Shown piece by piece: positions 1-62,329 of a DNA stretch of 62,329 nt. Numbering within the stretch: the stretch's first letter is position 1; each line of letters starts with the position of its first letter. The position numbers and the translations under genes are program-made. Origin of the DNA: Clostridia bacterium (GTDB lineage: Bacteria > Bacillota > Clostridia > Oscillospirales > Acutalibacteraceae). Location: the NCBI GenBank assembly GCA_017465825.1, contig JAFTVI010000022.1, positions 1 through 62,329 of the forward strand, in the 5' to 3' direction. The notes beneath the pieces were generated by a model that saw only the letters and a list, made by a program, of their open reading frames with translations, did no database searches and had not been told where the DNA came from.

Positions 1-141
1 GAGCGACGCCCTCGTCGCTCCGAATAATCCAAATCTGCGATTTGGGTTATTACAACAGGTCAAATCAAATTTTTAAATATTATTATTGATAAAAATGGCA
101 CATTTTTATCAATCGGCGCGACGGGGGCGACGCGCCCTACG
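1..141. repeat. R1 palindromic intergenic element, copy 1
   Basis: This is the first of four related elements, cut by the window start. It is a chain of hairpins: AGCGACGCCCTCGTCGCT, a CCAAATC/GATTTGG hairpin, an AT-rich spacer, a GATAAAAATG/CATTTTTATC hairpin, and a closing GCGCGACG/CGACGCGC hairpin that ends CCCTACG. No reading frame in it looks real. Copies 2 to 4 lie at 6843, 51575 and 61876. It looks like a non-autonomous mobile element or a REP-like extragenic palindrome. Confidence 0.85.
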
Positions 142-154
142 AAACACCGCTAAA

Positions 155-697
155 TTATTGTTTATCTTCATTCAGCCGAGAGAGATACACATTTGCCTCC
201 ACGCCGTCGATATACACCGCGACGGGGCTGACTTTTCCCTCATATACGTAGGCTTCAAGGTAAGCTCTGTTATACATTTCATGGATCAGTTCATCCCACC
301 AATCCTCTTCACCTGTTTTTTCAAAGAAATATACATATTCAAGATTTTCGAATTCTTCTGTTTTTATTGCTTCAACGGGGAAATCAAATTCATCTTTGTC
401 AGAGCTTTCTATATAAATACTCCCCTCAGGTTTCGTATCGGTCAGCAAAAGCTCGGCATAGCCAATGCTGTCTGCCTGAACATCTGCAAACTGCATTGCC
501 CAATCGTCATAGGTTTCAATATTTATGTCAAGTTTGCCTTTTCTGTAATACATATCCTTGATTTTAAATTTGCACAGCTCACCGTTTTCCACAATAGTGT
601 TGTGTTCGGCATTTTTATAAATTATCATCCCTGCCGGAACACATAATTGGAGAACGATTACAAGTATAAGTACAATCAATCCTGATTTTTTACGCAT
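155..697 (-). CDS. GDYXXLXY-like membrane-anchored protein
   Basis: A 180-residue protein with one N-terminal membrane segment (about residues 5-27) and an extracytoplasmic remainder. The C-terminal stretch AYVYEGKVSPVAVYIDGVEA (from about residue 146) recalls the end of GDYXXLXY proteins, which commonly follow DUF2157 membrane proteins. The signature GDYxxLxY itself is not visible, so the assignment is tentative. The start overlaps the end of the upstream regulator gene by 22 bases, so the two are translated together. The last codons read AAA-CAA-TAA and run directly into intergenic repeat sequence. Function unknown; probably a partner or sensor subunit of the regulator. Confidence 0.6.
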   Translation of the reverse strand: MRKKSGLIVLILVIVLQLCVPAGMIIYKNAEHNTIVENGELCKFKIKDMYYRKGKLDINIETYDDWAMQFADVQADSIGYAELLLTDTKPEGSIYIESSDKDEFDFPVEAIKTEEFENLEYVYFFEKTGEEDWWDELIHEMYNRAYLEAYVYEGKVSPVAVYIDGVEANVYLSRLNEDKQ

Positions 698-2121
698 ATT
701 ATACCGCCCTCCTCTTTTCGCTCGGGTTTCATTTTTCTTGCAAGAAGGAAATTAACAGTAAACATTATAACGCCGAATACCAACAGCAGAATTCCTGCGG
801 TAAGCATACCTATTTCAATAAGGCTTGCAATCATATATGCTATAAGCACCGCAGTTGTGACAAGTCCTAAATTCAGCGGTGCAAACTTGCCCGACAGTGC
901 ACCGTGTGTAATCAGCGTTACAGCCATTCCCAAAGCACTTATAAGCATAAGAATATACACAATTACACTGTCCTCAAACCCACACGAACATATCACTTCA
1001 ACAACGAAACAAAGTGCGGCAAATGAACAATAAACGATTTTAAGGGTATTCTTTTTCAGCGATTTTTTACCGATAATCAAAGCTGATGCAAGCAATACAA
1101 CACCAAAGACTGCAAAAATAAATGTTACAGCATCAAATTCTTCAGATGAATAAGCGCCGATGCTTGCGGCAGACAGTATAACAGTTACAACAGATGTTAC
1201 CGTACAGCCGGCAATACCGATAATTTTAAAGGGTGATATATACGAATCGTGTTTATCTGCAATATAAAGTGCAAGGAAAAATGCAAGGGACGCAAACAAT
1301 GTTTCGTGGATTTCAGTAAAAACAATTCCGTTTATAAACACAACCGCATAAGCCGCTATAACTGATATCCAGCGTGAAAATATATGCCGTACATCGTCTG
1401 TCTTTTTGCGGTTGATGATTACATATACTAGTCCTGCAACAAAAAACAGCAACATTGCTATCGGCGCTATCCATTTGTATTGATTTTCAAATAAGTACAT
1501 ACAGTACACAAATGTGGATACGTAATAAACGGCAAGGGGCGTTACTGCATCAAGCACATAAATTACAGGCAGGAACATCAACGCATCAATCAGTAAGCAG
1601 TTTGAGAAGCCACCGTTTACATCAAAAACGCTATTCACAAGGGCAACCGTTGCCGCAATACCTGCACACCACAGAACAGACGCACCCTCACGCCAGGCTA
1701 TGCTGTCCCTGTGCTTAATATATGTATAAACTGCCGCCGCCTGACCTGCAAGTATAGGCACAAATGCAAGTATATACTTTAAAATATCGGGGAACTTTTC
1801 CCATCCCGTAACAAAAATAAGGATAAGCCCCACAGCGACGAGAACTGATGCAATTACAGCAAAAATAACAGTCAGCATACGCTTGGTGTTCTGCTTTTTC
1901 TCTTCTTCATTTTTAAATCTTTTTTCGCCGTATATTATTTCTTCAACATCAACACCAAGCACTTCGGATATTTTTACAAGCATTTCAATATCGGGCTGTG
2001 TTCTGCCGTTCTCCCAGCCGGAAACAGTCTGCCGTGTAACAAACAGCTTTTCGGCAAGAGCTTCCTGTGTGAGATTTTTTGATGTTCTGATCTTTTTCAG
2101 ATTTTTTGAAACTTTGGTCAT
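676..2121 (-). CDS. XRE-family regulator fused to a DUF2157-like membrane domain
   Basis: A 481-residue protein. Residues about 5-60 are a Cro/C1-type helix-turn-helix (LTQEALAEKLFVTRQTVSGW, then ENGRTQPD). From about residue 75 the chain is almost entirely hydrophobic, with roughly a dozen membrane segments like the DUF2157/DUF4401 membrane domains. I chose the ATG at 2121 because AGGAGGTG precedes it; a longer frame upstream lacks a ribosome site. The protein probably binds DNA at the membrane and reports an envelope signal. The overlapping downstream gene encodes a GDYXXLXY-like partner, matching the usual DUF2157-GDYXXLXY pairing. Target genes are unknown. The divergent neighbour is the palindrome and small-protein locus. 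Confidence 0.8.
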   Translation of the reverse strand: MTKVSKNLKKIRTSKNLTQEALAEKLFVTRQTVSGWENGRTQPDIEMLVKISEVLGVDVEEIIYGEKRFKNEEEKKQNTKRMLTVIFAVIASVLVAVGLILIFVTGWEKFPDILKYILAFVPILAGQAAAVYTYIKHRDSIAWREGASVLWCAGIAATVALVNSVFDVNGGFSNCLLIDALMFLPVIYVLDAVTPLAVYYVSTFVYCMYLFENQYKWIAPIAMLLFFVAGLVYVIINRKKTDDVRHIFSRWISVIAAYAVVFINGIVFTEIHETLFASLAFFLALYIADKHDSYISPFKIIGIAGCTVTSVVTVILSAASIGAYSSEEFDAVTFIFAVFGVVLLASALIIGKKSLKKNTLKIVYCSFAALCFVVEVICSCGFEDSVIVYILMLISALGMAVTLITHGALSGKFAPLNLGLVTTAVLIAYMIASLIEIGMLTAGILLLVFGVIMFTVNFLLARKMKPERKEEGGIICVKNQD

Positions 2122-2316
2122 AGGAAACACCTCCTGATAATATATAAACACATTTGTAACTAAAAGTCACGCAATTATTAAAAAATAATACGGCAACAAT
2201 TTGTTGCACCTCGCAGTTAAGCCAAATCATACAGTTCACTATGCATATTCCGTGACATATTGACAATGATATAATCGTACATATTAATGCATTGGAAGAT
2301 TTTTTATGTATAAATG

Positions 2317-2338
2317 CTTGATTTTGCCGAGGTATAGT
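2317..2338 (+). promoter_or_regulatory. Candidate promoter motif before palindrome A
   Basis: The motif CTTG..TGCCGAGGTATAGT precedes nested palindrome A by 14 bases. A related motif (CTTG..TGCTGAAG..TATGGT) precedes nested palindrome B at 51061-51085. The shared -10-like box TATRGT suggests that both palindromes are transcribed from similar promoters. An alternative, more canonical pair is TTGACA (2260-2265) with ATTAAT (2283-2288). Confidence 0.4.
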
Positions 2339-2352
2339 GATAAACTAATAGT

Positions 2353-2467
2353 GCCAATCAAAAACGAATATAATAAGATACAGCTGGCTCGTATTTTTTA
2401 CTTTTGTAAAAAATGCAGGCTCAATACTTGCTTGGTTGTATCTTATATCAGTAGGTTTTTGATTGGC
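2353..2467 (+). repeat. Nested palindrome A, possible structured RNA
   Basis: Three coaxial arms nest inside each other. The outer arm is GCCAATCAAAAAC (2353-2365) with an exact 13-base complement at 2455-2467. The middle arm is ATAAGATACA (2373-2382) with its complement at 2437-2446. The apical hairpin is ATTTTTTAC-tttt-GTAAAAAAT (2393-2414). Downstream come a terminator-like hairpin and the small-protein gene at 2663. No protein is encoded here. The architecture, but not the sequence, matches palindrome B at 51097. Confidence 0.8.
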
Positions 2468-2488
2468 GTCAGTGAGCTGTGCGTTTTT

Positions 2489-2517
2489 AGTGCGTAGCTT
2501 GCTGCGCACTTTTTTTA
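2489..2517 (+). terminator. Intrinsic terminator after palindrome A
   Basis: AGTGCGTAGC pairs with GCTGCGCACT (nine of ten positions, plus one G-U) and is followed by seven T. It would end a short transcript covering palindrome A, or attenuate the small-protein gene. Confidence 0.75.
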
Positions 2518-2553
2518 CTTTATAGGAAACTGCGTTACCTATAAAGTAAAAAA
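2511..2553. repeat. 16-bp perfect hairpin in the small-protein leader
   Basis: TTTTTTACTTTATAGG (2511-2526) and its exact complement (2538-2553) enclose an 11-base loop. It overlaps the T run of the preceding terminator, so the two hairpins could exclude each other. Further GC-rich hairpins (CCGAACGCC..GTGCTCGG and ACGGTCGCCG..CGGCGAAAGCCGT) fill the space up to the ribosome site at 2650. Confidence 0.7.
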
Positions 2554-2662
2554 GATTATATGTCCCTCCGAACGCCCGCTACGCGTGCTCGGAGATGGAC
2601 TAACCGAAAACGGTCGCCGCGATACGGCGAAAGCCGTTTTCTTGTTTCCGGAGGAAAAACAT

Positions 2663-2938
2663 ATGAAAAAGAATATTGACGAATATGTCTTCGAGGCATT
2701 GAATGAATACGAAGAAAATCTATTGGCAAATCCTGAAACCATACAAAACAGTGAACTTATTTGCAAGCTCGATGACGGTGAAGCTGCTTTTCTTGAATTG
2801 CTTGATGATGAACAGATAGCTGCATACACAAAATATGCAAGGATTCTTTTTGAGTATAAATATGCAATAAAAGAAGAATACTTTTCTGCCGGTTTTATTA
2901 AGGGGCTCAACACAAAAAAGAGTCAAATCAAGATATAG
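2663..2938 (+). CDS. Small acidic helical protein, copy A (DUF6809-like)
   Basis: A 91-residue acidic, helix-rich protein without membrane segments. The ATG at 2663 is chosen because GGAGGAAAAA lies 4 to 14 bases upstream; longer frames cross the hairpins. It shares with the protein at 51267 an N-terminal M-x-KN-x3-Y-x3-AL-x2-YE pattern, an LLD-x-EQ segment, and a C-terminal A-I/L-K-E/D-EYF-x2-GF. I recall similar small proteins as DUF6809, unverified. The gene lies between two large nested palindromes (2353-2467 and 2991-3183) and behind a terminator-like hairpin, a layout reminiscent of RNA-protein pairs such as type III toxin-antitoxin loci. Function unknown. Confidence 0.75.
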   Translation: MKKNIDEYVFEALNEYEENLLANPETIQNSELICKLDDGEAAFLELLDDEQIAAYTKYARILFEYKYAIKEEYFSAGFIKGLNTKKSQIKI

Positions 2939-2990
2939 AGCATTGATACGACATATAATAAACGTCAAATACAAAACAACCGCCGCAAAT

Positions 2991-3183
2991 GCCGACTGCT
3001 GATAAGGAAGTATTTGTTTCTCGAACAGTTCTTACGAAACTGCGAAGCACTTTAAAATGCGAAATAATCGTGCAAGAAAAGGCGAAAAACACCGATAATG
3101 CTGACGCATATCGGTGTTTTTTCAACGCATTATTGTGCGGTTAGTTCACATTTTAAAGAAATACTTCCTTATCCGCAGTCGGC
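2991..3183. repeat. Nested palindrome A' with 25-base inverted ends
   Basis: A 193-bp element bounded by inverted repeats at 2991-3015 and 3159-3183 (24 of 25 positions match; the arm begins GCCGACTGC). Inside are a second arm, CTTTAAAATG (3050-3059) with CATTTTAAAG (3149-3158), an AATAAT/ATTATT pair, and an apical hairpin AAACACCGATA/TATCGGTGTTT (3087-3118) that can terminate transcription in both directions. The only frames inside are non-coding by appearance. It separates the small-protein gene from the convergent oxidoreductase gene. Confidence 0.85.
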
Positions 3184-3203
3184 ACAATGCGACGGTTAAA
3201 ATT

Positions 3204-4553
3204 TTACTCTTTTTTGGCTTTTTCTATAACCTTTTTATAGGGCATTAACATACCCTCGTTCATCATATTTGCGCCCATTTTTGCTTTGATTTTTTCGTTA
3301 TTTGCAAGCGCTCCCACAAGGTACATCGCCGCAATAATGCCTTTTTTATTCTGGGGAAAATCGTACTGACCGTGTGATTTGAAGAATTTATGGTCTGCTC
3401 TCATAAGTCCCTGCATCTGATAGATAAGGTCTCTGAAAATCTTCATACCGCCAACGCCGAGGAAATCAGCAGGCATAACAAGGCTGTTTTCAAGTGCATA
3501 GGTAAGCGTTTTTGCAAGGCGGTCAAGCTGTTCATCGGTGTTATTTTCGTTGGTTGCAACGCCTGCAAGGAAATTTCCGCCAACCTGACTTCTGCCCTCA
3601 ACAACCATTCTAAGATTTTCCTCTGCGGCATATTTGCCGTTTACGATATATCCGACAGGCTTACCCATTGTAACCGTTCTGTGTCCGTTGCAGAACTGTC
3701 TGTCATCATACATCTTAAAACGTGAGCCCATTGAATGGTCTCTGATTGTAAATGCGTAAACGGTTGCATCACAGGACTGAATCTCGGTACGCAGATATTC
3801 GTCAAAGCCGTCTTTATAAACACATTTGCCCTCAGCGGCACATTTAAAGCAACCAAGACAGCCGCCTTTTAAGGGATATTCTCTTATATTTACAATTTTG
3901 CACTTTGCAGGAAATACCGCAACAAAGCGGTCAATCATAGCCTTGAGCTGTGTATCGTCATCCGTAAGATCGGTAACGACAACAACGTTTTTATTAAGAG
4001 TTTTTGCTGTATTTTCAGCAATTGCGGGTGCAACAGGTGTGTAATCAGTGTTTACGGGAGCAGTGTCTTCGATATAATTATTCTCAATACTCCAGAGTAC
4101 ATAATTGAAGAAACCCACAGCCTCGCTCTGACCTTTTTCAGTGGTCAGGTCATCCATATCGGCTGAAAGACCTTTTATGTATTTGAGTCCCATATCGGCA
4201 CAGTTCTGCTGAATAAACTTATGCGCCGTAACATCGTAAAAATGCTTTGAGGTGCTTATCTGTGTAGCAAATTTTGATGATAAATCAATATTTGCAGTCT
4301 TCATCAGCTCAACAAATCTGTGAAGCTGACAGGGTACAAGAAATGTGTAAACGGGATATGAAAAAATCAGCAGATCAGCGTTATTTATCTTCTCCGCCGC
4401 CTCGGAAAAATCCTTTTCGTATTTTCTTATATACTGCCCTGCGTGAAGCACATCAAAATTTACATCGGGAAATTTAATTGCAAGATAGTTGCTTGTCTGC
4501 AACGTTACGCTGTAATCGCCCTTGGGACTGCCGTTTATAACAAGTACATTCAT
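3204..4553 (-). CDS. Double flavodoxin-fold NAD(P)H-dependent oxidoreductase-like protein
   Basis: A 449-residue cytoplasmic protein made of two flavodoxin-like domains. The first (residues 1 to about 160) opens with MNVLVINGSPKG, the FMN phosphate-binding loop of NADPH-dependent FMN reductases, and has the FSYPVYTF segment around 65-71. The second starts near residue 188 (NVVVVTDL) and carries a cysteine cluster, CLGCFKC (232-238) plus C244, as in iron-sulfur flavoproteins of the NADPH_dep_FMN_red family. The fusion may be an internal electron-transfer unit. A good ribosome site (GGCGGT) precedes the ATG at 4553. It is monocistronic and convergent with the small-protein locus. Substrate unknown. 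Confidence 0.7.
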   Translation of the reverse strand: MNVLVINGSPKGDYSVTLQTSNYLAIKFPDVNFDVLHAGQYIRKYEKDFSEAAEKINNADLLIFSYPVYTFLVPCQLHRFVELMKTANIDLSSKFATQISTSKHFYDVTAHKFIQQNCADMGLKYIKGLSADMDDLTTEKGQSEAVGFFNYVLWSIENNYIEDTAPVNTDYTPVAPAIAENTAKTLNKNVVVVTDLTDDDTQLKAMIDRFVAVFPAKCKIVNIREYPLKGGCLGCFKCAAEGKCVYKDGFDEYLRTEIQSCDATVYAFTIRDHSMGSRFKMYDDRQFCNGHRTVTMGKPVGYIVNGKYAAEENLRMVVEGRSQVGGNFLAGVATNENNTDEQLDRLAKTLTYALENSLVMPADFLGVGGMKIFRDLIYQMQGLMRADHKFFKSHGQYDFPQNKKGIIAAMYLVGALANNEKIKAKMGANMMNEGMLMPYKKVIEKAKKE

Positions 4554-4605
4554 ATTTATACCGCCTTTCTATGATTATTATAGCATAGTAAAAGGCATTT
4601 TTCAA

Positions 4606-5259
4606 TCAGAACATATACATATAAATTGAGTAAAAGTGAAACATACTGCCCAAAAGGACAAAAACGTGAAATACGGCGTGCAGACAGGGTGTTTTTCTGC
4701 CCAGTCCGCAAAGCACGGCGCCAATTAGATAACAGGCACAGCCGGCAAGAATTTCACCGAATGCAACAGTATTTATACTGTCAAAAACAGGAATCACGCT
4801 CGTCAGCATAAGTGCGCCCGAGCCTATGTAAACAGCCATTGTAACGGCTTTGAGCTTTTCAAAAAAGAACAGCTTTGAAAAAATACCGAATGATGTGCAA
4901 AGCCACGCCAAAACAAGCACAGATATACCGATCATACTGTTTATTTCATACAGAGTTAACAACGCACAGGGAGTTGCCGTGCCGGCAATAAGAATTGGTA
5001 CAGTACAGTGGTCGGCAAGTCTTGCTTTGCGTTTTCTTTCTCCGTTGGGCAAGCCGTGGTACACAGAGGACATTGTATAAACTGCAATGAGTGCAACGCC
5101 GTAAATAATGGCAGACAGCATATATCTTGCACCCTCTGCCCTTGCAACAAGCATTATCAGCGCCACGAAACCGAAAACTGCGCCCACTATATGTGTCAGG
5201 CAATTCCAGAAATCAACCCTCTTTGAGTATTCAATCAACTCAACATCTTTTCCTATCAT
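4606..5259 (-). CDS. trhA: Hemolysin III family membrane protein (TrhA/YqfA)
   Basis: A 217-residue protein with seven predicted membrane segments of the HlyIII/PAQR family. Family residues are visible: NCLTHIVG (about 19-26), SSVYHG (about 64-69), ADHCTVPILIAGT (about 81-93) and the C-terminal HAVFHVFVLLGSMFHF, which supply the metal-binding histidines and aspartate. Members influence membrane lipid homeostasis; haemolysis is an overexpression effect in some species. The ATG at 5259 follows GAGGAGAGATG. The length is typical and nothing is missing. Confidence 0.9.
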   Translation of the reverse strand: MIGKDVELIEYSKRVDFWNCLTHIVGAVFGFVALIMLVARAEGARYMLSAIIYGVALIAVYTMSSVYHGLPNGERKRKARLADHCTVPILIAGTATPCALLTLYEINSMIGISVLVLAWLCTSFGIFSKLFFFEKLKAVTMAVYIGSGALMLTSVIPVFDSINTVAFGEILAGCACYLIGAVLCGLGRKTPCLHAVFHVFVLLGSMFHFYSIYMYMF

Positions 5260-5338
5260 TTACATCTCTCCTCACATATGGTTATTCTACCACATCGTAC
5301 CGAAAAAATAAATACTCCTAATTATGGAATATATCAAG

Positions 5339-5367
5339 TTGACATTGTTTTCTACATTTGCTATACT
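5339..5367 (+). promoter_or_regulatory. Sigma-A promoter for the secreted protein at 5385
   Basis: TTGACA (5339-5344), a 17-base spacer and TATACT (5362-5367). The expected start near 5374 leaves only about 11 bases before the ATG at 5385, an unusually short leader. Confidence 0.8.
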
Positions 5368-5384
5368 TTTACCGGTGATAGAAA

Positions 5385-6794
5385 ATGAAAATTATAAGCA
5401 CGATACTTGCATTCATTTTAGGCTTTTTTACTTATCCGATAAGCTTTTTGCCCTTTGTACAGGATACGGATTTTGACATCAAGCTCAGCGAACCTGTAGA
5501 TAAAAGCTTTTATGTTGAGGGGACAGATGTGTCGTTTGATGCCGAAACAACCGATGATTACGGCATTATTCTCAATAATACTGTAACGCTTGAAATAAAT
5601 AAGAATGAATATCCCTGGTTCAACTATTACGGTATTGCATACTCTGCGGATGCATACATCAAGGGGGAAATCTGCTACCGTGCAGGAGTAAAAAAGGTTA
5701 CGGAGGAGTTTTTCCTTGAGCCGAGTGAAGATGTGACTCAGTTTCATTCATTCATCAACAACGCCTTAAAAGGAACAAAGGCTATTACCCTGATCAGTCT
5801 GTCGTTTACACCCCTTAACGCTGAAAATGCAACGATTTACATTCACGGCATCAGTCTTTTCAACAGAAACATTCCCGACAAGCAGATATATATTGAAAAT
5901 GACAGCCTTAAAATCGGCGTTGATCTGCTTTGGGGCGGTGCGTTGAGCTACTTTGAAGACCTTGATTCAAACGTTCAAGTTGTTGAGGTTGACGGCAATA
6001 TTTACGTGGATTCCAATGCGGCAGAGAGATACAACACAAAGTCCGTTAACGATAATGTAAACCTTATCAACAGAAACGACACGGGCAGACTTGTTCAGCA
6101 ATCATACTATGGGACGGTTGATGATGAGAACTATCAGCCGGCTGTGTATATGGATAATACCTGGCATTACAACCCCGTTCAGGGCGGCAATCAGTACAAT
6201 GATAACAGCAAAATCGTTGATGTAAAAATTGAAGAAAACCTTATTTATATTAAATGTCAGCCCCTTGACTGGGCAAAGGAGAAGGAACACATCACGCCCT
6301 CCTATATGGAAGCATATTACACAATTGACGGTAAAATGCTTGATGTTTCCTGCAGATTTGTGGATTTCTCAGGCTATGAAGAAACGGTAAGAACACAGGA
6401 GTTGCCTGCATTCTACTGCGTTGAGCCTTTGAACAACTTCGTTTACTGTGACAACGGCGAGCTTAAATATGTAAATAACCTGATTTTCTGGCCCGATGCA
6501 GGTTATCCCAATTATGTATCTACCGAAAACTGGGCGGCATTCACAGGCGAATCTGAGGACAGCTTCGGAATCGGACTTTATGTGCCTGATGAAGGTGCAA
6601 CAAGCTTCCTTACCGGTGTTTATGCAAGAGGAGAAACAACAAACCACTCTCCTGCCGACGACTCACCGACATCATATATAGCAGTTGTAAAAGATATGGT
6701 ATTCAAAAGCTATACACCCTTTGAATATGATTTTTATATAACCACAGGCGATGTAACGGAAATAAGAAATACGTTCAACACGATAAAGCAATAA
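5385..6794 (+). CDS. Exported beta-rich protein, mutarotase-like fold suspected
   Basis: A 469-residue protein with an N-terminal hydrophobic segment (about residues 3-24) acting as a signal or anchor. The rest is rich in beta-strand patterns and aromatics. Segments DTGRLVQQSYYG and NPVQGGNQ (roughly residues 230-275) recall carbohydrate-active proteins with a galactose-mutarotase-like sandwich; this is from memory and untested. No catalytic signature is recognised. It is monocistronic, with a strong promoter just upstream and a strong terminator just downstream. The predicted mRNA leader is only about 11 bases and has a weak ribosome site (GGTGAT). Confidence 0.7.
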   Translation: MKIISTILAFILGFFTYPISFLPFVQDTDFDIKLSEPVDKSFYVEGTDVSFDAETTDDYGIILNNTVTLEINKNEYPWFNYYGIAYSADAYIKGEICYRAGVKKVTEEFFLEPSEDVTQFHSFINNALKGTKAITLISLSFTPLNAENATIYIHGISLFNRNIPDKQIYIENDSLKIGVDLLWGGALSYFEDLDSNVQVVEVDGNIYVDSNAAERYNTKSVNDNVNLINRNDTGRLVQQSYYGTVDDENYQPAVYMDNTWHYNPVQGGNQYNDNSKIVDVKIEENLIYIKCQPLDWAKEKEHITPSYMEAYYTIDGKMLDVSCRFVDFSGYEETVRTQELPAFYCVEPLNNFVYCDNGELKYVNNLIFWPDAGYPNYVSTENWAAFTGESEDSFGIGLYVPDEGATSFLTGVYARGETTNHSPADDSPTSYIAVVKDMVFKSYTPFEYDFYITTGDVTEIRNTFNTIKQ

Positions 6795-6796
6795 AT

Positions 6797-6823
6797 AATC
6801 CCCCTCGGTTGAGGGGGATTTTA
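6797..6823 (+). terminator. Intrinsic terminator after the exported protein
   Basis: AATCCCCCTC pairs with GAGGGGGATT around a GGTT loop and is followed by a T-rich stretch. It starts one base past the stop codon of the 5385 gene. Confidence 0.9.
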
Positions 6824-6842
6824 ATAAAATAATTCATCGCAT

Positions 6843-6990
6843 CGTAGGGAGCGACGCCCTCGTCGCTACGAATTATCCAAATCTACGATTTGGATAATTA
6901 TAACGGGTTAAATCAGATTTTTTAATTATTATTGATAAAAATGGCACATTTTTATCAATCGGCGCGACGGGGGGGGCGACGCGCCCTACG
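6843..6990. repeat. R1 palindromic element, copy 2
   Basis: A complete copy from CGTAGGGAGCGACG to GCGCCCTACG, in the same orientation as copy 1. It has the same four hairpins, and the spacer reads AACGGGTTAAATCAGA. The closing GC hairpin has an enlarged G run. It lies between the terminator of the 5385 gene and the convergent amino-acid ABC operon. Confidence 0.88.
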
Positions 6991-7009
6991 AAAACCGCTA
7001 ATTTTTTGT

Positions 7010-7750
7010 TTAAAGCACCTTTGCCAAGAAGCTTTTAAGTCTTTCACTCTTAGGTGCATCAAAGATTTCGTCGGGAGTGCCTTCCTCGATGATAACGCCG
7101 CCGTCCATAAAGATTACTCTGTCCGCAACCTCACGGGCAAATCCCATTTCGTGCGTAACAACGACCATCGTCATACCCTCCGCGGCAAGAGATTTCATAA
7201 CATCAAGAACTTCGCCTACCATTTCGGGGTCAAGGGCTGATGTAGGCTCGTCAAAAAGCATTACTTCGGGTTCCATACACAATGCACGGACGATTGCAAC
7301 TCTCTGTTTTTGACCGCCTGAAAGCTGTGAGGGATATGCGTCTGCTCTGTCCTCAAGACCTACTCTTTTAAGCAGTCTTCTTGCTTTTTCCTCTGCCTCC
7401 GCTTTGCTCTTTTTAAGCAGCTGTGTGGGGGCGATTATCATATTCCTAAGGATATTCATATTTGCAAAAAGGTTAAAATGCTGGAATACCATCCCCATTT
7501 TCTGACGATGCAGGTTGATATTAACCTTTTTATCGGTAATATCAGTACCGTTGAAAAGAATCGTGCCGTCGGTGGGCAATTCAAGCAGATTGAGAGAGCG
7601 CAGGAACGTTGATTTACCGCTGCCCGACGGGCCAATAACAACCACAACCTCGCCTCTTTTTATTTTTGCATCAATACCGTCAAGAGCCTTAACTTCACCG
7701 CCGTTGTAGTGTTTTTTCAGCCCTTTGACTTCAATAATATTATCGCTCAC
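7010..7750 (-). CDS. Polar amino-acid ABC transporter ATPase (cassette 1)
   Basis: A 246-residue GlnQ/HisP-type ATPase. The Walker A motif GPSGSGKST is near residue 39, the signature [10 protein letters not shown] follows mid-protein, and Walker B with [13 protein letters not shown] and the switch histidine (VVTHEMGF) are intact. I place the start at the GTG at 7750 because AAAGGAGG lies just upstream; it overlaps the permease stop by 11 bases, so translation is coupled. It energises uptake with the permease at 7740 and the binding lipoprotein at 8549. The substrate is a polar amino acid, not identifiable from sequence alone. Its closest relative here is the ATPase at 9798. Confidence 0.93.
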
Positions 7751-8483
7751 TGCGGCGAAGCCTCCTTTCGATAGACGTAAAAATCTTTGTAAGCACAATT
7801 ACCGTTACAAGGTAAATTGCGGCAACTGCAAGAAGGGGCATAAAAGCCTCAAAGGTGATACCTCTGATACGGTCACCAGCCTTGGTAAGATCCATAATAC
7901 CGACATAACCGGCAACAGATGTTTCTTTAAGAAGTGCAATAACTTCGTTGAGAAGTGTGGGAAGTGAAGACTTGACCGCCTGAGGAATTATAATATGAAT
8001 CATAGTCTGCACATAGTTAAAGCCGAGAGAACGACCTGCCTCAAACTGACCGTTATCAACGGACATAATACCGCCACGGAAAATCTCCGCAACATAAGCG
8101 GCAGAGTTACAGCCGAAGGCTACAACTGCGATAAGTACATCGTTTGACTGCGTTTTAAGGAATACAAAATACCACAGCATAAGCTGAACGACAACGGGGA
8201 CACCGCGAATAACAGTTATGTAAATTTTGCTTAAACCGTTGAAAAATTTAAGAAATACGTAGCCGATGCCGCCTTTGAGTTTAAGTGATTCCTCATTTTT
8301 ATCGTATGAAGAACGGACTGCCGCAAGAATGATACCGAGAACAAGACCTAAAATGATTGAAAATGCCGTGATAAGCAATGATTTACCGAAGCCTTCAGCA
8401 AGCCATAACCATCTGTCATCTTCAATAAAGCATCTTATGAATGTATCTTTAAGTTCTGCAAACCATACATATAAAGCTTCCAA
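7740..8483 (-). CDS. Polar amino-acid ABC transporter permease (cassette 1)
   Basis: A 247-residue inner-membrane permease of the HisM/GlnP family. Several membrane helices are visible, as is the EAA-like loop [20 protein letters not shown] (about residues 145-164) that contacts the ATPase. The start is a TTG at 8483 preceded by AAAGGAG at proper spacing. It lies between the binding protein and ATPase genes of the same operon. A stem-loop precedes it and probably lowers its dose relative to the binding protein. Confidence 0.92.
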
Positions 8484-8504
8484 GATTATGCTCCTTTGCT
8501 AAAA

Positions 8505-8537
8505 AAATTAAAGGGACGGAATTGCTCCCGCCCCTGA
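8505..8537 (-). terminator. Stem-loop between binding protein and permease (cassette 1)
   Basis: On the minus strand GGGGCGGGAG pairs imperfectly with TTCCGTCCC and is followed by a T-rich run. This placement after a binding-protein gene is typical of a leaky terminator or 3' stabiliser that makes the binding protein more abundant than the membrane subunits. Confidence 0.65.
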
Positions 8538-8548
8538 ACCGAACAAAA

Positions 8549-9391
8549 TTATTCAGCGGAAATGTACTTTGCAACAATTTTGTCAATTGTGCCGTCTGCC
8601 TTAAGATCAGCAAGAGCGTTGTTAACTGCATCAAGAAGCTTTGAGTTTTCTTTTGCGATACAGATAGCGTAATCTTCAACTGCCCACTCTGCATCAAGAA
8701 TCTTAAGACCGCTGTTTGCTGCTACGAAAGACTTTGCAGGTTCGTTATCAATGATAACTGCGTCTACCTTACCTGCGATAAGAGCCTGAACAGCATCAGC
8801 ACCTGTCTTGTAACGGATAACGTTGTCCTCGCCGTAGCCACCTTTTTCTACTGTGTCGGAAGCATAGATATCACCTGTTGTATCCTGCTGAACACCGTAC
8901 TTCATTGAGCCGTCAGCCTTGAGGTCATCAAGAGAAGTGATAGCTGAATCTTCAGCAACGATAACAACCTGAATGCCTGTTGCATAGGAAGTTGAGAAGT
9001 TAACGCTCTCAAGTCTTTCATCAGTAACAGTCATACCTGCCATACCCATATCGAACTTGCCTGTCTGAACGCCGCCAACGATTGAACCAAACTCAATATC
9101 CTTGATTTCAAGCTTCATATTGAGCTTCTTTGCAATCTCGCCTGCGATTTCAACGTCGATACCTGCAAATTCACCGCCCTCAACATACTCATAGGGAGGG
9201 AATGCTGCGTTTGTTGCCATAACAAGAACGCCTTCTGTTGCAGTCATACTGCCGGACGTTGCTGTTAAGCTTACATCTTCATCAGTTGATGTTTCTTCAT
9301 TGTTGTTTGTTGTGTTGTCCGTACAGCCTGCAAGCATACATACTGAAAAGAGCATTGCAACTGCCATTAAAACGGAAATTACTTTTTTCAT
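8549..9391 (-). CDS. Amino-acid ABC transporter substrate-binding lipoprotein (cassette 1)
   Basis: A 280-residue SBP_bac_3 family protein. The N-terminus is a lipoprotein signal with lipobox LAGC (cysteine near residue 23) and an acidic, Thr/Asn-rich linker. The mature domain starts near GVLVMATNAAFPPYEYVE and includes GIDVEIAGEIAKKLN and the DMGMAGMTVTDER segment that contacts amino-acid ligands. Anchored to the outer face of the membrane, it hands ligand to the 7740/7010 subunits. Start ATG with AAAGGAGAT upstream. Probably the first gene of its own transcript. Confidence 0.93.
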   Translation of the reverse strand: MKKVISVLMAVAMLFSVCMLAGCTDNTTNNNEETSTDEDVSLTATSGSMTATEGVLVMATNAAFPPYEYVEGGEFAGIDVEIAGEIAKKLNMKLEIKDIEFGSIVGGVQTGKFDMGMAGMTVTDERLESVNFSTSYATGIQVVIVAEDSAITSLDDLKADGSMKYGVQQDTTGDIYASDTVEKGGYGEDNVIRYKTGADAVQALIAGKVDAVIIDNEPAKSFVAANSGLKILDAEWAVEDYAICIAKENSKLLDAVNNALADLKADGTIDKIVAKYISAE

Positions 9392-9522
9392 TACGGATTA
9401 TCTCCTTTATAAATTTTTACTAACAAAGTATATCACATAATAATACCGAATTCAACTGAATTTTTGCATATAAATAAGGAGATTTTATGTATATATACCT
9501 GTCATTTTTAATAAATATGCAA

Positions 9523-9795
9523 TCATTTTAAAAACTTGCTGTATCCGTTGCCGTACTGAACGCATCTTGAAACACGGCTCAAGGTTGCGGAGGAAATGTC
9601 CGTTTCATCAATAACCTGATTGTAGGTTTTGCCCTCGATAAGCAGTTTTGCCGCCTTGACACGCTGTGCCATCTGTTCAATTTCTTTAATTGTACACAGA
9701 TCCGCAAACAAATCCCTGCAATCCTCTGCTGACTGCATTGATGCAATAAGCTCGTACAGCTCATTGAGCATCTGTTCATTATTTTTACTGCACAT
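9523..9795 (-). CDS. YerC/YecD-type TrpR-like DNA-binding protein
   Basis: A 90-residue protein of the TrpR/YerC/YecD superfamily. Residues about 25-85 show the family pattern: LCTIKEIEQMAQRVKAAKLL, then TYNQVIDETDISSATLSRVS as the helix-turn-helix. The family resembles the tryptophan repressor, but ligand and targets of YerC members are largely uncharacterised. The gene starts two bases after the stop of the ATPase gene at 9798, so it is the last gene of cassette 2 and sits just before cassette 1. That suggests control of one or both transport operons by an amino acid; this is inference from position. Confidence 0.85.
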   Translation of the reverse strand: MCSKNNEQMLNELYELIASMQSAEDCRDLFADLCTIKEIEQMAQRVKAAKLLIEGKTYNQVIDETDISSATLSRVSRCVQYGNGYSKFLK

Positions 9796-9797
9796 AA

Positions 9798-10547
9798 TTA
9801 CAAATTCTCCAAGGACTTACTGAAAAATGCCTTTGTCTTTTCAGATTTGGGATGATTGAAAATCTCATCGGGAGTGCCCATTTCTTCAATAATACCGTCT
9901 GCCATAAAGATTATTTTATCCGACACTTCTTTGGCAAAGCCCATTTCGTGAGTAACAACAATCATTGTGCTGTCGCCGTTTTTAAGGCCTTTGATTACTT
10001 TAAGCACCTCACCGGTAAGCTCGGGGTCAAGAGCCGAAGTAGGCTCATCAAAGCAAAGAATATCGGGATTCAAAGCTAATGCCCTTGCAATAGCAACTCT
10101 CTGCTGCTGACCGCCCGAAAGCTCACAGGGATAGTTTTCGATTTTATCGGAAAGTCCCACTCTTTCAATGAGCCTTCTTGCATCAGCCTCAATTTCTTCA
10201 TCAGTGCCTTTTTTCAACAGTTTGGGCGCCAACGTTATGTTTTTCAGAACATTGTACTGGGGAAACAGATTGAAATTCTGAAAAACAAGACCGAAATGAA
10301 GCCTGTTTTCTCTCAGCTTTTTATCGTTTACCGCAACACCGTCATACAAGACCTCACCGTTAACGATAATCTGACCTTTTTCTGCAAACTCAAGAAAATT
10401 AAGGCAACGCAGAAGTGTTGTTTTTCCGCCGCCGGAAGAACCGATAACGGAAAGCACCTCGCCCTTTTCAAGAGTAAAGCTTACATCCTTTAAAACATCA
10501 ACTTTTCCGAAGCTTTTGGATATATTACGAACTTCAAGTAAAGACAT
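9798..10547 (-). CDS. Polar amino-acid ABC transporter ATPase (cassette 2)
   Basis: A 249-residue GlnQ-type ATPase with Walker [10 protein letters not shown], signature [15 protein letters not shown], Walker [14 protein letters not shown] and the switch histidine in [11 protein letters not shown]. The ATG at 10547 follows AGGAGGGTG. It pairs with the permease at 10559 and the binding protein at 11359. It is similar throughout to the ATPase of cassette 1, which suggests an old duplication of the whole transporter. Confidence 0.93.
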
Positions 10548-10558
10548 AAAACACCCTC

Positions 10559-11248
10559 CTACACTTTAAAATAGCTGAGCTTCTTTTCGATTTTGCCGAA
10601 AAGGATTGTAAGCACGCCGTTGAATACAAGATAATAAATTGCCGTAAAGAACAGGGGCCATATCTGACCTGAAATACCTCTTGAGCCTGTAAGGAATGCC
10701 TCACCTGCCCAGATAAGCTCCTGCATTGCAATAATACGGGCAAGAGACGTGTCCTTTACAAGAGTAATAATTTCATTTGACATCGGCGGAACGATTCTTT
10801 TAACCATCTGCAACAGCGTAACCTTGAAAAATATCTGTGTTTTGGAAAGACCGAGCACCTTACCTGCCTCCTGCTGACCTACGGGTACGCCCTGTATGCC
10901 GCCTCGGTATATCTCGGAAAAATAACAGGCATAGTTGATAATAAACGCTACTGCAGAGGCAACGAATCTGCCGTCAAGACCACTGCCCCAGATGTTGTTA
11001 TCAAAAACGATTCCGGGGAAATAGTAAATTATTAAAAGCTGTATCATCAAAGGTGAACCTCTGACGATCCACACAACCGTTTTAATCAGTCCGCTTAAAG
11101 GTTTAAACTTGGACATTGAACCGAATGAAAGTATAAGACCAAGCGGTAATGCTCCCAGAAGAGTTATTACAAACAGTTTTAATGTCTGCAAAAAGCCTTC
11201 ATTCAGGGCATCAAAAACTATCGGAAGCTGTTCTAAAAAATCACTCAT
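10559..11248 (-). CDS. Polar amino-acid ABC transporter permease (cassette 2)
   Basis: A 229-residue HisM/GlnP-type permease with several membrane helices. The EAA-like loop [20 protein letters not shown] lies around residues 136-155. Two start codons are possible, ATG at 11254 or 11248; both are served by the same AAGGAA site with imperfect spacing, and I list the shorter. The stop lies 11 bases from the ATPase start. It works with the 11359 binding protein and the 9798 ATPase. Confidence 0.9.
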
Positions 11249-11304
11249 TAGCATAAATTCCTTTTGATTTATTTTATCAGCCGCAACAATATATCACGCT
11301 GAAA

Positions 11305-11334
11305 ACAGAGGGTGCCGGACCCGACACTCTCTGT
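11305..11334 (-). terminator. Stem-loop between binding protein and permease (cassette 2)
   Basis: ACAGAG..GTGCCGG pairs with CCG..CACTCTCTGT. It holds the same position as the hairpin in cassette 1, so both operons probably use it to set the binding-protein to permease ratio. Confidence 0.65.
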
Positions 11335-11358
11335 TCTGATAGATTATTTGATAATAAA

Positions 11359-12192
11359 TTACTGCTCAATAAGAGCTGCCTGAACACCGTATGTTTCAGC
11401 AATCTTCTGCATTGAACCGTCTGCATAAGAAGCCTTGAAGAAATCGTTGAGCTTGTCAACAAGGTCTGAACCTTTTCTGAAACCAACGCCGTATTCTTCG
11501 CTGTTAAGCTTTACTGTGTATGTAAGGTCTTCAAAGCCTGTGCCTTCGCCAACCATAGCAGCTGCCATAAGTGAGTCGATGATAGCTGCATCACTTGTGC
11601 CTGCCTTTACTTCTGAAAGAGCAGTTGCCTGATCCTTAACCTCTGTATATTTGAAGTTGTTTGCTGCAGCCATATCCTTACCTGCAGAGCCTGTTTCAAC
11701 TGCAAAATTAAGCTCTTTGCAATCGTCAGCAGTAACGTACTTTGAAGCATCCTCAGCCTTAACGATAACAACCTGTGCATTGTTGCAGTATGCGTTTGAG
11801 CAGGACATTGCTGACTTTACTTCATCGGTAAGTGTCATACCGTTCCATACAACGTCGATGTTTTTGCCGTCAAGCTCCATAACCTTATTCTTCCAGTTGA
11901 TTTCAACAAACTGAACTTCAACACCGAGAGATTTTGCAAAAGCAGTTGCCATATCAGCATCAAAGCCAACCCAGTTGCCGTTTTCATCTTCATAATCCAT
12001 AGGTGCAAAGTCTGTGATACCAACAACAAGAGTGCCCTTGCTCTTTACATACTCAAGGTCGGATGCTGTTGCAACAGATGAATCCTCGAGTGCTTCGTTT
12101 GTTGATGATTCTTCGTCAACCTTTGTGTCTGTACAGCCTGCAAATGCAAATACAAGCAGAGCTGCCATAAGTAATGCGATAATTTTTTTCAT
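11359..12192 (-). CDS. Amino-acid ABC transporter substrate-binding lipoprotein (cassette 2)
   Basis: A 277-residue SBP_bac_3 protein. The signal peptide ends in lipobox FAGC near residue 20, followed by a Ser/Glu-rich linker. The mature part shows VVGITDFAPMDYEDENGN, GFDADMATAFAKSLGV and VVWNGMTLTDE, the ligand-contacting regions of the family. I use the ATG at 12192, which follows GAAAGGAGAA; a longer frame lacks a ribosome site. First gene of cassette 2, transcribed divergently from the spoVAC-like gene. Confidence 0.92.
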   Translation of the reverse strand: MKKIIALLMAALLVFAFAGCTDTKVDEESSTNEALEDSSVATASDLEYVKSKGTLVVGITDFAPMDYEDENGNWVGFDADMATAFAKSLGVEVQFVEINWKNKVMELDGKNIDVVWNGMTLTDEVKSAMSCSNAYCNNAQVVIVKAEDASKYVTADDCKELNFAVETGSAGKDMAAANNFKYTEVKDQATALSEVKAGTSDAAIIDSLMAAAMVGEGTGFEDLTYTVKLNSEEYGVGFRKGSDLVDKLNDFFKASYADGSMQKIAETYGVQAALIEQ

Positions 12193-12411
12193 AAGTAGTT
12201 TTCTCCTTTCGATAGTGCTTCGTGCACTGTCAACGCAATTCATTATACTTTATCAAACTAAAGTTGTAAAGTGTTTTTTGTATAATTTTTCATTTTCAGC
12301 AATAGAAACAAAGAAAATTTGATTAATCAATCATTATTGTATATAAATAACAACAAAAATGTGTATATTTACGCATTTAAAGCACAGACTACAGAACAAG
12401 GAGTGATAATT

Positions 12412-12849
12412 TTGGCATCACAGGATAAAGAATATGAAATAATGACGAAAAAGGCATCACCTGCCTCACCGAGAATAAAAAATACTGCATTTGCGTTTCT
12501 TTTCGGCGGAACGATATGTACTATAGGAGAATGCTTCAAAAGCCTTTACACATATCTCGGTCTTAACACGGAAACTGTTGCGGCGCTTGTGTCAATTTCG
12601 CTTATCGTTATTGCCGCAATACTCACAGGCATAGGCGTATTTGATAAAATTGCAAAATACGCAGGCGCAGGCACACTCGTCCCCATTACGGGATTTTCCA
12701 ATGCGGTGGTTTCCTCTGCTCTCGAATACACAACTGACGGCAAAATCTACGGCACGGGCGCAAAGATGTTTACAATCGCAGGTCCGGTTATCGTTTACGG
12801 CTGCGGCGCCGCAAGCCTTTACGGACTTATATATTATTGCTTTTTGTAA
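12412..12849 (+). CDS. spoVAC: Stage V sporulation protein AC-like membrane protein
   Basis: A 145-residue protein. After a short polar N-terminus it has four or so membrane segments with the SpoVAC/SpoVAE pattern: FAFLFGGTICTIGE, AGTLVPITGFSNAV, and the ending AGPVIVYGCGAASLYGLIYY. SpoVA proteins form the channel that moves dipicolinic acid into the forespore and out at germination. The start is a TTG at 12412 with AAGGAG eight bases upstream. No other spoVA gene is adjacent, which is unusual because spoVAC, D and E normally lie together; SpoVAE is the alternative identity. Confidence 0.82.
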   Translation: MASQDKEYEIMTKKASPASPRIKNTAFAFLFGGTICTIGECFKSLYTYLGLNTETVAALVSISLIVIAAILTGIGVFDKIAKYAGAGTLVPITGFSNAVVSSALEYTTDGKIYGTGAKMFTIAGPVIVYGCGAASLYGLIYYCFL

Positions 12850-12856
12850 ACTGCAT

Positions 12857-12888
12857 AAAAATCCGAAGTCACACGACCTCGGATTTTA
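12857..12888. terminator. Bidirectional terminator between spoVAC and the XRE gene
   Basis: AAAATCCGAAGT pairs with ACCTCGGATTTT across a seven-base loop and has T or A runs on both sides. It serves the two convergent genes. Nearly the same hairpin recurs at 20811-20842. Confidence 0.85.
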
Positions 12889-13104
12889 TTAATTAATTTG
12901 TGTATTATCGGTAAGCTCAAGTATGTAATCAGCGGAAACATTATAGTATTTACAAAGCTCTTTAAGCAAATCAATGGGCAATGAACGCTTTCCCGATTCA
13001 TAAAGCTGATACTGCGGTCTTGTGATTTTTAAATAATCCGCGATTTCCTGCTGAATTTTATCGTTATCTTCCCTGAGTTCCCTTATTCTGTTATACTTCG
13101 GCAT
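12889..13104 (-). CDS. Small XRE-family DNA-binding protein
   Basis: A 71-residue protein consisting only of a Cro/C1 helix-turn-helix (IRELREDNDKIQQEIADYLK, then ITRPQYQLYESGKRSLPID). Such stand-alone domains are repressors of small operons or mobile elements; the target here is unknown. Start ATG at 13104 with a weak ribosome site. The downstream end is the shared bidirectional terminator. Confidence 0.85.
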   Translation of the reverse strand: MPKYNRIRELREDNDKIQQEIADYLKITRPQYQLYESGKRSLPIDLLKELCKYYNVSADYILELTDNTQIN

Positions 13105-13212
13105 ACAAGTATCACAACCTTAATACATTATGATTGTTGTTACTGATAATTATCTCATTGATTTTAACAGGGCAACACTCAGGCATCCCGAGCAAAGTCC
13201 CAAGCTTATTTA

Positions 13213-13665
13213 TTACTTTGTTTGTTCTAATGCACGATTAATCAGTTCTACTAATCGCTCACTGAGTATCGCCATAGACTCTATATGAACCTTATTATCG
13301 GCAACAAAAAGTGTCATTGAATCCTGATTTCGTCTTAATCCTTGAATATCAGAAAAAGAATATGTATATGTTTTGCCAAACATAGTGGTATATGTAAACT
13401 GTTCATCTGAAATAATATGGATACACTGATTTCGCCAACAAAGCATAGCCAGAACACCAAGAACAAAACCGAGAACAGAAAAAACGAGCACCAATACTGT
13501 GAAATTAAAAACGGCATAAACGGCACAGGCAATCCCTAATGCTAAAAAAACAAGCGACATTGCAATAAGTCGATCCGGTAAATACATATCCGCACGGAAT
13601 CCGTCGTCATTATTCTTCATACCAAGCAGTTTTTCCATAATTTTTACTAATATTCTTAATTTCAT
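13213..13665 (-). CDS. Two-TM protein with PH-like C-terminal domain
   Basis: A 150-residue hypothetical protein. Residues about 30-72 form a membrane hairpin. After a short WRNQCIHI link, the C-terminal about 70 residues have the strand pattern of bacterial PH-like domains (FTYTTMFGKTYTYSFSDIQG, then MTLFVADNKVHIE, then a helix). Such proteins are common in Clostridia and have no assigned role. The ATG at 13665 has GGAGTAAGG upstream. Monocistronic. Confidence 0.65.
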   Translation of the reverse strand: MKLRILVKIMEKLLGMKNNDDGFRADMYLPDRLIAMSLVFLALGIACAVYAVFNFTVLVLVFSVLGFVLGVLAMLCWRNQCIHIISDEQFTYTTMFGKTYTYSFSDIQGLRRNQDSMTLFVADNKVHIESMAILSERLVELINRALEQTK

Positions 13666-13778
13666 AACCTTACTCCTTTTAATTTACGATGTCTATATTA
13701 AACATTAAAATTACGGTATTCAATTTTTACCACAGTAAACGGTTTCTCATCCGCGATTTGCTGTTGAGTATTACAAAC

Positions 13779-15023
13779 CTATGCATTATTATTTTTCTGC
13801 TTTTTAATATACAAAAGCAAAATTGTGCCGAGCAAGGGGAACAATGCGGCTAAAAGCATACCGACCTTCATTCCCAGCTGTTCGGGAGATAATGACAACG
13901 TTTCACTGAGGCTTATTGCGCCGCTGTTTGCCGATACTGTATCAACAACTATTCCCATAAGCTGCGGAGCAACGGATGCGCCGAAGTCACCGCCTGCCGC
14001 CATTAACGCATATGCCACAACACCGGGATTGGGAATTTTTTCTTCCATAAGAATCAATGTGCCTGGCCAGAGCATTGACGTGCAGCAGCCTGTAAGCACA
14101 CAGGCAACAAATGAAAATATTACGTTTCCCGAAAGTCCTGCCGTAAGATAGCATACGACAGAGCCGACCATTCCGAAAAGCAATGCATTTGTGATATTTT
14201 TGCCGTATTTTGCATAGAGCGATCTGCCAAGGCCGAGGAATACAGCAAACAGTGCCATACCGAATATATCGCCGACAGTTTTGGGAATCTGCAAGGCGTT
14301 TTCCATATAGCTGGACACCCAGTTTGACATTGTGTTTTCTGCCGCACTGCCGAGGAATATGCACATTACACACAGCAGAAGTGTTTTATTCCTGCTCTTA
14401 TCCCCTTTTGATGCGGCATTGCCTGACACATTCATAGGCGGAATGGGTGAGGTTGCAAAAAGGTATGATGCAATAAGCGGAAGAACAGCAAAGAACAACG
14501 TAAGATACATCCAATTTTCGGTTTTGAATATATTTAAAAATATTGTGCTGATAACAACAACGCTCACTACGCCCCAGGCATACAGGGAATGAAGAAGGCT
14601 CATATCCTTATCGGGATGCTCTGAGGGAATAGCCGCAATTACGGGACTTAAAAGCACCTCGCACAAGCCTGCGGCAACGGAGAATACAACAGTACCGACC
14701 ACAAGTCCTGAATAAGCATACTCAGGGAAAAGGTTAGGCACAATTGAATAAATAAACAGACCTGCGGAAGTAAGCAGGGGCATAATTTTAACGGTTTTCG
14801 CTATATTGAAAATCTTCGGGAAGAAGCTGAAAATCAGGTCAACAGTAAGCTGTGTACAGAAGTTTACAAGCACCAGCGTGCCCAGAAGTGTGTATGAAAT
14901 ACCGTACATCTCCTGAAATGTCATAAACAGAAGCGGCGGCAGACAGAACACCGAGGACATAGACAGATATGAATAATAACAAGCGTATTTTGTTCTTTTG
15001 TAATTAGGATTTTGCTTTAACAT
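13779..15023 (-). CDS. Major facilitator superfamily transporter
   Basis: A 414-residue membrane protein with about twelve helices and the general layout of sugar:cation symporters of the FucP/MFS type. Charged loop motifs are weak, so the substrate cannot be named. The ATG at 15023 follows GGAGTGAATT. It is separated by a terminator from the upstream ceramidase-like gene but has the same direction, and with the GPH-type carrier at 16929 it brackets that gene. Confidence 0.8.
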   Translation of the reverse strand: MLKQNPNYKRTKYACYYSYLSMSSVFCLPPLLFMTFQEMYGISYTLLGTLVLVNFCTQLTVDLIFSFFPKIFNIAKTVKIMPLLTSAGLFIYSIVPNLFPEYAYSGLVVGTVVFSVAAGLCEVLLSPVIAAIPSEHPDKDMSLLHSLYAWGVVSVVVISTIFLNIFKTENWMYLTLFFAVLPLIASYLFATSPIPPMNVSGNAASKGDKSRNKTLLLCVMCIFLGSAAENTMSNWVSSYMENALQIPKTVGDIFGMALFAVFLGLGRSLYAKYGKNITNALLFGMVGSVVCYLTAGLSGNVIFSFVACVLTGCCTSMLWPGTLILMEEKIPNPGVVAYALMAAGGDFGASVAPQLMGIVVDTVSANSGAISLSETLSLSPEQLGMKVGMLLAALFPLLGTILLLYIKKQKNNNA

Positions 15024-15077
15024 AATTCACTCCGGATGATTTTTTTAATAAGTATACACTATAAAAACACAAAATTC

Positions 15078-15101
15078 AAGTCGGACATTTCTGCCCGACT
15101 T
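15078..15101 (-). terminator. Terminator after the ceramidase-like gene
   Basis: AAGTCGG pairs with CCGACTT around a ten-base loop. It lies just past the stop of the 15110 gene on the minus strand and is followed by a T-containing stretch. Confidence 0.75.
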
Positions 15102-15109
15102 AAAACTTA

Positions 15110-16759
15110 TTACTTTACATAATCTTCAATCATTTCGTAGTATTCGCCTACGAGGAATGAACCTGTGTGCTTACCTACGGAGAGAACTTCGTCTGCGATT
15201 TCTTCGCCGATGATGTGTCCCATAAATGCAAAGTTGTTATCTGTAAGAACATAGCCGATTTCGTCGTTTGCAAGGCTTACGCAGTAAACCTTAACACCGT
15301 CAACTGAATCGTGAAGGCTGTCGTACTGCCATTCTGTGCCGTCCCAGGTAACGTTACCTGTGATGTCGTTGCCCCAGAATGTTTCGGGATAGAATTCTGC
15401 AGGGAACAGTGCAAGACCTACCTTGTTGCCGAATTCAACGTAACCCATTTCTGTTGCCATACAGCAATCGCCGTTTGCATCAACAAAGCATCTGTTGTTT
15501 ACAAGACGGATTTCACAAGCAAGTGTAAGAATGCTGTTTTCGGGGTAAACGAACAACTCTCTGTGTGTAACATTGAGTACGGGAGCAAGCTCCTCGTATT
15601 CAGCATTAATAATATATGCACCGAAAGCTTCACCGAGGTACTTTGCCTCTGCGCCCATATCTTCCCACTCTGTCATACCTGTTGTATCAACCTCAATATC
15701 TCTTGAAAGCTGACCGAGTGCGCCTGCAACCATAACAACATTGCCGTTTGTCTGTGCTTTGATATAATTATCAAGAGCGTAAATATAGTCTGAGCTTACA
15801 AGACCGTTGCTTGCTGAGAATGATGTGGGATGGCAGGAAATATCTGCAATATATGTTTCCTCACCTGATTCGGAAACAAACTTAAAGCAAGCAGTTTCGG
15901 GAATATCCTCTTTTGCAATAAGATCGCGCTTATCGTGAATGATTTCCGAACAGTCAACTGATGCAAAGGAAAGCGTACCTGCTTCCATATCTGCAATAGC
16001 TGCCTTTACAGCCTCAACAGACTGAGAAATGAAATATGATTTGAAGTAGTCAGCTGCCTCAAAGCCTGAGAGAGATTCCTCTTTGCCCATAGCATTATAG
16101 AAGAAGTTGCCTAAAAGCTTATCAAAGAAGCCTGTGCTTACGCCCTGAGTATCAAGAGCTGAATGTGAATGTGTTGCGCAGATGTTTACGCTTGCAACAT
16201 CAATGCCCTGTTCTTCACAGTATTCAACAACAGCCATACGGATTGCACGTGCATCTGTAGATGTTACGCCGAGAGCATCAATAGAGCCGATAACTACAGC
16301 ACCTTCGCCGCTGTTATCATCAATAACAACAACACGGATTCTCTGGTCGTCATAAACGCCCTTTGCCATTTTGTTGTTAAGGTCACGACCGAGATTGTAT
16401 TCACCTGAATCAACATCCTCGGGAACGATACTTACGCTTGCATAACCCAATGACCAGTGGTTATCCTCCCCTGCCTCGGTCTGATATATTTCGTGACCGG
16501 GAAGGAAGCCGATTTCGTCACTGTCGTAATCGCTGAGATTCATCCAACTGGGAGGATTGGGATAAATCTTGCAGATTGCACTTACAAGACCTTCAACGAT
16601 ATTGTTGAGTGCATTGTAAAAGCCTTTTGAAATTGAATCGCCTACGGATGCGAATGAGATTTCTGTTGTTTCTGCGGCAAATGACACGGCAGATGTACAG
16701 GAAAACATCATCATAACGCAAAGAACGATTGCAACTATACGTTTATAATTCTTTTTCAC
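15110..16759 (-). CDS. Secreted neutral/alkaline ceramidase-like protein
   Basis: A 549-residue exported protein. The GTG at 16759 is chosen because AGGAGG lies eight bases upstream and a signal peptide (residues about 1-30, ending FAAE) follows at once. The family mark is ATHSHSA (195-201), matching the T-H-T/S-H-S-G zinc region of neutral ceramidases (PF04734). PGHE (87-90), SIDALGV (159-165) and the later ISCHPTSF also fit. The usual catalytic G-D-V-S-P-N segment appears altered, as GALGQLSRD, so a different amide substrate is possible. If active it would cleave ceramide to sphingosine and fatty acid outside the cell. Neighbours are an MFS/GPH carrier and a GH30 enzyme. Confidence 0.75.
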   Translation of the reverse strand: MKKNYKRIVAIVLCVMMMFSCTSAVSFAAETTEISFASVGDSISKGFYNALNNIVEGLVSAICKIYPNPPSWMNLSDYDSDEIGFLPGHEIYQTEAGEDNHWSLGYASVSIVPEDVDSGEYNLGRDLNNKMAKGVYDDQRIRVVVIDDNSGEGAVVIGSIDALGVTSTDARAIRMAVVEYCEEQGIDVASVNICATHSHSALDTQGVSTGFFDKLLGNFFYNAMGKEESLSGFEAADYFKSYFISQSVEAVKAAIADMEAGTLSFASVDCSEIIHDKRDLIAKEDIPETACFKFVSESGEETYIADISCHPTSFSASNGLVSSDYIYALDNYIKAQTNGNVVMVAGALGQLSRDIEVDTTGMTEWEDMGAEAKYLGEAFGAYIINAEYEELAPVLNVTHRELFVYPENSILTLACEIRLVNNRCFVDANGDCCMATEMGYVEFGNKVGLALFPAEFYPETFWGNDITGNVTWDGTEWQYDSLHDSVDGVKVYCVSLANDEIGYVLTDNNFAFMGHIIGEEIADEVLSVGKHTGSFLVGEYYEMIEDYVK

Positions 16760-16832
16760 GGTAATTACCTCCTGAATGGGATATATTTGATTATATAACA
16801 TAATTTTACAGATGTCAACGATAAAAATGAAT

Positions 16833-16949
16833 AAGTAGCAATTAGTAATGAGCAATGGTGGAAAGGGCGTTGCCCTTTAACCCATTTATACAAATCAAGC
16901 CCGCAGGGATTCCTCAATTGCTCATTTCTCACTGCTCATTGCTCATTAC
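16833..16949. repeat. R2 mosaic palindrome, copy a
   Basis: The core GGAAAGGGC-gtt-GCCCTTTAACCC is enclosed by arms built from GAGCAATG-type words: TAGTAATGAGCAATGG on the left and CATTGCTCATTA on the right. The right arm overlaps the last codons of the carrier gene at 16929 and supplies its residues VMSNEQ and stop. Other copies are at 31440, 33806, 41050 and 41546. Confidence 0.8.
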
Positions 16950-19193
16950 AATTATCTTATCAATCTCTGCATAATTCTTCATTCGCTGAAGGGTGCGTTT
17001 TGCATCGAGGTAGGGTTTTGCGGCTCTGTAATACAACGAATTATCGTTTGTAGCCTTTTTAATCTGAGCCTGAATTTCCTTTTTGCGTTTCTGCAGATTC
17101 CTGATACTCTGATTATAAACGGAAAAATCCTCTTTACGTTCATTTGCGGCTTTTTTTGCTTTGAGAGCATCGTGAAGAGCCTGTTCGGTTTCATCCTCCT
17201 GTTTAAAGAGCACGTCAAACACGGATGCATCAAATTCGGTAACGCCGTCGGGGAAATACTTTGCCTTTGTTTTACGGGAAGTTTTAATATCTCTTAAAAG
17301 TGCAAAGAAATCACTTCTTGCCTGCTTTTCGGCGGCTGTATTTTTCGGCATAGACTTAATATAATTCTTTGAAAAAATTTCCGAATCGTAACTTCCGTTA
17401 ATACCTGCGGTAAGAATTTTTTCAGCGGCGGCAATTTCAAGTCTGCCGTAGTCGGTTGAATATCTGTTAAGCTCTGCCATAACAAATGCGGCAATCTCGA
17501 TTTTTTCGTTTTCTTCTTTCTGTGCTTTATAATTCTGCTTTGCAGCACGCACAGCATCTTTATTCTTGCTCTTTTTGGCAACTCTTACAGCGTTTCTGTC
17601 GGGAGTCTGCGGCTCTTTTTCTGCGTAGATTCTCGCTTCTCTTATGATTGTCATTGTTTCATTGAGCTTTTCGTTATCAACATTGCCGTTATTGTAATCC
17701 TCAAACAATGCCCTGATTTTAAGCACGCTTACAACGCTTTTCTGATTGGTTTCGGTAAAATTGTAGAAGAAATACGGCAGAACGTTCATAACTGCACCGA
17801 TAATTGATGCCACTATCAGAACCGAACTGATGCTTACAAAATAATCGTGATTATACAGCACATCATAAACGTTGGAGGCGCTGTAACCCAACGAAACGGC
17901 AGTTGCCTCATTAAGACCTGCCTTTGAATAAATCATAGGCAGAACTGAGCCTGTTGCAACGGAAATGATATTGCCGATAAGTCCAACTGCGGCAAACATA
18001 CCGTCAATTCGCTCACCCGAAATATACTGCTGATAATCCCTTATATCCGCATTTACACAGGGCGTAAGGAAGTGACCCAATGAGGATATGAACTGATTTA
18101 TAAATGTACAGATAAGCAATATCCATATAATATGTGCGGAGCCTGTCATTCTTACAACGGGGAGCATACAGGCTATCAGCCCGACATTGAGAATATTGGT
18201 AAAGATAAGAATTTTCTTTTTGCCGTATTTTCTTATTGCAAAGGGAGCTACGATATTGGGCCAGAATGATGCGTTACCTGCGATTGCGGTTATAATTGAA
18301 TATTGAGCGGCAGAGCAAGCCTTCTGATAGCTGTACATCCAGCCCATTATACTGCCGAACGCACTCTCAAGGAAGCCGAGCCAGCCTGCAAGAGAGATTA
18401 TCCAGAAATATTTATTTCTTGCGACAGCTCTTAATGCATCTGAAAATCTGACAGTAATAACGTGAGTTTTCGCCTGAACGATTTTTTCCTCAGTATTCAC
18501 ATATACAACAACGGAAATAAGGAATCCGACAAAAATCATTGCAGGAAAAAGTGTTCGGTAAATTCTTAAATCATACAGAGTTTCGTCGCCTGTAATCCAT
18601 TTTGCAACAATAGGCAGAAAGATACCTGCAATTGAGGGAGAAAGATTTTCAACAATGCATCTTACGGAAAGAACATCCGAGCGTTCAATGCTGTTTGGCG
18701 AAAGCACGTTTATAAGGCTGTCATATGCATCAAGATAAAAATTATAGAAAAACTGAAAGCCTATGTTAAACAGCAACACAGTAATGCATTTTACAACAAG
18801 TGACATATTTTCATAGGGCATCATTATAAAACCGATACCTAAAATAACGCTGGGAATGCCCATAGTTATTATATAAGGGCGGTACTTACCCTTCATACTG
18901 CGTGTGTTATCTATAAGATTTGCACGCAGAGCAGTAAGAGGAACGCTCGTAATAAGGCTGATGATGTAAATTATGTAAATTGCTTCGGGAGTAATGCCGA
19001 TAGTATTGCCCAGCAGAGTATTGCCTGTGGAGATTATCATCTGCGATATGCAATACACAACAAACCTTACACCTATACCGCCGCCTGAGAGAGATACTAT
19101 TTCCTTTAAGCTCATATATCTGCCCTCTGCAGGAGTTTTCCAGTTGTTTTTTAGCATTGAGAGCAGATTCAAGGCTTTATTTTTTATATTCAA
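16929..19193 (-). CDS. GPH/MFS_2-type transporter with long basic C-terminal domain
   Basis: A 754-residue protein. Residues 1 to about 475 form a twelve-helix carrier of the glycoside-pentoside-hexuronide (MFS_2) type; membrane loops such as VLRLLSNSIER-like and DIRDYQQYISGERIDGMF are visible. The C-terminal 280 residues are soluble, Lys/Glu-rich and largely helical, with coiled-coil-like segments and no domain I recognise. The start is TTG at 19193 with AGAGGTAAG upstream. The gene begins six bases after the GH30 stop and precedes the ceramidase-like gene, so it probably imports a product of one of them. The final residues lie inside repeat R2a. Confidence 0.82.
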   Translation of the reverse strand: MNIKNKALNLLSMLKNNWKTPAEGRYMSLKEIVSLSGGGIGVRFVVYCISQMIISTGNTLLGNTIGITPEAIYIIYIISLITSVPLTALRANLIDNTRSMKGKYRPYIITMGIPSVILGIGFIMMPYENMSLVVKCITVLLFNIGFQFFYNFYLDAYDSLINVLSPNSIERSDVLSVRCIVENLSPSIAGIFLPIVAKWITGDETLYDLRIYRTLFPAMIFVGFLISVVVYVNTEEKIVQAKTHVITVRFSDALRAVARNKYFWIISLAGWLGFLESAFGSIMGWMYSYQKACSAAQYSIITAIAGNASFWPNIVAPFAIRKYGKKKILIFTNILNVGLIACMLPVVRMTGSAHIIWILLICTFINQFISSLGHFLTPCVNADIRDYQQYISGERIDGMFAAVGLIGNIISVATGSVLPMIYSKAGLNEATAVSLGYSASNVYDVLYNHDYFVSISSVLIVASIIGAVMNVLPYFFYNFTETNQKSVVSVLKIRALFEDYNNGNVDNEKLNETMTIIREARIYAEKEPQTPDRNAVRVAKKSKNKDAVRAAKQNYKAQKEENEKIEIAAFVMAELNRYSTDYGRLEIAAAEKILTAGINGSYDSEIFSKNYIKSMPKNTAAEKQARSDFFALLRDIKTSRKTKAKYFPDGVTEFDASVFDVLFKQEDETEQALHDALKAKKAANERKEDFSVYNQSIRNLQKRKKEIQAQIKKATNDNSLYYRAAKPYLDAKRTLQRMKNYAEIDKIIVMSNEQ

Positions 19194-19198
19194 TGCAC

Positions 19199-20578
19199 TT
19201 ACCTCTTTTTATATATAATTGTATTAACCGATTCGGGAGTTATATGCGTTTTGCCCGATTCAAAGGGATATTCAACAAGGTCGTTGTTATTATCCGTAAC
19301 AATGATTTCTGCATTTTCGCAATCGGGAATTGAAACGGTTTTAACTTTATCCGTATCATTTATTGCAATAACGATAATGCTTTCTCCGCTGTCAAAAGCA
19401 AGGAGCTTGATTTCATTATCATCGGAAGAAACATCTACACGCTTTGAGCCGTAAGGAATGTATTTTGAGAAATTACCCGTTGCGTAATAGCGTTTTGTCA
19501 TTTCGTAGGTTTTATCATTGAGATTTATGTAAATAAGTCCGTCACAGTAATCCACTTCCGAAACTGCAATCCAATGCTGCCAGGATGTTACATTGAGAAT
19601 TGATATATCATCATAAATCACGTTTGCCATAACAAGTGCGGATTTCATAGTTTTATCCCTGCCGCCCTGCATATGACACCATTCGCTCATTTTAACGGGC
19701 AGATCGGGATAATGCTTATCAAGCCATTTTCTGTAGCGGCGCAGAAATCCGTGTCTGTCATCCATAAATTTTACGGGCAGAGGAATGGGAAATTTAAGAA
19801 AATATGAATGTACATCAACTGAATCAATCCTGTTGCGGACACTTTCATACTTCATAAGCGCTCTTGTATAGCTCTTGTTAAACCAGCGTATGTCACCCGA
19901 TTCAACACCGGACAGCTTAACACCACTGAGCGTTGGTCTTTTCTGCATTTCATCGGCAAAGCATTTCATTACCTTTGCCGCGCTCCAAGGGCTGTAATGA
20001 CAGCCCTCCTGACCGCCTGTCCATATCCATATCGGCTCATTTATGGGAGATAGATATTTAACCGGCAGCCCCTCTGATACAAAATGCTCGGTTACATCAA
20101 GGCAATAGTCTGCAAAAGCCTTGTAATTCTTTTGTGCAAGATTATCACGCATTATCTGCGTTTTTTTGAGATGCGACCAGCCGTTTTTGGTAAGTCTTTC
20201 TATGGGAGAATTGACAAAAAGTATAATTTCATCTGCGCCGTCCTTTGCCGCCCGATTCATCATATAGGCAGCGTTTTCATCACGGCGGAAATCGTACTTT
20301 CCTTCCCCTGCGTCAAAGCTTTCCGTGCGCCTCATACGCATAGGAATATCTCCGTTACCCGAATGTGCAGAGCCTGCGCCGATATTGTAGCGGTAAGTGC
20401 GGAGTCCTATACCGTAATCTTTATCATAAAGAAGTCGGGATATTTCATCACGGACTGCAATTCCGCTTTTCGGGTCGGTATGCGTCCAGCCGCCTACCTC
20501 CTGCGCCCACCAGGCACCGCTTGCACCAAAGCCTTCAAAAACAGAATATATTTTATCTGTATTGATTTTAATATTCAT
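19199..20578 (-). CDS. Glycoside hydrolase family 30-like enzyme
   Basis: A 459-residue protein without signal peptide, so probably cytoplasmic. The N-terminal strand FEGFGASGAWW (14-24) is typical of GH30. SPINEP (178-182) gives the acid/base glutamate E181 and KMSEW (296-300) the nucleophile E299. FVNSPIERLTKNG (121-133) is the other family landmark. GH30 includes glucosylceramidases, beta-xylosidases and beta-1,6-galactanases; the subfamily cannot be fixed by eye. The ATG at 20578 follows AAGGTGAAT. It heads an apparent transcript with the GPH carrier, six bases downstream. Next to a ceramidase-like gene, a glucosylceramide role is possible. Confidence 0.85.
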   Translation of the reverse strand: MNIKINTDKIYSVFEGFGASGAWWAQEVGGWTHTDPKSGIAVRDEISRLLYDKDYGIGLRTYRYNIGAGSAHSGNGDIPMRMRRTESFDAGEGKYDFRRDENAAYMMNRAAKDGADEIILFVNSPIERLTKNGWSHLKKTQIMRDNLAQKNYKAFADYCLDVTEHFVSEGLPVKYLSPINEPIWIWTGGQEGCHYSPWSAAKVMKCFADEMQKRPTLSGVKLSGVESGDIRWFNKSYTRALMKYESVRNRIDSVDVHSYFLKFPIPLPVKFMDDRHGFLRRYRKWLDKHYPDLPVKMSEWCHMQGGRDKTMKSALVMANVIYDDISILNVTSWQHWIAVSEVDYCDGLIYINLNDKTYEMTKRYYATGNFSKYIPYGSKRVDVSSDDNEIKLLAFDSGESIIVIAINDTDKVKTVSIPDCENAEIIVTDNNNDLVEYPFESGKTHITPESVNTIIYKKR

Positions 20579-20756
20579 AAAATTCACCTTGTAAATTCAC
20601 AAATTCTATTTAATTTTACCATATACATATAATTAAAACAAGTTATTTTTTTGATTTATGTATGACATAAGGGCAAAAACATCCCATTAAAAAATAATAA
20701 ACATATTTTTGAATGTATATCAATCATTTTCAAAAATTATGTGTTATAATAATTTC

Positions 20757-20842
20757 GGTTTGATGAATGTCAAACCATACATAACTCCATTTGTTGTTAC
20801 ACAAAACGGGAAAATCCGAAGTCATACGACCTCGGATTTTTC
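20757..20842 (+). ncRNA. Candidate small RNA with terminator
   Basis: An extended -10 (TGTTATAAT, ending 20750) faces a stretch with no gene on the plus strand. About seven bases later a perfect hairpin begins, GGTTTGA-tgaatg-TCAAACC (20757-20776). The stretch ends in a strong terminator, AAAATCCGAAGT/ACCTCGGATTTT (20811-20842). That would give an RNA of about 86 bases. The terminator also ends the purine operon on the other strand, so it may exist only for that purpose; no good -35 is visible. Confidence 0.35.
20811..20842. terminator. Bidirectional terminator of the purine operon
   Basis: AAAATCCGAAGTC pairs with GACCTCGGATTTTT, with T runs in both directions. It lies eight bases beyond the purL stop. 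The sequence is almost identical to the terminator at 12857-12888. Confidence 0.85.
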
Positions 20843-20849
20843 TGGTTTA

Positions 20850-23800
20850 TTACTTAAAGTATTTTACCGCTGATGTGAACATACCGATATTGAAATCGCC
20901 GTCAACATTCTTATAAAGTCCGTTGCCGATACGCTCGGAGTGTCCCATTTTGCCGAGAACTCTGCCGTCGGGTGAAGTGATACCCTCGATTGCACATACG
21001 GAATTATTGGGATTGAAGTGGATATCCGTTGTAGGATTGCCGGCAAGGTCAACATACTGTGTTGCGATCTGTCCGTTTGCCGCAAGCTCCTTTACAAGGT
21101 CATCAGAGCAGAGGAATCTGCCCTCGCCGTGTGAAATGGGCACATTGTAAACATCGCCAACATTTGTATCCATAAGCCAGGGGGACTTATTGGATGCAAT
21201 TCTTGTGCGCACAATACGGGACTGATGTCTGCCGATTGTGTTGTATGTAAGAGTAGGACAGGATGCATCTGTGTCGATTATCTCGCCGTAGGGCACAAGA
21301 CCTAACTTGATAAGAGCCTGGAATCCGTTACAGATACCTGCCATAAGACCGTCACGGTTTTTGAGAAGCTCGTGTACCTGCTCCTTGACAGCCGCGTTAC
21401 GGAAGAATGCAGTAATGAATTTACCTGAACCGTCGGGTTCGTCACCGCCTGAGAATCCGCCGGGGATAAAGATGATCTGTGAATCCTTGACCTTGTTCGC
21501 GAACGCATCGACAGATTCTGCAATAGCCTGTGCGGAAAGGTTCTTTATAACGAAGATTTCGGGGTCTGCGCCTGCTGTCATAAGAGCTTTTGCTGTGTCA
21601 AACTCGCAGTTTGTGCCGGGGAATACGGGAATAAGCACCTTCGGTTTTGCTGTTTTGATTGCGGGAGCAACCCTTGTTTCGGCATTGTATGAGAATACAG
21701 GAATTTCCTTATCATCCTGCTTTATGTTGCAGGAATAGATAGGCTCGAGCTTATTTTCGTAAATATCGAGAAGTGAGGAAAGCTCAATTTCTGTATTTGC
21801 GTACTTGATTGTTTCTTCAAGGGTTGTATGACCGAGAAGATTGCCGATTTCATCCTCAGTATTGAGTTCAAGGATGAATGCGCCGTAGTTATAACCGAAA
21901 ATTTCATCAAGCTCAACTGCGTCGTTATACTCAAAGCCGATACCGTTACCGAAGCACATCTTCATAACAGCCTCTGCAATACCGCCATAGGTGGGAGTGT
22001 AGCAAGCCTCAACTATACCCTTCTGCATATAGCCGTAAACTTCATCAAAGAGTGCCTTTTCGGATGCGGCAACGGGAAGTCCGTTTTCGTCACATTCGGG
22101 CTTGAGCATTACAACCTTATGACCTGCGCCCTTGAATTCGGGTGAAACGACCTCGTTTACATTGCCTGTTGTAACAGCGAATGAAACAAGTGTGGGGGGC
22201 ACGTCGATATCCTCAAAAGTACCGCTCATTGAGTCTTTACCGCCGATAGATGCTGTTTCGTAATCCATCTGTGCCTTGAATGCGCCTAAAAGTGCCGCAA
22301 GAGGTTTACCCCAGCGTGCAGGGCTCTTTTCGGGCTTTTCAAAATATTCCTGGAATGTGAGATATACGTCCTCGAACTTTGCACCTGTTGCAACAAGCTT
22401 GGCAATGGACTCAACTACTGCAAGGTATGCGCCGTGATAAGGACTTTTTTCCATAATGAATGGGTTATAGCCCCAAGCCATATATGAGCAGGTGTCGGTA
22501 TGCTGTTTCTCAACGGAAACCTTATTTACCATAGCCTGAATGGGAGTGAGCTGATTTTTGCCGCCGAAGGGCATAAGAACTGTGCCTGCGCCGATTGTGG
22601 AGTCGAAACGCTCGGAAAGACCTCTCTTTGAGCAGACGTTAAGGTCGCCTGCAAGCTCTTTGTAAGCTGTTTCAAAATCGGAAACTGTGCGCTTGTCGTA
22701 CGACTTGCACTTTTCTGGCATAATGTCGATATGCTTCTGTGCGCCGTTTGAGTTGAGGAACTCTCTTGAAAGATCAACTATAACCTTGCCGTTCCAGGTC
22801 ATTGTAAGACGGGGTTCAGCCTTGACACGGGCAACAACAGTTGCCTCAAGGTTTTCGCTGTTTGCGATTTCAACGAATCTGTCAACGTCTTTAGCCTCAA
22901 CAACAACAGCCATTCTCTCCTGTGATTCGCTGATTGCAAGCTCTGTGCCGTCAAGACCTTCGTACTTTTTGGGAACAGCGTTAAGGTCAATATCAAGACC
23001 GTCTGCAAGCTCACCGATAGCAACGGAAACACCGCCTGCGCCGAAGTCGTTACAACGCTTGATAAGTCTTGAAGCCTCTGCATTTCGGAAAAGACGCTGG
23101 AGCTTTCTCTCCTCGGGAGCGTTACCTTTCTGTACCTCTGCACCGCAGGTTTCAAGGGATTCGAGAGTGTGGGATTTTGATGAACCTGTTGCACCGCCGC
23201 AGCCGTCACGGCCTGTTCTGCCGCCCAAAAGGATTACGATATCGCCTGGGTCGGGACATTCACGGCGTACATTTTCAGCAGGAGCCGCTGCAATAACAGC
23301 ACCGATTTCCATACGCTTTGCAACATAGCCGCTGTGGTAGATTTCGTCTACCTGGCCTGTTGCAAGACCTATCTGATTGCCGTAGGATGAATAGCCTGCC
23401 GCCGCAGTTGTAACGATCTTTCTCTGAGGGAGCTTGCCCTTGATTGTATCTTTAACGGGTACAAGGGGATCGCCTGCGCCAGTAACACGCATAGCCGCAT
23501 ATACATAGGAACGTCCTGAAAGGGGGTCACGTATCGCGCCGCCGATACAGGTTGCCGCACCGCCGAAGGGTTCGATTTCTGTGGGATGGTTGTGAGTTTC
23601 GTTTTTGAAAAGAAGGAGCCAATCCTGCTCTTCACCCTCAACATTGACCTTGATTTTAACGGTACAAGCGTTGATTTCTTCGGATTCGTCAATTTTAGGA
23701 AGCTTGCCCTTTGCCTTGAGATATCTTGTGCCGACTGTGGCGATATCCATAAGATTAACGGGCTTTGTTCTGCCGATTTCGTGTCTTGCGGCAATATATT

Positions 23801-24542
23801 CATCATAAGCCTTCTGCAAAACGGGTTCTTCAAACTTAACGCTGTCGATTGTGGTTAAGAATGTTGTATGACGGCAATGATCTGACCAGTATGTGTCGAT
23901 CATTCTGATTTCTGTTATAGTGGGAGTTTTATTTTCGGACTTAAAGTAATCCTGACAGAATTTGATATCGTCAGCATCCATTGCAAGAGCATAAGTCTTT
24001 ACAAACTCTGCAAGACCTTTTTCATCAAGGTCGTTAAAGCCGTCAAGAACGGCAACGCTGTCGGGAACTGTGTACTCCGCTTTGAGAGTGTCGAAGGTAG
24101 CCATCGTTGCCTCGCGGCTCTCAACAGGGTTGATAACGTACTTTTTAACAGCATCAACATCTGCCTCGGACATATCGCCCTTCATAACATAAACTCTTGC
24201 GGTTCTTACAAGGGGTCTTTCGCCCTGTGAAATGATCTGGATGCACTGTGCAGCAGAGTCTGCTCTCTGGTCAAACTGACCGGGGAGGTACTCAACGGCA
24301 AATACGATATCACCCTCGTCAGCCTTAAGTTCATCTGTTACGATGTCAAGCTGAGGCTCGGAGAAAACAGTCTTAACGGAATAATCAAACAATTCCTTAT
24401 CAATATTTTCAACATCGTAACGGTTGAGAAGTCTTAATTCTTTAAGAGATGAAATGCCTAAAAGTGAAACGATATCACTTTTAAGAGAGTGAGCCTCGTG
24501 TGCAAGCTCTTCTTTCTTTTCTACAAATATTCTGTATACCAT
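20850..24542 (-). CDS. purL: Phosphoribosylformylglycinamidine synthase, single-chain
   Basis: A 1230-residue large-type FGAM synthase that converts FGAR, glutamine and ATP to FGAM in purine synthesis. The N-terminal adaptor covers about residues 1-150, and the ATP-binding synthase domains follow (NETHNHPTEIEPFGGAATC and GGRTGRDGCGGATGSS are visible). The C-terminal glutaminase starts near KPKVLIPVFPGTNCEFDTAK, has its nucleophile in GICNGFQALI and the histidine in GEGRF/SHGEG. This joins in one chain what Bacillus makes as PurS, PurQ and PurL. Start ATG overlaps the purD stop by one base. Last gene of the riboswitch-controlled operon. Confidence 0.96.
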   Translation of the reverse strand: MVYRIFVEKKEELAHEAHSLKSDIVSLLGISSLKELRLLNRYDVENIDKELFDYSVKTVFSEPQLDIVTDELKADEGDIVFAVEYLPGQFDQRADSAAQCIQIISQGERPLVRTARVYVMKGDMSEADVDAVKKYVINPVESREATMATFDTLKAEYTVPDSVAVLDGFNDLDEKGLAEFVKTYALAMDADDIKFCQDYFKSENKTPTITEIRMIDTYWSDHCRHTTFLTTIDSVKFEEPVLQKAYDEYIAARHEIGRTKPVNLMDIATVGTRYLKAKGKLPKIDESEEINACTVKIKVNVEGEEQDWLLLFKNETHNHPTEIEPFGGAATCIGGAIRDPLSGRSYVYAAMRVTGAGDPLVPVKDTIKGKLPQRKIVTTAAAGYSSYGNQIGLATGQVDEIYHSGYVAKRMEIGAVIAAAPAENVRRECPDPGDIVILLGGRTGRDGCGGATGSSKSHTLESLETCGAEVQKGNAPEERKLQRLFRNAEASRLIKRCNDFGAGGVSVAIGELADGLDIDLNAVPKKYEGLDGTELAISESQERMAVVVEAKDVDRFVEIANSENLEATVVARVKAEPRLTMTWNGKVIVDLSREFLNSNGAQKHIDIMPEKCKSYDKRTVSDFETAYKELAGDLNVCSKRGLSERFDSTIGAGTVLMPFGGKNQLTPIQAMVNKVSVEKQHTDTCSYMAWGYNPFIMEKSPYHGAYLAVVESIAKLVATGAKFEDVYLTFQEYFEKPEKSPARWGKPLAALLGAFKAQMDYETASIGGKDSMSGTFEDIDVPPTLVSFAVTTGNVNEVVSPEFKGAGHKVVMLKPECDENGLPVAASEKALFDEVYGYMQKGIVEACYTPTYGGIAEAVMKMCFGNGIGFEYNDAVELDEIFGYNYGAFILELNTEDEIGNLLGHTTLEETIKYANTEIELSSLLDIYENKLEPIYSCNIKQDDKEIPVFSYNAETRVAPAIKTAKPKVLIPVFPGTNCEFDTAKALMTAGADPEIFVIKNLSAQAIAESVDAFANKVKDSQIIFIPGGFSGGDEPDGSGKFITAFFRNAAVKEQVHELLKNRDGLMAGICNGFQALIKLGLVPYGEIIDTDASCPTLTYNTIGRHQSRIVRTRIASNKSPWLMDTNVGDVYNVPISHGEGRFLCSDDLVKELAANGQIATQYVDLAGNPTTDIHFNPNNSVCAIEGITSPDGRVLGKMGHSERIGNGLYKNVDGDFNIGMFTSAVKYFK

Positions 24543-25810
24543 TAGTTGTCACCTGCTTTCAAAGCTTTTGCGCCTATATCGCGGCGGTAGAATGAGTTGC
24601 CGAAATGCACCTTTTCTACTGCTTTATATGATTTATCAATTGCATCTTTAAGTGTTGCGGCTGTGGATGTTACACCTAATACTCTGCCGCCGTTTGTAAG
24701 AAGCTTGCCGTTTTCTGCCTTTGCGCCTGCTACGAAAACTTCGCCGTCGATATCATCATCAACAGTGATTTCATAGCCTTTTTCGTACTTCACGGGATAA
24801 CCCTCTGATGCCATAATTACACAGCAGGCGTTTTCATCCTTGAATTTTACATCAATTTCGGAAAGTCTTTCGTCTGCAACAGCCTCCATAACTGTGTAGA
24901 GGTCTGTATCAAGAAGAGGGAGAACGACCTGTGTTTCAGGGTCACCGAAACGGCAGTTATACTCAATAACCTTTGTGCCGTCAGGAGTTATCATAAGCCC
25001 GAAGTAAAGACAGCCCTTGAAGGTTCTGCCCTCGGCATTCATAGCGTTCATTGTGGGAATGAAGATTTTTTCCATACATTCCTTTGCTACGGCATCCGTA
25101 TAGTAGGGGTTGGGAGCAACCGTACCCATACCGCCCGTGTTAAGACCCTCGTCATTGTCCTTTGCGCGCTTGTGATCCATTGAAGAAACCATAGGAACAA
25201 CGGTTTTTCCGTCTGTGAATGACAGAACGGAAACCTCGGGGCCTGTAAGGAATTCTTCAATAACGATATTACTTCCGCTTTCGCCGAAAACCTTATCCTC
25301 CATCATTTCCTTAACGGCTTTTTTTGCATCATCGCGGGTCTGTGCGATAATTACGCCTTTGCCCAGTGCAAGACCGTCAGCCTTGATAACAGTTGGAATG
25401 GGAGCTGTTTCAAGGTATTCGAGAGCCTTGTCCATATCGGAAAATACTTCGTATTGAGCTGTGGGAATACCGTATTTTTTCATAAGGTTCTTTGAAAAGA
25501 CCTTACTGCCCTCGATAATTGCAGCATTTTTCTCAGGACCGAAGCATTTTATGCCGATTTCGTTAAGAGCATCAACGCAACCCAGCACAAGGGGATCATC
25601 GGGAGCAACGACAGCAAAATCAATGGCGTTATTCTTTGCAAAATCAACGATTGCCGCAATATCAGTTGCACCGATATTGACACACTCGGCATCAGCGGCA
25701 ATACCGCCGTTACCGGGGAGTGCGTAGATTTTATCAATTGATCTGTTTTCTTTTAATTTTTTTATAATGGCGTGCTCTCTTCCGCCACCGCCTACAACTA
25801 AAATTGTCAT
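24542..25810 (-). CDS. purD: Phosphoribosylamine-glycine ligase
   Basis: A 422-residue ATP-grasp enzyme that joins phosphoribosylamine and glycine to GAR. It has VVGGGGREHAI at the N-terminus, the grasp segment VIKADGLALGKGVI, GGMGTVAPNP and EYNCRFGDPETQVVLPLL, all diagnostic and intact. Length is usual. The ATG at 25810 is followed 3' by purL with a TAATG overlap; purH' precedes it by 24 bases. It supplies the GAR used by PurN two genes upstream. Confidence 0.97.
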   Translation of the reverse strand: MTILVVGGGGREHAIIKKLKENRSIDKIYALPGNGGIAADAECVNIGATDIAAIVDFAKNNAIDFAVVAPDDPLVLGCVDALNEIGIKCFGPEKNAAIIEGSKVFSKNLMKKYGIPTAQYEVFSDMDKALEYLETAPIPTVIKADGLALGKGVIIAQTRDDAKKAVKEMMEDKVFGESGSNIVIEEFLTGPEVSVLSFTDGKTVVPMVSSMDHKRAKDNDEGLNTGGMGTVAPNPYYTDAVAKECMEKIFIPTMNAMNAEGRTFKGCLYFGLMITPDGTKVIEYNCRFGDPETQVVLPLLDTDLYTVMEAVADERLSEIDVKFKDENACCVIMASEGYPVKYEKGYEITVDDDIDGEVFVAGAKAENGKLLTNGGRVLGVTSTAATLKDAIDKSYKAVEKVHFGNSFYRRDIGAKALKAGDN

Positions 25811-25834
25811 ATATTTGTACCTTTCAATAACAAA

Positions 25835-27019
25835 TTAATGGTGGAAAAGTCGCATACCTGTAAAGCACATTGCAATGCCGTACTTGTTACAGGTTTCGAT
25901 AACCTGATCGTCCCTAATTGAGCCGCCGGGCTCTGCTATGTAGGAAACGCCGCTTCTTCTTGCTCTTTCGATATTGTCACCGAAGGGGAAGAATGCATCC
26001 GAGCCGAGAGAAACGCCCGTGATCGAGTCAAGATATGCTCTCTTTTCAGCCTTTGTGAACTCTGCGGGCTGTTCGGTAAAGTAAAGCTGCCAGTTACCCT
26101 CTGCAAGTACGTCCTCGCTGTCGTCGGAGATGTAAACATCAATGCAGTTATCTCTGTCGGGTCTGCCGAGCTCGGGTTTAAAGGGAAGATTGAGCACCTT
26201 TTCGTGCTGACGGAGATGCCAGTTGTCAGCCTTCTGACCTGCAAGTCTTGTGCAATGAATTCTTGACTGCTGACCAGCACCTACACCGATAGCCTGTCCC
26301 TGATATGCATAGCAGACGGAGTTTGACTGTGTATACTTAAGAGTGATAAGAGAAATTATAAGATCTCTCTTTGCCTCTTCGGGGATTTCCTTGTTCTCTG
26401 TAACGACCTTTGTAAGAAGCTCATTATCAATTTTAAAGTTGTTTCTGCCCTGTTCGAATGTAATGCCGTAGACCTGCTTTACTTCCTGCTCCATAGGCAC
26501 ATAATCAGCGTCAATCTTTACGATATTATAGTTACCCTTTCTCTTTGACTTGAGAATTTCAAGTGCTTCGGGCTCATAGCCGGGAGCAATAACGCCGTCG
26601 GAAACCTCACGCTTGATAAGAAGAGCTGTTGTAACATCACAAACATCGGAAAGTGCTATCCAGTCACCGAATGAGGACATTCTGTCAGTTCCTCTTGCTC
26701 TTGCATAAGCACAGGCGAGGGGTGATTCGTCAAGACCTTCAATATCGTCAACAAAGCAAGCCTTTTTGAGCGCGTCGGAAAGAGGTGTGCCTACTGCCGC
26801 AGATGTGGGGCTTACGTGCTTGAAAGATGTTGCACAGGGCATTCCTGTTGCAGCCTTAAGCTCCTTGACAAGCTGCCAGGAGTTGAATGCATCAAGGAAA
26901 TTGATATAACCGGGGCGTCCGCAGAGAATTTCGATAGGAAGCTCACTGCCGTCGCTCATATAAATTTTTGCAGGCTTCTGATTGGGGTTACAGCCGTATT
27001 TAAGTTCAAATTCTTTCAC
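25835..27019 (-). CDS. purH: AICAR transformylase, stand-alone (PurH-type domain)
   Basis: A 394-residue protein corresponding to the formyltransferase half of PurH, which formylates AICAR to FAICAR with 10-formyl-THF. The segments ATSFKHVSPTSAAVGTPL and the C-terminal GSIRDDQVIETCNKYGIAM are typical of the AICARFT domain, including the lysine-histidine pair of the active site (SFKHV). The N-terminal IMP cyclohydrolase domain of PurH is absent; that step is carried by the next gene upstream. GTG start at 27019 with GAGGGTATT upstream. Such stand-alone versions occur in Clostridia. Confidence 0.9.
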   Translation of the reverse strand: MKEFELKYGCNPNQKPAKIYMSDGSELPIEILCGRPGYINFLDAFNSWQLVKELKAATGMPCATSFKHVSPTSAAVGTPLSDALKKACFVDDIEGLDESPLACAYARARGTDRMSSFGDWIALSDVCDVTTALLIKREVSDGVIAPGYEPEALEILKSKRKGNYNIVKIDADYVPMEQEVKQVYGITFEQGRNNFKIDNELLTKVVTENKEIPEEAKRDLIISLITLKYTQSNSVCYAYQGQAIGVGAGQQSRIHCTRLAGQKADNWHLRQHEKVLNLPFKPELGRPDRDNCIDVYISDDSEDVLAEGNWQLYFTEQPAEFTKAEKRAYLDSITGVSLGSDAFFPFGDNIERARRSGVSYIAEPGGSIRDDQVIETCNKYGIAMCFTGMRLFHH

Positions 27020-27034
27020 AATAATACCCTCCGA

Positions 27035-27751
27035 TTACACGTTCTTGTTAACTATTCTTGTTTCTGTTTCGCCTGAATCAATGTCGATATATCTTACGAA
27101 AAGAGAAACCTTGTTATCCTCGTTAAGATTTGTCCAGATAAGGTCTGTAAGCTCGTCGATGCCAACGTCGGGCAGCTCAAGAGTTTTGGGCTCACCCTCA
27201 AAGGAAGGAAGAGGATTGCCGTCGCAGTTGTATGTGTGAATAAACTTTGCTCTGCCGCATACGGGGTTTGAGTATGCATAAGTGAATCTCTCACAGGAGG
27301 AATCGTCACCCTCTGCGCTCTTGAGAATTGACATTGCAAAGTTCATACCGTCATTTTCACGGCGGATGATACCTGAAATTCTGGGAGTGAAGTTAGGCTT
27401 GTCGTCCTCAAACTCTCTTGTGCGAAGTGCCTGTTCAAATGTCATCTGCTTATCCATAAGCTCGTAGATTGTATCTGTCTGGTCGCCGTTGGTAACGATC
27501 GTCTTGTTACCGAGAACTCTTACGGGATAATAGATGATAAGATGAGGGTCTGTCATTTTTGACTCGTCAAACGCCTTTGTGCGCATAGCCTCACCCTCGG
27601 CAACGAACACGCGGTTGCGGCTGTTTTCACTTCTGCCCATAATGAAATATGCGGTTACAGCCTTTTTGCCGTCGGCACTTTTGCCTATAATAATACCTCT
27701 GCCGTGATAAGCAAGAGAATTAAGTTCATTTGCAATAGTAGAAACTTTCAT
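27035..27751 (-). CDS. purO: IMP cyclohydrolase, PurO-like
   Basis: A 238-residue protein of the IMP_cyclohyd family (archaeal PurO type). It closes FAICAR to IMP, the last step of the pathway. The N-terminal block ANELNSLAYHGRGIIIGKSA and YFIMGRSENSRNRVF carry the family pattern. It lies between purN and the stand-alone formyltransferase, one base from purN, so the two proteins together replace bifunctional PurH. Start ATG with GGAGAACTG upstream. Confidence 0.88.
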   Translation of the reverse strand: MKVSTIANELNSLAYHGRGIIIGKSADGKKAVTAYFIMGRSENSRNRVFVAEGEAMRTKAFDESKMTDPHLIIYYPVRVLGNKTIVTNGDQTDTIYELMDKQMTFEQALRTREFEDDKPNFTPRISGIIRRENDGMNFAMSILKSAEGDDSSCERFTYAYSNPVCGRAKFIHTYNCDGNPLPSFEGEPKTLELPDVGIDELTDLIWTNLNEDNKVSLFVRYIDIDSGETETRIVNKNV

Positions 27752-27752
27752 A

Positions 27753-28388
27753 TCAGTTCTCCTTAATATAAACTTTGTTATCTTTAACTTCTAATTTATC
27801 CTCACAGAACAGCTTGACTGCTTCGGGAAGAATTTTCCATTCAGCCTGTTCCATAATTCTTTTCTGGAGTGTTTCGGGAGTGTCATCCTGCATTACTTCC
27901 ACAGCTTTCTGCAGAATAATGGGTCCTGCATCACATTCGGGAGTTACAAAATGCACCGTTGCCCCCGAAACCTTAACACCTTTTTCCAGTGCGGCTTCGT
28001 GAACGTGAAGTCCGTAGTAGCCTTTTCCGCAGAATGAGGGAATAAGGGCGGGATGAATATTGATAATCGCATTGGGATAAGCCTCGTATACCTGCCCGTC
28101 GATAATGGTAAGAAAGCCTGCAAGCACAACAAGGTCGATATCTGCATTCTTAAGGGTATCAACAAGAGCCTTTGAGTATGCGGCGATGTCGGCATAGTCC
28201 TTTCTGCACAGAACGACGGAGTCAATACCGTTGTTCGCGGCTCTTTCGAGAGCATACACTCCGGGCTTTGATGCCACGACAAGTGTTATCTTACTGCCGC
28301 CGAACATACCGCTTTTCTGCGAATCAATAAGGCTCTGAAGATTTGTTCCGCCGCCGGACACGAGGACTGCAATTTTCTTATCAGACAA
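27753..28388 (-). CDS. purN: Phosphoribosylglycinamide formyltransferase
   Basis: A 211-residue GART enzyme that uses 10-formyl-THF to make FGAR. The motifs are complete: [15 protein letters not shown] at the N-terminus, [12 protein letters not shown] with the catalytic histidine and asparagine, and [13 protein letters not shown] with the catalytic aspartate. The ATG at 28388 overlaps the purM stop by eight bases. Normal length. Confidence 0.96.
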
Positions 28389-29418
28389 TTACTACACCCT
28401 CTTCGGATTTGATAACTTCGCCGATGATATAAGCATCCTCGCCGTTTGCCTTAAGAACATCAAGTGCCTTGTCTGCATCTTCCTTGGCAACGATAACGCT
28501 CATACCTACGCCCATATTGTATGTGTTGAACATATCTCTTTCGGGGATATTGCCTGTTTTTGCAATAAGGTCAAAGATGGGAAGGATTCTGATTGATGCT
28601 TTATCAATCTTTGCGCCTAAGCCTTCGGGAATAGTTCTCGGAATATTCTCATAGAAGCCGCCGCCTGTGATGTGTGATACACCCTTGACTGTAACTTCGT
28701 CAAAGAGAGCGAGCATAGGCTTTACATAAATTTTAGTGGGGGTGAGAAGTGTTTCCCCGATTGACTTGCCGCCGAGCTCCTCACGGGGAGTTTTGATGTC
28801 TGCATTTTCAACGTCGAAAACCTTTCTTACAAGTGAGAAACCGTTTGAATGAACACCGCTTGAGGGAAGAGCAATGATAACGTCACCCTCGGTGATTGAC
28901 TTGTTGTTTACAACCTTGTCCTTATCAACAACGCCAACGGAGAAGCCTGCAAGGTCATATTCGTCTACGGGATAGAAACCGGGCATTTCTGCTGTTTCGC
29001 CGCCGATAAGAGCCGCACCTGACTGAACACAGCCTTCAGCAACACCTGAAACGATGTCTGCAATTCTTTCGGGAACGTTCTTGCCGCAAGCGATATAGTC
29101 AAGGAAGAAAAGGGGCTTTGCGCCGCAGCAGATAATATCGTTAACACACATAGCAACGCAGTCAATGCCGACTGTATCGTGCTTGTCCATAATAAATGCA
29201 AGCTTGAGCTTTGTGCCGACGCCGTCCGTGCCGCTGACAAGAACAGGCTTGCTGATGCCTGTAAGGTCAAGCTCGAAAAGACCGCCGAAACCGCCGATAT
29301 CGGACATTGAACCTTTTGTCATTGTTCTTGCGATGTGCTGTTTCATAAGCTCAACAGCCTTGTAGCCGGCAGTAATATCTACGCCTGCTTCTTTGTAACT
29401 TTCACTGAAACTTTTCAT
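28381..29418 (-). CDS. purM: Phosphoribosylformylglycinamidine cyclo-ligase
   Basis: A 345-residue AIR synthetase. It shows the N-terminal [19 protein letters not shown], the glycine-rich [24 protein letters not shown] and the DxPS-like [11 protein letters not shown] segment of the family. It closes FGAM to AIR. Start ATG at 29418 after GGAGGATAC. purE lies 82 bases upstream; the gap has no clear terminator, so transcription continues. Confidence 0.96.
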
Positions 29419-29499
29419 TATGTGTATCCTCCTGTACAGGGATTTTTTATTATATAAAAATGCGAAAAGGGGGCAAAGCGTACCTTGTCCCTGTTTCCG

Positions 29500-29991
29500 T
29501 CAATTATATTTTTCTTCAATAGCCTTGTTTTTTGCAAGCACTTTTTCACTGCCTGCTTTTCTTGCGTCATTAAGCTTGTGAGCAAGGTCTTTATCTTCAA
29601 TAGCGAGCATCTGGATTGCAAGAAGAGCCGCATTAGCCGCGCCGTTGACAGCAACTGTAGCAACGGGAATACCTGTTGGCATCATAACGGTTGAAAGAAG
29701 CGCATCCATACCGTCAAGATACTTAGCCGCAACGGGAATACCGATAACGGGAAGTGTTGTATTTGCGGCAATTGCGCCTGCAAGATGCGCCGCCATACCT
29801 GCAGCGGCAATTATTGCGCCGAAGCCGTTGGCTCTTGCATTTTCGGAAAATTCTTTTGCCTCGACAGGTGTTCTGTGAGCAGAATAAACGTGAACCTCAA
29901 AAGGTACACCGTACTCCTTAAGAGTATCAACAGCTTTTTCAACAACGGGCAGATCGCTGTCACTGCCCATAATGATTGCAACTTTTTTCAT
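29500..29991 (-). CDS. purE: N5-carboxyaminoimidazole ribonucleotide mutase
   Basis: A 163-residue class I PurE. Motifs are MGSDSDLPV near the N-terminus, SAHRTP (about 39-44, catalytic histidine), AGMAAHLAG and LPVIGIPV. I start at the ATG at 29991, which follows AGAGG; a TTG further upstream lies in the riboswitch terminator's T run. It is the first gene behind the ZTP riboswitch. No purK is next to it in the window. Confidence 0.96.
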   Translation of the reverse strand: MKKVAIIMGSDSDLPVVEKAVDTLKEYGVPFEVHVYSAHRTPVEAKEFSENARANGFGAIIAAAGMAAHLAGAIAANTTLPVIGIPVAAKYLDGMDALLSTVMMPTGIPVATVAVNGAANAALLAIQMLAIEDKDLAHKLNDARKAGSEKVLAKNKAIEEKYN

Positions 29992-30010
29992 AAAAAACCT
30001 CTTTTCTGAC

Positions 30011-30043
30011 AAAAAAGGGCAGTCCTGTACTGTAGGACTGCCC
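30011..30043 (-). terminator. Expression-platform terminator of the ZTP riboswitch
   Basis: On the minus strand GGGCAGTCCT pairs with AGGACTGCCC around a seven-base loop and runs into TTTTTT. Its first arm shares GGGCA with the 3' end of the aptamer, so ligand binding and termination exclude each other. Confidence 0.93.
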
Positions 30044-30114
30044 AGACGGTCGGCTAAACATTATTTCTGCTCCCTGCGGTCAATTCCGCTTATCCGTCAG
30101 TCACAGAAATCCAC
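30039..30114 (-). promoter_or_regulatory. ZTP (pfl motif) riboswitch controlling the purine operon
   Basis: The minus strand reads GTGACTGACGG, then a hairpin with GCGG..CCGC, then GGGAGCA, a linker, and GCCGACCGTCTGGGCA. These are the conserved blocks of the pfl/ZTP aptamer (GUGACUGRCG and CCGCCUGGGCA, joined by a pseudoknot). ZTP or ZMP binding, a sign of low 10-formyl-THF, would protect GGGCA and stop the terminator from forming. Both 10-formyl-THF steps (purN and AICAR transformylase) lie in the operon it controls. Confidence 0.93.
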
Positions 30115-30120
30115 AATGCG

Positions 30121-30150
30121 ATTATATCATCTGAGGGACATAAAAGTCAA
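30121..30150 (-). promoter_or_regulatory. Promoter of the purine operon
   Basis: On the minus strand: TTGACT (30145-30150), an 18-base spacer, TATAAT (30121-30126). The predicted transcript begins about where the aptamer starts. Confidence 0.85.
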
Positions 30151-30210
30151 TATTATATAAAATAAAAAATAAATGTAAAACAGCCGCAATTTGGTTACAA
30201 TGCATAATAC

Positions 30211-31416
30211 TTACAGAAAATCCTTACCTCTGAGATACTGCCACGCCGCAATATATTTTATTGCAGAAGAATGTACCGGACTTACAATATCGTAATAATG
30301 TCTGTCATCAATAATTACAACTGCATCAGGTGATGAGGTCCATACTTTTTTAACATCACACATCCGCATTTCAACGGTTTCGTTTTCGCTTAAGATTATG
30401 CGGAATTTATCGTTGAACAGCTGTAATGTTGCATTCTTCGAAACAAGGGTTTTGCTGTCTTTACGGACGGATGAAACACTCATACCCGATTCTTCAAAAA
30501 TAACCTCACCGCTTTTAGCAGAAAGCACCTTATCTTTCCATATTTCTCTCTGCCATTTATCCCAATCAAGCACGTTATCAAAAACAACGTTACTCTCATT
30601 ATGGAAAAAAGCATCGTTGCCGTACTCTACGGTATAACCGCAATTTCCGCACTTAAGGGAATCACCCTTACTGTGAAGATGACCTACGGTTTTGCAATCG
30701 GGACAAATATAGAGAATTCGCTCTAAATATTCAGCCATATTCTCACCCGTGTAAACAACGGGGTTTCTGCGCTGTTCATCGAATGCATTTACGTAAGTAT
30801 CACGGCGGATAATTTCATTGACTTCGTCAACTGTCATTCCGGCAAGCTCCTGAGCTGAATATTCATTTACAACACCGCACCTGAGTGTGCCTTTTTTCTT
30901 TTTCTCAGACCATCTTGCAGATAAAAGATAGCCGTTATCAAAACGGAATGTAACAAGCGCAACGCCCGAGTCCTTGACCATTTTGCCTGTGTTCGGAGAA
31001 ATAAATCCTGTTTCGCCGTTAAAGCTTGTATTGCCTTCTGCAAAAAGTGCAACGGGCACACCTGCCTTGAGTGAGCCGAGAATGTCGTTTATGAGAACAT
31101 CGGGAGCTTTATCGCGGCGTTTTACGATTATTCCGCACAATGCCTTTAAAACAAAGCCAAGGAATCCCATTCTTGTAACGTGGTCACTTGCTACAAATCG
31201 GACATATCTGTTTTTTAAAGCAAGTACAATATAAGCAGGATCAATTGAACTTGTATGATTGGATATAAGTATAAAAGTTTTGTGTTTTGGCGAATGGTAC
31301 TTCGGCTTTAAATTGAAAATCTGCCTCAACGGCAAATGCAGAATTAAAGCAAGCGTTTCAATAAATATCTTATTGAAAATATATCCCTTTCGCATATGTT
31401 TTGTTTCTTTGTTCAT
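30211..31416 (-). CDS. PlsC-type acyltransferase with C-terminal zinc ribbon
   Basis: A 401-residue protein. Residues about 20-210 form a lysophosphatidate acyltransferase (PlsC) domain with NHTSSIDP as the HX4D motif (about 53-60). The second motif reads FAEGNTSFNG where most relatives have EGTR or EGGR. The C-terminal half is an extension with two CxxC pairs (CPDC near 240 and CGNC near 259), a zinc-ribbon-like fold, followed by about 120 unassigned residues. Some Clostridia have acyltransferases with such tails. Probably acylates a glycerophospholipid or glycolipid precursor at the membrane. Start ATG with GGGAGAG upstream. Confidence 0.8.
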   Translation of the reverse strand: MNKETKHMRKGYIFNKIFIETLALILHLPLRQIFNLKPKYHSPKHKTFILISNHTSSIDPAYIVLALKNRYVRFVASDHVTRMGFLGFVLKALCGIIVKRRDKAPDVLINDILGSLKAGVPVALFAEGNTSFNGETGFISPNTGKMVKDSGVALVTFRFDNGYLLSARWSEKKKKGTLRCGVVNEYSAQELAGMTVDEVNEIIRRDTYVNAFDEQRRNPVVYTGENMAEYLERILYICPDCKTVGHLHSKGDSLKCGNCGYTVEYGNDAFFHNESNVVFDNVLDWDKWQREIWKDKVLSAKSGEVIFEESGMSVSSVRKDSKTLVSKNATLQLFNDKFRIILSENETVEMRMCDVKKVWTSSPDAVVIIDDRHYYDIVSPVHSSAIKYIAAWQYLRGKDFL

Positions 31417-31439
31417 TTTTCTCTCCCGTAAACAATAAT

Positions 31440-31553
31440 TTAATGTACAATGTACAATTTACAATGTACAATTAACGGACAATATATAAATCGGGTTAAA
31501 GGGCGAAGCCCTTTCCTCCATTGTACATTATACATTGTACATTGTTAATTAGA
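31440..31553. repeat. R2 mosaic palindrome, copy b
   Basis: The outer arms are built from ACAATGTAC words: TAATGTACAATGTACAATTT.. on the left and ATTGTACATTATACATTGT.. on the right. The core is TTAAAGGGC-gaa-GCCCTTTCC, opposite in orientation to copy a. A half-arm of the same words occurs alone at 50966-51000. No gene inside. Confidence 0.8.
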
Positions 31554-31557
31554 TAAA

Positions 31558-33741
31558 TTATTGTTTATTTAACTGTTCAATTATATAATCTCCGACCTTT
31601 TGTGCGGATGTGCCGTCGGTTACGGTATGAATCATATTTTTAACCTTTGCACGTTCTTCTTTCGCGGAATCAGTACCGTTATTTATTTCACCGATAAAAG
31701 AAATAAGGTCATCTGTGGAATTTATATACACACCTTTAAGGATAACAAGGGGATTTTTATACACAAAGCCTCGTTTGGCGATATATTCGTCAATATCACC
31801 GATCGTAAGACCTATTGGTTTATCCGTTAAAAGATAATCGTAATAAACAGATGAATAGTCGGTTATCATCGCATCACATCTGCCCAGAAGCTCATAGAGC
31901 TGAACATCTTTTTCCTTAAGTGACGCATCGTTTATAATAAAGAAGTTTGAAAGTCCTTTTTCCGTAATTGCCGACAGATCCTGAGCAGGATGAGGCTTTA
32001 AAACAACAAGGCAGTTGAGCGCTTTAAGGTAAGTATTTACTTTTTGCATATCCTCGGCAGTTTCAATTGCGGGAATGCCCGTGCCCCTGTTTTCCATTTC
32101 AAACTCTTGTGCAACCTTATTTTTTACGTTGTCTTTTCTCTGACGGTACGTAGGCAACCAGAAAATCACCTTATCAAACTTCTCAAAACCGAATTTTTCA
32201 AGAGAATCATTGGTTTTATTAAGATAATCATTCCTCGGGAAACCGCAGAAAATCATTTTATCCTTATCAACTCTTGCATCGGAGCTGTAATTATCCGCAA
32301 AAAACTCCGATACGCAAAGAGCCGCAGTACAACGGTTTTTGATGCAATAAGTGCCGTTTGAAGCCTTAAGCGGCATACCGTGCTGAAGCCAGAGGGAAAT
32401 TCTGTCCTTGCCGTAAACGCCCAGGAACTGATTGCTGTATACAAGCGCCTTTGCAGTTGCCACATAATACATATACTTAAATTTTTCGAATACTGATTTT
32501 GTATGTTTGAGGTTATTTATGAAAGATACGTTTTTATCCTTTATATCAGTATACGCAGATGCATCGTTGCTCAGCCACACGAACTCATATTTTTCATTGA
32601 TACCTTTTTCGAGAAGATATTTATATACGGGATATGTGTTGCAGGTAAGCTCGGGATGACTTTCAAAAATGATTCTGTCCTTTGTGGGAAGAAGAGAAAA
32701 ACACTTAAATACAAGCTCAAACAGTTCATCCTTGATCGCCTCTGCTGTGCCGAGATTTTCATTTTTCACCTTAAAATCTATATATTTTTCATATATCCAA
32801 GGACAATGAACGATTACAGAGGAAATGAGCATTACTTTCTTTTCAAATGCAGTAAAATTTTTACATTGTGATGCATATTTATAGAAAAATTTAATAGCAG
32901 AAAGAATTCTGTCCTTTGTATTTCCGTAATAGAATCCGTACTTTATGCATCTTGTAAAAGTGACGATAGAACAATCAAGCATCATCAACGCGGTGCGGTT
33001 TGCCTGGTCATAAAGTCCCTTTTCATTAAGGAAATTAATTCTGCCGATAAATGCATCCTCACGGTCAAGATTTTTCACACTGAACTGAGCACCTGTGATG
33101 CTGTCCCGTCTTTTTAAATAGTTATATGTCCGCTCTTTTATTGTTGCAATTTTTTTGCATTTTGTTACAACTTTATGTATAACTGCTTCATCTTCGTGAA
33201 TTTTTCCGACAGGATACTGGATATCGCTAAAAATAAAAGCCTTGTAAAGTTTATTCCAAGCTGTACAATAAAAATTAGCAGTTTGTTCAGTAAGTTTCTT
33301 TAAATAATCAACAGGTAACAAAAGCTCATCTTTCACAGGAGATAAACAATTTAATTCATCAATCGCGTCATCATTTTCATCAATATAGCAAACATTACCG
33401 GAAACCATATCAACATCATTTTCAATCATAGCATTATAGAGCAGTTTGAGCGTTTCAGGTGTAATACTATCATCGCTATCCATAAAAAAAATGTATTCAC
33501 CGCCCGCATATTTCATACCTGTATTTCTTGCAGCAGATAAACCTTGATTTTGTTCTTTATGGACTGTTTTAAAACGTGAATCTGACAAAGACCATTCTTC
33601 ACAAATTTTACCACTTGAATCAGTTGAACAGTCATTAACCATAATAACTTCAAAATCGGTATATGTTTGAGCTTTAATACTCTCAAGAGCTTTTTCAAGA
33701 TATATTTCCACATTATACACAGGGACAATAACGCTTATCAT
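31558..33741 (-). CDS. GT2 glycosyltransferase fused to a TagF/TarB-like glycerophosphotransferase
   Basis: A 727-residue bifunctional protein. Residues 1 to about 230 are a GT2 (GT-A) domain: ISVIVPVYNVEIYLEKALES at the start, MVNDCSTDSS, and FMDSDDS as the DxD motif. From about residue 350 a CDP-glycerol:poly(glycerophosphate) glycerophosphotransferase domain follows (LWLQHGMPLK, FCGFPRNDYL, VVLKPHPAQD, ITDYSSVYYDYL). Together they would build teichoic-acid-like or phosphoglycerol-decorated glycans at the inner membrane face. No other wall-polymer gene is adjacent. The protein ends NKQ, with the stop given by AAACAATAA of repeat sequence. Confidence 0.9.
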   Translation of the reverse strand: MISVIVPVYNVEIYLEKALESIKAQTYTDFEVIMVNDCSTDSSGKICEEWSLSDSRFKTVHKEQNQGLSAARNTGMKYAGGEYIFFMDSDDSITPETLKLLYNAMIENDVDMVSGNVCYIDENDDAIDELNCLSPVKDELLLPVDYLKKLTEQTANFYCTAWNKLYKAFIFSDIQYPVGKIHEDEAVIHKVVTKCKKIATIKERTYNYLKRRDSITGAQFSVKNLDREDAFIGRINFLNEKGLYDQANRTALMMLDCSIVTFTRCIKYGFYYGNTKDRILSAIKFFYKYASQCKNFTAFEKKVMLISSVIVHCPWIYEKYIDFKVKNENLGTAEAIKDELFELVFKCFSLLPTKDRIIFESHPELTCNTYPVYKYLLEKGINEKYEFVWLSNDASAYTDIKDKNVSFINNLKHTKSVFEKFKYMYYVATAKALVYSNQFLGVYGKDRISLWLQHGMPLKASNGTYCIKNRCTAALCVSEFFADNYSSDARVDKDKMIFCGFPRNDYLNKTNDSLEKFGFEKFDKVIFWLPTYRQRKDNVKNKVAQEFEMENRGTGIPAIETAEDMQKVNTYLKALNCLVVLKPHPAQDLSAITEKGLSNFFIINDASLKEKDVQLYELLGRCDAMITDYSSVYYDYLLTDKPIGLTIGDIDEYIAKRGFVYKNPLVILKGVYINSTDDLISFIGEINNGTDSAKEERAKVKNMIHTVTDGTSAQKVGDYIIEQLNKQ

Positions 33742-33805
33742 AATATTACCTCGCTAATAAATATAAAAATATTATACAATAAAGCACAAAAAAAGTCCAT
33801 AGCAG

Positions 33806-34124
33806 ATAAACAATAATTTAGCGGAGCTAAATTATTGTAATGATGGATGCCTGACGGCAAATGATGGTTTGCTACGCAAAATGATATATGACCTGCGGTC
33901 AAATGATATATTTGCCTTTCGGCAAATATTGTGGAAGGGCTTTGCCCTTACCCATTATAATTCAAGCCGCTTTGCTGCTTCCTCAATAATTTGCCTATGG
34001 CAAATTATATCGCATTTGCGTAGCAAATATATCGAATCCGCCATTGGCGGATATATCGCATTTTTCCGCAGGAAAAATATATCATTACAATAATTTATCG
34101 CACAGCGATAAATTATTGTTTATA
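33806..34124. repeat. R2 copy c: array of about ten short hairpins in a large palindrome
   Basis: This 319-bp gap is framed by AATTTAGC-gga-GCTAAATT (left) and TTTATCG-caca-GCGATAAA (right). Between them are hairpins GCCtgacGGC, TTTGCtacGCAAA, GACCtgcGGTC, TTTGCCtttcGGCAAA, the R2 core AGGGCtttGCCCT, then TTTGCCtatGGCAAA, ATTTGCgtaGCAAAT, TCCGCCattGGCGGA and TTTTTCCgcaGGAAAAA. Linkers on the left read ATGATATAT and on the right ATATATC-type, so they complement each other and the whole can fold as a branched cruciform. No coding frame. Confidence 0.85.
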
Positions 34125-34129
34125 AAGAT

Positions 34130-34156
34130 CCGGCTGCATCAGATTGACACAGCCGG
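34130..34156 (-). terminator. Stem-loop after the GH5 gene
   Basis: CCGGCTG pairs with CAGCCGG around a 13-base loop, eight bases beyond the stop of the GH5 gene on the minus strand. The T run is weak. Confidence 0.65.
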
Positions 34157-34164
34157 AAATTAAT

Positions 34165-35637
34165 TTAATCTATATTACTTGAAGTAAACATTGAATGAAC
34201 AAGTGCGTGAATCCACACTACAAGTGAACCTACAACCGGAATATCCGAGAAACTCTTGAAGAAATCACAGAAGAAGCATTCGTTACTGCCTGTGTAGCCG
34301 TCACCGATATAAACCTCGCCTGCTACGTAGCTGTCAATATCCGCCTGTGTATTGAAAGGAACATCGTCAAGTGTTGCATTGGGGAGATATGTTTTTGCAA
34401 CATCGTAAAGTCTTGCTTCAACGAATGTACCGCTGTTTGTCTGCATAACTTCGCCCCATTTGTAAGCGATAGTTTCATAGCTGTCATTTTCAAGATCAAC
34501 AATATACTTACCCGATGTACTGCCGTATGCAAACCAATCTGTCCAGGCTGCCCAGCTGTTATAGCCTTTGTACGTCCAGAGAGTCCAGATAACGTCATTT
34601 GAATCATAAGCATTGATTGCGAAGTCAAGTGTTACCGACTCCCCTACGGGATGGAATTCACCCGCATACATAGGCACATCATAGTAGCAAGCCCAGCCGT
34701 TGGCAATTCTCGTTGTATAATCGGCTTCTGCATCGTCATACTGATGATACTGATAAACAACATTCTTCCAGCCGTACTCGTCAGGGTCAGGGAGCTTATC
34801 CATACTCCAGGTACCGATCATTGTTATAACTCTGTCAGGATCTTCTGCTCTGATTACATCGTAACAGTCATCATAAAATTCCCAATAATAGGAATATACT
34901 CTCTGTGTAAGAGGAACATTACACATCGGCTCGTTGAGAAGGTCAAACATAGCAATTGCCGGATCGCCTGCAAAACGCTCTGCAATAACTCTCCAAAGTT
35001 CCACAGCCTGTGCGCGATACCATTCACCCTTTGCATTCTGATCAAAGAAATGATAACTGTCGTTCAAACCTGCGTGATCAGTATCACCCTGACAACCGTT
35101 TGCACCGTGAAGGTCAAGGATTGCATAAAGACCGTACTTACGGCACATTTCAACTGCCCATTCAAGCCTTGAAATATCTATTTCACCGTTTTCATCAAGA
35201 ATCCAGGTGCCGTTGTCATCAGACTGGAAGTTTCTGTACCAGAAAGGAATTCTTACACAGTTGAAGCCCATATCTGCAATATTCTTGAAGTCAGCCTCAA
35301 CAATCCAGTTATCCTGATAAATATTTATCAGCTCATAGCAACCTTCAAGTCCGAAACGTTCGGTAAGTGTTCTGTATGTAACAAGATCACCCATACTGCC
35401 ATTATCAACAGGGCAGAACCAGTCTTCCATAATAAGCCAGCCGCCCAGATTAAGACCGCGAAGGAATACGTCTTCACCTTTAGCATTTACAAGCTTATAG
35501 CTCTCTGTGTGAAGTGCGTCATCTGCGTGGATAGCCACATTATCATCCGTTTCTGCAAAAACGGACACTGCAAGCACCGATGTTACAGATAATACAGCGA
35601 TAATTACCGAAAGGAATAATGATAAGATTTTTTTCAA
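34165..35637 (-). CDS. Secreted glycoside hydrolase family 5
   Basis: A 490-residue exported enzyme. The signal peptide covers residues 1 to about 28. The (beta/alpha)8 domain begins FLRGLNLGGWLIMEDWFCP (58-76), a form seen in exo-beta-1,3-glucanase-like GH5 proteins. FDLLNEP (231-237) holds acid/base E236 and YAGEFHP holds nucleophile E326; both are intact. The C-terminal about 60 residues (after CFFCDF) end in a hydrophobic segment of unknown role. No dockerin or carbohydrate-binding module is seen. TTG start at 35637 with AGGAGGC upstream. Substrate unproven: beta-glucan is likeliest, and a glycolipid-active GH5 is the alternative. Confidence 0.88.
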   Translation of the reverse strand: MKKILSLFLSVIIAVLSVTSVLAVSVFAETDDNVAIHADDALHTESYKLVNAKGEDVFLRGLNLGGWLIMEDWFCPVDNGSMGDLVTYRTLTERFGLEGCYELINIYQDNWIVEADFKNIADMGFNCVRIPFWYRNFQSDDNGTWILDENGEIDISRLEWAVEMCRKYGLYAILDLHGANGCQGDTDHAGLNDSYHFFDQNAKGEWYRAQAVELWRVIAERFAGDPAIAMFDLLNEPMCNVPLTQRVYSYYWEFYDDCYDVIRAEDPDRVITMIGTWSMDKLPDPDEYGWKNVVYQYHQYDDAEADYTTRIANGWACYYDVPMYAGEFHPVGESVTLDFAINAYDSNDVIWTLWTYKGYNSWAAWTDWFAYGSTSGKYIVDLENDSYETIAYKWGEVMQTNSGTFVEARLYDVAKTYLPNATLDDVPFNTQADIDSYVAGEVYIGDGYTGSNECFFCDFFKSFSDIPVVGSLVVWIHALVHSMFTSSNID

Positions 35638-35712
35638 AATTGCCGCCTCCTGAAATTTTTTACAAGTTGATTATATACTAAATTTTTCCGATTGTCTATA
35701 TTTTTAATAAAA

Positions 35713-35741
35713 AAAGTGTGCTGTACAAAACAACACACTTT
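35713..35741 (-). terminator. Terminator after glyQS
   Basis: AAAGTGTG pairs with CACACTTT around a loop that includes TGTAC; the minus strand continues into a run of seven T. Confidence 0.85.
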
Positions 35742-35750
35742 AAAAACTAA

Positions 35751-37130
35751 TCAGAATTCTATTTTGGATGCGATATATGCCTCGAGCTCGTCAATGGGAA
35801 GTCTTACCTGTTCCATTGTATCTCTGTCACGGACTGTTACGCAGCCGTCGGTTTCGCTGTCGAAGTCGTATGTGATGCAGAAAGGAGTACCGATTTCGTC
35901 CTCACGGCGGTATCTCTTGCCGATTGAGCCTGTTTCGTCAAAGTCAACCATAAACTTCTTATTGAGCTTTTCGTAAACCTCCATAGCCTTGTCGGAAAGC
36001 TTCTTTGAAAGGGGAAGAACAGCAGCCTTATAGGGAGCAACAACGGGACTCAAGTGAAGAACTACACGGACATCGTTCTTCTCAGCGTCGATAACTTCTT
36101 CATCGTATGCCTCGCAAAGAAGAGCAAGAACTGTTCTGTCAAGACCGTATGTGGACTCAATGATAAAGGGAATGAACTTCTCGTTTGTTTCGGGATCGAG
36201 ATAATCCATTTTCTGACCGCTGTATTCCTGATGTCTTGTAAGGTCGAAGTTGGTTCTGTTGTGAGTGCCGTTGATTTCGCCCCAGCCGAAGGGGAAAAGG
36301 AACTCGATATCACAAGCCGCTTTTGCATAATGCGCAAGCTTTTCGTGGTCGTGGAAACGCAGATGCTCTGCAGGAATACCAAGATCCTTATAATACTCCA
36401 TACCGTAGTTTTTGAAATACTCGTACAGATCTGTATCCGTGCCTTCCTTACAGAAAGTCTGGAACTCCATCTGTTCAAACTCAATTGTTCTGAATGTGAA
36501 GTTACCGGGAGTGATCTCATTTCTGAAAGCCTTACCGATCTGACCGATGCTGAAAGGAAGCTTTGCTCTCATTGAACGCTGAACGTTAAGATAGTTTACA
36601 TACTCGCCCTGTGCGTTTTCGGGACGGAGATAGATAACGCTCTTGCTGTTGTTTGTAACGCCCCTGAAGGTCTGGAACATAAGGTTAAATTCTCTTATGT
36701 CGGTAAAATTATGCTTGCCGCAGTTGGGACAGGGAATTGAATGGTCCTTGATATACTGGAACATCTCTTCCTTTGTCATACCGTCAGCGTGTGCATTCTC
36801 GTCAAAATCGTCAATAAGGTTGTCTGCTCTGTGACGCATCTTGCACTCTTTACAGTCAAGAAGAGGGTCGGAGAATGATGCTACGTGACCGCTTGCTTCC
36901 CATACTCTGGGGTGCATAAGGATATCAGCATCAACCTCATAGCTGTTCTTTCTCTCCTGAATAAATCTCTTTCTCCAGGTGTCTTTTACATTATTTTTAA
37001 GTCTTGCGCCGAGAGGGCCGTAGTCCCACGTATTGGCAAGACCGCCGTAGATATCGCTGCCTGCGAATATAAAACCTCTGCTCTTGCAAAGGGCAACAAT
37101 TTTTTCCATAGTTTTTTCGGTATTGTTCAT
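35751..37130 (-). CDS. glyQS: Glycyl-tRNA synthetase, single-chain type
   Basis: A 459-residue class II synthetase of the homodimeric type. Visible marks are GGLANTWDYGPLGARLKNN (about 26-44), the motif 2 segment FRNEITPGNFTFRTIEFEQMEFQ, and motif 3 ESTYGLDRTVLALL. A zinc-knuckle pair, CKEC and CPNC, lies in the insertion around 100-140. The C-terminal anticodon-binding domain is present. It charges tRNA-Gly in the cytoplasm. No T-box leader is seen upstream, unlike alaS in this window. The length is normal. Confidence 0.96.
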   Translation of the reverse strand: MNNTEKTMEKIVALCKSRGFIFAGSDIYGGLANTWDYGPLGARLKNNVKDTWRKRFIQERKNSYEVDADILMHPRVWEASGHVASFSDPLLDCKECKMRHRADNLIDDFDENAHADGMTKEEMFQYIKDHSIPCPNCGKHNFTDIREFNLMFQTFRGVTNNSKSVIYLRPENAQGEYVNYLNVQRSMRAKLPFSIGQIGKAFRNEITPGNFTFRTIEFEQMEFQTFCKEGTDTDLYEYFKNYGMEYYKDLGIPAEHLRFHDHEKLAHYAKAACDIEFLFPFGWGEINGTHNRTNFDLTRHQEYSGQKMDYLDPETNEKFIPFIIESTYGLDRTVLALLCEAYDEEVIDAEKNDVRVVLHLSPVVAPYKAAVLPLSKKLSDKAMEVYEKLNKKFMVDFDETGSIGKRYRREDEIGTPFCITYDFDSETDGCVTVRDRDTMEQVRLPIDELEAYIASKIEF

Positions 37131-37261
37131 TTTTATAACCTCCGATTTAATTCAGCATATAATTTTAAAGCAAAAAAATCCAAATGTCAAGATAATTATA
37201 CAATAATATATGAGTTAACAAAAAAATTCTGAATAAAAACTCATAATATGTAAATTTTTCC

Positions 37262-37290
37262 TTGACACAGCGTAATAAATTGTGATAGAC
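37262..37290 (+). promoter_or_regulatory. Candidate promoter of the attenuated ABC exporter operon
   Basis: TTGACA (37262-37267) and, 17 bases on, ATAGAC within TGTGATAGAC. The -10 is weak. It precedes the leader peptide by about 50 bases. Confidence 0.65.
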
Positions 37291-37340
37291 TTTCAATTAC
37301 TGTTAACAGAAAACTATTTTTTTGAAAGGAGATGGACAGA

Positions 37341-37391
37341 ATGATGAACAAAGCACATAATGCCGGGAATATTTTGTCCGTTTCAGAATAA
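37341..37391 (+). CDS. Sixteen-residue leader peptide of the ABC exporter operon
   Basis: MMNKAHNAGNILSVSE then stop, with a perfect ribosome site (AAAGGAG, 37325-37331) at good spacing. Codons from AAT (residue 7) onward form the 5' arm of a long hairpin that excludes the terminator at 37411-37437. Its position and structure match leader peptides of ribosome-mediated attenuators such as bmrB before bmrCD in Bacillus. The sequence itself matches none I know. Translating ribosomes reaching the stop would cover the arm, so a stall near the start would have the opposite effect. Confidence 0.72.
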   Translation: MMNKAHNAGNILSVSE

Positions 37392-37437
37392 CAGTAACGG
37401 ATAATATTGCAGTCCCGGCATTGTGTCGGGACTTTTT
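37359..37437 (+). promoter_or_regulatory. Transcription attenuator: antiterminator versus terminator
   Basis: Two exclusive structures are visible. The antiterminator pairs AATGCCGGG (37359-37367) with CCCGGCATT (37414-37422), AATATT (37368-37373) with AATATT (37403-37408), and TCCGTT (37377-37382) with AACGGA (37396-37401). The terminator pairs AGTCCCG (37411-37417) with CGGGACT (37427-37433), followed by TTTT. They share bases 37414-37417. A ribosome held at the leader start (footprint to about 37356) leaves the first arm free and favours read-through; one that finishes the leader covers the arm and favours termination. Confidence 0.8.
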
Positions 37438-37457
37438 AATTTTGAGAGGTTATGCTA

Positions 37458-39272
37458 ATGAAAAAAGAAAAAAAAGACCGTTTCGGCGTATTGAGAAATT
37501 CCTTATACGCCGCAAAAATCATAACGAAGGCATCCCCTGTTATGCTGCCGGGGTATACGCTTTCAATTTTCGGATATTTCTTCTTTGACAGGTATCTGAA
37601 AAATGTCATTTTCCTTGACAAAATGCTGGGAGTTATCACCGACGGCGGCACCTTTGAAACATTTATGAAAACTCTTATAATTTTCTGTATTGTAGGTATC
37701 GGTGCACAGTTCCTTGACTGCTTCGGTGATTATCTTTCCGCATCGGAAAACAAAAAGGTTTATAAGCTTTTAAACGAGCAGATTTTCAGAAAAGCCTGCA
37801 GCGTTGACGTCGAATGCTACGAAAACCCCAAATTCTACGACAATTACAAGCGTGCAACGGATGTTATCAACAACGATATGACGCTTGAGTTTTCCTGGTG
37901 TCTTAGCAATATGGTTGCATTTATTGTTGTCGGCGGCAGTCTTGCCTCGTACATATGCTCCGTTGACCCTAAAATTCTTTTCTTCCTTATCGGTATGGTT
38001 CCCTATGTTCTGCTGGAGTCCTTCAGGAACAAGCTCGAATACAAAAAGGATAAGGAAATGACACCCAACAACCGTAAAAAGGACTACGTTCAGCGAGTTG
38101 TATTCTTAAAGGATTTTTCAAAGGATATGCGCACCTCGGGCATATACAACGTTATGAAAACACGCTTTGAAAGAGCCGTTACAAGAAACTGTGAAATCAT
38201 AAAAAACTACGGCTGGAAAACTGCAATCATTGATGTTTTCGGCGGCTTTTTCAGCGAGATTCTTCCCATTGCAGGCACACTTATTTACGGTGTTTACGGC
38301 TTTATCAACGGCACGGTTTCCGTAGCACAGTTCGCTGTTCTCATAAGTGCAATAACAAGCCTTAAAGCTATGATTGAAAACATCGGCAGGGATCTGTCGG
38401 AAATTCAGAGAGTTTCTCTTTATTTCGGCAATTTAAGGACCTTCTTTGACTACAAAAACAGGCAGACAAACGGCTCTAAAAAAGCAGAAGAACTCAAATC
38501 GGTTGAATTCCGTAACGTAACGTTTACGTATCCAGGAGCAAAAAAGCCTTCACTTAAAAACGTATCACTCAGGGTTGATGCAAAAGAAACCATTGCAATC
38601 GTAGGCAAAAACGGCGCAGGCAAGTCCACGTTCGTAAAGCTTCTGCTTCGTTTTTACGACCCCGATGAGGGTGAAATCTTCTACAACGGCGTAAACATAA
38701 AAGAATACGATATGGAATCTCTCCGCAAGCGTGTGGGTACTGTTTTTCAGAATTACAAGGTGTTTGCACTGTCCGTTAACGAAAACGTGCTTTGCCGTGA
38801 ATGTGAAAATGACGATGACAGAGCGCACGCTGAATATGCACTTAAGAAAAGCGGTGTATTCGGTAAGATCAGCACACTTGAGAACGGTGCAGATACGGTT
38901 CTGACCCGTGAATTTGACGACAAGGGTGCAGGTCTTTCGGGCGGCGAACAGCAGAAGGTTGCGGCGGCAAGAATGTTTGCACATCCCTTTGATTTAGCCG
39001 TGCTTGACGAGCCCTCATCTGCACTTGATCCCATTGCCGAGTACAGGATGTATGAAAGTCTTATTGACGAAACAAAAAACAAAATGGTTATATACATTTC
39101 ACACAGGCTTTCAAGCGCCGTGCTGTCGGACAGAATTTATGTATTTGAAAACGGCACGGTTGCCGAATACGGCAGTCACGCTCAGCTGATGGAAAAGAAC
39201 GGCGTATATGCAGAGATGTTCACAATGCAGGCATCAAACTACAAAGACGGGGAGGAAGAAGCTGATGTTTAA
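37458..39272 (+). CDS. ABC exporter half-transporter, subunit 1
   Basis: A 604-residue fusion of an ABC membrane domain (residues about 1-330, six helices) and an ATPase domain. Walker A GKNGAGKS is near residue 390, the signature LSGGEQQKVAAAR near 495, and Walker B LAVLDEPSSALDP near 517; the switch histidine (ISHRLSS) is present. I prefer the ATG at 37458 because GAGAGG is eight bases away; the ATG at 37452 is too close. It pairs with subunit 2, whose start overlaps its stop by eight bases, suggesting a heterodimer. Both ATPase sites look complete. Placement behind a leader-peptide attenuator suggests export of a translation-inhibiting antibiotic. Confidence 0.9.
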   Translation: MKKEKKDRFGVLRNSLYAAKIITKASPVMLPGYTLSIFGYFFFDRYLKNVIFLDKMLGVITDGGTFETFMKTLIIFCIVGIGAQFLDCFGDYLSASENKKVYKLLNEQIFRKACSVDVECYENPKFYDNYKRATDVINNDMTLEFSWCLSNMVAFIVVGGSLASYICSVDPKILFFLIGMVPYVLLESFRNKLEYKKDKEMTPNNRKKDYVQRVVFLKDFSKDMRTSGIYNVMKTRFERAVTRNCEIIKNYGWKTAIIDVFGGFFSEILPIAGTLIYGVYGFINGTVSVAQFAVLISAITSLKAMIENIGRDLSEIQRVSLYFGNLRTFFDYKNRQTNGSKKAEELKSVEFRNVTFTYPGAKKPSLKNVSLRVDAKETIAIVGKNGAGKSTFVKLLLRFYDPDEGEIFYNGVNIKEYDMESLRKRVGTVFQNYKVFALSVNENVLCRECENDDDRAHAEYALKKSGVFGKISTLENGADTVLTREFDDKGAGLSGGEQQKVAAARMFAHPFDLAVLDEPSSALDPIAEYRMYESLIDETKNKMVIYISHRLSSAVLSDRIYVFENGTVAEYGSHAQLMEKNGVYAEMFTMQASNYKDGEEEADV

Positions 39273-41058
39273 GAAAAAAGAAAAAGGTCAGCACGGCGTT
39301 ATCAGTAACGTTTTCTTCCTTTTGAAAATAATGTTTCAAATTTCTCCGGGACTCGTTATCGGTGAAATTTTAACAGACATTATCACCACACTTCCCGACA
39401 AGCTCATATCCGTTATCGGTATCAAGTATGTTATTGACCAGATCGGCAAGCCAGACGGCGTACGCAACATCTTTATTGCCCTTGGCATAATGGTCGGTGT
39501 AATTATATTTGAAAACATTGTAAATGCCCTGTTCTTTGAGCTTTTTGCACACAGAGCAAGGGAAAAGATGTACTTGGGTATTCATTCAAAGCTTTATGAA
39601 AAGGCAATTTCTCTTGACCTTGCAAGCTATGACGATTCTTCATTTTACAGCGATTTCATACTTGCGATAGAAACATCGTCCGAAAATATCCGCAACATTC
39701 TCAATCTTGTAAGAGGATATGTGTCACAGATCATTGCTTTTATTTCAATAGGAACGATTATGTTCACCATTGATCCCGTATGCCTTGTGATAATTCTGTT
39801 TTTTGTTATCACATTCCTGCCCATAGGCAAGCATACAGGCAATCTGCAGATGCAACGCCGTGAAGCGATGAATGAAAAATACAGAAAAGCAAACTATTTC
39901 TCACGACTTTTCTATCTGCCCGAATTTGCAGGGGAAATGCGTATGCACTCTATCACGGGCATTTTCTTCAGGCGTTTCCGTGAAAGTGCAGACGACATTA
40001 CAAAAACACAGCGCAAATATGTAGGCAAAATCGACGGCTGGTTCTTCGTACAGGCGGTTGTTGTTCAGATAATAGGCTTTATGCTCGTACTTACCGCATA
40101 CATAGGATATCAGACGCTTGAAGTGGGGGCGCTCACGGCAAGCGACTTTGTTTCAACATTCAACGGCGCAGCGTCAATCAGCTCTTCGGTGCTTTTCCTT
40201 ACAGTTTATTCACTGCGTAATTTTACCGAGCGTTCAAAGATGATTGAAAAGTACAGAACGTTCCTGTCAACGGATTTTAAAATCAAGGACGGCGGACATA
40301 TTGCGCAGAACGGTGAGGCAAAAGATATTGAAATCAAAAACATAAGCTTTACTTATCCCGGCAACGACTCCCCTACCCTTAAAAATATCAGTATGACAAT
40401 TCATCCCGGTGAGAAAATCGCACTTGTAGGCTACAACGGCGCAGGCAAAACAACGCTTACCAATCTGTTGCTCCGTCTTTATGATGTAACAGAGGGTGAA
40501 ATCGTAATTGACGGCAGAGACATAAGGGAAGAAACCGTTACATCACACCGTGACCGCTTTGCCGCAGTATTTCAGGATTTCAAGATTTTCGGCGCAACCG
40601 TAGGCGAAAATGTGGCTCTTCAGGTGGATTACGATAAGGACAGAGTGCTTGAGGCACTGTCCCACGCAGGCTTCAGAAAAGAACTGCCCAAGGGCACGGA
40701 AACGATACTTCTCAGAGAATTCAGCGACGACGGATTATCACTCTCCGGCGGTGAGGAGCAAAAGGTGGCAATCGCGAGAGCGTTCTATAAAAAATGCCCC
40801 TATATCATACTTGATGAACCCAGTGCAAACCTTGACCCCGTTTCCGAATACGAGCTTAATCAGTCTATGATGGAGGCGGCAAAGGACAAGACGGTTATTT
40901 TTATTTCACACAGACTTTCAACAACACGCCACGCAGACAGAATATTTATGATGGAAAACGGCGAAATAGTGGAAAGAGGCTCACACGAGGAGCTGATGAA
41001 ATTAAACGGCAAGTATGCGTATATGTTTAATTTGCAGGCGGAAAAATATAAACAATAA
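39265..41058 (+). CDS. ABC exporter half-transporter, subunit 2
   Basis: A 597-residue membrane plus ATPase fusion. Six helices lie in residues about 1-320, Walker A is GYNGAGKT, the signature LSGGEEQKVAIARA, Walker B YIILDEPSANLDP, and the switch histidine is in FISHRLSTT. The ATG at 39265 lies inside the end of subunit 1 and follows GGGGAGGAAG. The protein ends YKQ and its stop is the TAA of AAACAATAA, the border of repeat R2d. It is about 30 percent alike to subunit 1 by eye, as in heterodimeric multidrug exporters. Confidence 0.9.
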   Translation: MFKKKEKGQHGVISNVFFLLKIMFQISPGLVIGEILTDIITTLPDKLISVIGIKYVIDQIGKPDGVRNIFIALGIMVGVIIFENIVNALFFELFAHRAREKMYLGIHSKLYEKAISLDLASYDDSSFYSDFILAIETSSENIRNILNLVRGYVSQIIAFISIGTIMFTIDPVCLVIILFFVITFLPIGKHTGNLQMQRREAMNEKYRKANYFSRLFYLPEFAGEMRMHSITGIFFRRFRESADDITKTQRKYVGKIDGWFFVQAVVVQIIGFMLVLTAYIGYQTLEVGALTASDFVSTFNGAASISSSVLFLTVYSLRNFTERSKMIEKYRTFLSTDFKIKDGGHIAQNGEAKDIEIKNISFTYPGNDSPTLKNISMTIHPGEKIALVGYNGAGKTTLTNLLLRLYDVTEGEIVIDGRDIREETVTSHRDRFAAVFQDFKIFGATVGENVALQVDYDKDRVLEALSHAGFRKELPKGTETILLREFSDDGLSLSGGEEQKVAIARAFYKKCPYIILDEPSANLDPVSEYELNQSMMEAAKDKTVIFISHRLSTTRHADRIFMMENGEIVERGSHEELMKLNGKYAYMFNLQAEKYKQ

Positions 41059-41243
41059 TTTATCATTGAGCGATAAATTATTGTTTAAGTAATAGGTAAG
41101 AAGTAATAGGGAATAAGTGTTGAAGGGGCTTTGCCCCTTACCCCGATATAATGGTTTAAAAGGCGAAGCCTTTTCCACACTTATTCATTCTTCACTATTC
41201 CTTCTTACTTCAAACAATAATTTAGCTTCGCTAAATTATTGTT
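41050..41243. repeat. R2 mosaic palindrome, copy d
   Basis: It begins AAACAATAATTTATC with a closing hairpin and ends with AATTTAGC-ttc-GCTAAATT. Inner arms are GTAATAGG-type words (left, 41088-41120) and their complement (right, 41177-41212). The core is GAAGGGGC-ttt-GCCCCTTACCCC plus AAAAGGC-gaa-GCCTTTT. The left border lies inside the 3' end of the exporter gene. Confidence 0.82.
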
Positions 41244-41275
41244 AAGGCAGAGGATTACTCCCCTGCCTTTTGTTT

Positions 41276-41527
41276 TTATTTTTCTTTTTTGAGTTGTTTT
41301 ACAAGCTGATTGCCGTAGACTGCCGCGCCCGTTACAAGCACGCCCTGTATTGCGGATGTTATGTTCCAGCCGCCCAGAGCCATAGCACCTACAACACCTA
41401 CAGGCAGCAAAATAACGGGTATCCATTTATCGGGAATCTTTTCGATATTCTTGATTATCTGTCCTATGACAATAAGCACGGGAATAAGTATAAGAGCGTT
41501 TTCCGTTATGTAAGTAAGAATTTCCAT
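41276..41527 (-). CDS. Phage holin-like small membrane protein
   Basis: An 83-residue protein with an outward N-terminus and two hydrophobic segments (about 10-28 and 35-68) separated by a short KNIEKIPDKW turn. It ends in a basic tail, KQLKKEK. Size, topology and the IPDKWIPVIL pattern fit Firmicutes phage holins. It would open the membrane for the lysozyme encoded at 42001. Last gene of the phage-derived operon; repeat R2e separates it from the previous gene. Confidence 0.8.
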   Translation of the reverse strand: MEILTYITENALILIPVLIVIGQIIKNIEKIPDKWIPVILLPVGVVGAMALGGWNITSAIQGVLVTGAAVYGNQLVKQLKKEK

Positions 41528-41545
41528 ATTTTCACCACCTTTCAG

Positions 41546-41732
41546 ACAATAATCCAGCGAAGCTGAATTATTGTTTAAATTAGCAATGAGCAGTGAGCAA
41601 TGAGCAATTGTTGAAGGGCTTCGCCCTTACCCATTATAATGGTTCAAAAGGCGGAGCCTTTTCCACACTTATTCCTTCTTCACTATTACTTCTTACTTCA
41701 AACAATAATTTAGCGGAGCTAAATTATTGTTT
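41546..41732. repeat. R2 mosaic palindrome, copy e (chimeric arms)
   Basis: The left end carries CAATAATCCAGC-gaa-GCTGAATTATTG and then GAGCAATGAGC words as in copy a. The right end carries ACACTTATTCCTTCTTC words as in copy d and AATTTAGC-gga-GCTAAATT. The inner arms therefore do not pair with each other. The core GAAGGGC-ttc-GCCCTTACCCATTATAAT is conserved. It lies inside an operon, between the 89-residue protein and holin genes. Confidence 0.82.
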
Positions 41733-42000
41733 ACCTGTGTGCCGACACATTAAGATGCTTTTCAAGCTTTTCTTTGGCTTTGGGGACGGTATGATTTGCA
41801 CCGAGCTGTTCAAGTCCGTCAAGACAGGCCTGCAAAGCGTAGCAGATAAGAGTATTTTCCTCTTTCATTGCCCTGATTTCCTCATTCTGCTTATTCTGCT
41901 TGAGATACCAGCGGTAACAGGCAAAAATCACACCGAAAACTATCGAAACAGCGGAGATAAGCTCTGCAACAGTTGTAAAAAATTCAATATTCAGTTCCAT
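41731..42000 (-). CDS. Small phage-type membrane protein next to the lysozyme
   Basis: An 89-residue protein with one membrane segment (about residues 10-30), then a charged helical tail (RWYLKQNKQNEEIRAMKEEN). It resembles the short membrane proteins found beside holins in Firmicutes prophages and may be a second holin or antiholin. Its start abuts the lysozyme stop. Function inferred only from place and topology. Confidence 0.65.
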   Translation of the reverse strand: MELNIEFFTTVAELISAVSIVFGVIFACYRWYLKQNKQNEEIRAMKEENTLICYALQACLDGLEQLGANHTVPKAKEKLEKHLNVSAHR

Positions 42001-42777
42001 TTACTCTATCCCTGCCGAATCCCTTAAAATATGTCTTGCATCAGCGGCTGTTATGTTGCCGTCACCGTCAACATCGGCAAGTATAATTTCATCATTTGTA
42101 AGCTTTTCCGTACCGGCTGACGCTCTGAGAACCTTTCTCGCATCTGCGGCAGTGACCTTTCCGTCACCGTCCGCGTCACCTTCAACAAAGCTTGTGTAGC
42201 AGTAATTAAGGTCAAAGTTGCCCTCAAAGCCGTTGAACTTACCTGTTTTTGAATACTGCCAGATGTCGTACTTCCCATTATATGTACACTGTTTATTATA
42301 TTGTGCAATCCATTTGGGATATTCACCGTACCAGCTGTCGGTAAGATATGTATCGTACCAATACTTATTCGCATAAGTGCCGTAACGATAACCGGCGGCT
42401 GTTATTCTTTCGCAAAAAACTTTTGCTATTTCAAGAATTTTATCCTTACCGAGAGCCGAAATTCTTGATTCCTCAAGGTCAAGAAAAACAGGATAATCCG
42501 GATTATGTCCCTCGAGCAGTCTTAATACGTGCTTTGCTTCGTTTTTCGCTTTGTCAACGGTGGTTGCATAACTGTAAAGATACACGCCGTAGGGAATTTT
42601 TTTCTCCTCGCAGGCGTTCACGTTTGCAAGCCACTGCGCATCGTCCTGATTAGCGTAGTTACCGCCGTAGCCGCAACGGATGATTACAAAATCAACGTTG
42701 TTTTTCATCTTGTCCCAGTCAATTCTGCCGTTTGAATAAGAAACATCTATTCCCTTTGCAATTATATTCTTCTGCAT
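42001..42777 (-). CDS. GH25 lysozyme with C-terminal type I dockerin
   Basis: A 258-residue protein. Residues 1 to about 195 are a GH25 muramidase: GIDVSYSNGRIDW (9-21) with D11, FLDLEES (98-104) with catalytic D100 and E102, and YDIWQYS (170-176). Residues 199-258 are two dockerin repeats with calcium loops DADGDGKVTAAD (201-212) and DVDGDGNITAAD (235-246), each followed by AR-x-LR. There is no signal peptide, as expected for a holin-dependent endolysin. The ATG at 42777 follows AAGGAGATG. A cohesin-binding module on a phage-style lysin is unusual and suggests anchoring to a scaffoldin or wall protein. Confidence 0.9.
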   Translation of the reverse strand: MQKNIIAKGIDVSYSNGRIDWDKMKNNVDFVIIRCGYGGNYANQDDAQWLANVNACEEKKIPYGVYLYSYATTVDKAKNEAKHVLRLLEGHNPDYPVFLDLEESRISALGKDKILEIAKVFCERITAAGYRYGTYANKYWYDTYLTDSWYGEYPKWIAQYNKQCTYNGKYDIWQYSKTGKFNGFEGNFDLNYCYTSFVEGDADGDGKVTAADARKVLRASAGTEKLTNDEIILADVDGDGNITAADARHILRDSAGIE

Positions 42778-42778
42778 A

Positions 42779-42952
42779 TCAATCATCTCCTTCGGCAACC
42801 TTGTTGCCATACAATGCAAGAAGTTTTTCATTTATACTGCTTTCCGCCTCAGAATATTCTGCCTGTGTTATCTCCTCACAATTCTCTGAAACAGGAATTT
42901 CTGTTTCTCTTGCTTCATATATTTTTCCGTTATTTCTTTTATAGTATTTCAT
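42779..42952 (-). CDS. Small 57-residue protein of the phage-derived operon
   Basis: A frame of 57 residues beginning MKYYKRNNGKIYEAR and ending YGNKVAEGDD. Its ATG overlaps the stop of the 42952-43503 gene by one base (TAATG), and its TGA lies one base before the lysozyme start. Its last codons contain the lysozyme ribosome site. Charged and soluble. Position between a fibre-like gene and the lysin fits the small XkdX-like proteins of phages; no motif confirms this. Confidence 0.7.
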   Translation of the reverse strand: MKYYKRNNGKIYEARETEIPVSENCEEITQAEYSEAESSINEKLLALYGNKVAEGDD

Positions 42953-43503
42953 TATGCGTATGCCTCCCAGCTCCAGTTTCCCGCTCTTATAACCATTGTA
43001 CTGTCCTCACTGTAATAATAAACTTCATTCATACTGTTGTCTGCAATTTTAAACATACTGACAACAGAAAATCTGCCGTAAGAGTTACTTGATATGTAAT
43101 TTGTGAATGATTTTCCGTTTCCGCCGCTGCAAAAATCATCAAAATAGTTTACTGATGAAATGACTGTGTTTACAGATGTGTCCACAGCGCCTGTTACCGT
43201 TGAAGCCGCATAGTTATACTGTCTTAAAATGAACAGCTTCGGCACAAATCCCACATCAATTGTCAGTTGGCTTTCATCATAAGACGCCTGACTGCCGCTG
43301 ATATCCTCGCTTAGTATCAGAGTGCCGCTTTTGTATAATGATAAGCCGGCAATATTAACTTTTGCCTGTGCATATTCCGTTACGTCAAAGGTTCCGCTTT
43401 CCGTTATTTCAACTTCACCCGACGGCAGGACATAACCGTTTTTCACTTTACTTATGGCTTCATCCAGCTGTGCACCGTTGTGCGACATACAGTATTCACT
43501 CAT
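42952..43503 (-). CDS. Hypothetical phage tail/fibre-associated protein
   Basis: A 183-residue protein. The N-terminus (MSHNGAQLDEAISKVKNGYV) contains the LDEAI-x-KV pattern common in proteins at the head of tail-fibre modules of Firmicutes phages. It continues with a beta-rich region. Start ATG at 43503 overlaps the upstream gene by eight bases. Likely a structural or receptor-binding component; not identified further. Confidence 0.65.
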   Translation of the reverse strand: MSEYCMSHNGAQLDEAISKVKNGYVLPSGEVEITESGTFDVTEYAQAKVNIAGLSLYKSGTLILSEDISGSQASYDESQLTIDVGFVPKLFILRQYNYAASTVTGAVDTSVNTVISSVNYFDDFCSGGNGKSFTNYISSNSYGRFSVVSMFKIADNSMNEVYYYSEDSTMVIRAGNWSWEAYA

Positions 43504-43966
43504 TTTTCAACACCTCTTTTATAAAACTGTCAATTTCCTCGCCCGAAAAAACACTTGTATAGCTGTCATCAAAGCCTGTACCGAGCCTTTGTGCGTAAAC
43601 ATACTCCCCGTTGCTGTCAACGAGCATCTGTGATGAATTGGTATACAAAGCGCAGACATCGTTCCATATGCCGTCGGTATTCCTTATATACACGCTTATT
43701 CTGTATTCCCCGTCAGCATCAAGCTCGGAGGATTCAACGTCACAGCTGAAAGAAGTAAGTGCAGAATCAGCGTAAGCAACACCGTTTTCGCAGAAATAAC
43801 CGTCTGCAACGTCATCGCTGAGCAGATCATAGCCGACACCCCGCATATAAGGCTCATTGACTTTTGTTGCACGCACCTCAAAAGCATCAAATCCGTTTTC
43901 TTCCGTAACCGTTATGTTTGCCTTGAAGCTTCCGCTTATTCTGCTTCTGTCGATTGAAACAAACAT
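43496..43966 (-). CDS. Hypothetical beta-rich protein of the phage-derived operon
   Basis: A 156-residue protein. I start at the ATG at 43966, eight bases from GGAG and one base after the previous stop. It begins MFVSIDRSRISGSFKANITV and has alternating strands that look like an Ig-like or fibronectin-like domain. No recognised family. Context suggests part of a tail fibre or baseplate decoration. Confidence 0.62.
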   Translation of the reverse strand: MFVSIDRSRISGSFKANITVTEENGFDAFEVRATKVNEPYMRGVGYDLLSDDVADGYFCENGVAYADSALTSFSCDVESSELDADGEYRISVYIRNTDGIWNDVCALYTNSSQMLVDSNGEYVYAQRLGTGFDDSYTSVFSGEEIDSFIKEVLKNE

Positions 43967-43967
43967 A

Positions 43968-44714
43968 CTAAATACTCCAATTTCCGTCATATTCGTGGGC
44001 AAAGATTTTTATTACCTTGATTCCGTCACCGGGTGAAGCGGTTTCAAGGTCTGCACCTTTTATATTTACCAGATACGATGCGTTTGCATTTGCACCGGAA
44101 AGGCTCAGACCTCCTATACCGCCCGTAACGTCTTCACCGTCCGCATCCATAACAGATGAACCGCCCTCAATGGGAATAAGCACGTTGGCAGGGTCATCGT
44201 ACAGCGCGTTTATATCCTCAACGACCATAACCCTTACATCATCGCAGTCACGGTCAACGGTAAACGTGATGACTGATTTATTACGGGGGAACATTCTGTT
44301 TGCAATGGTATCGGTTGAAGCTGCGGGGATTTTTGAAATACGGACTCTTGTAATATTAGCAATATTTACGGTGGGATTTTCTGTATATACGGTAATCGAA
44401 TCGAAAACGGTTACGGACTCGTTCCACACATCATCACGTAGTCTGACATAAACCGTAACGGTATTATCAACAACAAGATAGTGATTGATGGTTACTGATT
44501 TTTCACTGCTGTAATCCTCCCACTGAGCCTCTTCCTCGGTAATATCCATAGCGTCGCACCAGATCTTCATCTGATAATTCGTTGTATCGCTGTCAGAGCA
44601 TCCGATTGCAAGACTTATCTGTGTGTCGGAAGTGCGCTCCTCATCACCGTTTATACATACGCTTACTCCCTGAGGGCCTGTGGTATCAAGGGTTACGTTA
44701 ACATAACTTGACAT
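43968..44714 (-). CDS. Ig-like beta-sandwich protein of the phage-derived operon
   Basis: A 248-residue protein with repeated beta patterns, including VNVTLDTTGPQGVSVCINGD at the start, a motif seen in phage and surface Ig-like repeats. A second related segment covers about residues 115-240. No signal peptide. Start ATG at 44714 with AAAGGTGAT upstream. Probably a structural component of a fibre; no enzymatic motif. Confidence 0.62.
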   Translation of the reverse strand: MSSYVNVTLDTTGPQGVSVCINGDEERTSDTQISLAIGCSDSDTTNYQMKIWCDAMDITEEEAQWEDYSSEKSVTINHYLVVDNTVTVYVRLRDDVWNESVTVFDSITVYTENPTVNIANITRVRISKIPAASTDTIANRMFPRNKSVITFTVDRDCDDVRVMVVEDINALYDDPANVLIPIEGGSSVMDADGEDVTGGIGGLSLSGANANASYLVNIKGADLETASPGDGIKVIKIFAHEYDGNWSI

Positions 44715-44720
44715 TTTTCA

Positions 44721-44873
44721 TCACCTTTCAGTTTCATTCGCATCTGCTGTCTGCAGATCAATATAGCAATACGCTTTATTTCTTTTGTTTCTGTCGTATA
44801 ATACTTCCCCGTCAGCTGAAATCACCTGACTTATTTCAAGGGGATAGTATCTTGTAAAATTATGTACAAGCAT
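44721..44873 (-). CDS. Small 50-residue protein of the phage-derived operon
   Basis: A 50-residue frame starting MLVHNFTRYYPLEISQVISA and ending DANETER. GGGAGGAC lies just upstream of the ATG at 44873, and the stop is six bases from the next gene. It fills an otherwise empty gap in a tightly packed operon, which argues for a real gene. No family recognised. Confidence 0.65.
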   Translation of the reverse strand: MLVHNFTRYYPLEISQVISADGEVLYDRNKRNKAYCYIDLQTADANETER

Positions 44874-44884
44874 AAGTCCTCCCA

Positions 44885-45139
44885 TCAGATTTCATCCCTG
44901 ATAAAAAACAGGAAACATTCCTTTCGCTCTTCTGCCGTAAGTGCGCTATATTCATCCCTCGTGCCGAACCACCAGTTGGGAAAATCAAGCTCCTTTACCG
45001 TATTATCATCAAAAGTGATAATAAGCTTGCTGTTGGTCTGTCTTATGTTTCTTATACCGATACCGCGCGGACCTTGCGGATACGTATACGCATTCACCTC
45101 AGGAACGGTAATGCCTGCATTGAGAATATCAGCATTCAT
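44885..45139 (-). CDS. Hypothetical fibre-stem-like protein
   Basis: An 84-residue protein. The segment YPQGPRGIGIRNIRQTN (about 20-36) is like the Gly-Pro-rich stems at the start of phage tail-fibre proteins, followed by the ITFDDNTVKELDFPNWW pattern seen in such modules. Its start overlaps the end of the 45129 gene by 11 bases. Role inferred from pattern and place. Confidence 0.65.
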   Translation of the reverse strand: MNADILNAGITVPEVNAYTYPQGPRGIGIRNIRQTNSKLIITFDDNTVKELDFPNWWFGTRDEYSALTAEERKECFLFFIRDEI

Positions 45140-45461
45140 CGTACAGCCTCCTTAACACCAAAAGCTGATTGAGCGCTCTGTGACGCTCGTCAAGAGCAGG
45201 CAGAATAACTCTTGTGTCCCCGTCCTCTGTCCTGACTCCCAATTCAAATACATATGAGCCTTCGTCAAGATTAAGGTAAATCTCAAAATCCGCATCGGAA
45301 TTATGAAAATGTAACACCGATTGCCCCGGATTCTCCTCATTTGTTACAGAAAGAAAATACTCCTCGCCCTCTGCGAGCTGATACACCTCTCCGTTCTCGG
45401 TATGATTCAGATGAAAACGCAGAGGGTCGCCCTGTGTTATAACCAATCTGTTAAGTATCAT
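45129..45461 (-). CDS. Hypothetical baseplate/fibre-associated protein
   Basis: A 110-residue beta-rich protein. The opening LVITQGDPLRFHLNHT and the G-SYVFEL-x-VRTEDG part recall the N-terminal domain of phage upper-baseplate proteins. Compact, acidic, no membrane segment. Start ATG at 45461 follows the upstream gene stop by one base. Moderately confident that it is phage-derived; function not shown. Confidence 0.62.
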   Translation of the reverse strand: MILNRLVITQGDPLRFHLNHTENGEVYQLAEGEEYFLSVTNEENPGQSVLHFHNSDADFEIYLNLDEGSYVFELGVRTEDGDTRVILPALDERHRALNQLLVLRRLYDEC

Positions 45462-45462
45462 A

Positions 45463-45714
45463 TCAACACGCCTCCGTTAACTGTTCTTCATTGTCACAAT
45501 CATCGTAATAATGCCTGAGTGTTTCGGCAACGATCCGCATATCACGAATCTCCTCATAAACCACGGCAAGCTTTTTTGAAAGCAGTCTGAACCTGTCCTT
45601 GTCACCTTCAAGAGCCGCCTTTTTGCGCTGTGCTCTTATATCGGGAATACAGCCCGAGAGCAGTTCGATTGATTGCTCGTATTCCTTTGCCATTTCATCG
45701 AATTTTGTATTCAC
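45463..45714 (-). CDS. Small coiled-coil-like protein of the phage-derived operon
   Basis: An 83-residue, highly charged helical protein (FDEMAKEYEQSIELLSGCIP, then RAQRKKAALEGDKDRFRLLS). It starts with GTG at 45714, overlapping the regulator stop by four bases. Such proteins sit next to sigma-like or ArpU-type regulators in prophages. Function unknown. Confidence 0.65.
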   Translation of the reverse strand: MNTKFDEMAKEYEQSIELLSGCIPDIRAQRKKAALEGDKDRFRLLSKKLAVVYEEIRDMRIVAETLRHYYDDCDNEEQLTEAC

Positions 45715-46109
45715 TTCATCAGCTCCTTTCCGTCAGTATTCCTGACGATTTTAAATCCGAAATTTTCCGGCAGCTTGTCCTCACTGCCGATGACGCTGTT
45801 GTACAGCACCACATATTTAAGACTTGCGTATATTTTTTTCTGTGCTCTTTTAAGACTTTTCCGCACAGAATCATCGCTGACGCCCGAACTTGCGGCAATA
45901 CGGGAGATTTTTTCTCCCGAAAACCAATAACGCTGAACAACGGTACGCTCCGTTTCCGTAAGCTCGTTATTGATTACCGCCGCAAGCACGTCCGATACTG
46001 CCAACATACCTGCTTCATAAAGACAGGCGGCACATTCGCAGTCAATGGGACGGTAGTCATCGTTTTTTGCATCGGGAAGCCTGAAATCACCGTAAGAAAC
46101 AAGATCCAA
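45711..46109 (-). CDS. Sigma-70 region-4-like / ArpU-type regulator
   Basis: A 132-residue protein. Residues about 50-95 match sigma region 4: LTETERTVVQRYWFSGEKIS, RIAASSGVSDDSVRKSLKRA. The recognition helix is complete but there is no region 2, so it is probably an auxiliary transcription factor like phage late regulators. TTG start at 46109 with AAGGAGATG upstream. First gene of the operon, 82 bases from the predicted transcription start with its LexA-type boxes. It may drive late expression of the same operon or of another prophage. Confidence 0.75.
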   Translation of the reverse strand: MDLVSYGDFRLPDAKNDDYRPIDCECAACLYEAGMLAVSDVLAAVINNELTETERTVVQRYWFSGEKISRIAASSGVSDDSVRKSLKRAQKKIYASLKYVVLYNSVIGSEDKLPENFGFKIVRNTDGKELMK

Positions 46110-46172
46110 ATTATCATCTCCTTGAAATTCTTTCCGGAAAGCGGGAAGCCGTTTGCTGTCCGGATAAAAAAG

Positions 46173-46226
46173 TGAACAAATGTTCTCACCACAAACGAGT
46201 ATAGAAACATTTGTTCATCTTGTCAA
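46173..46226 (-). promoter_or_regulatory. Promoter with two LexA (SOS) boxes for the phage-derived operon
   Basis: On the minus strand: TTGACA (46221-46226), a 17-base spacer, TATACT (46198-46203). One box, TGAACAAATGTTTC (46204-46217), fills the spacer. A second, TGAACAAATGTTCT read on the plus strand (46173-46186), lies at about +5 to +18. They match the Gram-positive SOS consensus CGAACRNRYGTTYC at 13 and 12 of 14 positions, and their centres are 31 bases apart, three helical turns. LexA would block the operon until DNA damage. Confidence 0.85.
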
Positions 46227-46242
46227 GAAATTTTAAAAATTT

Positions 46243-46271
46243 TTGACAATAAGTCCCCTTTATGATACAAT
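46243..46271 (+). promoter_or_regulatory. Promoter and structured leader of the MMPL exporter operon
   Basis: TTGACA (46243-46248), 17 bases, TACAAT (46266-46271). It faces away from the SOS promoter, which is 17 bases off. The leader from about 46278 to 46457 is about 180 bases long. It has GCGCGTATGCGC and GCCGGC-type hairpins and a repeated CGATACCG word near its 5' end, then an AT-rich stretch up to AAGGGG at the gene start. Confidence 0.8.
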
Positions 46272-46457
46272 AAACGATACCGCGCGTATGCGCACGATAC
46301 CGTCGGCATAAGCCGGCATTGGAGCATCGGTTGATTTAAAAATATAAACAAATATGCAAAAATGTTGCTTTTGTTAATATTCAGTTGATTTTTACTGCTA
46401 TAATTAAAGTAGTATATTAAATTAAAATATATCTCTGAAACCAAGGGGTTGAAATAT

Positions 46458-48929
46458 ATGATAAATTCGCTGGCGACGAAAATTACAAAAAATCCTAAAA
46501 AAGTAGTAATCATAGCTCTGTTGCTTCTGATTCCGTCGTTGATAGGAATGATATTTACACCAATCAACTACGACATTCTTTCCTATCTTCCCGAGGAACT
46601 GGATTCCGTAGAAGGACTTAACATTCTCGACGAGGATTTCAACGAAGCTACAATGGCGATTATCGTAGTGCAGGGAATGAGTCCCAATGATATTTACGAA
46701 GCTGAGGACAGCATCGCGGAAATTGAAAACGTAAATAAGGTCTTATGGATGGGTTCGCTGTCCGATTCGCCCATTCCCCTTTCAATGCTTCCCGAAGCCG
46801 TATCGTCAATGCTGTATAATGAAGATAAAGACAGCACGCTGATGATGGTGCAGTTCAAACAGACAGACTCATCAAACGATACTCTTGAGGCAATTTCACA
46901 GATAAAAAAGATTCTTAATAAGCAATGTCTTGTCAGCGGTACGGCGGCGATGTCCGAAGACATGAAAGAAATGCTTTTCTCCGAAATGCCGCTTTATATA
47001 GTTGTTGCGGTAGGTCTTGCAACAGTTATACTGATGTTCACGATGAACTCCTTTGCGCTGAATGTAATCATCCTTGTTTCATTGGGTATGGCTGTACTTT
47101 ACAATATGGGTACGAACTTCATATTCGGCGAAATCTCATTTATAACACAGTCAATTGCCGCCATACTCCAGCTTGCCGTTACCATTGACTATTCGGTATT
47201 CCTTATAGACAGATACACAGAGGAAAAGCCCCGCTACAAAAAGCGTGAGGATGCGATGAAAAAAGCTATCACAAGCACGTTTTCATCACTTTCGGGAAGC
47301 TCACTGACAACAATTTTCGGCTTCCTTGCACTGTGCTTTATGAGGCTCACTCTCGGCTTTGACATCGGTATCGTTATGGCAAAGGGTGTTATTTTCGGCG
47401 TTGTTACTGTTGTTGTGGTTCTGCCGGCAATAATGCTGCTGTGCGAAAAAGCAATTGACAAAACCAAGCACAAGAGCCTCGTTCCATCATTCAACAGACT
47501 TAACAAGTTCACAATAAAGTTCAGACCTGTGCTTGCAATAATATGTATACTGATCATAATTCCTTCCTGGTACGGTCAGAACAAGGTTGAAAAATACTAC
47601 AATCTTCTTGAATCAATGCCCGATTCAATGGGCTCTGTTGCCGCTATGGACGTTCTTAAAGAAGACTTCAATATGGCAAGCTCCCACTTTGTTATTACAA
47701 AGGATTCTATGGACGACAACGACAATCTTGAAATGATTGAAAAAATACAGAATGTTGACGGCGTATCGGGCGCACTGAGCTTAAAATCCATACTCGGCAC
47801 ATCAATTTCTGCTGATATTCTGCCCGAATCGCTCATATCAATGCTGCAGACAAACGGTCATCAGCTTGTAATGATAACATCTGTATACGCCGCATCAACG
47901 GACGAATGTAACGCACAGATTGATGAAATAAATGCAATTATAAAATCCTACGACAACGATGCAATGCTTACGGGTGAAGCGGCTATGTACAAAGACCTTA
48001 TTGCTGTTACCGATGAGGACTTTATAACAACAAGCATACTTTCAATGGCGGCAATATTCATAATTATTGCAATTCTGTTCAAGTCGATTTCAATACCCTT
48101 TATTCTTGTTCTTTCAATTGAGCTTGCAATATGGATAAACATTGCAATATCCTTCTTCTCAGGTGAGGTCATATGCTTCATCACACCCACTATCATATCC
48201 TGTGTACAGCTTGGTGCAACCGTTGACTATGCAATTCTGCTGACAACCCGATACAGAGAAGAAATCAGAAAGGGCATAAACAAAAAAGACGCTATGCTCA
48301 CAGCGGCAAACGAGTCGCAGAAATCAATTTTCCAGAGTGCAATGGTATTCTTCGCCGCAACCTTCGGCGTATATCTTGCCTGCGACATTGACCTTATCAA
48401 ATCAATGTGTATTATGCTTGCAAGAGGTTCAATAATCAGCGCGCTGGTAATCATTCTGTTCCTCACACCTATTCTCGTTATCTGCGAGGGCTTTATAAAC
48501 AAAACCACTATCGGTTGGCGTAAGGAAAAGCCCCGTGTTCAGAAGGTTTATATTGAAGTTGAGGAGGAAGATGACTCCTCCGAAGCTCAGGTTGAACATG
48601 AAGAACGCAGAGAGAGCAGCCGCAAAGCAAAACAGCGAGCTAAATTCAACAAAAAGATTAAAGATCAGCTCAACGGCGTAACGCTTGTTCCCGCTGATGA
48701 GGTTGTAAAGGACATTAACGCTCTTTACAGGACTGAGGAAGAGGAAGAAATCATTGAACACCCCGTTCAGATAACGATACTGAACGACAATCCGGCAAAT
48801 ACAACCGATAATGCTTTTACGGCTGTAAATAAGCAGTCCGGGCCGAAAATAACTCCACGCACAAGAATTGCGTCAACCGCAAGCACAAAAAGAAAAGATT
48901 CTGACAACGGAGATGATACACAAGTATGA
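46458..48929 (+). CDS. MMPL/RND-family exporter
   Basis: An 823-residue membrane protein with two repeats of one helix, an extracytoplasmic domain and five helices. Each half has the MMPL sensing region with acidic residues in the helices (AVTIDYSVFLIDRY in the first, GATVDYAILLTTRY in the second). The C-terminal about 110 residues are cytoplasmic, charged and low-complexity. Start ATG at 46458 with AAGGGG upstream; a TTG nine bases earlier is less likely. It probably exports lipids, peptides or drugs. The two downstream lipoproteins overlap or follow closely and likely act with it. Confidence 0.9.
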   Translation: MINSLATKITKNPKKVVIIALLLLIPSLIGMIFTPINYDILSYLPEELDSVEGLNILDEDFNEATMAIIVVQGMSPNDIYEAEDSIAEIENVNKVLWMGSLSDSPIPLSMLPEAVSSMLYNEDKDSTLMMVQFKQTDSSNDTLEAISQIKKILNKQCLVSGTAAMSEDMKEMLFSEMPLYIVVAVGLATVILMFTMNSFALNVIILVSLGMAVLYNMGTNFIFGEISFITQSIAAILQLAVTIDYSVFLIDRYTEEKPRYKKREDAMKKAITSTFSSLSGSSLTTIFGFLALCFMRLTLGFDIGIVMAKGVIFGVVTVVVVLPAIMLLCEKAIDKTKHKSLVPSFNRLNKFTIKFRPVLAIICILIIIPSWYGQNKVEKYYNLLESMPDSMGSVAAMDVLKEDFNMASSHFVITKDSMDDNDNLEMIEKIQNVDGVSGALSLKSILGTSISADILPESLISMLQTNGHQLVMITSVYAASTDECNAQIDEINAIIKSYDNDAMLTGEAAMYKDLIAVTDEDFITTSILSMAAIFIIIAILFKSISIPFILVLSIELAIWINIAISFFSGEVICFITPTIISCVQLGATVDYAILLTTRYREEIRKGINKKDAMLTAANESQKSIFQSAMVFFAATFGVYLACDIDLIKSMCIMLARGSIISALVIILFLTPILVICEGFINKTTIGWRKEKPRVQKVYIEVEEEDDSSEAQVEHEERRESSRKAKQRAKFNKKIKDQLNGVTLVPADEVVKDINALYRTEEEEEIIEHPVQITILNDNPANTTDNAFTAVNKQSGPKITPRTRIASTASTKRKDSDNGDDTQV

Positions 48930-50494
48930 AAAAACAGGCTATATTCAAAAGAATAACGGCAATTTTCTCGAGCCTGATTATGCTGTTTATGACTTCCTGC
49001 TCCACCGAAACACAAAACGGCGAAACGGCAACAGGTGACGACGAAACCGTAGTATACGGCGAATACTTTGAAACCTCACAGAACGTTTCAAAAACAGAAA
49101 CCGTTTATGCAAACCTTAATTCCTACGGTGCACCCGACAAAATAACCGTTTCCGACTGGCTTCACGCTGACAGAAGCGAGATTTATGTTGCAGACACCAC
49201 AACGCTCAAGGATTTTACCGTTACAAGAGGTTATGCATCTTCAACCGAAAACAACGGCAACGTAACCTGGCAGATGGCATCCTCGGATGTATACTACGAG
49301 GGCACGACTGACGCAACTCTGCCCATAGGTGTGGACATAAAATACTATCTTGACGGCGCAGAGATAAGCGAAGAGGACCTTGCAGGCAAAAGCGGCGAGT
49401 TCAGGATGGATGTCACTATGACAAACAGAGTGACCTCACAGGTTGAAATCAACGGGCAGACAGTTACTATGTACGCTCCTTTCATAGCGGCAGGCGGTAT
49501 GATTCTCCCCTATGAAAACTTCTCAAACATTGAGGTTACGGGCGGTATGTCAATCGGTGCAGGCACATACGAAATGGTCGTGCTTGCAGGTGCTCCCGGA
49601 GCAGAATCGAGTCTTAACCTTTCAGGTCTTGACATCTCGGGCTTTGAAAATCTCTCGCTTGAAGAGAGCTTTACAATCACTGCTACCGTTACAAATTTCA
49701 GTATGGGTGACGGATATTTCATTTTCGCTCCCCTCTCCTCTGTAAATCTTGATATTGCACTTCCCGAAACTCTCGGCGACGTACAGGACGTACTCACACA
49801 GCTGCAGGATTTTACACAGCTTATGAATCAGATAGACCCCAACAGCGTTCTGCAGAAGTTCATCACAGACGGTGAATCCCTCAACGAAATGATGGATATA
49901 ATGGATAAATCCCTCACCGTTTACAGCGAAAACAAAAAAATGCTCAACGCGATGACTGAGCTGCTTACAAAGGAAAACATTGAAACCCTTTCTGCATTCC
50001 TTGAATCTCTCAACGGCTCAGATATGGAAAGTCTGGTTGGCGTGCTTTCAAACGTATCATCACTGCAGGGCACTATCGACTCTCTGCTGCAGCTTTCAAC
50101 GGGACTTGAGGACGTTATGCCCATTCTTGAGGCATTCTCCGCCGCTCTTGAAGACCCCGAGGTAGCCGCATCAATGGAAAAGCTCCCCCAGACACTTGCA
50201 ACGCTTGAGGAGCTTATGGCTTGGCTTAACGAAAACGAGGAAATGCTCGATATTATGGTTGAGCTTATGGCAACCGAGGATATGCAGCTGATGATGAGCA
50301 CATTCGATGCTATCCTTTCCGAAAACGGTGAGGACATCAGCAATCTTGATCTGTCAGCTCTTTCCGGCTCGGCAGAGGATCTTGTACTGCGTATGAGAGC
50401 GTGGATGAGTATTGATTACAGCATTTACACATCTGCTCCCGATTATATGACAACAAGCTGTACATTTATCTGCAAAACTCCCCCTATAGGATGA
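48926..50494 (+). CDS. Lipoprotein partner of the MMPL exporter (YhgE/Pip-like N-region)
   Basis: A 522-residue exported protein with lipobox MTSC (cysteine near residue 25). The first 270 residues are beta-rich, and the remainder is a chain of helices with repeated L-x2-L-MxxL patterns that look like a long coiled stalk. Proteins of similar make-up (YhgE/Pip-like) accompany MMPL transporters in Firmicutes. Start overlaps the exporter stop (ATGA). It probably links the exporter to the outer face of the membrane or the wall. Confidence 0.7.
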   Translation: MKKQAIFKRITAIFSSLIMLFMTSCSTETQNGETATGDDETVVYGEYFETSQNVSKTETVYANLNSYGAPDKITVSDWLHADRSEIYVADTTTLKDFTVTRGYASSTENNGNVTWQMASSDVYYEGTTDATLPIGVDIKYYLDGAEISEEDLAGKSGEFRMDVTMTNRVTSQVEINGQTVTMYAPFIAAGGMILPYENFSNIEVTGGMSIGAGTYEMVVLAGAPGAESSLNLSGLDISGFENLSLEESFTITATVTNFSMGDGYFIFAPLSSVNLDIALPETLGDVQDVLTQLQDFTQLMNQIDPNSVLQKFITDGESLNEMMDIMDKSLTVYSENKKMLNAMTELLTKENIETLSAFLESLNGSDMESLVGVLSNVSSLQGTIDSLLQLSTGLEDVMPILEAFSAALEDPEVAASMEKLPQTLATLEELMAWLNENEEMLDIMVELMATEDMQLMMSTFDAILSENGEDISNLDLSALSGSAEDLVLRMRAWMSIDYSIYTSAPDYMTTSCTFICKTPPIG

Positions 50495-50501
50495 TGAACA
50501 A

Positions 50502-50966
50502 ATGAAAAAAATCGCATTAATTTTACTTTCCGCTCTCCTCATACTTTCTCTTACAGCCTGTGCAAAAACAGCAGAGGAAGAAACAACCGAGGAGCAGACA
50601 CCCGTACAGACAACGGAAACAACCACCTCAAACGAGATCACAGGTCTGCTTTACGCCGTTATTGAAGGCTCCGACACAAAAACGAACGAGTTTATGTGCA
50701 CGGGCGGCACAATCACTCCCGAACGTATCGCCGCAGGCTTTACAGGCTGGACGGGAATAAAATTCAGCCTTACATCCGTAACGGACGAAACGACAAAAAC
50801 CATTACTGTCAACTGGAACGACACTTCCGCAATGGTAACGAAAGACCTTACGGCAAACGATGGCTTTGAATTCGATTCATACGAAGAAATGAAAGCATTT
50901 ATGGAACAAAGCCTTACAGAAACCATTGTTAAAAATATCGGGGGATATACGGTTGTTTTTGAGTAA
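50502..50966 (+). CDS. Small lipoprotein of the MMPL operon
   Basis: A 154-residue lipoprotein. The lipobox LTAC is near residue 20 and a Glu/Thr-rich linker covers 21-50. The mature domain (about 105 residues) is alpha/beta and unrecognised. Seven bases separate it from the previous gene, and a terminator follows at 51011. Likely an accessory factor of the exporter. Confidence 0.72.
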   Translation: MKKIALILLSALLILSLTACAKTAEEETTEEQTPVQTTETTTSNEITGLLYAVIEGSDTKTNEFMCTGGTITPERIAAGFTGWTGIKFSLTSVTDETTKTITVNWNDTSAMVTKDLTANDGFEFDSYEEMKAFMEQSLTETIVKNIGGYTVVFE

Positions 50967-51000
50967 TGTACAATTTACAATGTACAATGTACAATTTTCA
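50966..51000. repeat. Half-arm of the R2b type
   Basis: A run of GTACAATTTACAAT words identical in kind to the left arm of R2b at 31440, but without core or partner arm. It begins at the stop codon of the 50502 gene. It may be a deletion remnant of an R2 element. Confidence 0.65.
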
Positions 51001-51010
51001 ACAGAATTTC

Positions 51011-51035
51011 AGGGACGGTACAAATTGCCGTCCCT
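51011..51035 (+). terminator. Terminator of the MMPL operon
   Basis: AGGGACGG pairs with CCGTCCCT around a nine-base loop, followed by TATTCTTG. Confidence 0.85.
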
Positions 51036-51096
51036 TATTCTTGTAATAAATCATTTTCCACTTGCAAAATGCTGAAGAATATGGTAAAGTAAATGT

Positions 51097-51195
51097 GCGA
51101 CACAAATTGAATAAATCCATTATGGCAGAATACACTTTTGTTAAAAAGTGCATTCTCTTATTAACTTCTGTTATAATGGGTTAAATTTGTGTCGC
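51097..51195 (+). repeat. Nested palindrome B, possible structured RNA
   Basis: The outer arm GCGACACAAATT (51097-51108) has an exact complement at 51184-51195. The second arm is CCATTAT..CAGAA (51117-51130) with TTCTG..ATAATGG (51166-51179). The apical hairpin is GAAT-CACTTTT-gtta-AAAAGTG-ATTC. A promoter TTGCAA-N17-TAAAGT (51062-51090, extended TGG) would start transcription at about 51097, the first base of the arm. A terminator and the small-protein gene follow. Confidence 0.8.
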
Positions 51196-51218
51196 AACAA
51201 ATGGGATTGCATTTTTTG

Positions 51219-51250
51219 TGCGTCTCATTTGAGGCGCATTTTTTATTTTT
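51219..51250 (+). terminator. Terminator after palindrome B
   Basis: TGCGTCTCA pairs with TGAGGCGCA across a two-base loop and is followed by TTTTTTATTTTT. It corresponds in place to the terminator at 2489-2517 of locus A. Confidence 0.82.
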
Positions 51251-51266
51251 CGGGAGAGAATTACTT

Positions 51267-51554
51267 ATGGAAAAAAATCTTAATGACTACATCAATGACG
51301 CATTGAAGGATTATGAAGATGATAAAAATTCAGGGGATTTTCCCTTCACAGAAGAACAGATAAAGCTGCAAAATGAATATCACGAATATCAGCATAAATT
51401 GTTTGAAATGCTTGACCCGCAACAAAAGGAAGTTTTTAAGAATTACTATGTCTGTATAAGGAAAATGGAACACGCACTCAAAGACGAATACTTCACGCTG
51501 GGATTCTTTCTGGGATTCATCGGCGTAAAAGAATTCGGGAACATATTTGACTGA
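51267..51554 (+). CDS. Small acidic helical protein, copy B (DUF6809-like)
   Basis: A 95-residue acidic, helical protein related to the one at 2663. Shared features are M-x-KN-x3-Y at the start, DALKDYED, FEMLDPQQKE, and HALKDEYFTLGFFLG near the end. The ATG at 51267 lies ten bases after GGGAGAG; upstream codons fall inside hairpins. Like copy A it stands alone behind a nested palindrome and a terminator-like hairpin. Function unknown; the repeated arrangement suggests that protein and RNA structure form one unit. Confidence 0.75.
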   Translation: MEKNLNDYINDALKDYEDDKNSGDFPFTEEQIKLQNEYHEYQHKLFEMLDPQQKEVFKNYYVCIRKMEHALKDEYFTLGFFLGFIGVKEFGNIFD

Positions 51555-51574
51555 GCTGATATGATTTGATATAT

Positions 51575-51720
51575 CGTAGGGAGCGACGCCCTCGTCGCTC
51601 CGATTGATAAAAATGTACCATTTTTATCAATCATAATATTTAAAAACCTGATTCAACCCGTTATAATAATCCAAATCGAAGATTTGGATTATTCGGAGCG
51701 ACGAGGGCGTCGCTCCCTAC
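51575..51720. repeat. R1 palindromic element, copy 3 (inverted)
   Basis: A complete copy in the opposite orientation to copies 1 and 2. It begins CGTAGGGAGCGACGCC, then GATAAAAATG/CATTTTTATC, then the spacer GATTCAACCCGTTATAATA (the reverse of copy 2), then CCAAATC/GATTTGG, and ends GGCGTCGCTCCCTAC. Confidence 0.88.
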
Positions 51721-51762
51721 AATTACAAACAAATTATTATTGTTTATCTATCAAATTTTCTC

Positions 51763-51791
51763 TTGACTATTCAGGCGGAATATTATATAAT
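51763..51791 (+). promoter_or_regulatory. Promoter of alaS
   Basis: TTGACT (51763-51768), 17 bases, TATAAT (51786-51791). The start falls at the beginning of the T-box leader. Confidence 0.88.
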
Positions 51792-51797
51792 ATTACC

Positions 51798-52018
51798 GTT
51801 AATATTGATATACTGTGACGAGCAGAATTCAGTCCCAAGTTTACAGAGAGCAGTCGGTTGGTGTAAGGCTGTAATGTAAGATTGATGTGCCGGCTCCGAG
51901 TATGGCTGTGATGAGCAGTCCGTATGCTGTGCGTTAAACGGCAACGAGTGGTGCTTATGCACAATTCAGGTGGTACCGTGGGATTTTCTCACCCTGATTT
52001 GTACATAGGGCTTTTTTT
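51798..52018 (+). promoter_or_regulatory. T-box riboswitch of alaS (alanine specifier)
   Basis: A stem I with AGAGAGCAG and the GGTTGGTG region, then GAGTATGGCTGTG, where GCT (51905-51907, alanine) lies at the expected specifier position. The T-box proper reads CAGGTGGTACCGTGG (51968-51982), with TGG able to pair with the tRNA acceptor end. A terminator helix before TTTTTTT (CCCT..AGGG, 51992-52018) completes the switch. Uncharged tRNA-Ala would favour read-through into alaS. Confidence 0.92.
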
Positions 52019-52053
52019 ATTTTATACATTATTTTTCGGAGGTTGATATTCCA

Positions 52054-54690
52054 ATGGAATGGACAGGTCTTAACGAATTAAGAGAAAAATACTTATCATT
52101 TTTTGAGTCCAAGGATCATTTAAGGCTTCCCAGCTTTTCACTTGTTCCTCAGGGCGACAAGAGCATCCTGCTTATCAACGCAGGTATGACTCCTATGAAA
52201 AAATACTTCACAGGCGAGGTTACTCCCCCCCGTAAAAGAGTTACCACCTGCCAGAAGTGTATCCGTACTCCCGATATCGAGAACGTAGGCAAAACAGCAC
52301 GTCACGGCACGTATTTTGAAATGCTGGGCAACTTCTCATTCGGCGATTACTTCAAGCACGAGGCTACAGCCTGGGCGTGGGAATTCTTCACAAAGGTTCT
52401 TGAAATGCCCGAGGACAGGCTCTATGTGAGCGTTTACCTTGAGGATGACGAGGCGTTCGACATCTGGACAAAGGAAGTCGGCGTTGATCCCTCTCATATG
52501 GTACGCTTCGGCAAGGAGGACAACTTCTGGGAGCACGGCGCAGGTCCCTGCGGTCCTTGCTCTGAGATCTACTTTGACAGAGGTGTTGAAAAGGGTTGCG
52601 GCAAGCCCGACTGTAAGGTTGGCTGTGACTGCGACAGATTTGTTGAAGTATGGAACCTTGTTTTCACTCAGTTTGAGAACGACGGCAACAACAATTACAC
52701 ACGTCTTGCAAATCCCAACATCGACACAGGTATGGGTCTTGAAAGACTTGCCTGCGTAATGCAGGGTGTTGACAACCTTTTTGAGGTTGACACAGTACGC
52801 AATATTATGAAGCACATCATTGATATTGCAGGCATCAATTATCACGACGATGCACAGAAGGATATCTCTCTGCGTGTTATCACAGACCACATCAGAAGTA
52901 CCACGTTTATGGTCGGTGACGGCGTTCTGCCCTCAAACAGCGGCAGAGGCTATGTTCTCAGACGTCTTCTCCGTCGTGCGGCAAGACACGGCAGACTTAT
53001 CGGCATTGACAGACCTTTCCTTTCCGAGGTCTGCGACACCGTTATAAAAGAAAACGCTACTGCTTATCCCAATCTTGTTGAAAAGACCGATTACATCAAA
53101 AAGGTTATTTCTATGGAAGAGGAAAGCTTCTACAAAACAATCGACTCCGGTCTTGGACTTCTCAACGAAATGATGGCTAAATCCGAGGGCGGTGTACTCT
53201 CAGGCGAGGATGCATTCAAGCTGCAGGACACTTACGGCTTCCCCATTGACCTTACAAAGGAAATTGCGGCTGAAAAGAGTATGTCCGTTGACGAAGAAAA
53301 GTTCCGCGCACTCGTTGAAGAGGCAAGACTTAAGGCGAAGAACGCAAAACGCAACGCCGCAGACACTGACTGGAGAAATTCAGGCGTTTCACTCAAGGAT
53401 ATTGCAAAAACAGAGTTCACAGGCTACGCAGAAAACGGCACTCAGGCTACAGTTGTTGCAATCGTTGCAGACGGCGAAAGAAAGGACATTATAGAGGACG
53501 GTGACGCCGTTCTTGTGCTTGACAAAACGTCTTTCTACGCAGAGAGCGGCGGTCAGGTCGGCGATACCGGCGTTATCCGTATCGGTGAAAGCGTATTTGA
53601 GGTCGAAAACACCACAAAGGATGCTGACGGCGTAGTTCTTCATCACGGCACACTTACAGGCGACGGCATCAAGGTCGGCGACAAGGCTGTTACAGAGTAT
53701 AACGACGAGACAAGAAAGGCTACAATGCGTAACCATACTGCGGCTCACCTTCTTCAGGCGGCGCTCAGAACAGTTCTCGGCACTCACGTTGAGCAGGCAG
53801 GTCAGCTTGTTGATTCAAAGGAAGTCCGTTTCGACTTTACTCATTTCACCGCTATGACAAGCGAAGAATTAAAGAAGGTTGAGGCTCTTGTTAACGAAGA
53901 AATCCTCACCGCACAGGAAGTTATGATCAAGGAAATGCCTATTGCCGAGGCTAAGGCTATGGGCGCAATGGCTCTCTTCGGCGAAAAGTACGGCGATGTT
54001 GTAAGAGTTGTAAAAGCAGGCGATTTCTCAACCGAGCTTTGCGGCGGTACACACGCTGACAACACAGGCAAAATCGGTCTGTTCAAAATCGTTTCCGAAT
54101 CCTCCGTTGCGGCAGGCGTAAGAAGAATTCAGGCTGTTACAGGTAAAAACGTACTCTCCTACATTGACGATAAAAACAATCTTATCTACTCCTCTGCGGT
54201 GGCTCTCAAGTTAGGCAATGTAAACGAGCTGGCAAACAAGGCGGCGGCAGTTTCCGCTGAGCTTAAGGCAAAGGAAAAGGAAATTGAAGCTCTCAAGGCT
54301 GAAATGGCAAAGGCACAGTCTGCATCTCTTCTTGACAACGCAAAGGAAGTTGCAGGCATTAAGATAATCTCCGCTGACATCGGCGAAGGCGGTGCAGAAA
54401 AGGTAAGAGCTATGCTCGACTCCGCAAAGGATTTCGGCGACAATATCATTATGATTGCCGCATCCGTTGTTAAAGAAAAAGGCACTGTTTCCTTCGGCTG
54501 TATGTGTGGCAAGGGCGCAATCGCAAAGGGCGCACACGCAGGTAACATTGTAAGAGAAATCGCAAAGCTTGCAGGCGGCTCAGGCGGCGGTAAGCCCGAC
54601 AGCGCAATGGCAGGCGGTAAGGACATTACAAAAGTCGGCGAAGCTATCGCAAAATCAGCTGAAATTGCAGGAGCATTTATAAAGGAGTAA
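52054..54690 (+). CDS. alaS: Alanyl-tRNA synthetase
   Basis: An 878-residue class II enzyme of normal length. The catalytic domain has RKRVTTCQKCIR and ARHGTYFEMLGNFSFGDYF, the latter typical of motif 2. The editing domain has HTAAHLLQAAL and CGGTHADNTG, which supply the zinc ligands that clear mischarged Ser and Gly. The C-terminal coiled coil and glycine-rich C-Ala domain are complete. It follows the T-box, with GGAGGTTGA upstream of the ATG. Five bases separate it from the HIT gene. Confidence 0.97.
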   Translation: MEWTGLNELREKYLSFFESKDHLRLPSFSLVPQGDKSILLINAGMTPMKKYFTGEVTPPRKRVTTCQKCIRTPDIENVGKTARHGTYFEMLGNFSFGDYFKHEATAWAWEFFTKVLEMPEDRLYVSVYLEDDEAFDIWTKEVGVDPSHMVRFGKEDNFWEHGAGPCGPCSEIYFDRGVEKGCGKPDCKVGCDCDRFVEVWNLVFTQFENDGNNNYTRLANPNIDTGMGLERLACVMQGVDNLFEVDTVRNIMKHIIDIAGINYHDDAQKDISLRVITDHIRSTTFMVGDGVLPSNSGRGYVLRRLLRRAARHGRLIGIDRPFLSEVCDTVIKENATAYPNLVEKTDYIKKVISMEEESFYKTIDSGLGLLNEMMAKSEGGVLSGEDAFKLQDTYGFPIDLTKEIAAEKSMSVDEEKFRALVEEARLKAKNAKRNAADTDWRNSGVSLKDIAKTEFTGYAENGTQATVVAIVADGERKDIIEDGDAVLVLDKTSFYAESGGQVGDTGVIRIGESVFEVENTTKDADGVVLHHGTLTGDGIKVGDKAVTEYNDETRKATMRNHTAAHLLQAALRTVLGTHVEQAGQLVDSKEVRFDFTHFTAMTSEELKKVEALVNEEILTAQEVMIKEMPIAEAKAMGAMALFGEKYGDVVRVVKAGDFSTELCGGTHADNTGKIGLFKIVSESSVAAGVRRIQAVTGKNVLSYIDDKNNLIYSSAVALKLGNVNELANKAAAVSAELKAKEKEIEALKAEMAKAQSASLLDNAKEVAGIKIISADIGEGGAEKVRAMLDSAKDFGDNIIMIAASVVKEKGTVSFGCMCGKGAIAKGAHAGNIVREIAKLAGGSGGGKPDSAMAGGKDITKVGEAIAKSAEIAGAFIKE

Positions 54691-54695
54691 TCGTA

Positions 54696-55037
54696 ATGAA
54701 CGACTGTCTTTTTTGTAAAATAATCAAGGGAGAAATCCCCTCATCAAAGGTATATGAGGATGACACTGTCTATGCATTCAACGACATTGAACCGCAAGCT
54801 CCCGTTCATATTCTCATTATTCCCAAAGAGCATATCAGCTCAGCGGCTGAAATAAATGCAGACAACTCAAAGCTTGTTGCACACATTTTTGAGGTTGCCG
54901 CAAAGATTGCAGAAGATAAAGGTCTTGCAGACGGTTTCCGTATTGTCACCAACTGCGGCGACAGCGCAGGACAGAGCGTAAAGCATCTGCACTTCCATAT
55001 GCTCGCAGGCAGAGATTTCACCTGGCCTCCCGGCTAA
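54696..55037 (+). CDS. hinT: HIT family nucleotide hydrolase
   Basis: A 113-residue histidine-triad protein. The triad HLHFHML lies at about residues 99-105, and FCKIIKGEIPSSKVYED near the start is typical of HinT. Members hydrolyse AMP-lysine and similar adducts, including aminoacyl-adenylates, which fits its place after alaS. ATG preceded by AAAGGAGTAAT, which contains the alaS stop. A terminator follows. Confidence 0.95.
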   Translation: MNDCLFCKIIKGEIPSSKVYEDDTVYAFNDIEPQAPVHILIIPKEHISSAAEINADNSKLVAHIFEVAAKIAEDKGLADGFRIVTNCGDSAGQSVKHLHFHMLAGRDFTWPPG

Positions 55038-55057
55038 AAAATTAATAAATTATATTG

Positions 55058-55096
55058 AGTATTCATAGGCAACCTGACCTATGGATACTTTTTTTA
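55058..55096 (+). terminator. Terminator of the alaS-hinT operon
   Basis: AGTATTCATAGG pairs with CCTATGGATACT (one mismatch) around eight bases, followed by seven T. Confidence 0.9.
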
Positions 55097-55132
55097 ACTT
55101 TTTATAAAAAAAATCAAAAACAATAAAGTAAA

Positions 55133-55187
55133 ATAGTGAAAAAATAGTGTAAAAATAGTGGATTTTTCAAAGCCATTGTGGTACAAT
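55133..55187 (+). promoter_or_regulatory. Promoter of fic with three phased ATAGTG repeats
   Basis: ATAGTG occurs at 55133, 55144 and 55155, exactly 11 bases apart, within AAAATAGTG words. An extended -10 (TGGTACAAT, 55179-55187) follows, with no good -35. The repeats lie just upstream of where polymerase would bind, so they look like operator or activator sites on one face of the helix. Confidence 0.6.
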
Positions 55188-55216
55188 ATAACCAGCAAAA
55201 TCAAAGGGATGATACA

Positions 55217-56329
55217 ATGATAAAAGTTACTTTGACAAATGATATACTTAAAAAAATAACCGCAATTGATGAAAATCGTTTTTCACTGCGCACAATAGAA
55301 ATACCGCCCATTACTAAAAACAGACTAAGAAAAAACTCTAAAAAAAAGAGCTCGTACGCTTCAAATAAAATTGAAGGCAATCCTCTTACCGAATCACAGG
55401 CAAACGAGGCAATGGAAAGAGATGTTCATAAGCATTTTTTAAAACCCGAACAAGAGGTAAGAAACTATTTTCTTGCATTGAACTTACTTGAAGAAAAACT
55501 GAAAAATAAAGAGCCTTTTTCAAAAGAGCTTATACTTGAAGTGCAGTCAATGGTTGAAAAAGGCGCATCAAAAGAAAAAATAGGTGTCAGAGGAGCAATG
55601 CCTCCGGGTGTGTTGTTTGCAGTTTACGACAGTGAAACCGGTACCCCCGAATATATCCCTCCTGAACATACGGATATTCCCGCACTTCTTGATGAACTTG
55701 TGCAATATGTTAATACAACAGATGACCATCCTCTTATCATTGCTGCAGTTGTGCATTATCAGCTTGTTACCATTCACCCCTTTGAAGACGGTAACGGCAG
55801 AACAGCAAGACTGATGTCCGGATATATTCTTGATTTTTATGGCTACGGATTTAACGGCATCGGCTCGTTAGAAGAATATTTTGCATACGACCCTGATGAA
55901 TATTATGCATCACTTCAGATGGGATTACCTGCACTCTATTATTCAGGAAGAGAAAATCCGCCACATCCTGAAATATGGATAAACTATTTCTTGCGGATGA
56001 TGGAACTGTACTCTAAAAAAGTTTATGAATTATCCGTATCATCAACAACAGATGAATTGGATTCTGCATTATCACATCTGAATACCAAAGAAAAGGATTT
56101 TCTGACTTTCTTATTGCAAAAGGGTATATTTCAATTTACGCCTATGGATATAAGCAAACAGTTGAATGTTACAAACAAAACCGTCATTAACCGTTGCGCT
56201 GAACTTACATCTGTCGGGTTCCTCATTCCTAACATTGTAAAAGAACGAGTGCGTTCATATTCTTTGAGCGAATTTGCAAAAACAAACAGTAAGATAATTA
56301 TTTCTAAAATAAACAGAAATAAGCTATGA
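55217..56329 (+). CDS. Fic-domain AMP transferase, class II, with C-terminal winged helix
   Basis: A 370-residue protein. The Fic motif HPFEDGNGRTAR (187-198) is complete. An inhibitory motif S-x3-E-G (S49 to G54, in SNKIEGN) precedes it, so the enzyme is self-inhibited in the class II way. Fic_N-like residues cover about 1-100. Residues about 300-360 form a winged helix (MDISKQLNVTNKTVINRCAE). Such proteins modify protein targets with AMP from ATP; the target is unknown. Start ATG at 55217 after AAAGGGATG. The stop overlaps the comEC start, and a phased-repeat promoter lies upstream. Confidence 0.9.
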   Translation: MIKVTLTNDILKKITAIDENRFSLRTIEIPPITKNRLRKNSKKKSSYASNKIEGNPLTESQANEAMERDVHKHFLKPEQEVRNYFLALNLLEEKLKNKEPFSKELILEVQSMVEKGASKEKIGVRGAMPPGVLFAVYDSETGTPEYIPPEHTDIPALLDELVQYVNTTDDHPLIIAAVVHYQLVTIHPFEDGNGRTARLMSGYILDFYGYGFNGIGSLEEYFAYDPDEYYASLQMGLPALYYSGRENPPHPEIWINYFLRMMELYSKKVYELSVSSTTDELDSALSHLNTKEKDFLTFLLQKGIFQFTPMDISKQLNVTNKTVINRCAELTSVGFLIPNIVKERVRSYSLSEFAKTNSKIIISKINRNKL

Positions 56330-58533
56330 AAAGACCGTTTATATATTTTGGATCAACACTGATAATTTCGCTTATTTTATTCAATCTGCTGGGGTTTAAA
56401 TGTGCTGCGGCTGTATTTGCCGTGTCAATTCTTTTATCATTCATACTGTTTTTATTAAGAAACAAAAACAAAACTGCATCTGCCGCTTTTGTCTGCTCGC
56501 TGGCGCTTTTAGCCTCCGCGAGCTCCTTTTGTACAAAAGCCGTGACCGATTATCTGCCTGCGCTGGAGCTGTGCAACGAAGCAGAGCAAACCATATCGGG
56601 GACTCTCTCAGAATACGAAAATTCCTATGACAGACACTATTACACAATAAAAAACGCCGTAATCAACGGAAATAAAACATCAACTGCGATCCGTGTCTGC
56701 AGTGCCGTATATCAGAAAGCGGAAATTGACGATATATTAACATTCGCGTCTGCAACTGTGTATGAGCTGGGCGCGTCAAACGGAAATACAGCAAACTACA
56801 AGGCTGATAACATTTATCTCGGTGCTTACACAACCGATTATTTTGCAATTACACAGGCGGAAAAGCACTCAATCAATTATTACCTGAACGAAATAAGAGA
56901 ATATATTTCCGATTCACTGTCCGTTATAGGGAACGATACTGTATCTTCGGTTGCTGTTGCAATGCTTACGGGAGATAAATCAGAGGCAGATGCTGATGCA
57001 ATGCAGAATTTCCGCTATTCAGGCATTTCACATCTGTTTGCAGTTTCGGGCTTTCATCTTACATTATGGACATCGGCAATAGCCGTGATTTTTGATAAAG
57101 TATTCAAGAAGAAAAACAGGTTATCTGCCGTATTTTCCATTATTTTTGTACTGTTCTTTATGGCTCTTACGGGCTTTACCAAATCCGTTATGCGTGCAGG
57201 CATTATGATGCTTGTATTGCTTTTCGGCAGGCTCATAAAACGAAACTCCGATTCTCTAAATTCACTCTTTCTGGCTGTTTCGCTGATTCTGCTGATTAAT
57301 CCGTATTCTGTAATGAGCATTTCACTGCAGCTGTCATTCCTGTCCACATTCGGAATACTTCTGTTCACAAAGCCTTTACAGGAGCTTACCGTGCGGCTTG
57401 AAAAGAAGATTGAGAATGATTTTTTATGCAGGATTACATCAACCCTGTGTACGACCCTGATAATGTCGGTTGTGGCAGCATTATTCACCCTGCCTGTCTG
57501 CGCAATAAGCCTTAACAGCTTTTCACTCTGCGCGCCGATAACCAATATACTGTGTCTGTCAGTAGCACAGCTTATGATGATGCTCTCTGCCCTTGCAGTT
57601 ATATTCTCCCCTGTTGCCGCAATTTCAAAGCCTTTGCTGATTCTGGTAACGCTTATTGCAAAATATATTTTGTTTGTAACAGAAAAAATTGCACAGCTCC
57701 GCGCTGCAGTTGTTGACACATCATCAGTTTTTGCAAAAATTATATTTCTTGCGGCAACCGTTATGATTCTTGTGCTGATTTTTATATTCAGAAAAAATCA
57801 GAAACGGCTCAATATCACGCTTTTTGCTTCATACACAGCCGTTATTGTAATTTCCCTTGCAATGCTTACAGTGCAAAACAACTCAATCAGAATCACGGCG
57901 GCAGATGTGGGCAACGGAACTTCAATTGTCCTTAACATCAAAGGAAATGATATTATTATCGGTTGCGGAGGTTCAGTCTATAAGGAACACAAGCTTACGA
58001 ACGCCGCTGACACAAACACTATGGAATACGATCTGCTGATTATACCCCGTAACACGAAAACAGAATCAGCTTATATGTATACGGTGCTTGACAGATATGA
58101 TTTTGACAGCTGTATATGCTGTGATGCTGATATCCCCGTTTATGCCCTTTCAGGATTGCCCGAGAACACACGCATTACCGATAATTACACTCTCAGCCTT
58201 GACGAAAACTGCAATTTGGTATATATTAATAATGACAGTTTTTCAGGTGTACGTATAGAATCCGACGGATTTTCCTGCACAATAATATTCAGACCCACTG
58301 TTGATTTTTCATCGGTTGACGAAAGCTGGCAGACAGGCTCTCTGCTCATAACAAGACAGGCTGTTCCCGATATTGACCTGTCAGGCTTTGAAAAGGTTAT
58401 AGTTTCCACATCAGCCGACAAAATATATGACAGCAACAGCATCTGCACAACAAAGCACAGCGGACAGATAACATACAGAATGTATCCGTCCTCTTTTACA
58501 ATCATCACGGAGGCAAATAATGATTTTAAATGA
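56326..58533 (+). CDS. comEC: ComEC/Rec2 family DNA-uptake channel, degenerate C-terminal domain
   Basis: A 735-residue membrane protein. It has N-terminal helices, an extracytoplasmic OB-like domain (about 80-180), then the Competence domain with HLFAVSGFHLTLW and FTKSVMRAGIMML. The C-terminal about 220 residues align in outline with the metallo-beta-lactamase domain (ITAADVGNGTSIVL, then IIIGCGG), but HxHxDH and the later histidines are absent, so nuclease activity is unlikely. It would form the channel for single-stranded DNA uptake. ATG overlaps the fic stop by four bases; holA overlaps its end by 14. Confidence 0.9.
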   Translation: MKRPFIYFGSTLIISLILFNLLGFKCAAAVFAVSILLSFILFLLRNKNKTASAAFVCSLALLASASSFCTKAVTDYLPALELCNEAEQTISGTLSEYENSYDRHYYTIKNAVINGNKTSTAIRVCSAVYQKAEIDDILTFASATVYELGASNGNTANYKADNIYLGAYTTDYFAITQAEKHSINYYLNEIREYISDSLSVIGNDTVSSVAVAMLTGDKSEADADAMQNFRYSGISHLFAVSGFHLTLWTSAIAVIFDKVFKKKNRLSAVFSIIFVLFFMALTGFTKSVMRAGIMMLVLLFGRLIKRNSDSLNSLFLAVSLILLINPYSVMSISLQLSFLSTFGILLFTKPLQELTVRLEKKIENDFLCRITSTLCTTLIMSVVAALFTLPVCAISLNSFSLCAPITNILCLSVAQLMMMLSALAVIFSPVAAISKPLLILVTLIAKYILFVTEKIAQLRAAVVDTSSVFAKIIFLAATVMILVLIFIFRKNQKRLNITLFASYTAVIVISLAMLTVQNNSIRITAADVGNGTSIVLNIKGNDIIIGCGGSVYKEHKLTNAADTNTMEYDLLIIPRNTKTESAYMYTVLDRYDFDSCICCDADIPVYALSGLPENTRITDNYTLSLDENCNLVYINNDSFSGVRIESDGFSCTIIFRPTVDFSSVDESWQTGSLLITRQAVPDIDLSGFEKVIVSTSADKIYDSNSICTTKHSGQITYRMYPSSFTIITEANNDFK

Positions 58534-59569
58534 CGAGCAATCCATAAAAAAGCATATAAAAGACGGCAAATTCTCTTCCCTGTATTTTGTTTACGGTGAC
58601 GAGAGCTATCTTTCCGTTTTCTATGCAAATTCTCTGGCGTCTGCCATAACGGACACTTCGGGAATGAGCTTCAATTACTATTATTTTGACTCCGAAACGG
58701 TGAATTTTGATTCTGTTTACGAAGCCTGTGAAACACTTCCCGTTATGAGTGACCGTGTCTGCGTTTTTGTAAAGGATTTCAATTTCGTAAAGGCAACGGC
58801 TGATGAATTGAAACAGTATCAGGACTACTTTTCAAACATTCCCGACACAACAACGCTTATATTTTTAATGTCCTCAACAGAGGTTGACGTAAAACAGAAT
58901 CCCAAATGGAAAACAATTATTGATGCAGTCAATAAAAGCGGCACGGTATTTTCGCTTGCTAAGCGCTCCGATAATGCCGTTGCGGACCTGCTTGTACGTT
59001 CAGCAGGCAAAAGAGGCTCATCGATCACAAAAGAAAACGCAGAGTATTTTATATCTGTTGTGGGTAACGAGATGAATATTCTGCTTAACGAGTTCGATAA
59101 GATCTGCGCTTACTCATTCGGAAAGGAAATCACAAAAGAGCTTATCGACGAAATCGCGGTAAAATCTGTTGAAGCATCGGTTTTTGACCTGACAACCGCC
59201 ATAAATTCACACAAAAGTGACAGAGCGTTTGAAATCCTCTCTCAGCTTATAAAAGAAAAAACCGAGCCGACTATGATTATCGGAACGATAGCATTCGGTT
59301 ATGTGGATATTTACAGGGCAAAGGCGGCACAGGCTCAGCGGACAGGCTACAGTGAATATCTCAAAGCCTTCGCAGGCTATAAGGGCAAATCCTTCAGGCT
59401 CGAAAAAGCGGCACGCAGTGCAGAAAAGCTGACAATGGCACAGATAAAAGAATTGCTCGACGCGGTAAGCGAGGCGGACATAAGAATCAAATCCTTCAGC
59501 TCGGACAACAACATAATTCTCGAAGAGCTTGTTGCAAAACTTCTCTACATCGCAGGAGGCAAAAAATGA
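58520..59569 (+). CDS. holA: DNA polymerase III delta subunit
   Basis: A 349-residue clamp-loader subunit. The N-terminal YFVYGDESYLSVFYANSLAS and CVFVKDFNF, the middle NEFDKICAYS segment and the C-terminal helical collar domain are typical. It opens the beta clamp during replication. The comEC-holA order is common in Firmicutes; here the usual rpsT neighbour is replaced by a toprim gene. Confidence 0.93.
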   Translation: MILNDEQSIKKHIKDGKFSSLYFVYGDESYLSVFYANSLASAITDTSGMSFNYYYFDSETVNFDSVYEACETLPVMSDRVCVFVKDFNFVKATADELKQYQDYFSNIPDTTTLIFLMSSTEVDVKQNPKWKTIIDAVNKSGTVFSLAKRSDNAVADLLVRSAGKRGSSITKENAEYFISVVGNEMNILLNEFDKICAYSFGKEITKELIDEIAVKSVEASVFDLTTAINSHKSDRAFEILSQLIKEKTEPTMIIGTIAFGYVDIYRAKAAQAQRTGYSEYLKAFAGYKGKSFRLEKAARSAEKLTMAQIKELLDAVSEADIRIKSFSSDNNIILEELVAKLLYIAGGKK

Positions 59570-60192
59570 TAAAGCTTGACAAAGCAATCATTGTTGAGGG
59601 CAAATACGATAAAATCAGGCTCTCAGGCTTCATAGATGCGGTCATAATAGAAACCGACGGGTTCAGAATCTTCTCCAACGAAGAGAAAAAAGCTCTTATC
59701 CGCCGCATTGCAAAAACCAACGGCATTATCGTTATGACCGACAGCGACGCCGCAGGCTTTAAAATACGCAATCACATCCGCAACATTGCCGCTGACGGTG
59801 AGGTTATCAACGTGTACATACCCGACGTTTTCGGCAAGGAAAAGCGCAAGGCAGAGCCGTCAAAAGAGGGGAAGCTGGGTGTCGAGGGGTTGAGTGAAGA
59901 GATCATAACGTCGGCTATGGAAAAAGCGGGAGTTTATCATACTCAATCAGATAACACCCACAAAAGACAGGTTACGGCAACCGATCTGTTTGAGGACGGA
60001 CTGACAGGCACGGACAATGCTAAAGAGCGCAAGTATAAATTACTCTCCGTTTTAGGCTTGCCTTCAAGGATGTCCAATTCACAGCTGTTGAAGCTTATCA
60101 ACACATTTATGAGCTATGAGGACTACAAACGTGCTGTTGCGGAAATTTCCGACGGGGCATTTCTAAAAACTAAAGGTACAAATATTGTGTAG
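59566..60192 (+). CDS. RNase M5-like toprim protein with DUF4093
   Basis: A 208-residue protein. The toprim domain covers residues about 1-110: AIIVEGKYDKIRL holds the conserved glutamate and VMTDSDAAGFKIR the DxD. The rest matches the DUF4093 tail of Clostridial ribonuclease M5-like proteins (LGLPSRMSNSQLLKLIN). RNase M5 matures 5S rRNA. Full RNase M5 (RnmV) proteins are similar in size, so this is either RnmV itself or a close relative. ATGA overlap with holA. Confidence 0.85.
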   Translation: MIKLDKAIIVEGKYDKIRLSGFIDAVIIETDGFRIFSNEEKKALIRRIAKTNGIIVMTDSDAAGFKIRNHIRNIAADGEVINVYIPDVFGKEKRKAEPSKEGKLGVEGLSEEIITSAMEKAGVYHTQSDNTHKRQVTATDLFEDGLTGTDNAKERKYKLLSVLGLPSRMSNSQLLKLINTFMSYEDYKRAVAEISDGAFLKTKGTNIV

Positions 60193-60284
60193 AAATTTTT
60201 TGTCAGATAGTTCAAGAGTTTTTAGAGATGCCCGATGGTTGACACAGCAGTTTTATTGTATTAAAATAGTATCGGTGATTTAAA

Positions 60285-60815
60285 ATGAAAAGAAAAAAAT
60301 TATTGACTGCGGCTGTATGTCTTATTGCAATCAGTGCACTTGTTATTACCTGTGCGGCTGCAGCTATATATAAATACAATTCCGCTACGGGCGCAGAAGA
60401 ACAGCTTATTGCAAGGCGCGTGAACATTACCGTTTCGCAGACGGAATTTACGTATAGCGGCGCAGAAGCAGACGGTATGCTCAGCTGTACGACAACTGTT
60501 TCAATCGAGAAAACAGAGCCTGATTTTTACGGAATGCTCCACAGCATAACCTTATCGGGCGCAGAGTTCGGCTACACACTCTATACTGCAGATCAAAACA
60601 ACGGTGATGCAATCCTGCCCGAAGAAGTTGCTTTACCCTCGGACGAGAACGGCACATATCCTCTCGAATGGGATATTTCCTTTACAGTTCCCTATGAAGA
60701 AGGCAAAAATGTGTACGAAATCGACCTTATCTTCAACTACACAACGGGACTTAAACCCAACACAACGCAGAGATATCAGACATCAATCCCCCTTACGTTG
60801 ACTGTTGAGGAATAA
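60285..60815 (+). CDS. Membrane-anchored hypothetical protein
   Basis: A 176-residue protein with an N-terminal membrane anchor (about residues 6-28) and an extracytoplasmic beta-rich domain that looks Ig-like (repeated strands, TVSQTEFTYSGAEADGMLSC). Not recognised. Monocistronic by spacing; ribosome site weak (GGTGAT). The next gene is the deacetylase, 103 bases on. Confidence 0.65.
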   Translation: MKRKKLLTAAVCLIAISALVITCAAAAIYKYNSATGAEEQLIARRVNITVSQTEFTYSGAEADGMLSCTTTVSIEKTEPDFYGMLHSITLSGAEFGYTLYTADQNNGDAILPEEVALPSDENGTYPLEWDISFTVPYEEGKNVYEIDLIFNYTTGLKPNTTQRYQTSIPLTLTVEE

Positions 60816-60917
60816 ATATTATACAGTTGTATAATTATTTGCATTTTGTATCTTGATTATTTGTGCGGAATGTATTATCATATTATTGTAAAATTTTGTA
60901 ATGAAAGGTAGTATATT

Positions 60918-61802
60918 ATGGCAAAGTACCTTATTGTTAACGCAGACGACTATGGTATGTGTCACGCCGCAAACGAAGCTGTTGCAGAGCTTTTTGAAGG
61001 CGGTTGGCTCAAATCATCAACTATTATGATGCCCTGCCCCGCAGCTGAAGAGGCTGTTAAATTTTCAATCGACCACCCCGAATACGCAATCGGTGTGCAT
61101 CTCACACTCACAAGCGAATGGGGCGAATACCGCTGGAAACCGCTTACAGACGGCAAATCACTCATTGACGAGGACGGCTATATGTGGCACGAGAGCGATC
61201 AGGTTGAAAAGAACGCTACATATGAGGACATTGAGGCAGAAGTAAGAGCACAGATCGACCTTGCTCATTCAATGGGAATGAAGCCCTCTCATATCGACAA
61301 CCATATGGGCTCACTTTACGGTCACTACACAGGCAGAATCGGTCTGAGCAAGCTCGCACTTCGTGTATGCGGAGATTACGGCTATGCATACAGACTGTAT
61401 ACAGCGGCAGACAAGAGAATCTGCCCCAAGGGTACACCTTATTTCCTTTATGCGGCTGTACCTCTCCTTTCAAAGAAGTGGGGCAAAAAGTACGGCGTAG
61501 TTATCCCCGATTATCTCCTCTTCCCCGATTGGAACGATGAAATGCGTGAAAGCTACGAGAAGTACAGAGAAATGATACTCAACATCTGGGTAGACATTCC
61601 CGAAGACGGCGTAACGGAAACATTTATTCATCCCTCCGTTGAGTGTGACGAGCTTAAGTCAATCACCGGCAGATGGAGCGACAGAGTATGGGAGTATCAG
61701 CTTATGAAAGACCCCTATACACATCAGTTCCTTAAGGAACACGGCGTAAGACTTATCAATTACAGACAGCTTATCGCAATGAAAGGCGGCAAAGTCCGCT
61801 GA
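60918..61802 (+). CDS. ChbG/HpnK (YdjC) family carbohydrate deacetylase
   Basis: A 294-residue cytoplasmic protein. The opening YLIVNADDYGMCHAANEA has the aspartates (D10, D11) that bind metal and act as base. GVHLTLTSEW and PSHIDNHMGSLYG hold the metal-binding histidines. YdjC proteins remove acetyl groups from diacetylchitobiose or similar sugars. A small palindrome ATTATAC-agtt-GTATAAT (60818-60835) precedes it. ATG after GAAAGG. A strong terminator follows. Confidence 0.92.
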   Translation: MAKYLIVNADDYGMCHAANEAVAELFEGGWLKSSTIMMPCPAAEEAVKFSIDHPEYAIGVHLTLTSEWGEYRWKPLTDGKSLIDEDGYMWHESDQVEKNATYEDIEAEVRAQIDLAHSMGMKPSHIDNHMGSLYGHYTGRIGLSKLALRVCGDYGYAYRLYTAADKRICPKGTPYFLYAAVPLLSKKWGKKYGVVIPDYLLFPDWNDEMRESYEKYREMILNIWVDIPEDGVTETFIHPSVECDELKSITGRWSDRVWEYQLMKDPYTHQFLKEHGVRLINYRQLIAMKGGKVR

Positions 61803-61803
61803 T

Positions 61804-61836
61804 AAAAAAAGGACAGCAACCGCTGTCCTTTTTTTT
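61804..61836 (+). terminator. Terminator after the deacetylase gene
   Basis: AAAGGACAGC pairs with GCTGTCCTTT around a four-base loop, followed by eight T. Confidence 0.93.
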
Positions 61837-61875
61837 AGCTGATAATTAAATATAAACAATAATTTTGCGTTATTC

Positions 61876-62021
61876 CGTAGGGCGCGTCGCCCCGTCGCGC
61901 CGATTGATGGAAATGTACCATTTTCATCAATTAATAATATAATGCATATTGTAAAAGTACATTGTAATCATCAAAATCGCAGATTTTGATGATTCGGAGC
62001 GATGAGGGCGTCGCGCCCTAC
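61876..62021. repeat. R1 palindromic element, copy 4 (inverted, diverged)
   Basis: It runs from CGTAGGGCGCGTCGCC to GCGTCGCGCCCTAC in the orientation of copy 3. The inner hairpins have changed on both strands together: CAAAATC/GATTTTG for CCAAATC/GATTTGG, and GATGGAAATG/CATTTTCATC for GATAAAAATG/CATTTTTATC. The spacer is unrelated to copies 1 to 3. Confidence 0.85.
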
Positions 62022-62054
62022 AATTACCCAACAGATTCACTGCTAAATCATTGT

Positions 62055-62084
62055 TAAAAAACGCAGACACCATAAGTGTCTGCG
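62055..62084 (-). terminator. Terminator of the gene at the window end
   Basis: On the minus strand AACGCAGACAC pairs with GTGTCTGCGTT around five bases, then TTTTTT. It lies nine bases past the stop of the 62093 gene. Confidence 0.92.
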
Positions 62085-62092
62085 TTAATTGT

Positions 62093-62329
62093 TTAGTCTA
62101 TGATTCCGAGGAAGTTTTTAAGAATAGCCATAAGGTTTTCAAAGAAAGCTTTGATTGAATCGAAAAAGCTCTTGATCGAACTGAGGAAATCTGTTTCTTC
62201 TTCAACTTCCGTTTCTTCAACAACAGCGTAGTAGCTGAAATGGTCGGTTTCAAAATAAATGTAACCGTCTTTGTTGCGGAAAGTTTTCAATCTTTCTATT
62301 GTTCCGTCATCCGAAACATAATATACAAC
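62093..62329 (-). CDS. C-terminal end of a secreted surface protein (partial)
   Basis: The reading frame is open through the window end, so only the last 78 residues are visible and no start is assigned. It begins VVYYVSDDGTIERLKTF, then YFETDHFSYYAVV, a repeat-like ending found in large secreted leucine-rich-repeat or Ig-like proteins of gut Clostridia. An acidic linker and an amphipathic Phe-rich helix (FFDSIKAFFENLMAILKNFL) follow, which could associate with the membrane. Function not identifiable from this fragment. Confidence 0.7.
   Translation of the reverse strand, partial: VVYYVSDDGTIERLKTFRNKDGYIYFETDHFSYYAVVEETEVEEETDFLSSIKSFFDSIKAFFENLMAILKNFLGIID

Follow-up and report, generated by a model that had tools for sequence, protein, structure and literature searches.

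A putative ribosome-mediated attenuator before an ABC exporter pair in a Clostridia bacterium, and related leaders before other genes

How a Clostridia bacterium (Acutalibacteraceae) might control a two-gene ABC exporter is the question raised by a short intergenic region in contig JAFTVI010000022.1 of assembly GCA_017465825.1, positions 1 to 62,329 of which make up the window analyzed here. A sequence-only reading of the window had placed a 16-codon leader ORF with a ribosome site, an antiterminator, and a terminator before the exporter, and all of these are present, as follows.

37262..37291, forward strand: candidate promoter, TTGACA, 18 nt, TAGACT, with TG before the −10 (pattern match only)
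37329..37343, forward strand: arm 1, the Shine-Dalgarno sequence and start codon of the leader ORF; its partner is arm 2
37341..37391, forward strand: leader ORF MMNKAHNAGNILSVSE, 16 codons plus stop
37358..37368, forward strand: antiterminator 5′ arm TAATGCCGGGA, starting 17 nt after the A of the start codon
37370..37384, forward strand: arm 2 TATTTTGTCCGTTTC, which codes for the ILSVS part of the leader peptide
37396..37401, forward strand: AACGGA, inner 3′ partner of TCCGTT in the antiterminator
37411..37433, forward strand: intrinsic terminator AGTCCCGGCATTGTGTCGGGACT, then a T-run
37452..39272, forward strand: first ABC exporter subunit (37458 is also a possible start)
39265..41058, forward strand: second ABC exporter subunit (the longest ORF starts at 39208)

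The leader ORF reads ATGATGAAC...GAATAA (37341-37391), with the Shine-Dalgarno motif AAAGGAG ahead of it and a second in-frame ATG following the first. Promoter-type matches show no clear excess across the region (14, against 10.1 ± 3.5 in shuffles). The gene upstream of the leader encodes a class II aminoacyl-tRNA synthetase (Pfam) and is divergently oriented, so the terminator is not that gene's own; the Shine-Dalgarno sequence of the exporter, as read from the sequence, sits outside the terminator hairpin. In erm-type translational attenuators, a hairpin covers that site of the downstream gene.

In predicted folds, the leader forms three mutually exclusive hairpins. Arm 1 pairs with arm 2 in an anti-antiterminator that sequesters the leader Shine-Dalgarno sequence, and this hairpin (37329-37343 with 37370-37384) is contained in the minimum-energy fold of the 148-nt leader (−42.8 kcal/mol versus −26.1 in shuffles, 0/200 as good). 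The antiterminator joins AATGCCGGG (37359-37367) to CCCGGCATT in its outer part and TCCGTT (37377-37382) to AACGGA (37396-37401) in its inner part; the 68-nt piece that holds it reaches −26.2 kcal/mol with 21 pairs (mean of shuffles, −11.3; 0/200 as good), in agreement with the 21-bp antiterminator read earlier from the sequence. The 5′ arm of the terminator (33-nt piece, −16.0 kcal/mol; 1/200 shuffles as good) doubles as the 3′ arm of the antiterminator. Arm 2 can pair either with arm 1 or, through its TCCGTT, with AACGGA inside the antiterminator, and because the 1:2 hairpin and the antiterminator both use TCCGTT, the order is 1:2 anti-antiterminator, 2:3 antiterminator, and 3:4 terminator. 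When the leader interior was shuffled, the 1:2 pairing was matched in 0/1000 cases and the antiterminator pairing in 8/1000. The exclusive antiterminator and terminator had been recognized from the sequence; the third hairpin, which hides the Shine-Dalgarno sequence, had gone unnoticed.

We consider it very probable that the window leader is a ribosome-mediated transcription attenuator of the vmlR/bmrB kind. In untranslated RNA, hairpin 1:2 would join the Shine-Dalgarno/start arm to the last part of the leader ORF and the terminator (3:4) would form, and during normal translation the ribosome would traverse the 16 codons and cover arm 2 at the stop, again allowing the terminator to form. A ribosome held on codons 1 to 3 (1 to 5 in many relatives) would instead cover arm 1 and leave the antiterminator arm free past its leading edge; the freed antiterminator (2:3) would capture the terminator 5′ arm, and RNA polymerase would read into the exporter. 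The exporter would thus be induced by a block right after initiation or in early elongation, most likely one imposed by ribosome-targeting antibiotics. We infer termination, read-through, translation itself, and translation inhibitors as the inducer.

Each subunit is an ABC exporter protein similar to P-glycoprotein and MsbA. The best 60 of 463 and best 60 of 482 matches in the PDB comprise P-glycoprotein, MsbA, and further ABC exporters of types B and C, and BmrCD is absent among these best 60 for either subunit; the pair reads as a generic ABCB-type exporter whose drug substrate is only putative. Elsewhere in the window, on the reverse strand, a GH25 lysozyme with a type I dockerin domain (42004-42831) adjoins a phage-type holin (41276-41524); this lysin might dock onto a cellulosome-like scaffold, or it might be a prophage lysin captured by the host.

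A first subunit is present (E ≤ 1e-150) in 7 of 11 genus genomes, the window genome included, and profile searches find exporter relatives in 44/300 family genomes (E ≤ 1e-120) and 35/394 order genomes (E ≤ 1e-150). The leader precedes a relative of 56% identity (L013) and a group of 44 to 45% identity (L014 to L017), and the leader peptides of these five loci carry ILSVS or IVSVS near the end. No leader was found in the available upstream bases of three relatives of 74 to 75% identity (L009, L011, and L010, the last with 165 upstream bases only), one of 59% (L012), and one of 45% (L018). The 75% relative in genome G004 lies downstream of another exporter pair that has the leader, and in G010 the leader likewise precedes another exporter pair (L146). 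Two exporter pairs lie near each other on contig G004:C48 (L009, L015), with the leader before the first, and on G003:C7 (L011, L018), where L018 is without it, possibly a natural loss of the leader.

We examined 98 regions upstream of related first subunits, a selection from family and order relatives, the genus, and named loci rather than all that exist (99 were assembled, and L022 was left out as an apparent duplicate of L112). Judged by reading, the device is present in 24/98 and absent from 74/98. Leader ORF and arms are conserved in some of the relatives, where the sequence changes and the logic holds. Fixed thresholds (1:2 at or below −18 and 2:3 at or below −8 kcal/mol, plus terminator, Shine-Dalgarno sequence, and ORF) are passed by 22 of the 98 regions, 18 of which are among the judged 24; L134, L172, L173, and L181 pass and were judged chance. 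The control set comprised 172 genes from the window and 20 named loci; 18 of these genes were removed as exporter or matched genes, and 2/154 pass the same thresholds (5/172 before the removal). These two are L030 and L047; at L047:1355 (forward strand), on a Bacilli contig, the leader-like ORF MKNINIYKLEVIGFFHVTVFC that passes the architecture thresholds precedes a gene. In 1,000 interior shuffles of each of the 24 leaders, with the best ORF per region picked beforehand in a way that favors both pairings, P was below 0.05 for 1:2 in 23/24 and for 2:3 in 7/24, the lone leader with 1:2 not beyond its shuffles being L133 (167/1000). The Shine-Dalgarno arm and its partner shift together across distant leaders, as in GGCGAACA:TGTTCGCC (L127), AGCGGGCG:CGCCCGCT (L128), and GGTGGACAAAA:TTTTGTCCGCC (L138). 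A fixed-pattern search of 300 family genomes returned seven matches, namely, the window, a new leader (L107), and five others that were taken by eye for chance.

A covariance model of 13 leaders (R1), which includes the 1:2 pairs and is without 2:3 pairs, gives 66 matches in 40/398 family genomes (E ≤ 0.01; about 4 expected from rough E values) and matches 8/11 genus genomes at E ≤ 0.1, one of them by a short match near the limit. Exporter genes follow the 13 strongest matches in the family genomes. Most of the others form one regular class, exemplified in the window's own genome by C9:157389-157523 (GAAAGGCAGGTGGACAAAATGAC...CGGAGTGCCGTTTTGTCCGTTTGCGATTGA...GGCATCTCCG..CGGAGGTGCC, peptide MTMIINTKTRSAVLSVCD). 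We read 58 loci of this kind and retained 54, dropping by eye four low-scoring matches as false, two within coding frames (L238, L240) and two consisting of a terminator only (L256, L257). A second model (R2), built from 33 copies with the window leader excluded, recovers the window leader at an E value of 5.3e-4 and three other genus exporter leaders at 1.0e-5 to 6.9e-3. From this reciprocal recovery, the exporter leaders and the other copies constitute one family, of putative common descent. R2 matches 7/371 class genomes, the window genome among them; four matches outside the order were judged real (L264 to L267), and two more, with a terminator only, were judged false by eye (L268, L269). 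The C9 copy and its downstream sequence (L216:1501-2442), the second member of the leader family in the window's genome, stands before a TIM-barrel gene whose product matches Pfam AP_endonuc_2 and scores 64.6 bits with the CbiR cobamide-remodeling model, under the 105-bit cutoff. This copy has no DNA match in plasmids or phages (E ≤ 1e-3), and viral contigs hold no exact match to one leader pattern.

Reading frame and spacing are retained across this wider set of 77 leaders (23 exporter leaders and 54 others; L015 was left out of 78 items, its Shine-Dalgarno sequence falling outside the start rule). A TGTCCG core lies in a single frame relative to the start in 64/64 leaders that hold it, at 11 distinct distances from the start codon (31 to 97 nt). 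The antiterminator arm begins at least 17 nt from the start codon in 77/77 leaders, in a search that permitted 9, and within 17 to 28 nt in 51/77. A ribosome stalled on a start codon is described with its leading edge at +16 to +18 in the toiL study (PMC12121999), and the vmlR study gives a stalled-ribosome toeprint at +16 (PMC9226507), so the geometry fits arrest on the first codons. The spacing in relatives therefore agrees with the earlier proposal that a ribosome arrested there would free the antiterminator arm.

We modeled this arrest by folding cut transcripts that end before the terminator 3′ arm, with a ribosome footprint at a chosen codon, pairs across the ribosome permitted, and 2:3 counted only from leader bases past the ribosome's leading edge; the 2:3 value at the stop codon is zero by construction and is not evidence. 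The 2:3 probability is at least 0.5 in 26/77 free transcripts, in 71/77 with the ribosome at codon 1, and in 7/77 at codon 6, and it increases from the free state to the codon 1 ribosome in 71/77. Mean antiterminator probability in the 23 exporter leaders is 0.27 free, 0.61 to 0.64 with the ribosome at codons 1 to 3, and 0.29 at codon 6; the corresponding values in the 54 other leaders are 0.34, 0.69 to 0.73, and 0.10. For the window, the probability is 0.81, 0.68, 0.46, and 0.04 with the ribosome at codons 1 to 4. At equilibrium and ribosome-free, the 2:3 pairing there already stands at 0.81; repression of untranslated window RNA would therefore depend on 1:2 forming first. Full-length equilibrium folding with the footprint failed to tell the states apart in most leaders, whereas the cut-transcript version succeeded; the terminator mostly prevails at full length even with a codon 1 ribosome (mean, 0.77; ribosome-free means in the two groups, 0.92 and 0.97), and the switch would therefore have to be kinetic. 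The full-length terminator probability of the window leader is 0.39 free and 0.01 to 0.06 when the ribosome occupies either of the last two codons or the stop, low values that we tentatively take to stem from pairs spanning the ribosome.

Pairing is clear in the close leader group, and covariation there is weak. For the 13 closer leaders, 88.2% of the 1:2 helix is paired (37 to 52% in slid controls), with covariation barely above shuffles (43/500 as high). In six same-genus leaders, 1:2 and terminator together are 92.0% paired (40 to 51% slid), with joint covariation equaled in 153/500 shuffles, and the antiterminator is 75% paired (22 to 52% slid), with covariation equaled in 34/500. An alignment of same-genus leaders has ACGGAT or CCGGAT as the counterpart of AACGGA. 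Across the 33 aligned copies, 95.1% of antiterminator cells are paired (34 to 54% slid; 0/500 shuffles as high), and 11 cells have changed on both sides, compared with 3.4 in shuffles (0/500 as high); further pair types number 6, not above shuffles (7.0). Antiterminator columns 55 and 120 hold GC in 22 copies, AU in 10, and AC in 1, and the terminator partner column is G in 32/33. The antiterminator pair thus switches while the terminator column stays G, so that the terminator bears a G-U and it is the antiterminator itself that is kept. Since a group among the 10 AU copies has almost the same peptide, the 10 represent few independent events, and the Fisher value for columns 55/120 is overstated. 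The 1:2 helix in the same copies is 97.3% paired (38 to 50% slid), with covariation only marginally above shuffles (equaled in 32/500). Other subclasses follow the same logic with unrelated arms, GTGAAGTCAG:CTGATTTCAC in L205, L207, and L222 and AAATCAGA:TCTGATTT in L246 to L250 and L252. Against shuffles of all 77 leaders, P is below 0.05 for 1:2 in 72/77, a count partly selected because the 54 other leaders were found with R1, and for 2:3 in 57/77, the antiterminator being not beyond shuffles in the other 20/77. Comparison of these leader sequences brings out conserved arms, frame, and spacing.

Riboswitches are typically structured leaders with a terminator and an antiterminator. Those two elements are present here too, and they could belong to a leader that binds a ligand, as a riboswitch, or a protein, with the short ORF there by chance; we nevertheless find that reading very improbable, given that conservation in the 33-copy alignment falls mainly on the start region and the pairing arms and that the reading frame is maintained through length changes. 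Moreover, neither the window leader (gathering threshold) nor any of the leaders at 20 loci (E ≤ 1) gave an Rfam match, T-box models included. Rfam searches did recover a ZMP-ZTP riboswitch elsewhere in the window (RF01750; 30033-30114, reverse strand; 61.7 bits) and a T-box-like element at L212:1759-2012 (forward strand; 87.7 bits, just under the gathering score of 93), on the other strand from a leader copy and upstream of it. That the peptide is itself a functional small protein and the hairpins merely a terminator strikes us as barely credible: its end (ILSVS, AVLSVC) is conserved, but that end is encoded by a pairing arm, and the middle varies in sequence and length.

Codon 2 (37344-37346 in the window) is Thr or Met in 66/77 leaders versus 7/171 control genes (Fisher 5e-40, relatedness ignored) and in 54/65 distinct starts. 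In the 33 aligned copies (B1), the counted 1:2 helix stops at the start codon, and in some exporter leaders it extends into codon 2. A dull candidate explanation is that Thr/Met avoids an AAA that would mispair with the TTTT arm, and in ATGATG starts either ATG may be the one used. The same bias could point to amino acid attenuation in the manner of trp or his leaders, with a ribosome pausing early in the ORF for scarce Met or Thr. We regard this as improbable, because the window leader has no single-codon runs beyond ATGATG, the leader peptides show no run of a regulated codon, and no Met/Thr synthesis or uptake, nor any matching biosynthetic gene, was recognized among the 25 of 29 Pfam families listed for 50 downstream proteins. 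A macrolide-type R/K-X-R/K stalling peptide (RNR, RTR, and KNK occur in some leaders) was rejected on inspection as a common rule, since in the B1 copies the antiterminator arm or its immediate neighborhood codes for these residues, and they vary along with the arm.

The genes behind the leaders are diverse. The 54 retained copies yield 50 downstream proteins, each taken as the longest ORF starting within 450 nt (L199, L201, L206, and L251 are without a usable downstream protein); 7/50 of these ORFs begin more than 100 nt on and may not be the first gene. Acetyltransf_1 (GNAT) is matched by 29/50 and His_Phos_1 by 4/50; GrpB, HAD hydrolase, ABC exporter, TIM-barrel, LytTR response regulator, and AAA are matched by 2/50 each, and S66 carboxypeptidase, rhomboid, and nucleoside phosphorylase by 1/50 each, in a tally where one protein may count twice. 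NCBIfam tallies include named resistance acetyltransferases as candidate matches. The device had been tied to the exporter; it does precede this one, but the copies outside exporters stand mostly before GNAT genes. The leader family, unmatched in Rfam at the leaders searched, is thus used beyond this exporter. A promoter-like sequence occurs within 60 nt upstream in 50/54 copies, a count without a chance control, and the cassette may travel together with its promoter. Because the geometry reads only a ribosome on about codons 1 to 5, whatever the cause, the switch could instead report slow departure from the start codon or scarce ribosomes under starvation or cold rather than drugs specifically; we think this unlikely, as downstream exporters and many GNAT enzymes fit toxin defense better, if weakly so.

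As in the vmlR/bmrB kind, a Shine-Dalgarno-bearing leader ORF with a kept frame (its translation putative) accompanies an intrinsic terminator, and the antiterminator shares the terminator arm and overlaps the ORF; these sequence features support the ribosome-mediated attenuation put forward in the sequence-only reading. In anatomy, the leader appears most like that of Bacillus subtilis vmlR, described as a short uORF with an anti-antiterminator, an antiterminator, and an intrinsic terminator, in which a drug-stalled ribosome on the uORF (16-nt toeprint) leads to read-through (PMC9226507). As described there, the uORF is a tripeptide, its Shine-Dalgarno sequence is single-stranded before the hairpin, and the gene is an ABC-F gene, whereas in the window a 16-codon ORF contributes its Shine-Dalgarno sequence and start codon as the anti-antiterminator arm and precedes an ABCB-type exporter pair (elsewhere often GNATs). 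The B. subtilis bmrBCD leader also places a leader ORF, terminator, and antiterminator before a two-subunit ABC exporter, and loss of leader translation is reported to lower reporter expression (PMC4191407); its ORF is 162 bp, compared with 51 bp in the window, and the likeness noted is one of architecture. The toiL uORF of Escherichia coli topAI likewise answers to ribosomes stalled on a start codon, by tetracycline or retapamulin, but unmasks a ribosome binding site and acts through Rho, the parts of that report used here describing no intrinsic-terminator switch (PMC12121999). The uORFC-6-1 motif, found mainly before hflX, is a uORF attenuator from comparative genomics and a presumed antibiotic sensor; it is described with a conserved Arg-Leu-Arg peptide and mainly one downstream gene (PMC8632094), in contrast to a family with many downstream genes and no stalling peptide common to all. 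An ABC-leader reported before a multidrug export operon in lactobacilli (PMC2965389) indicates that attenuators before exporters are already known in kind. Titles and abstract openings among the literature matches listed hold no description of the present leader family.

Taken across the family, the leader may be a portable promoter-attenuator cassette that wires unrelated genes (mostly GNATs, along with exporters, phosphatases, GrpB, and response regulators) to one signal, a ribosome halted within the first five codons of a decoy ORF, each gene having its own copy and needing no shared protein regulator; the Thr/Met at codon 2, beyond the pairing arms of most copies, would mark a site programmed for this halt and may determine the inhibitors to which the switch responds. 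We think this view about equally likely to prove right or wrong. If it is right, a bacterial group represented here chiefly by draft genomes would run a distributed translation-stress regulon by cis-acting RNA alone, and the genes that follow the switch would be candidate resistance or tolerance enzymes found by their leader instead of by homology. The leaders, in which evolution has varied arms, spacing, and codon 2, would also serve as a natural series for studying how the leading edge of an arrested ribosome controls RNA folding.
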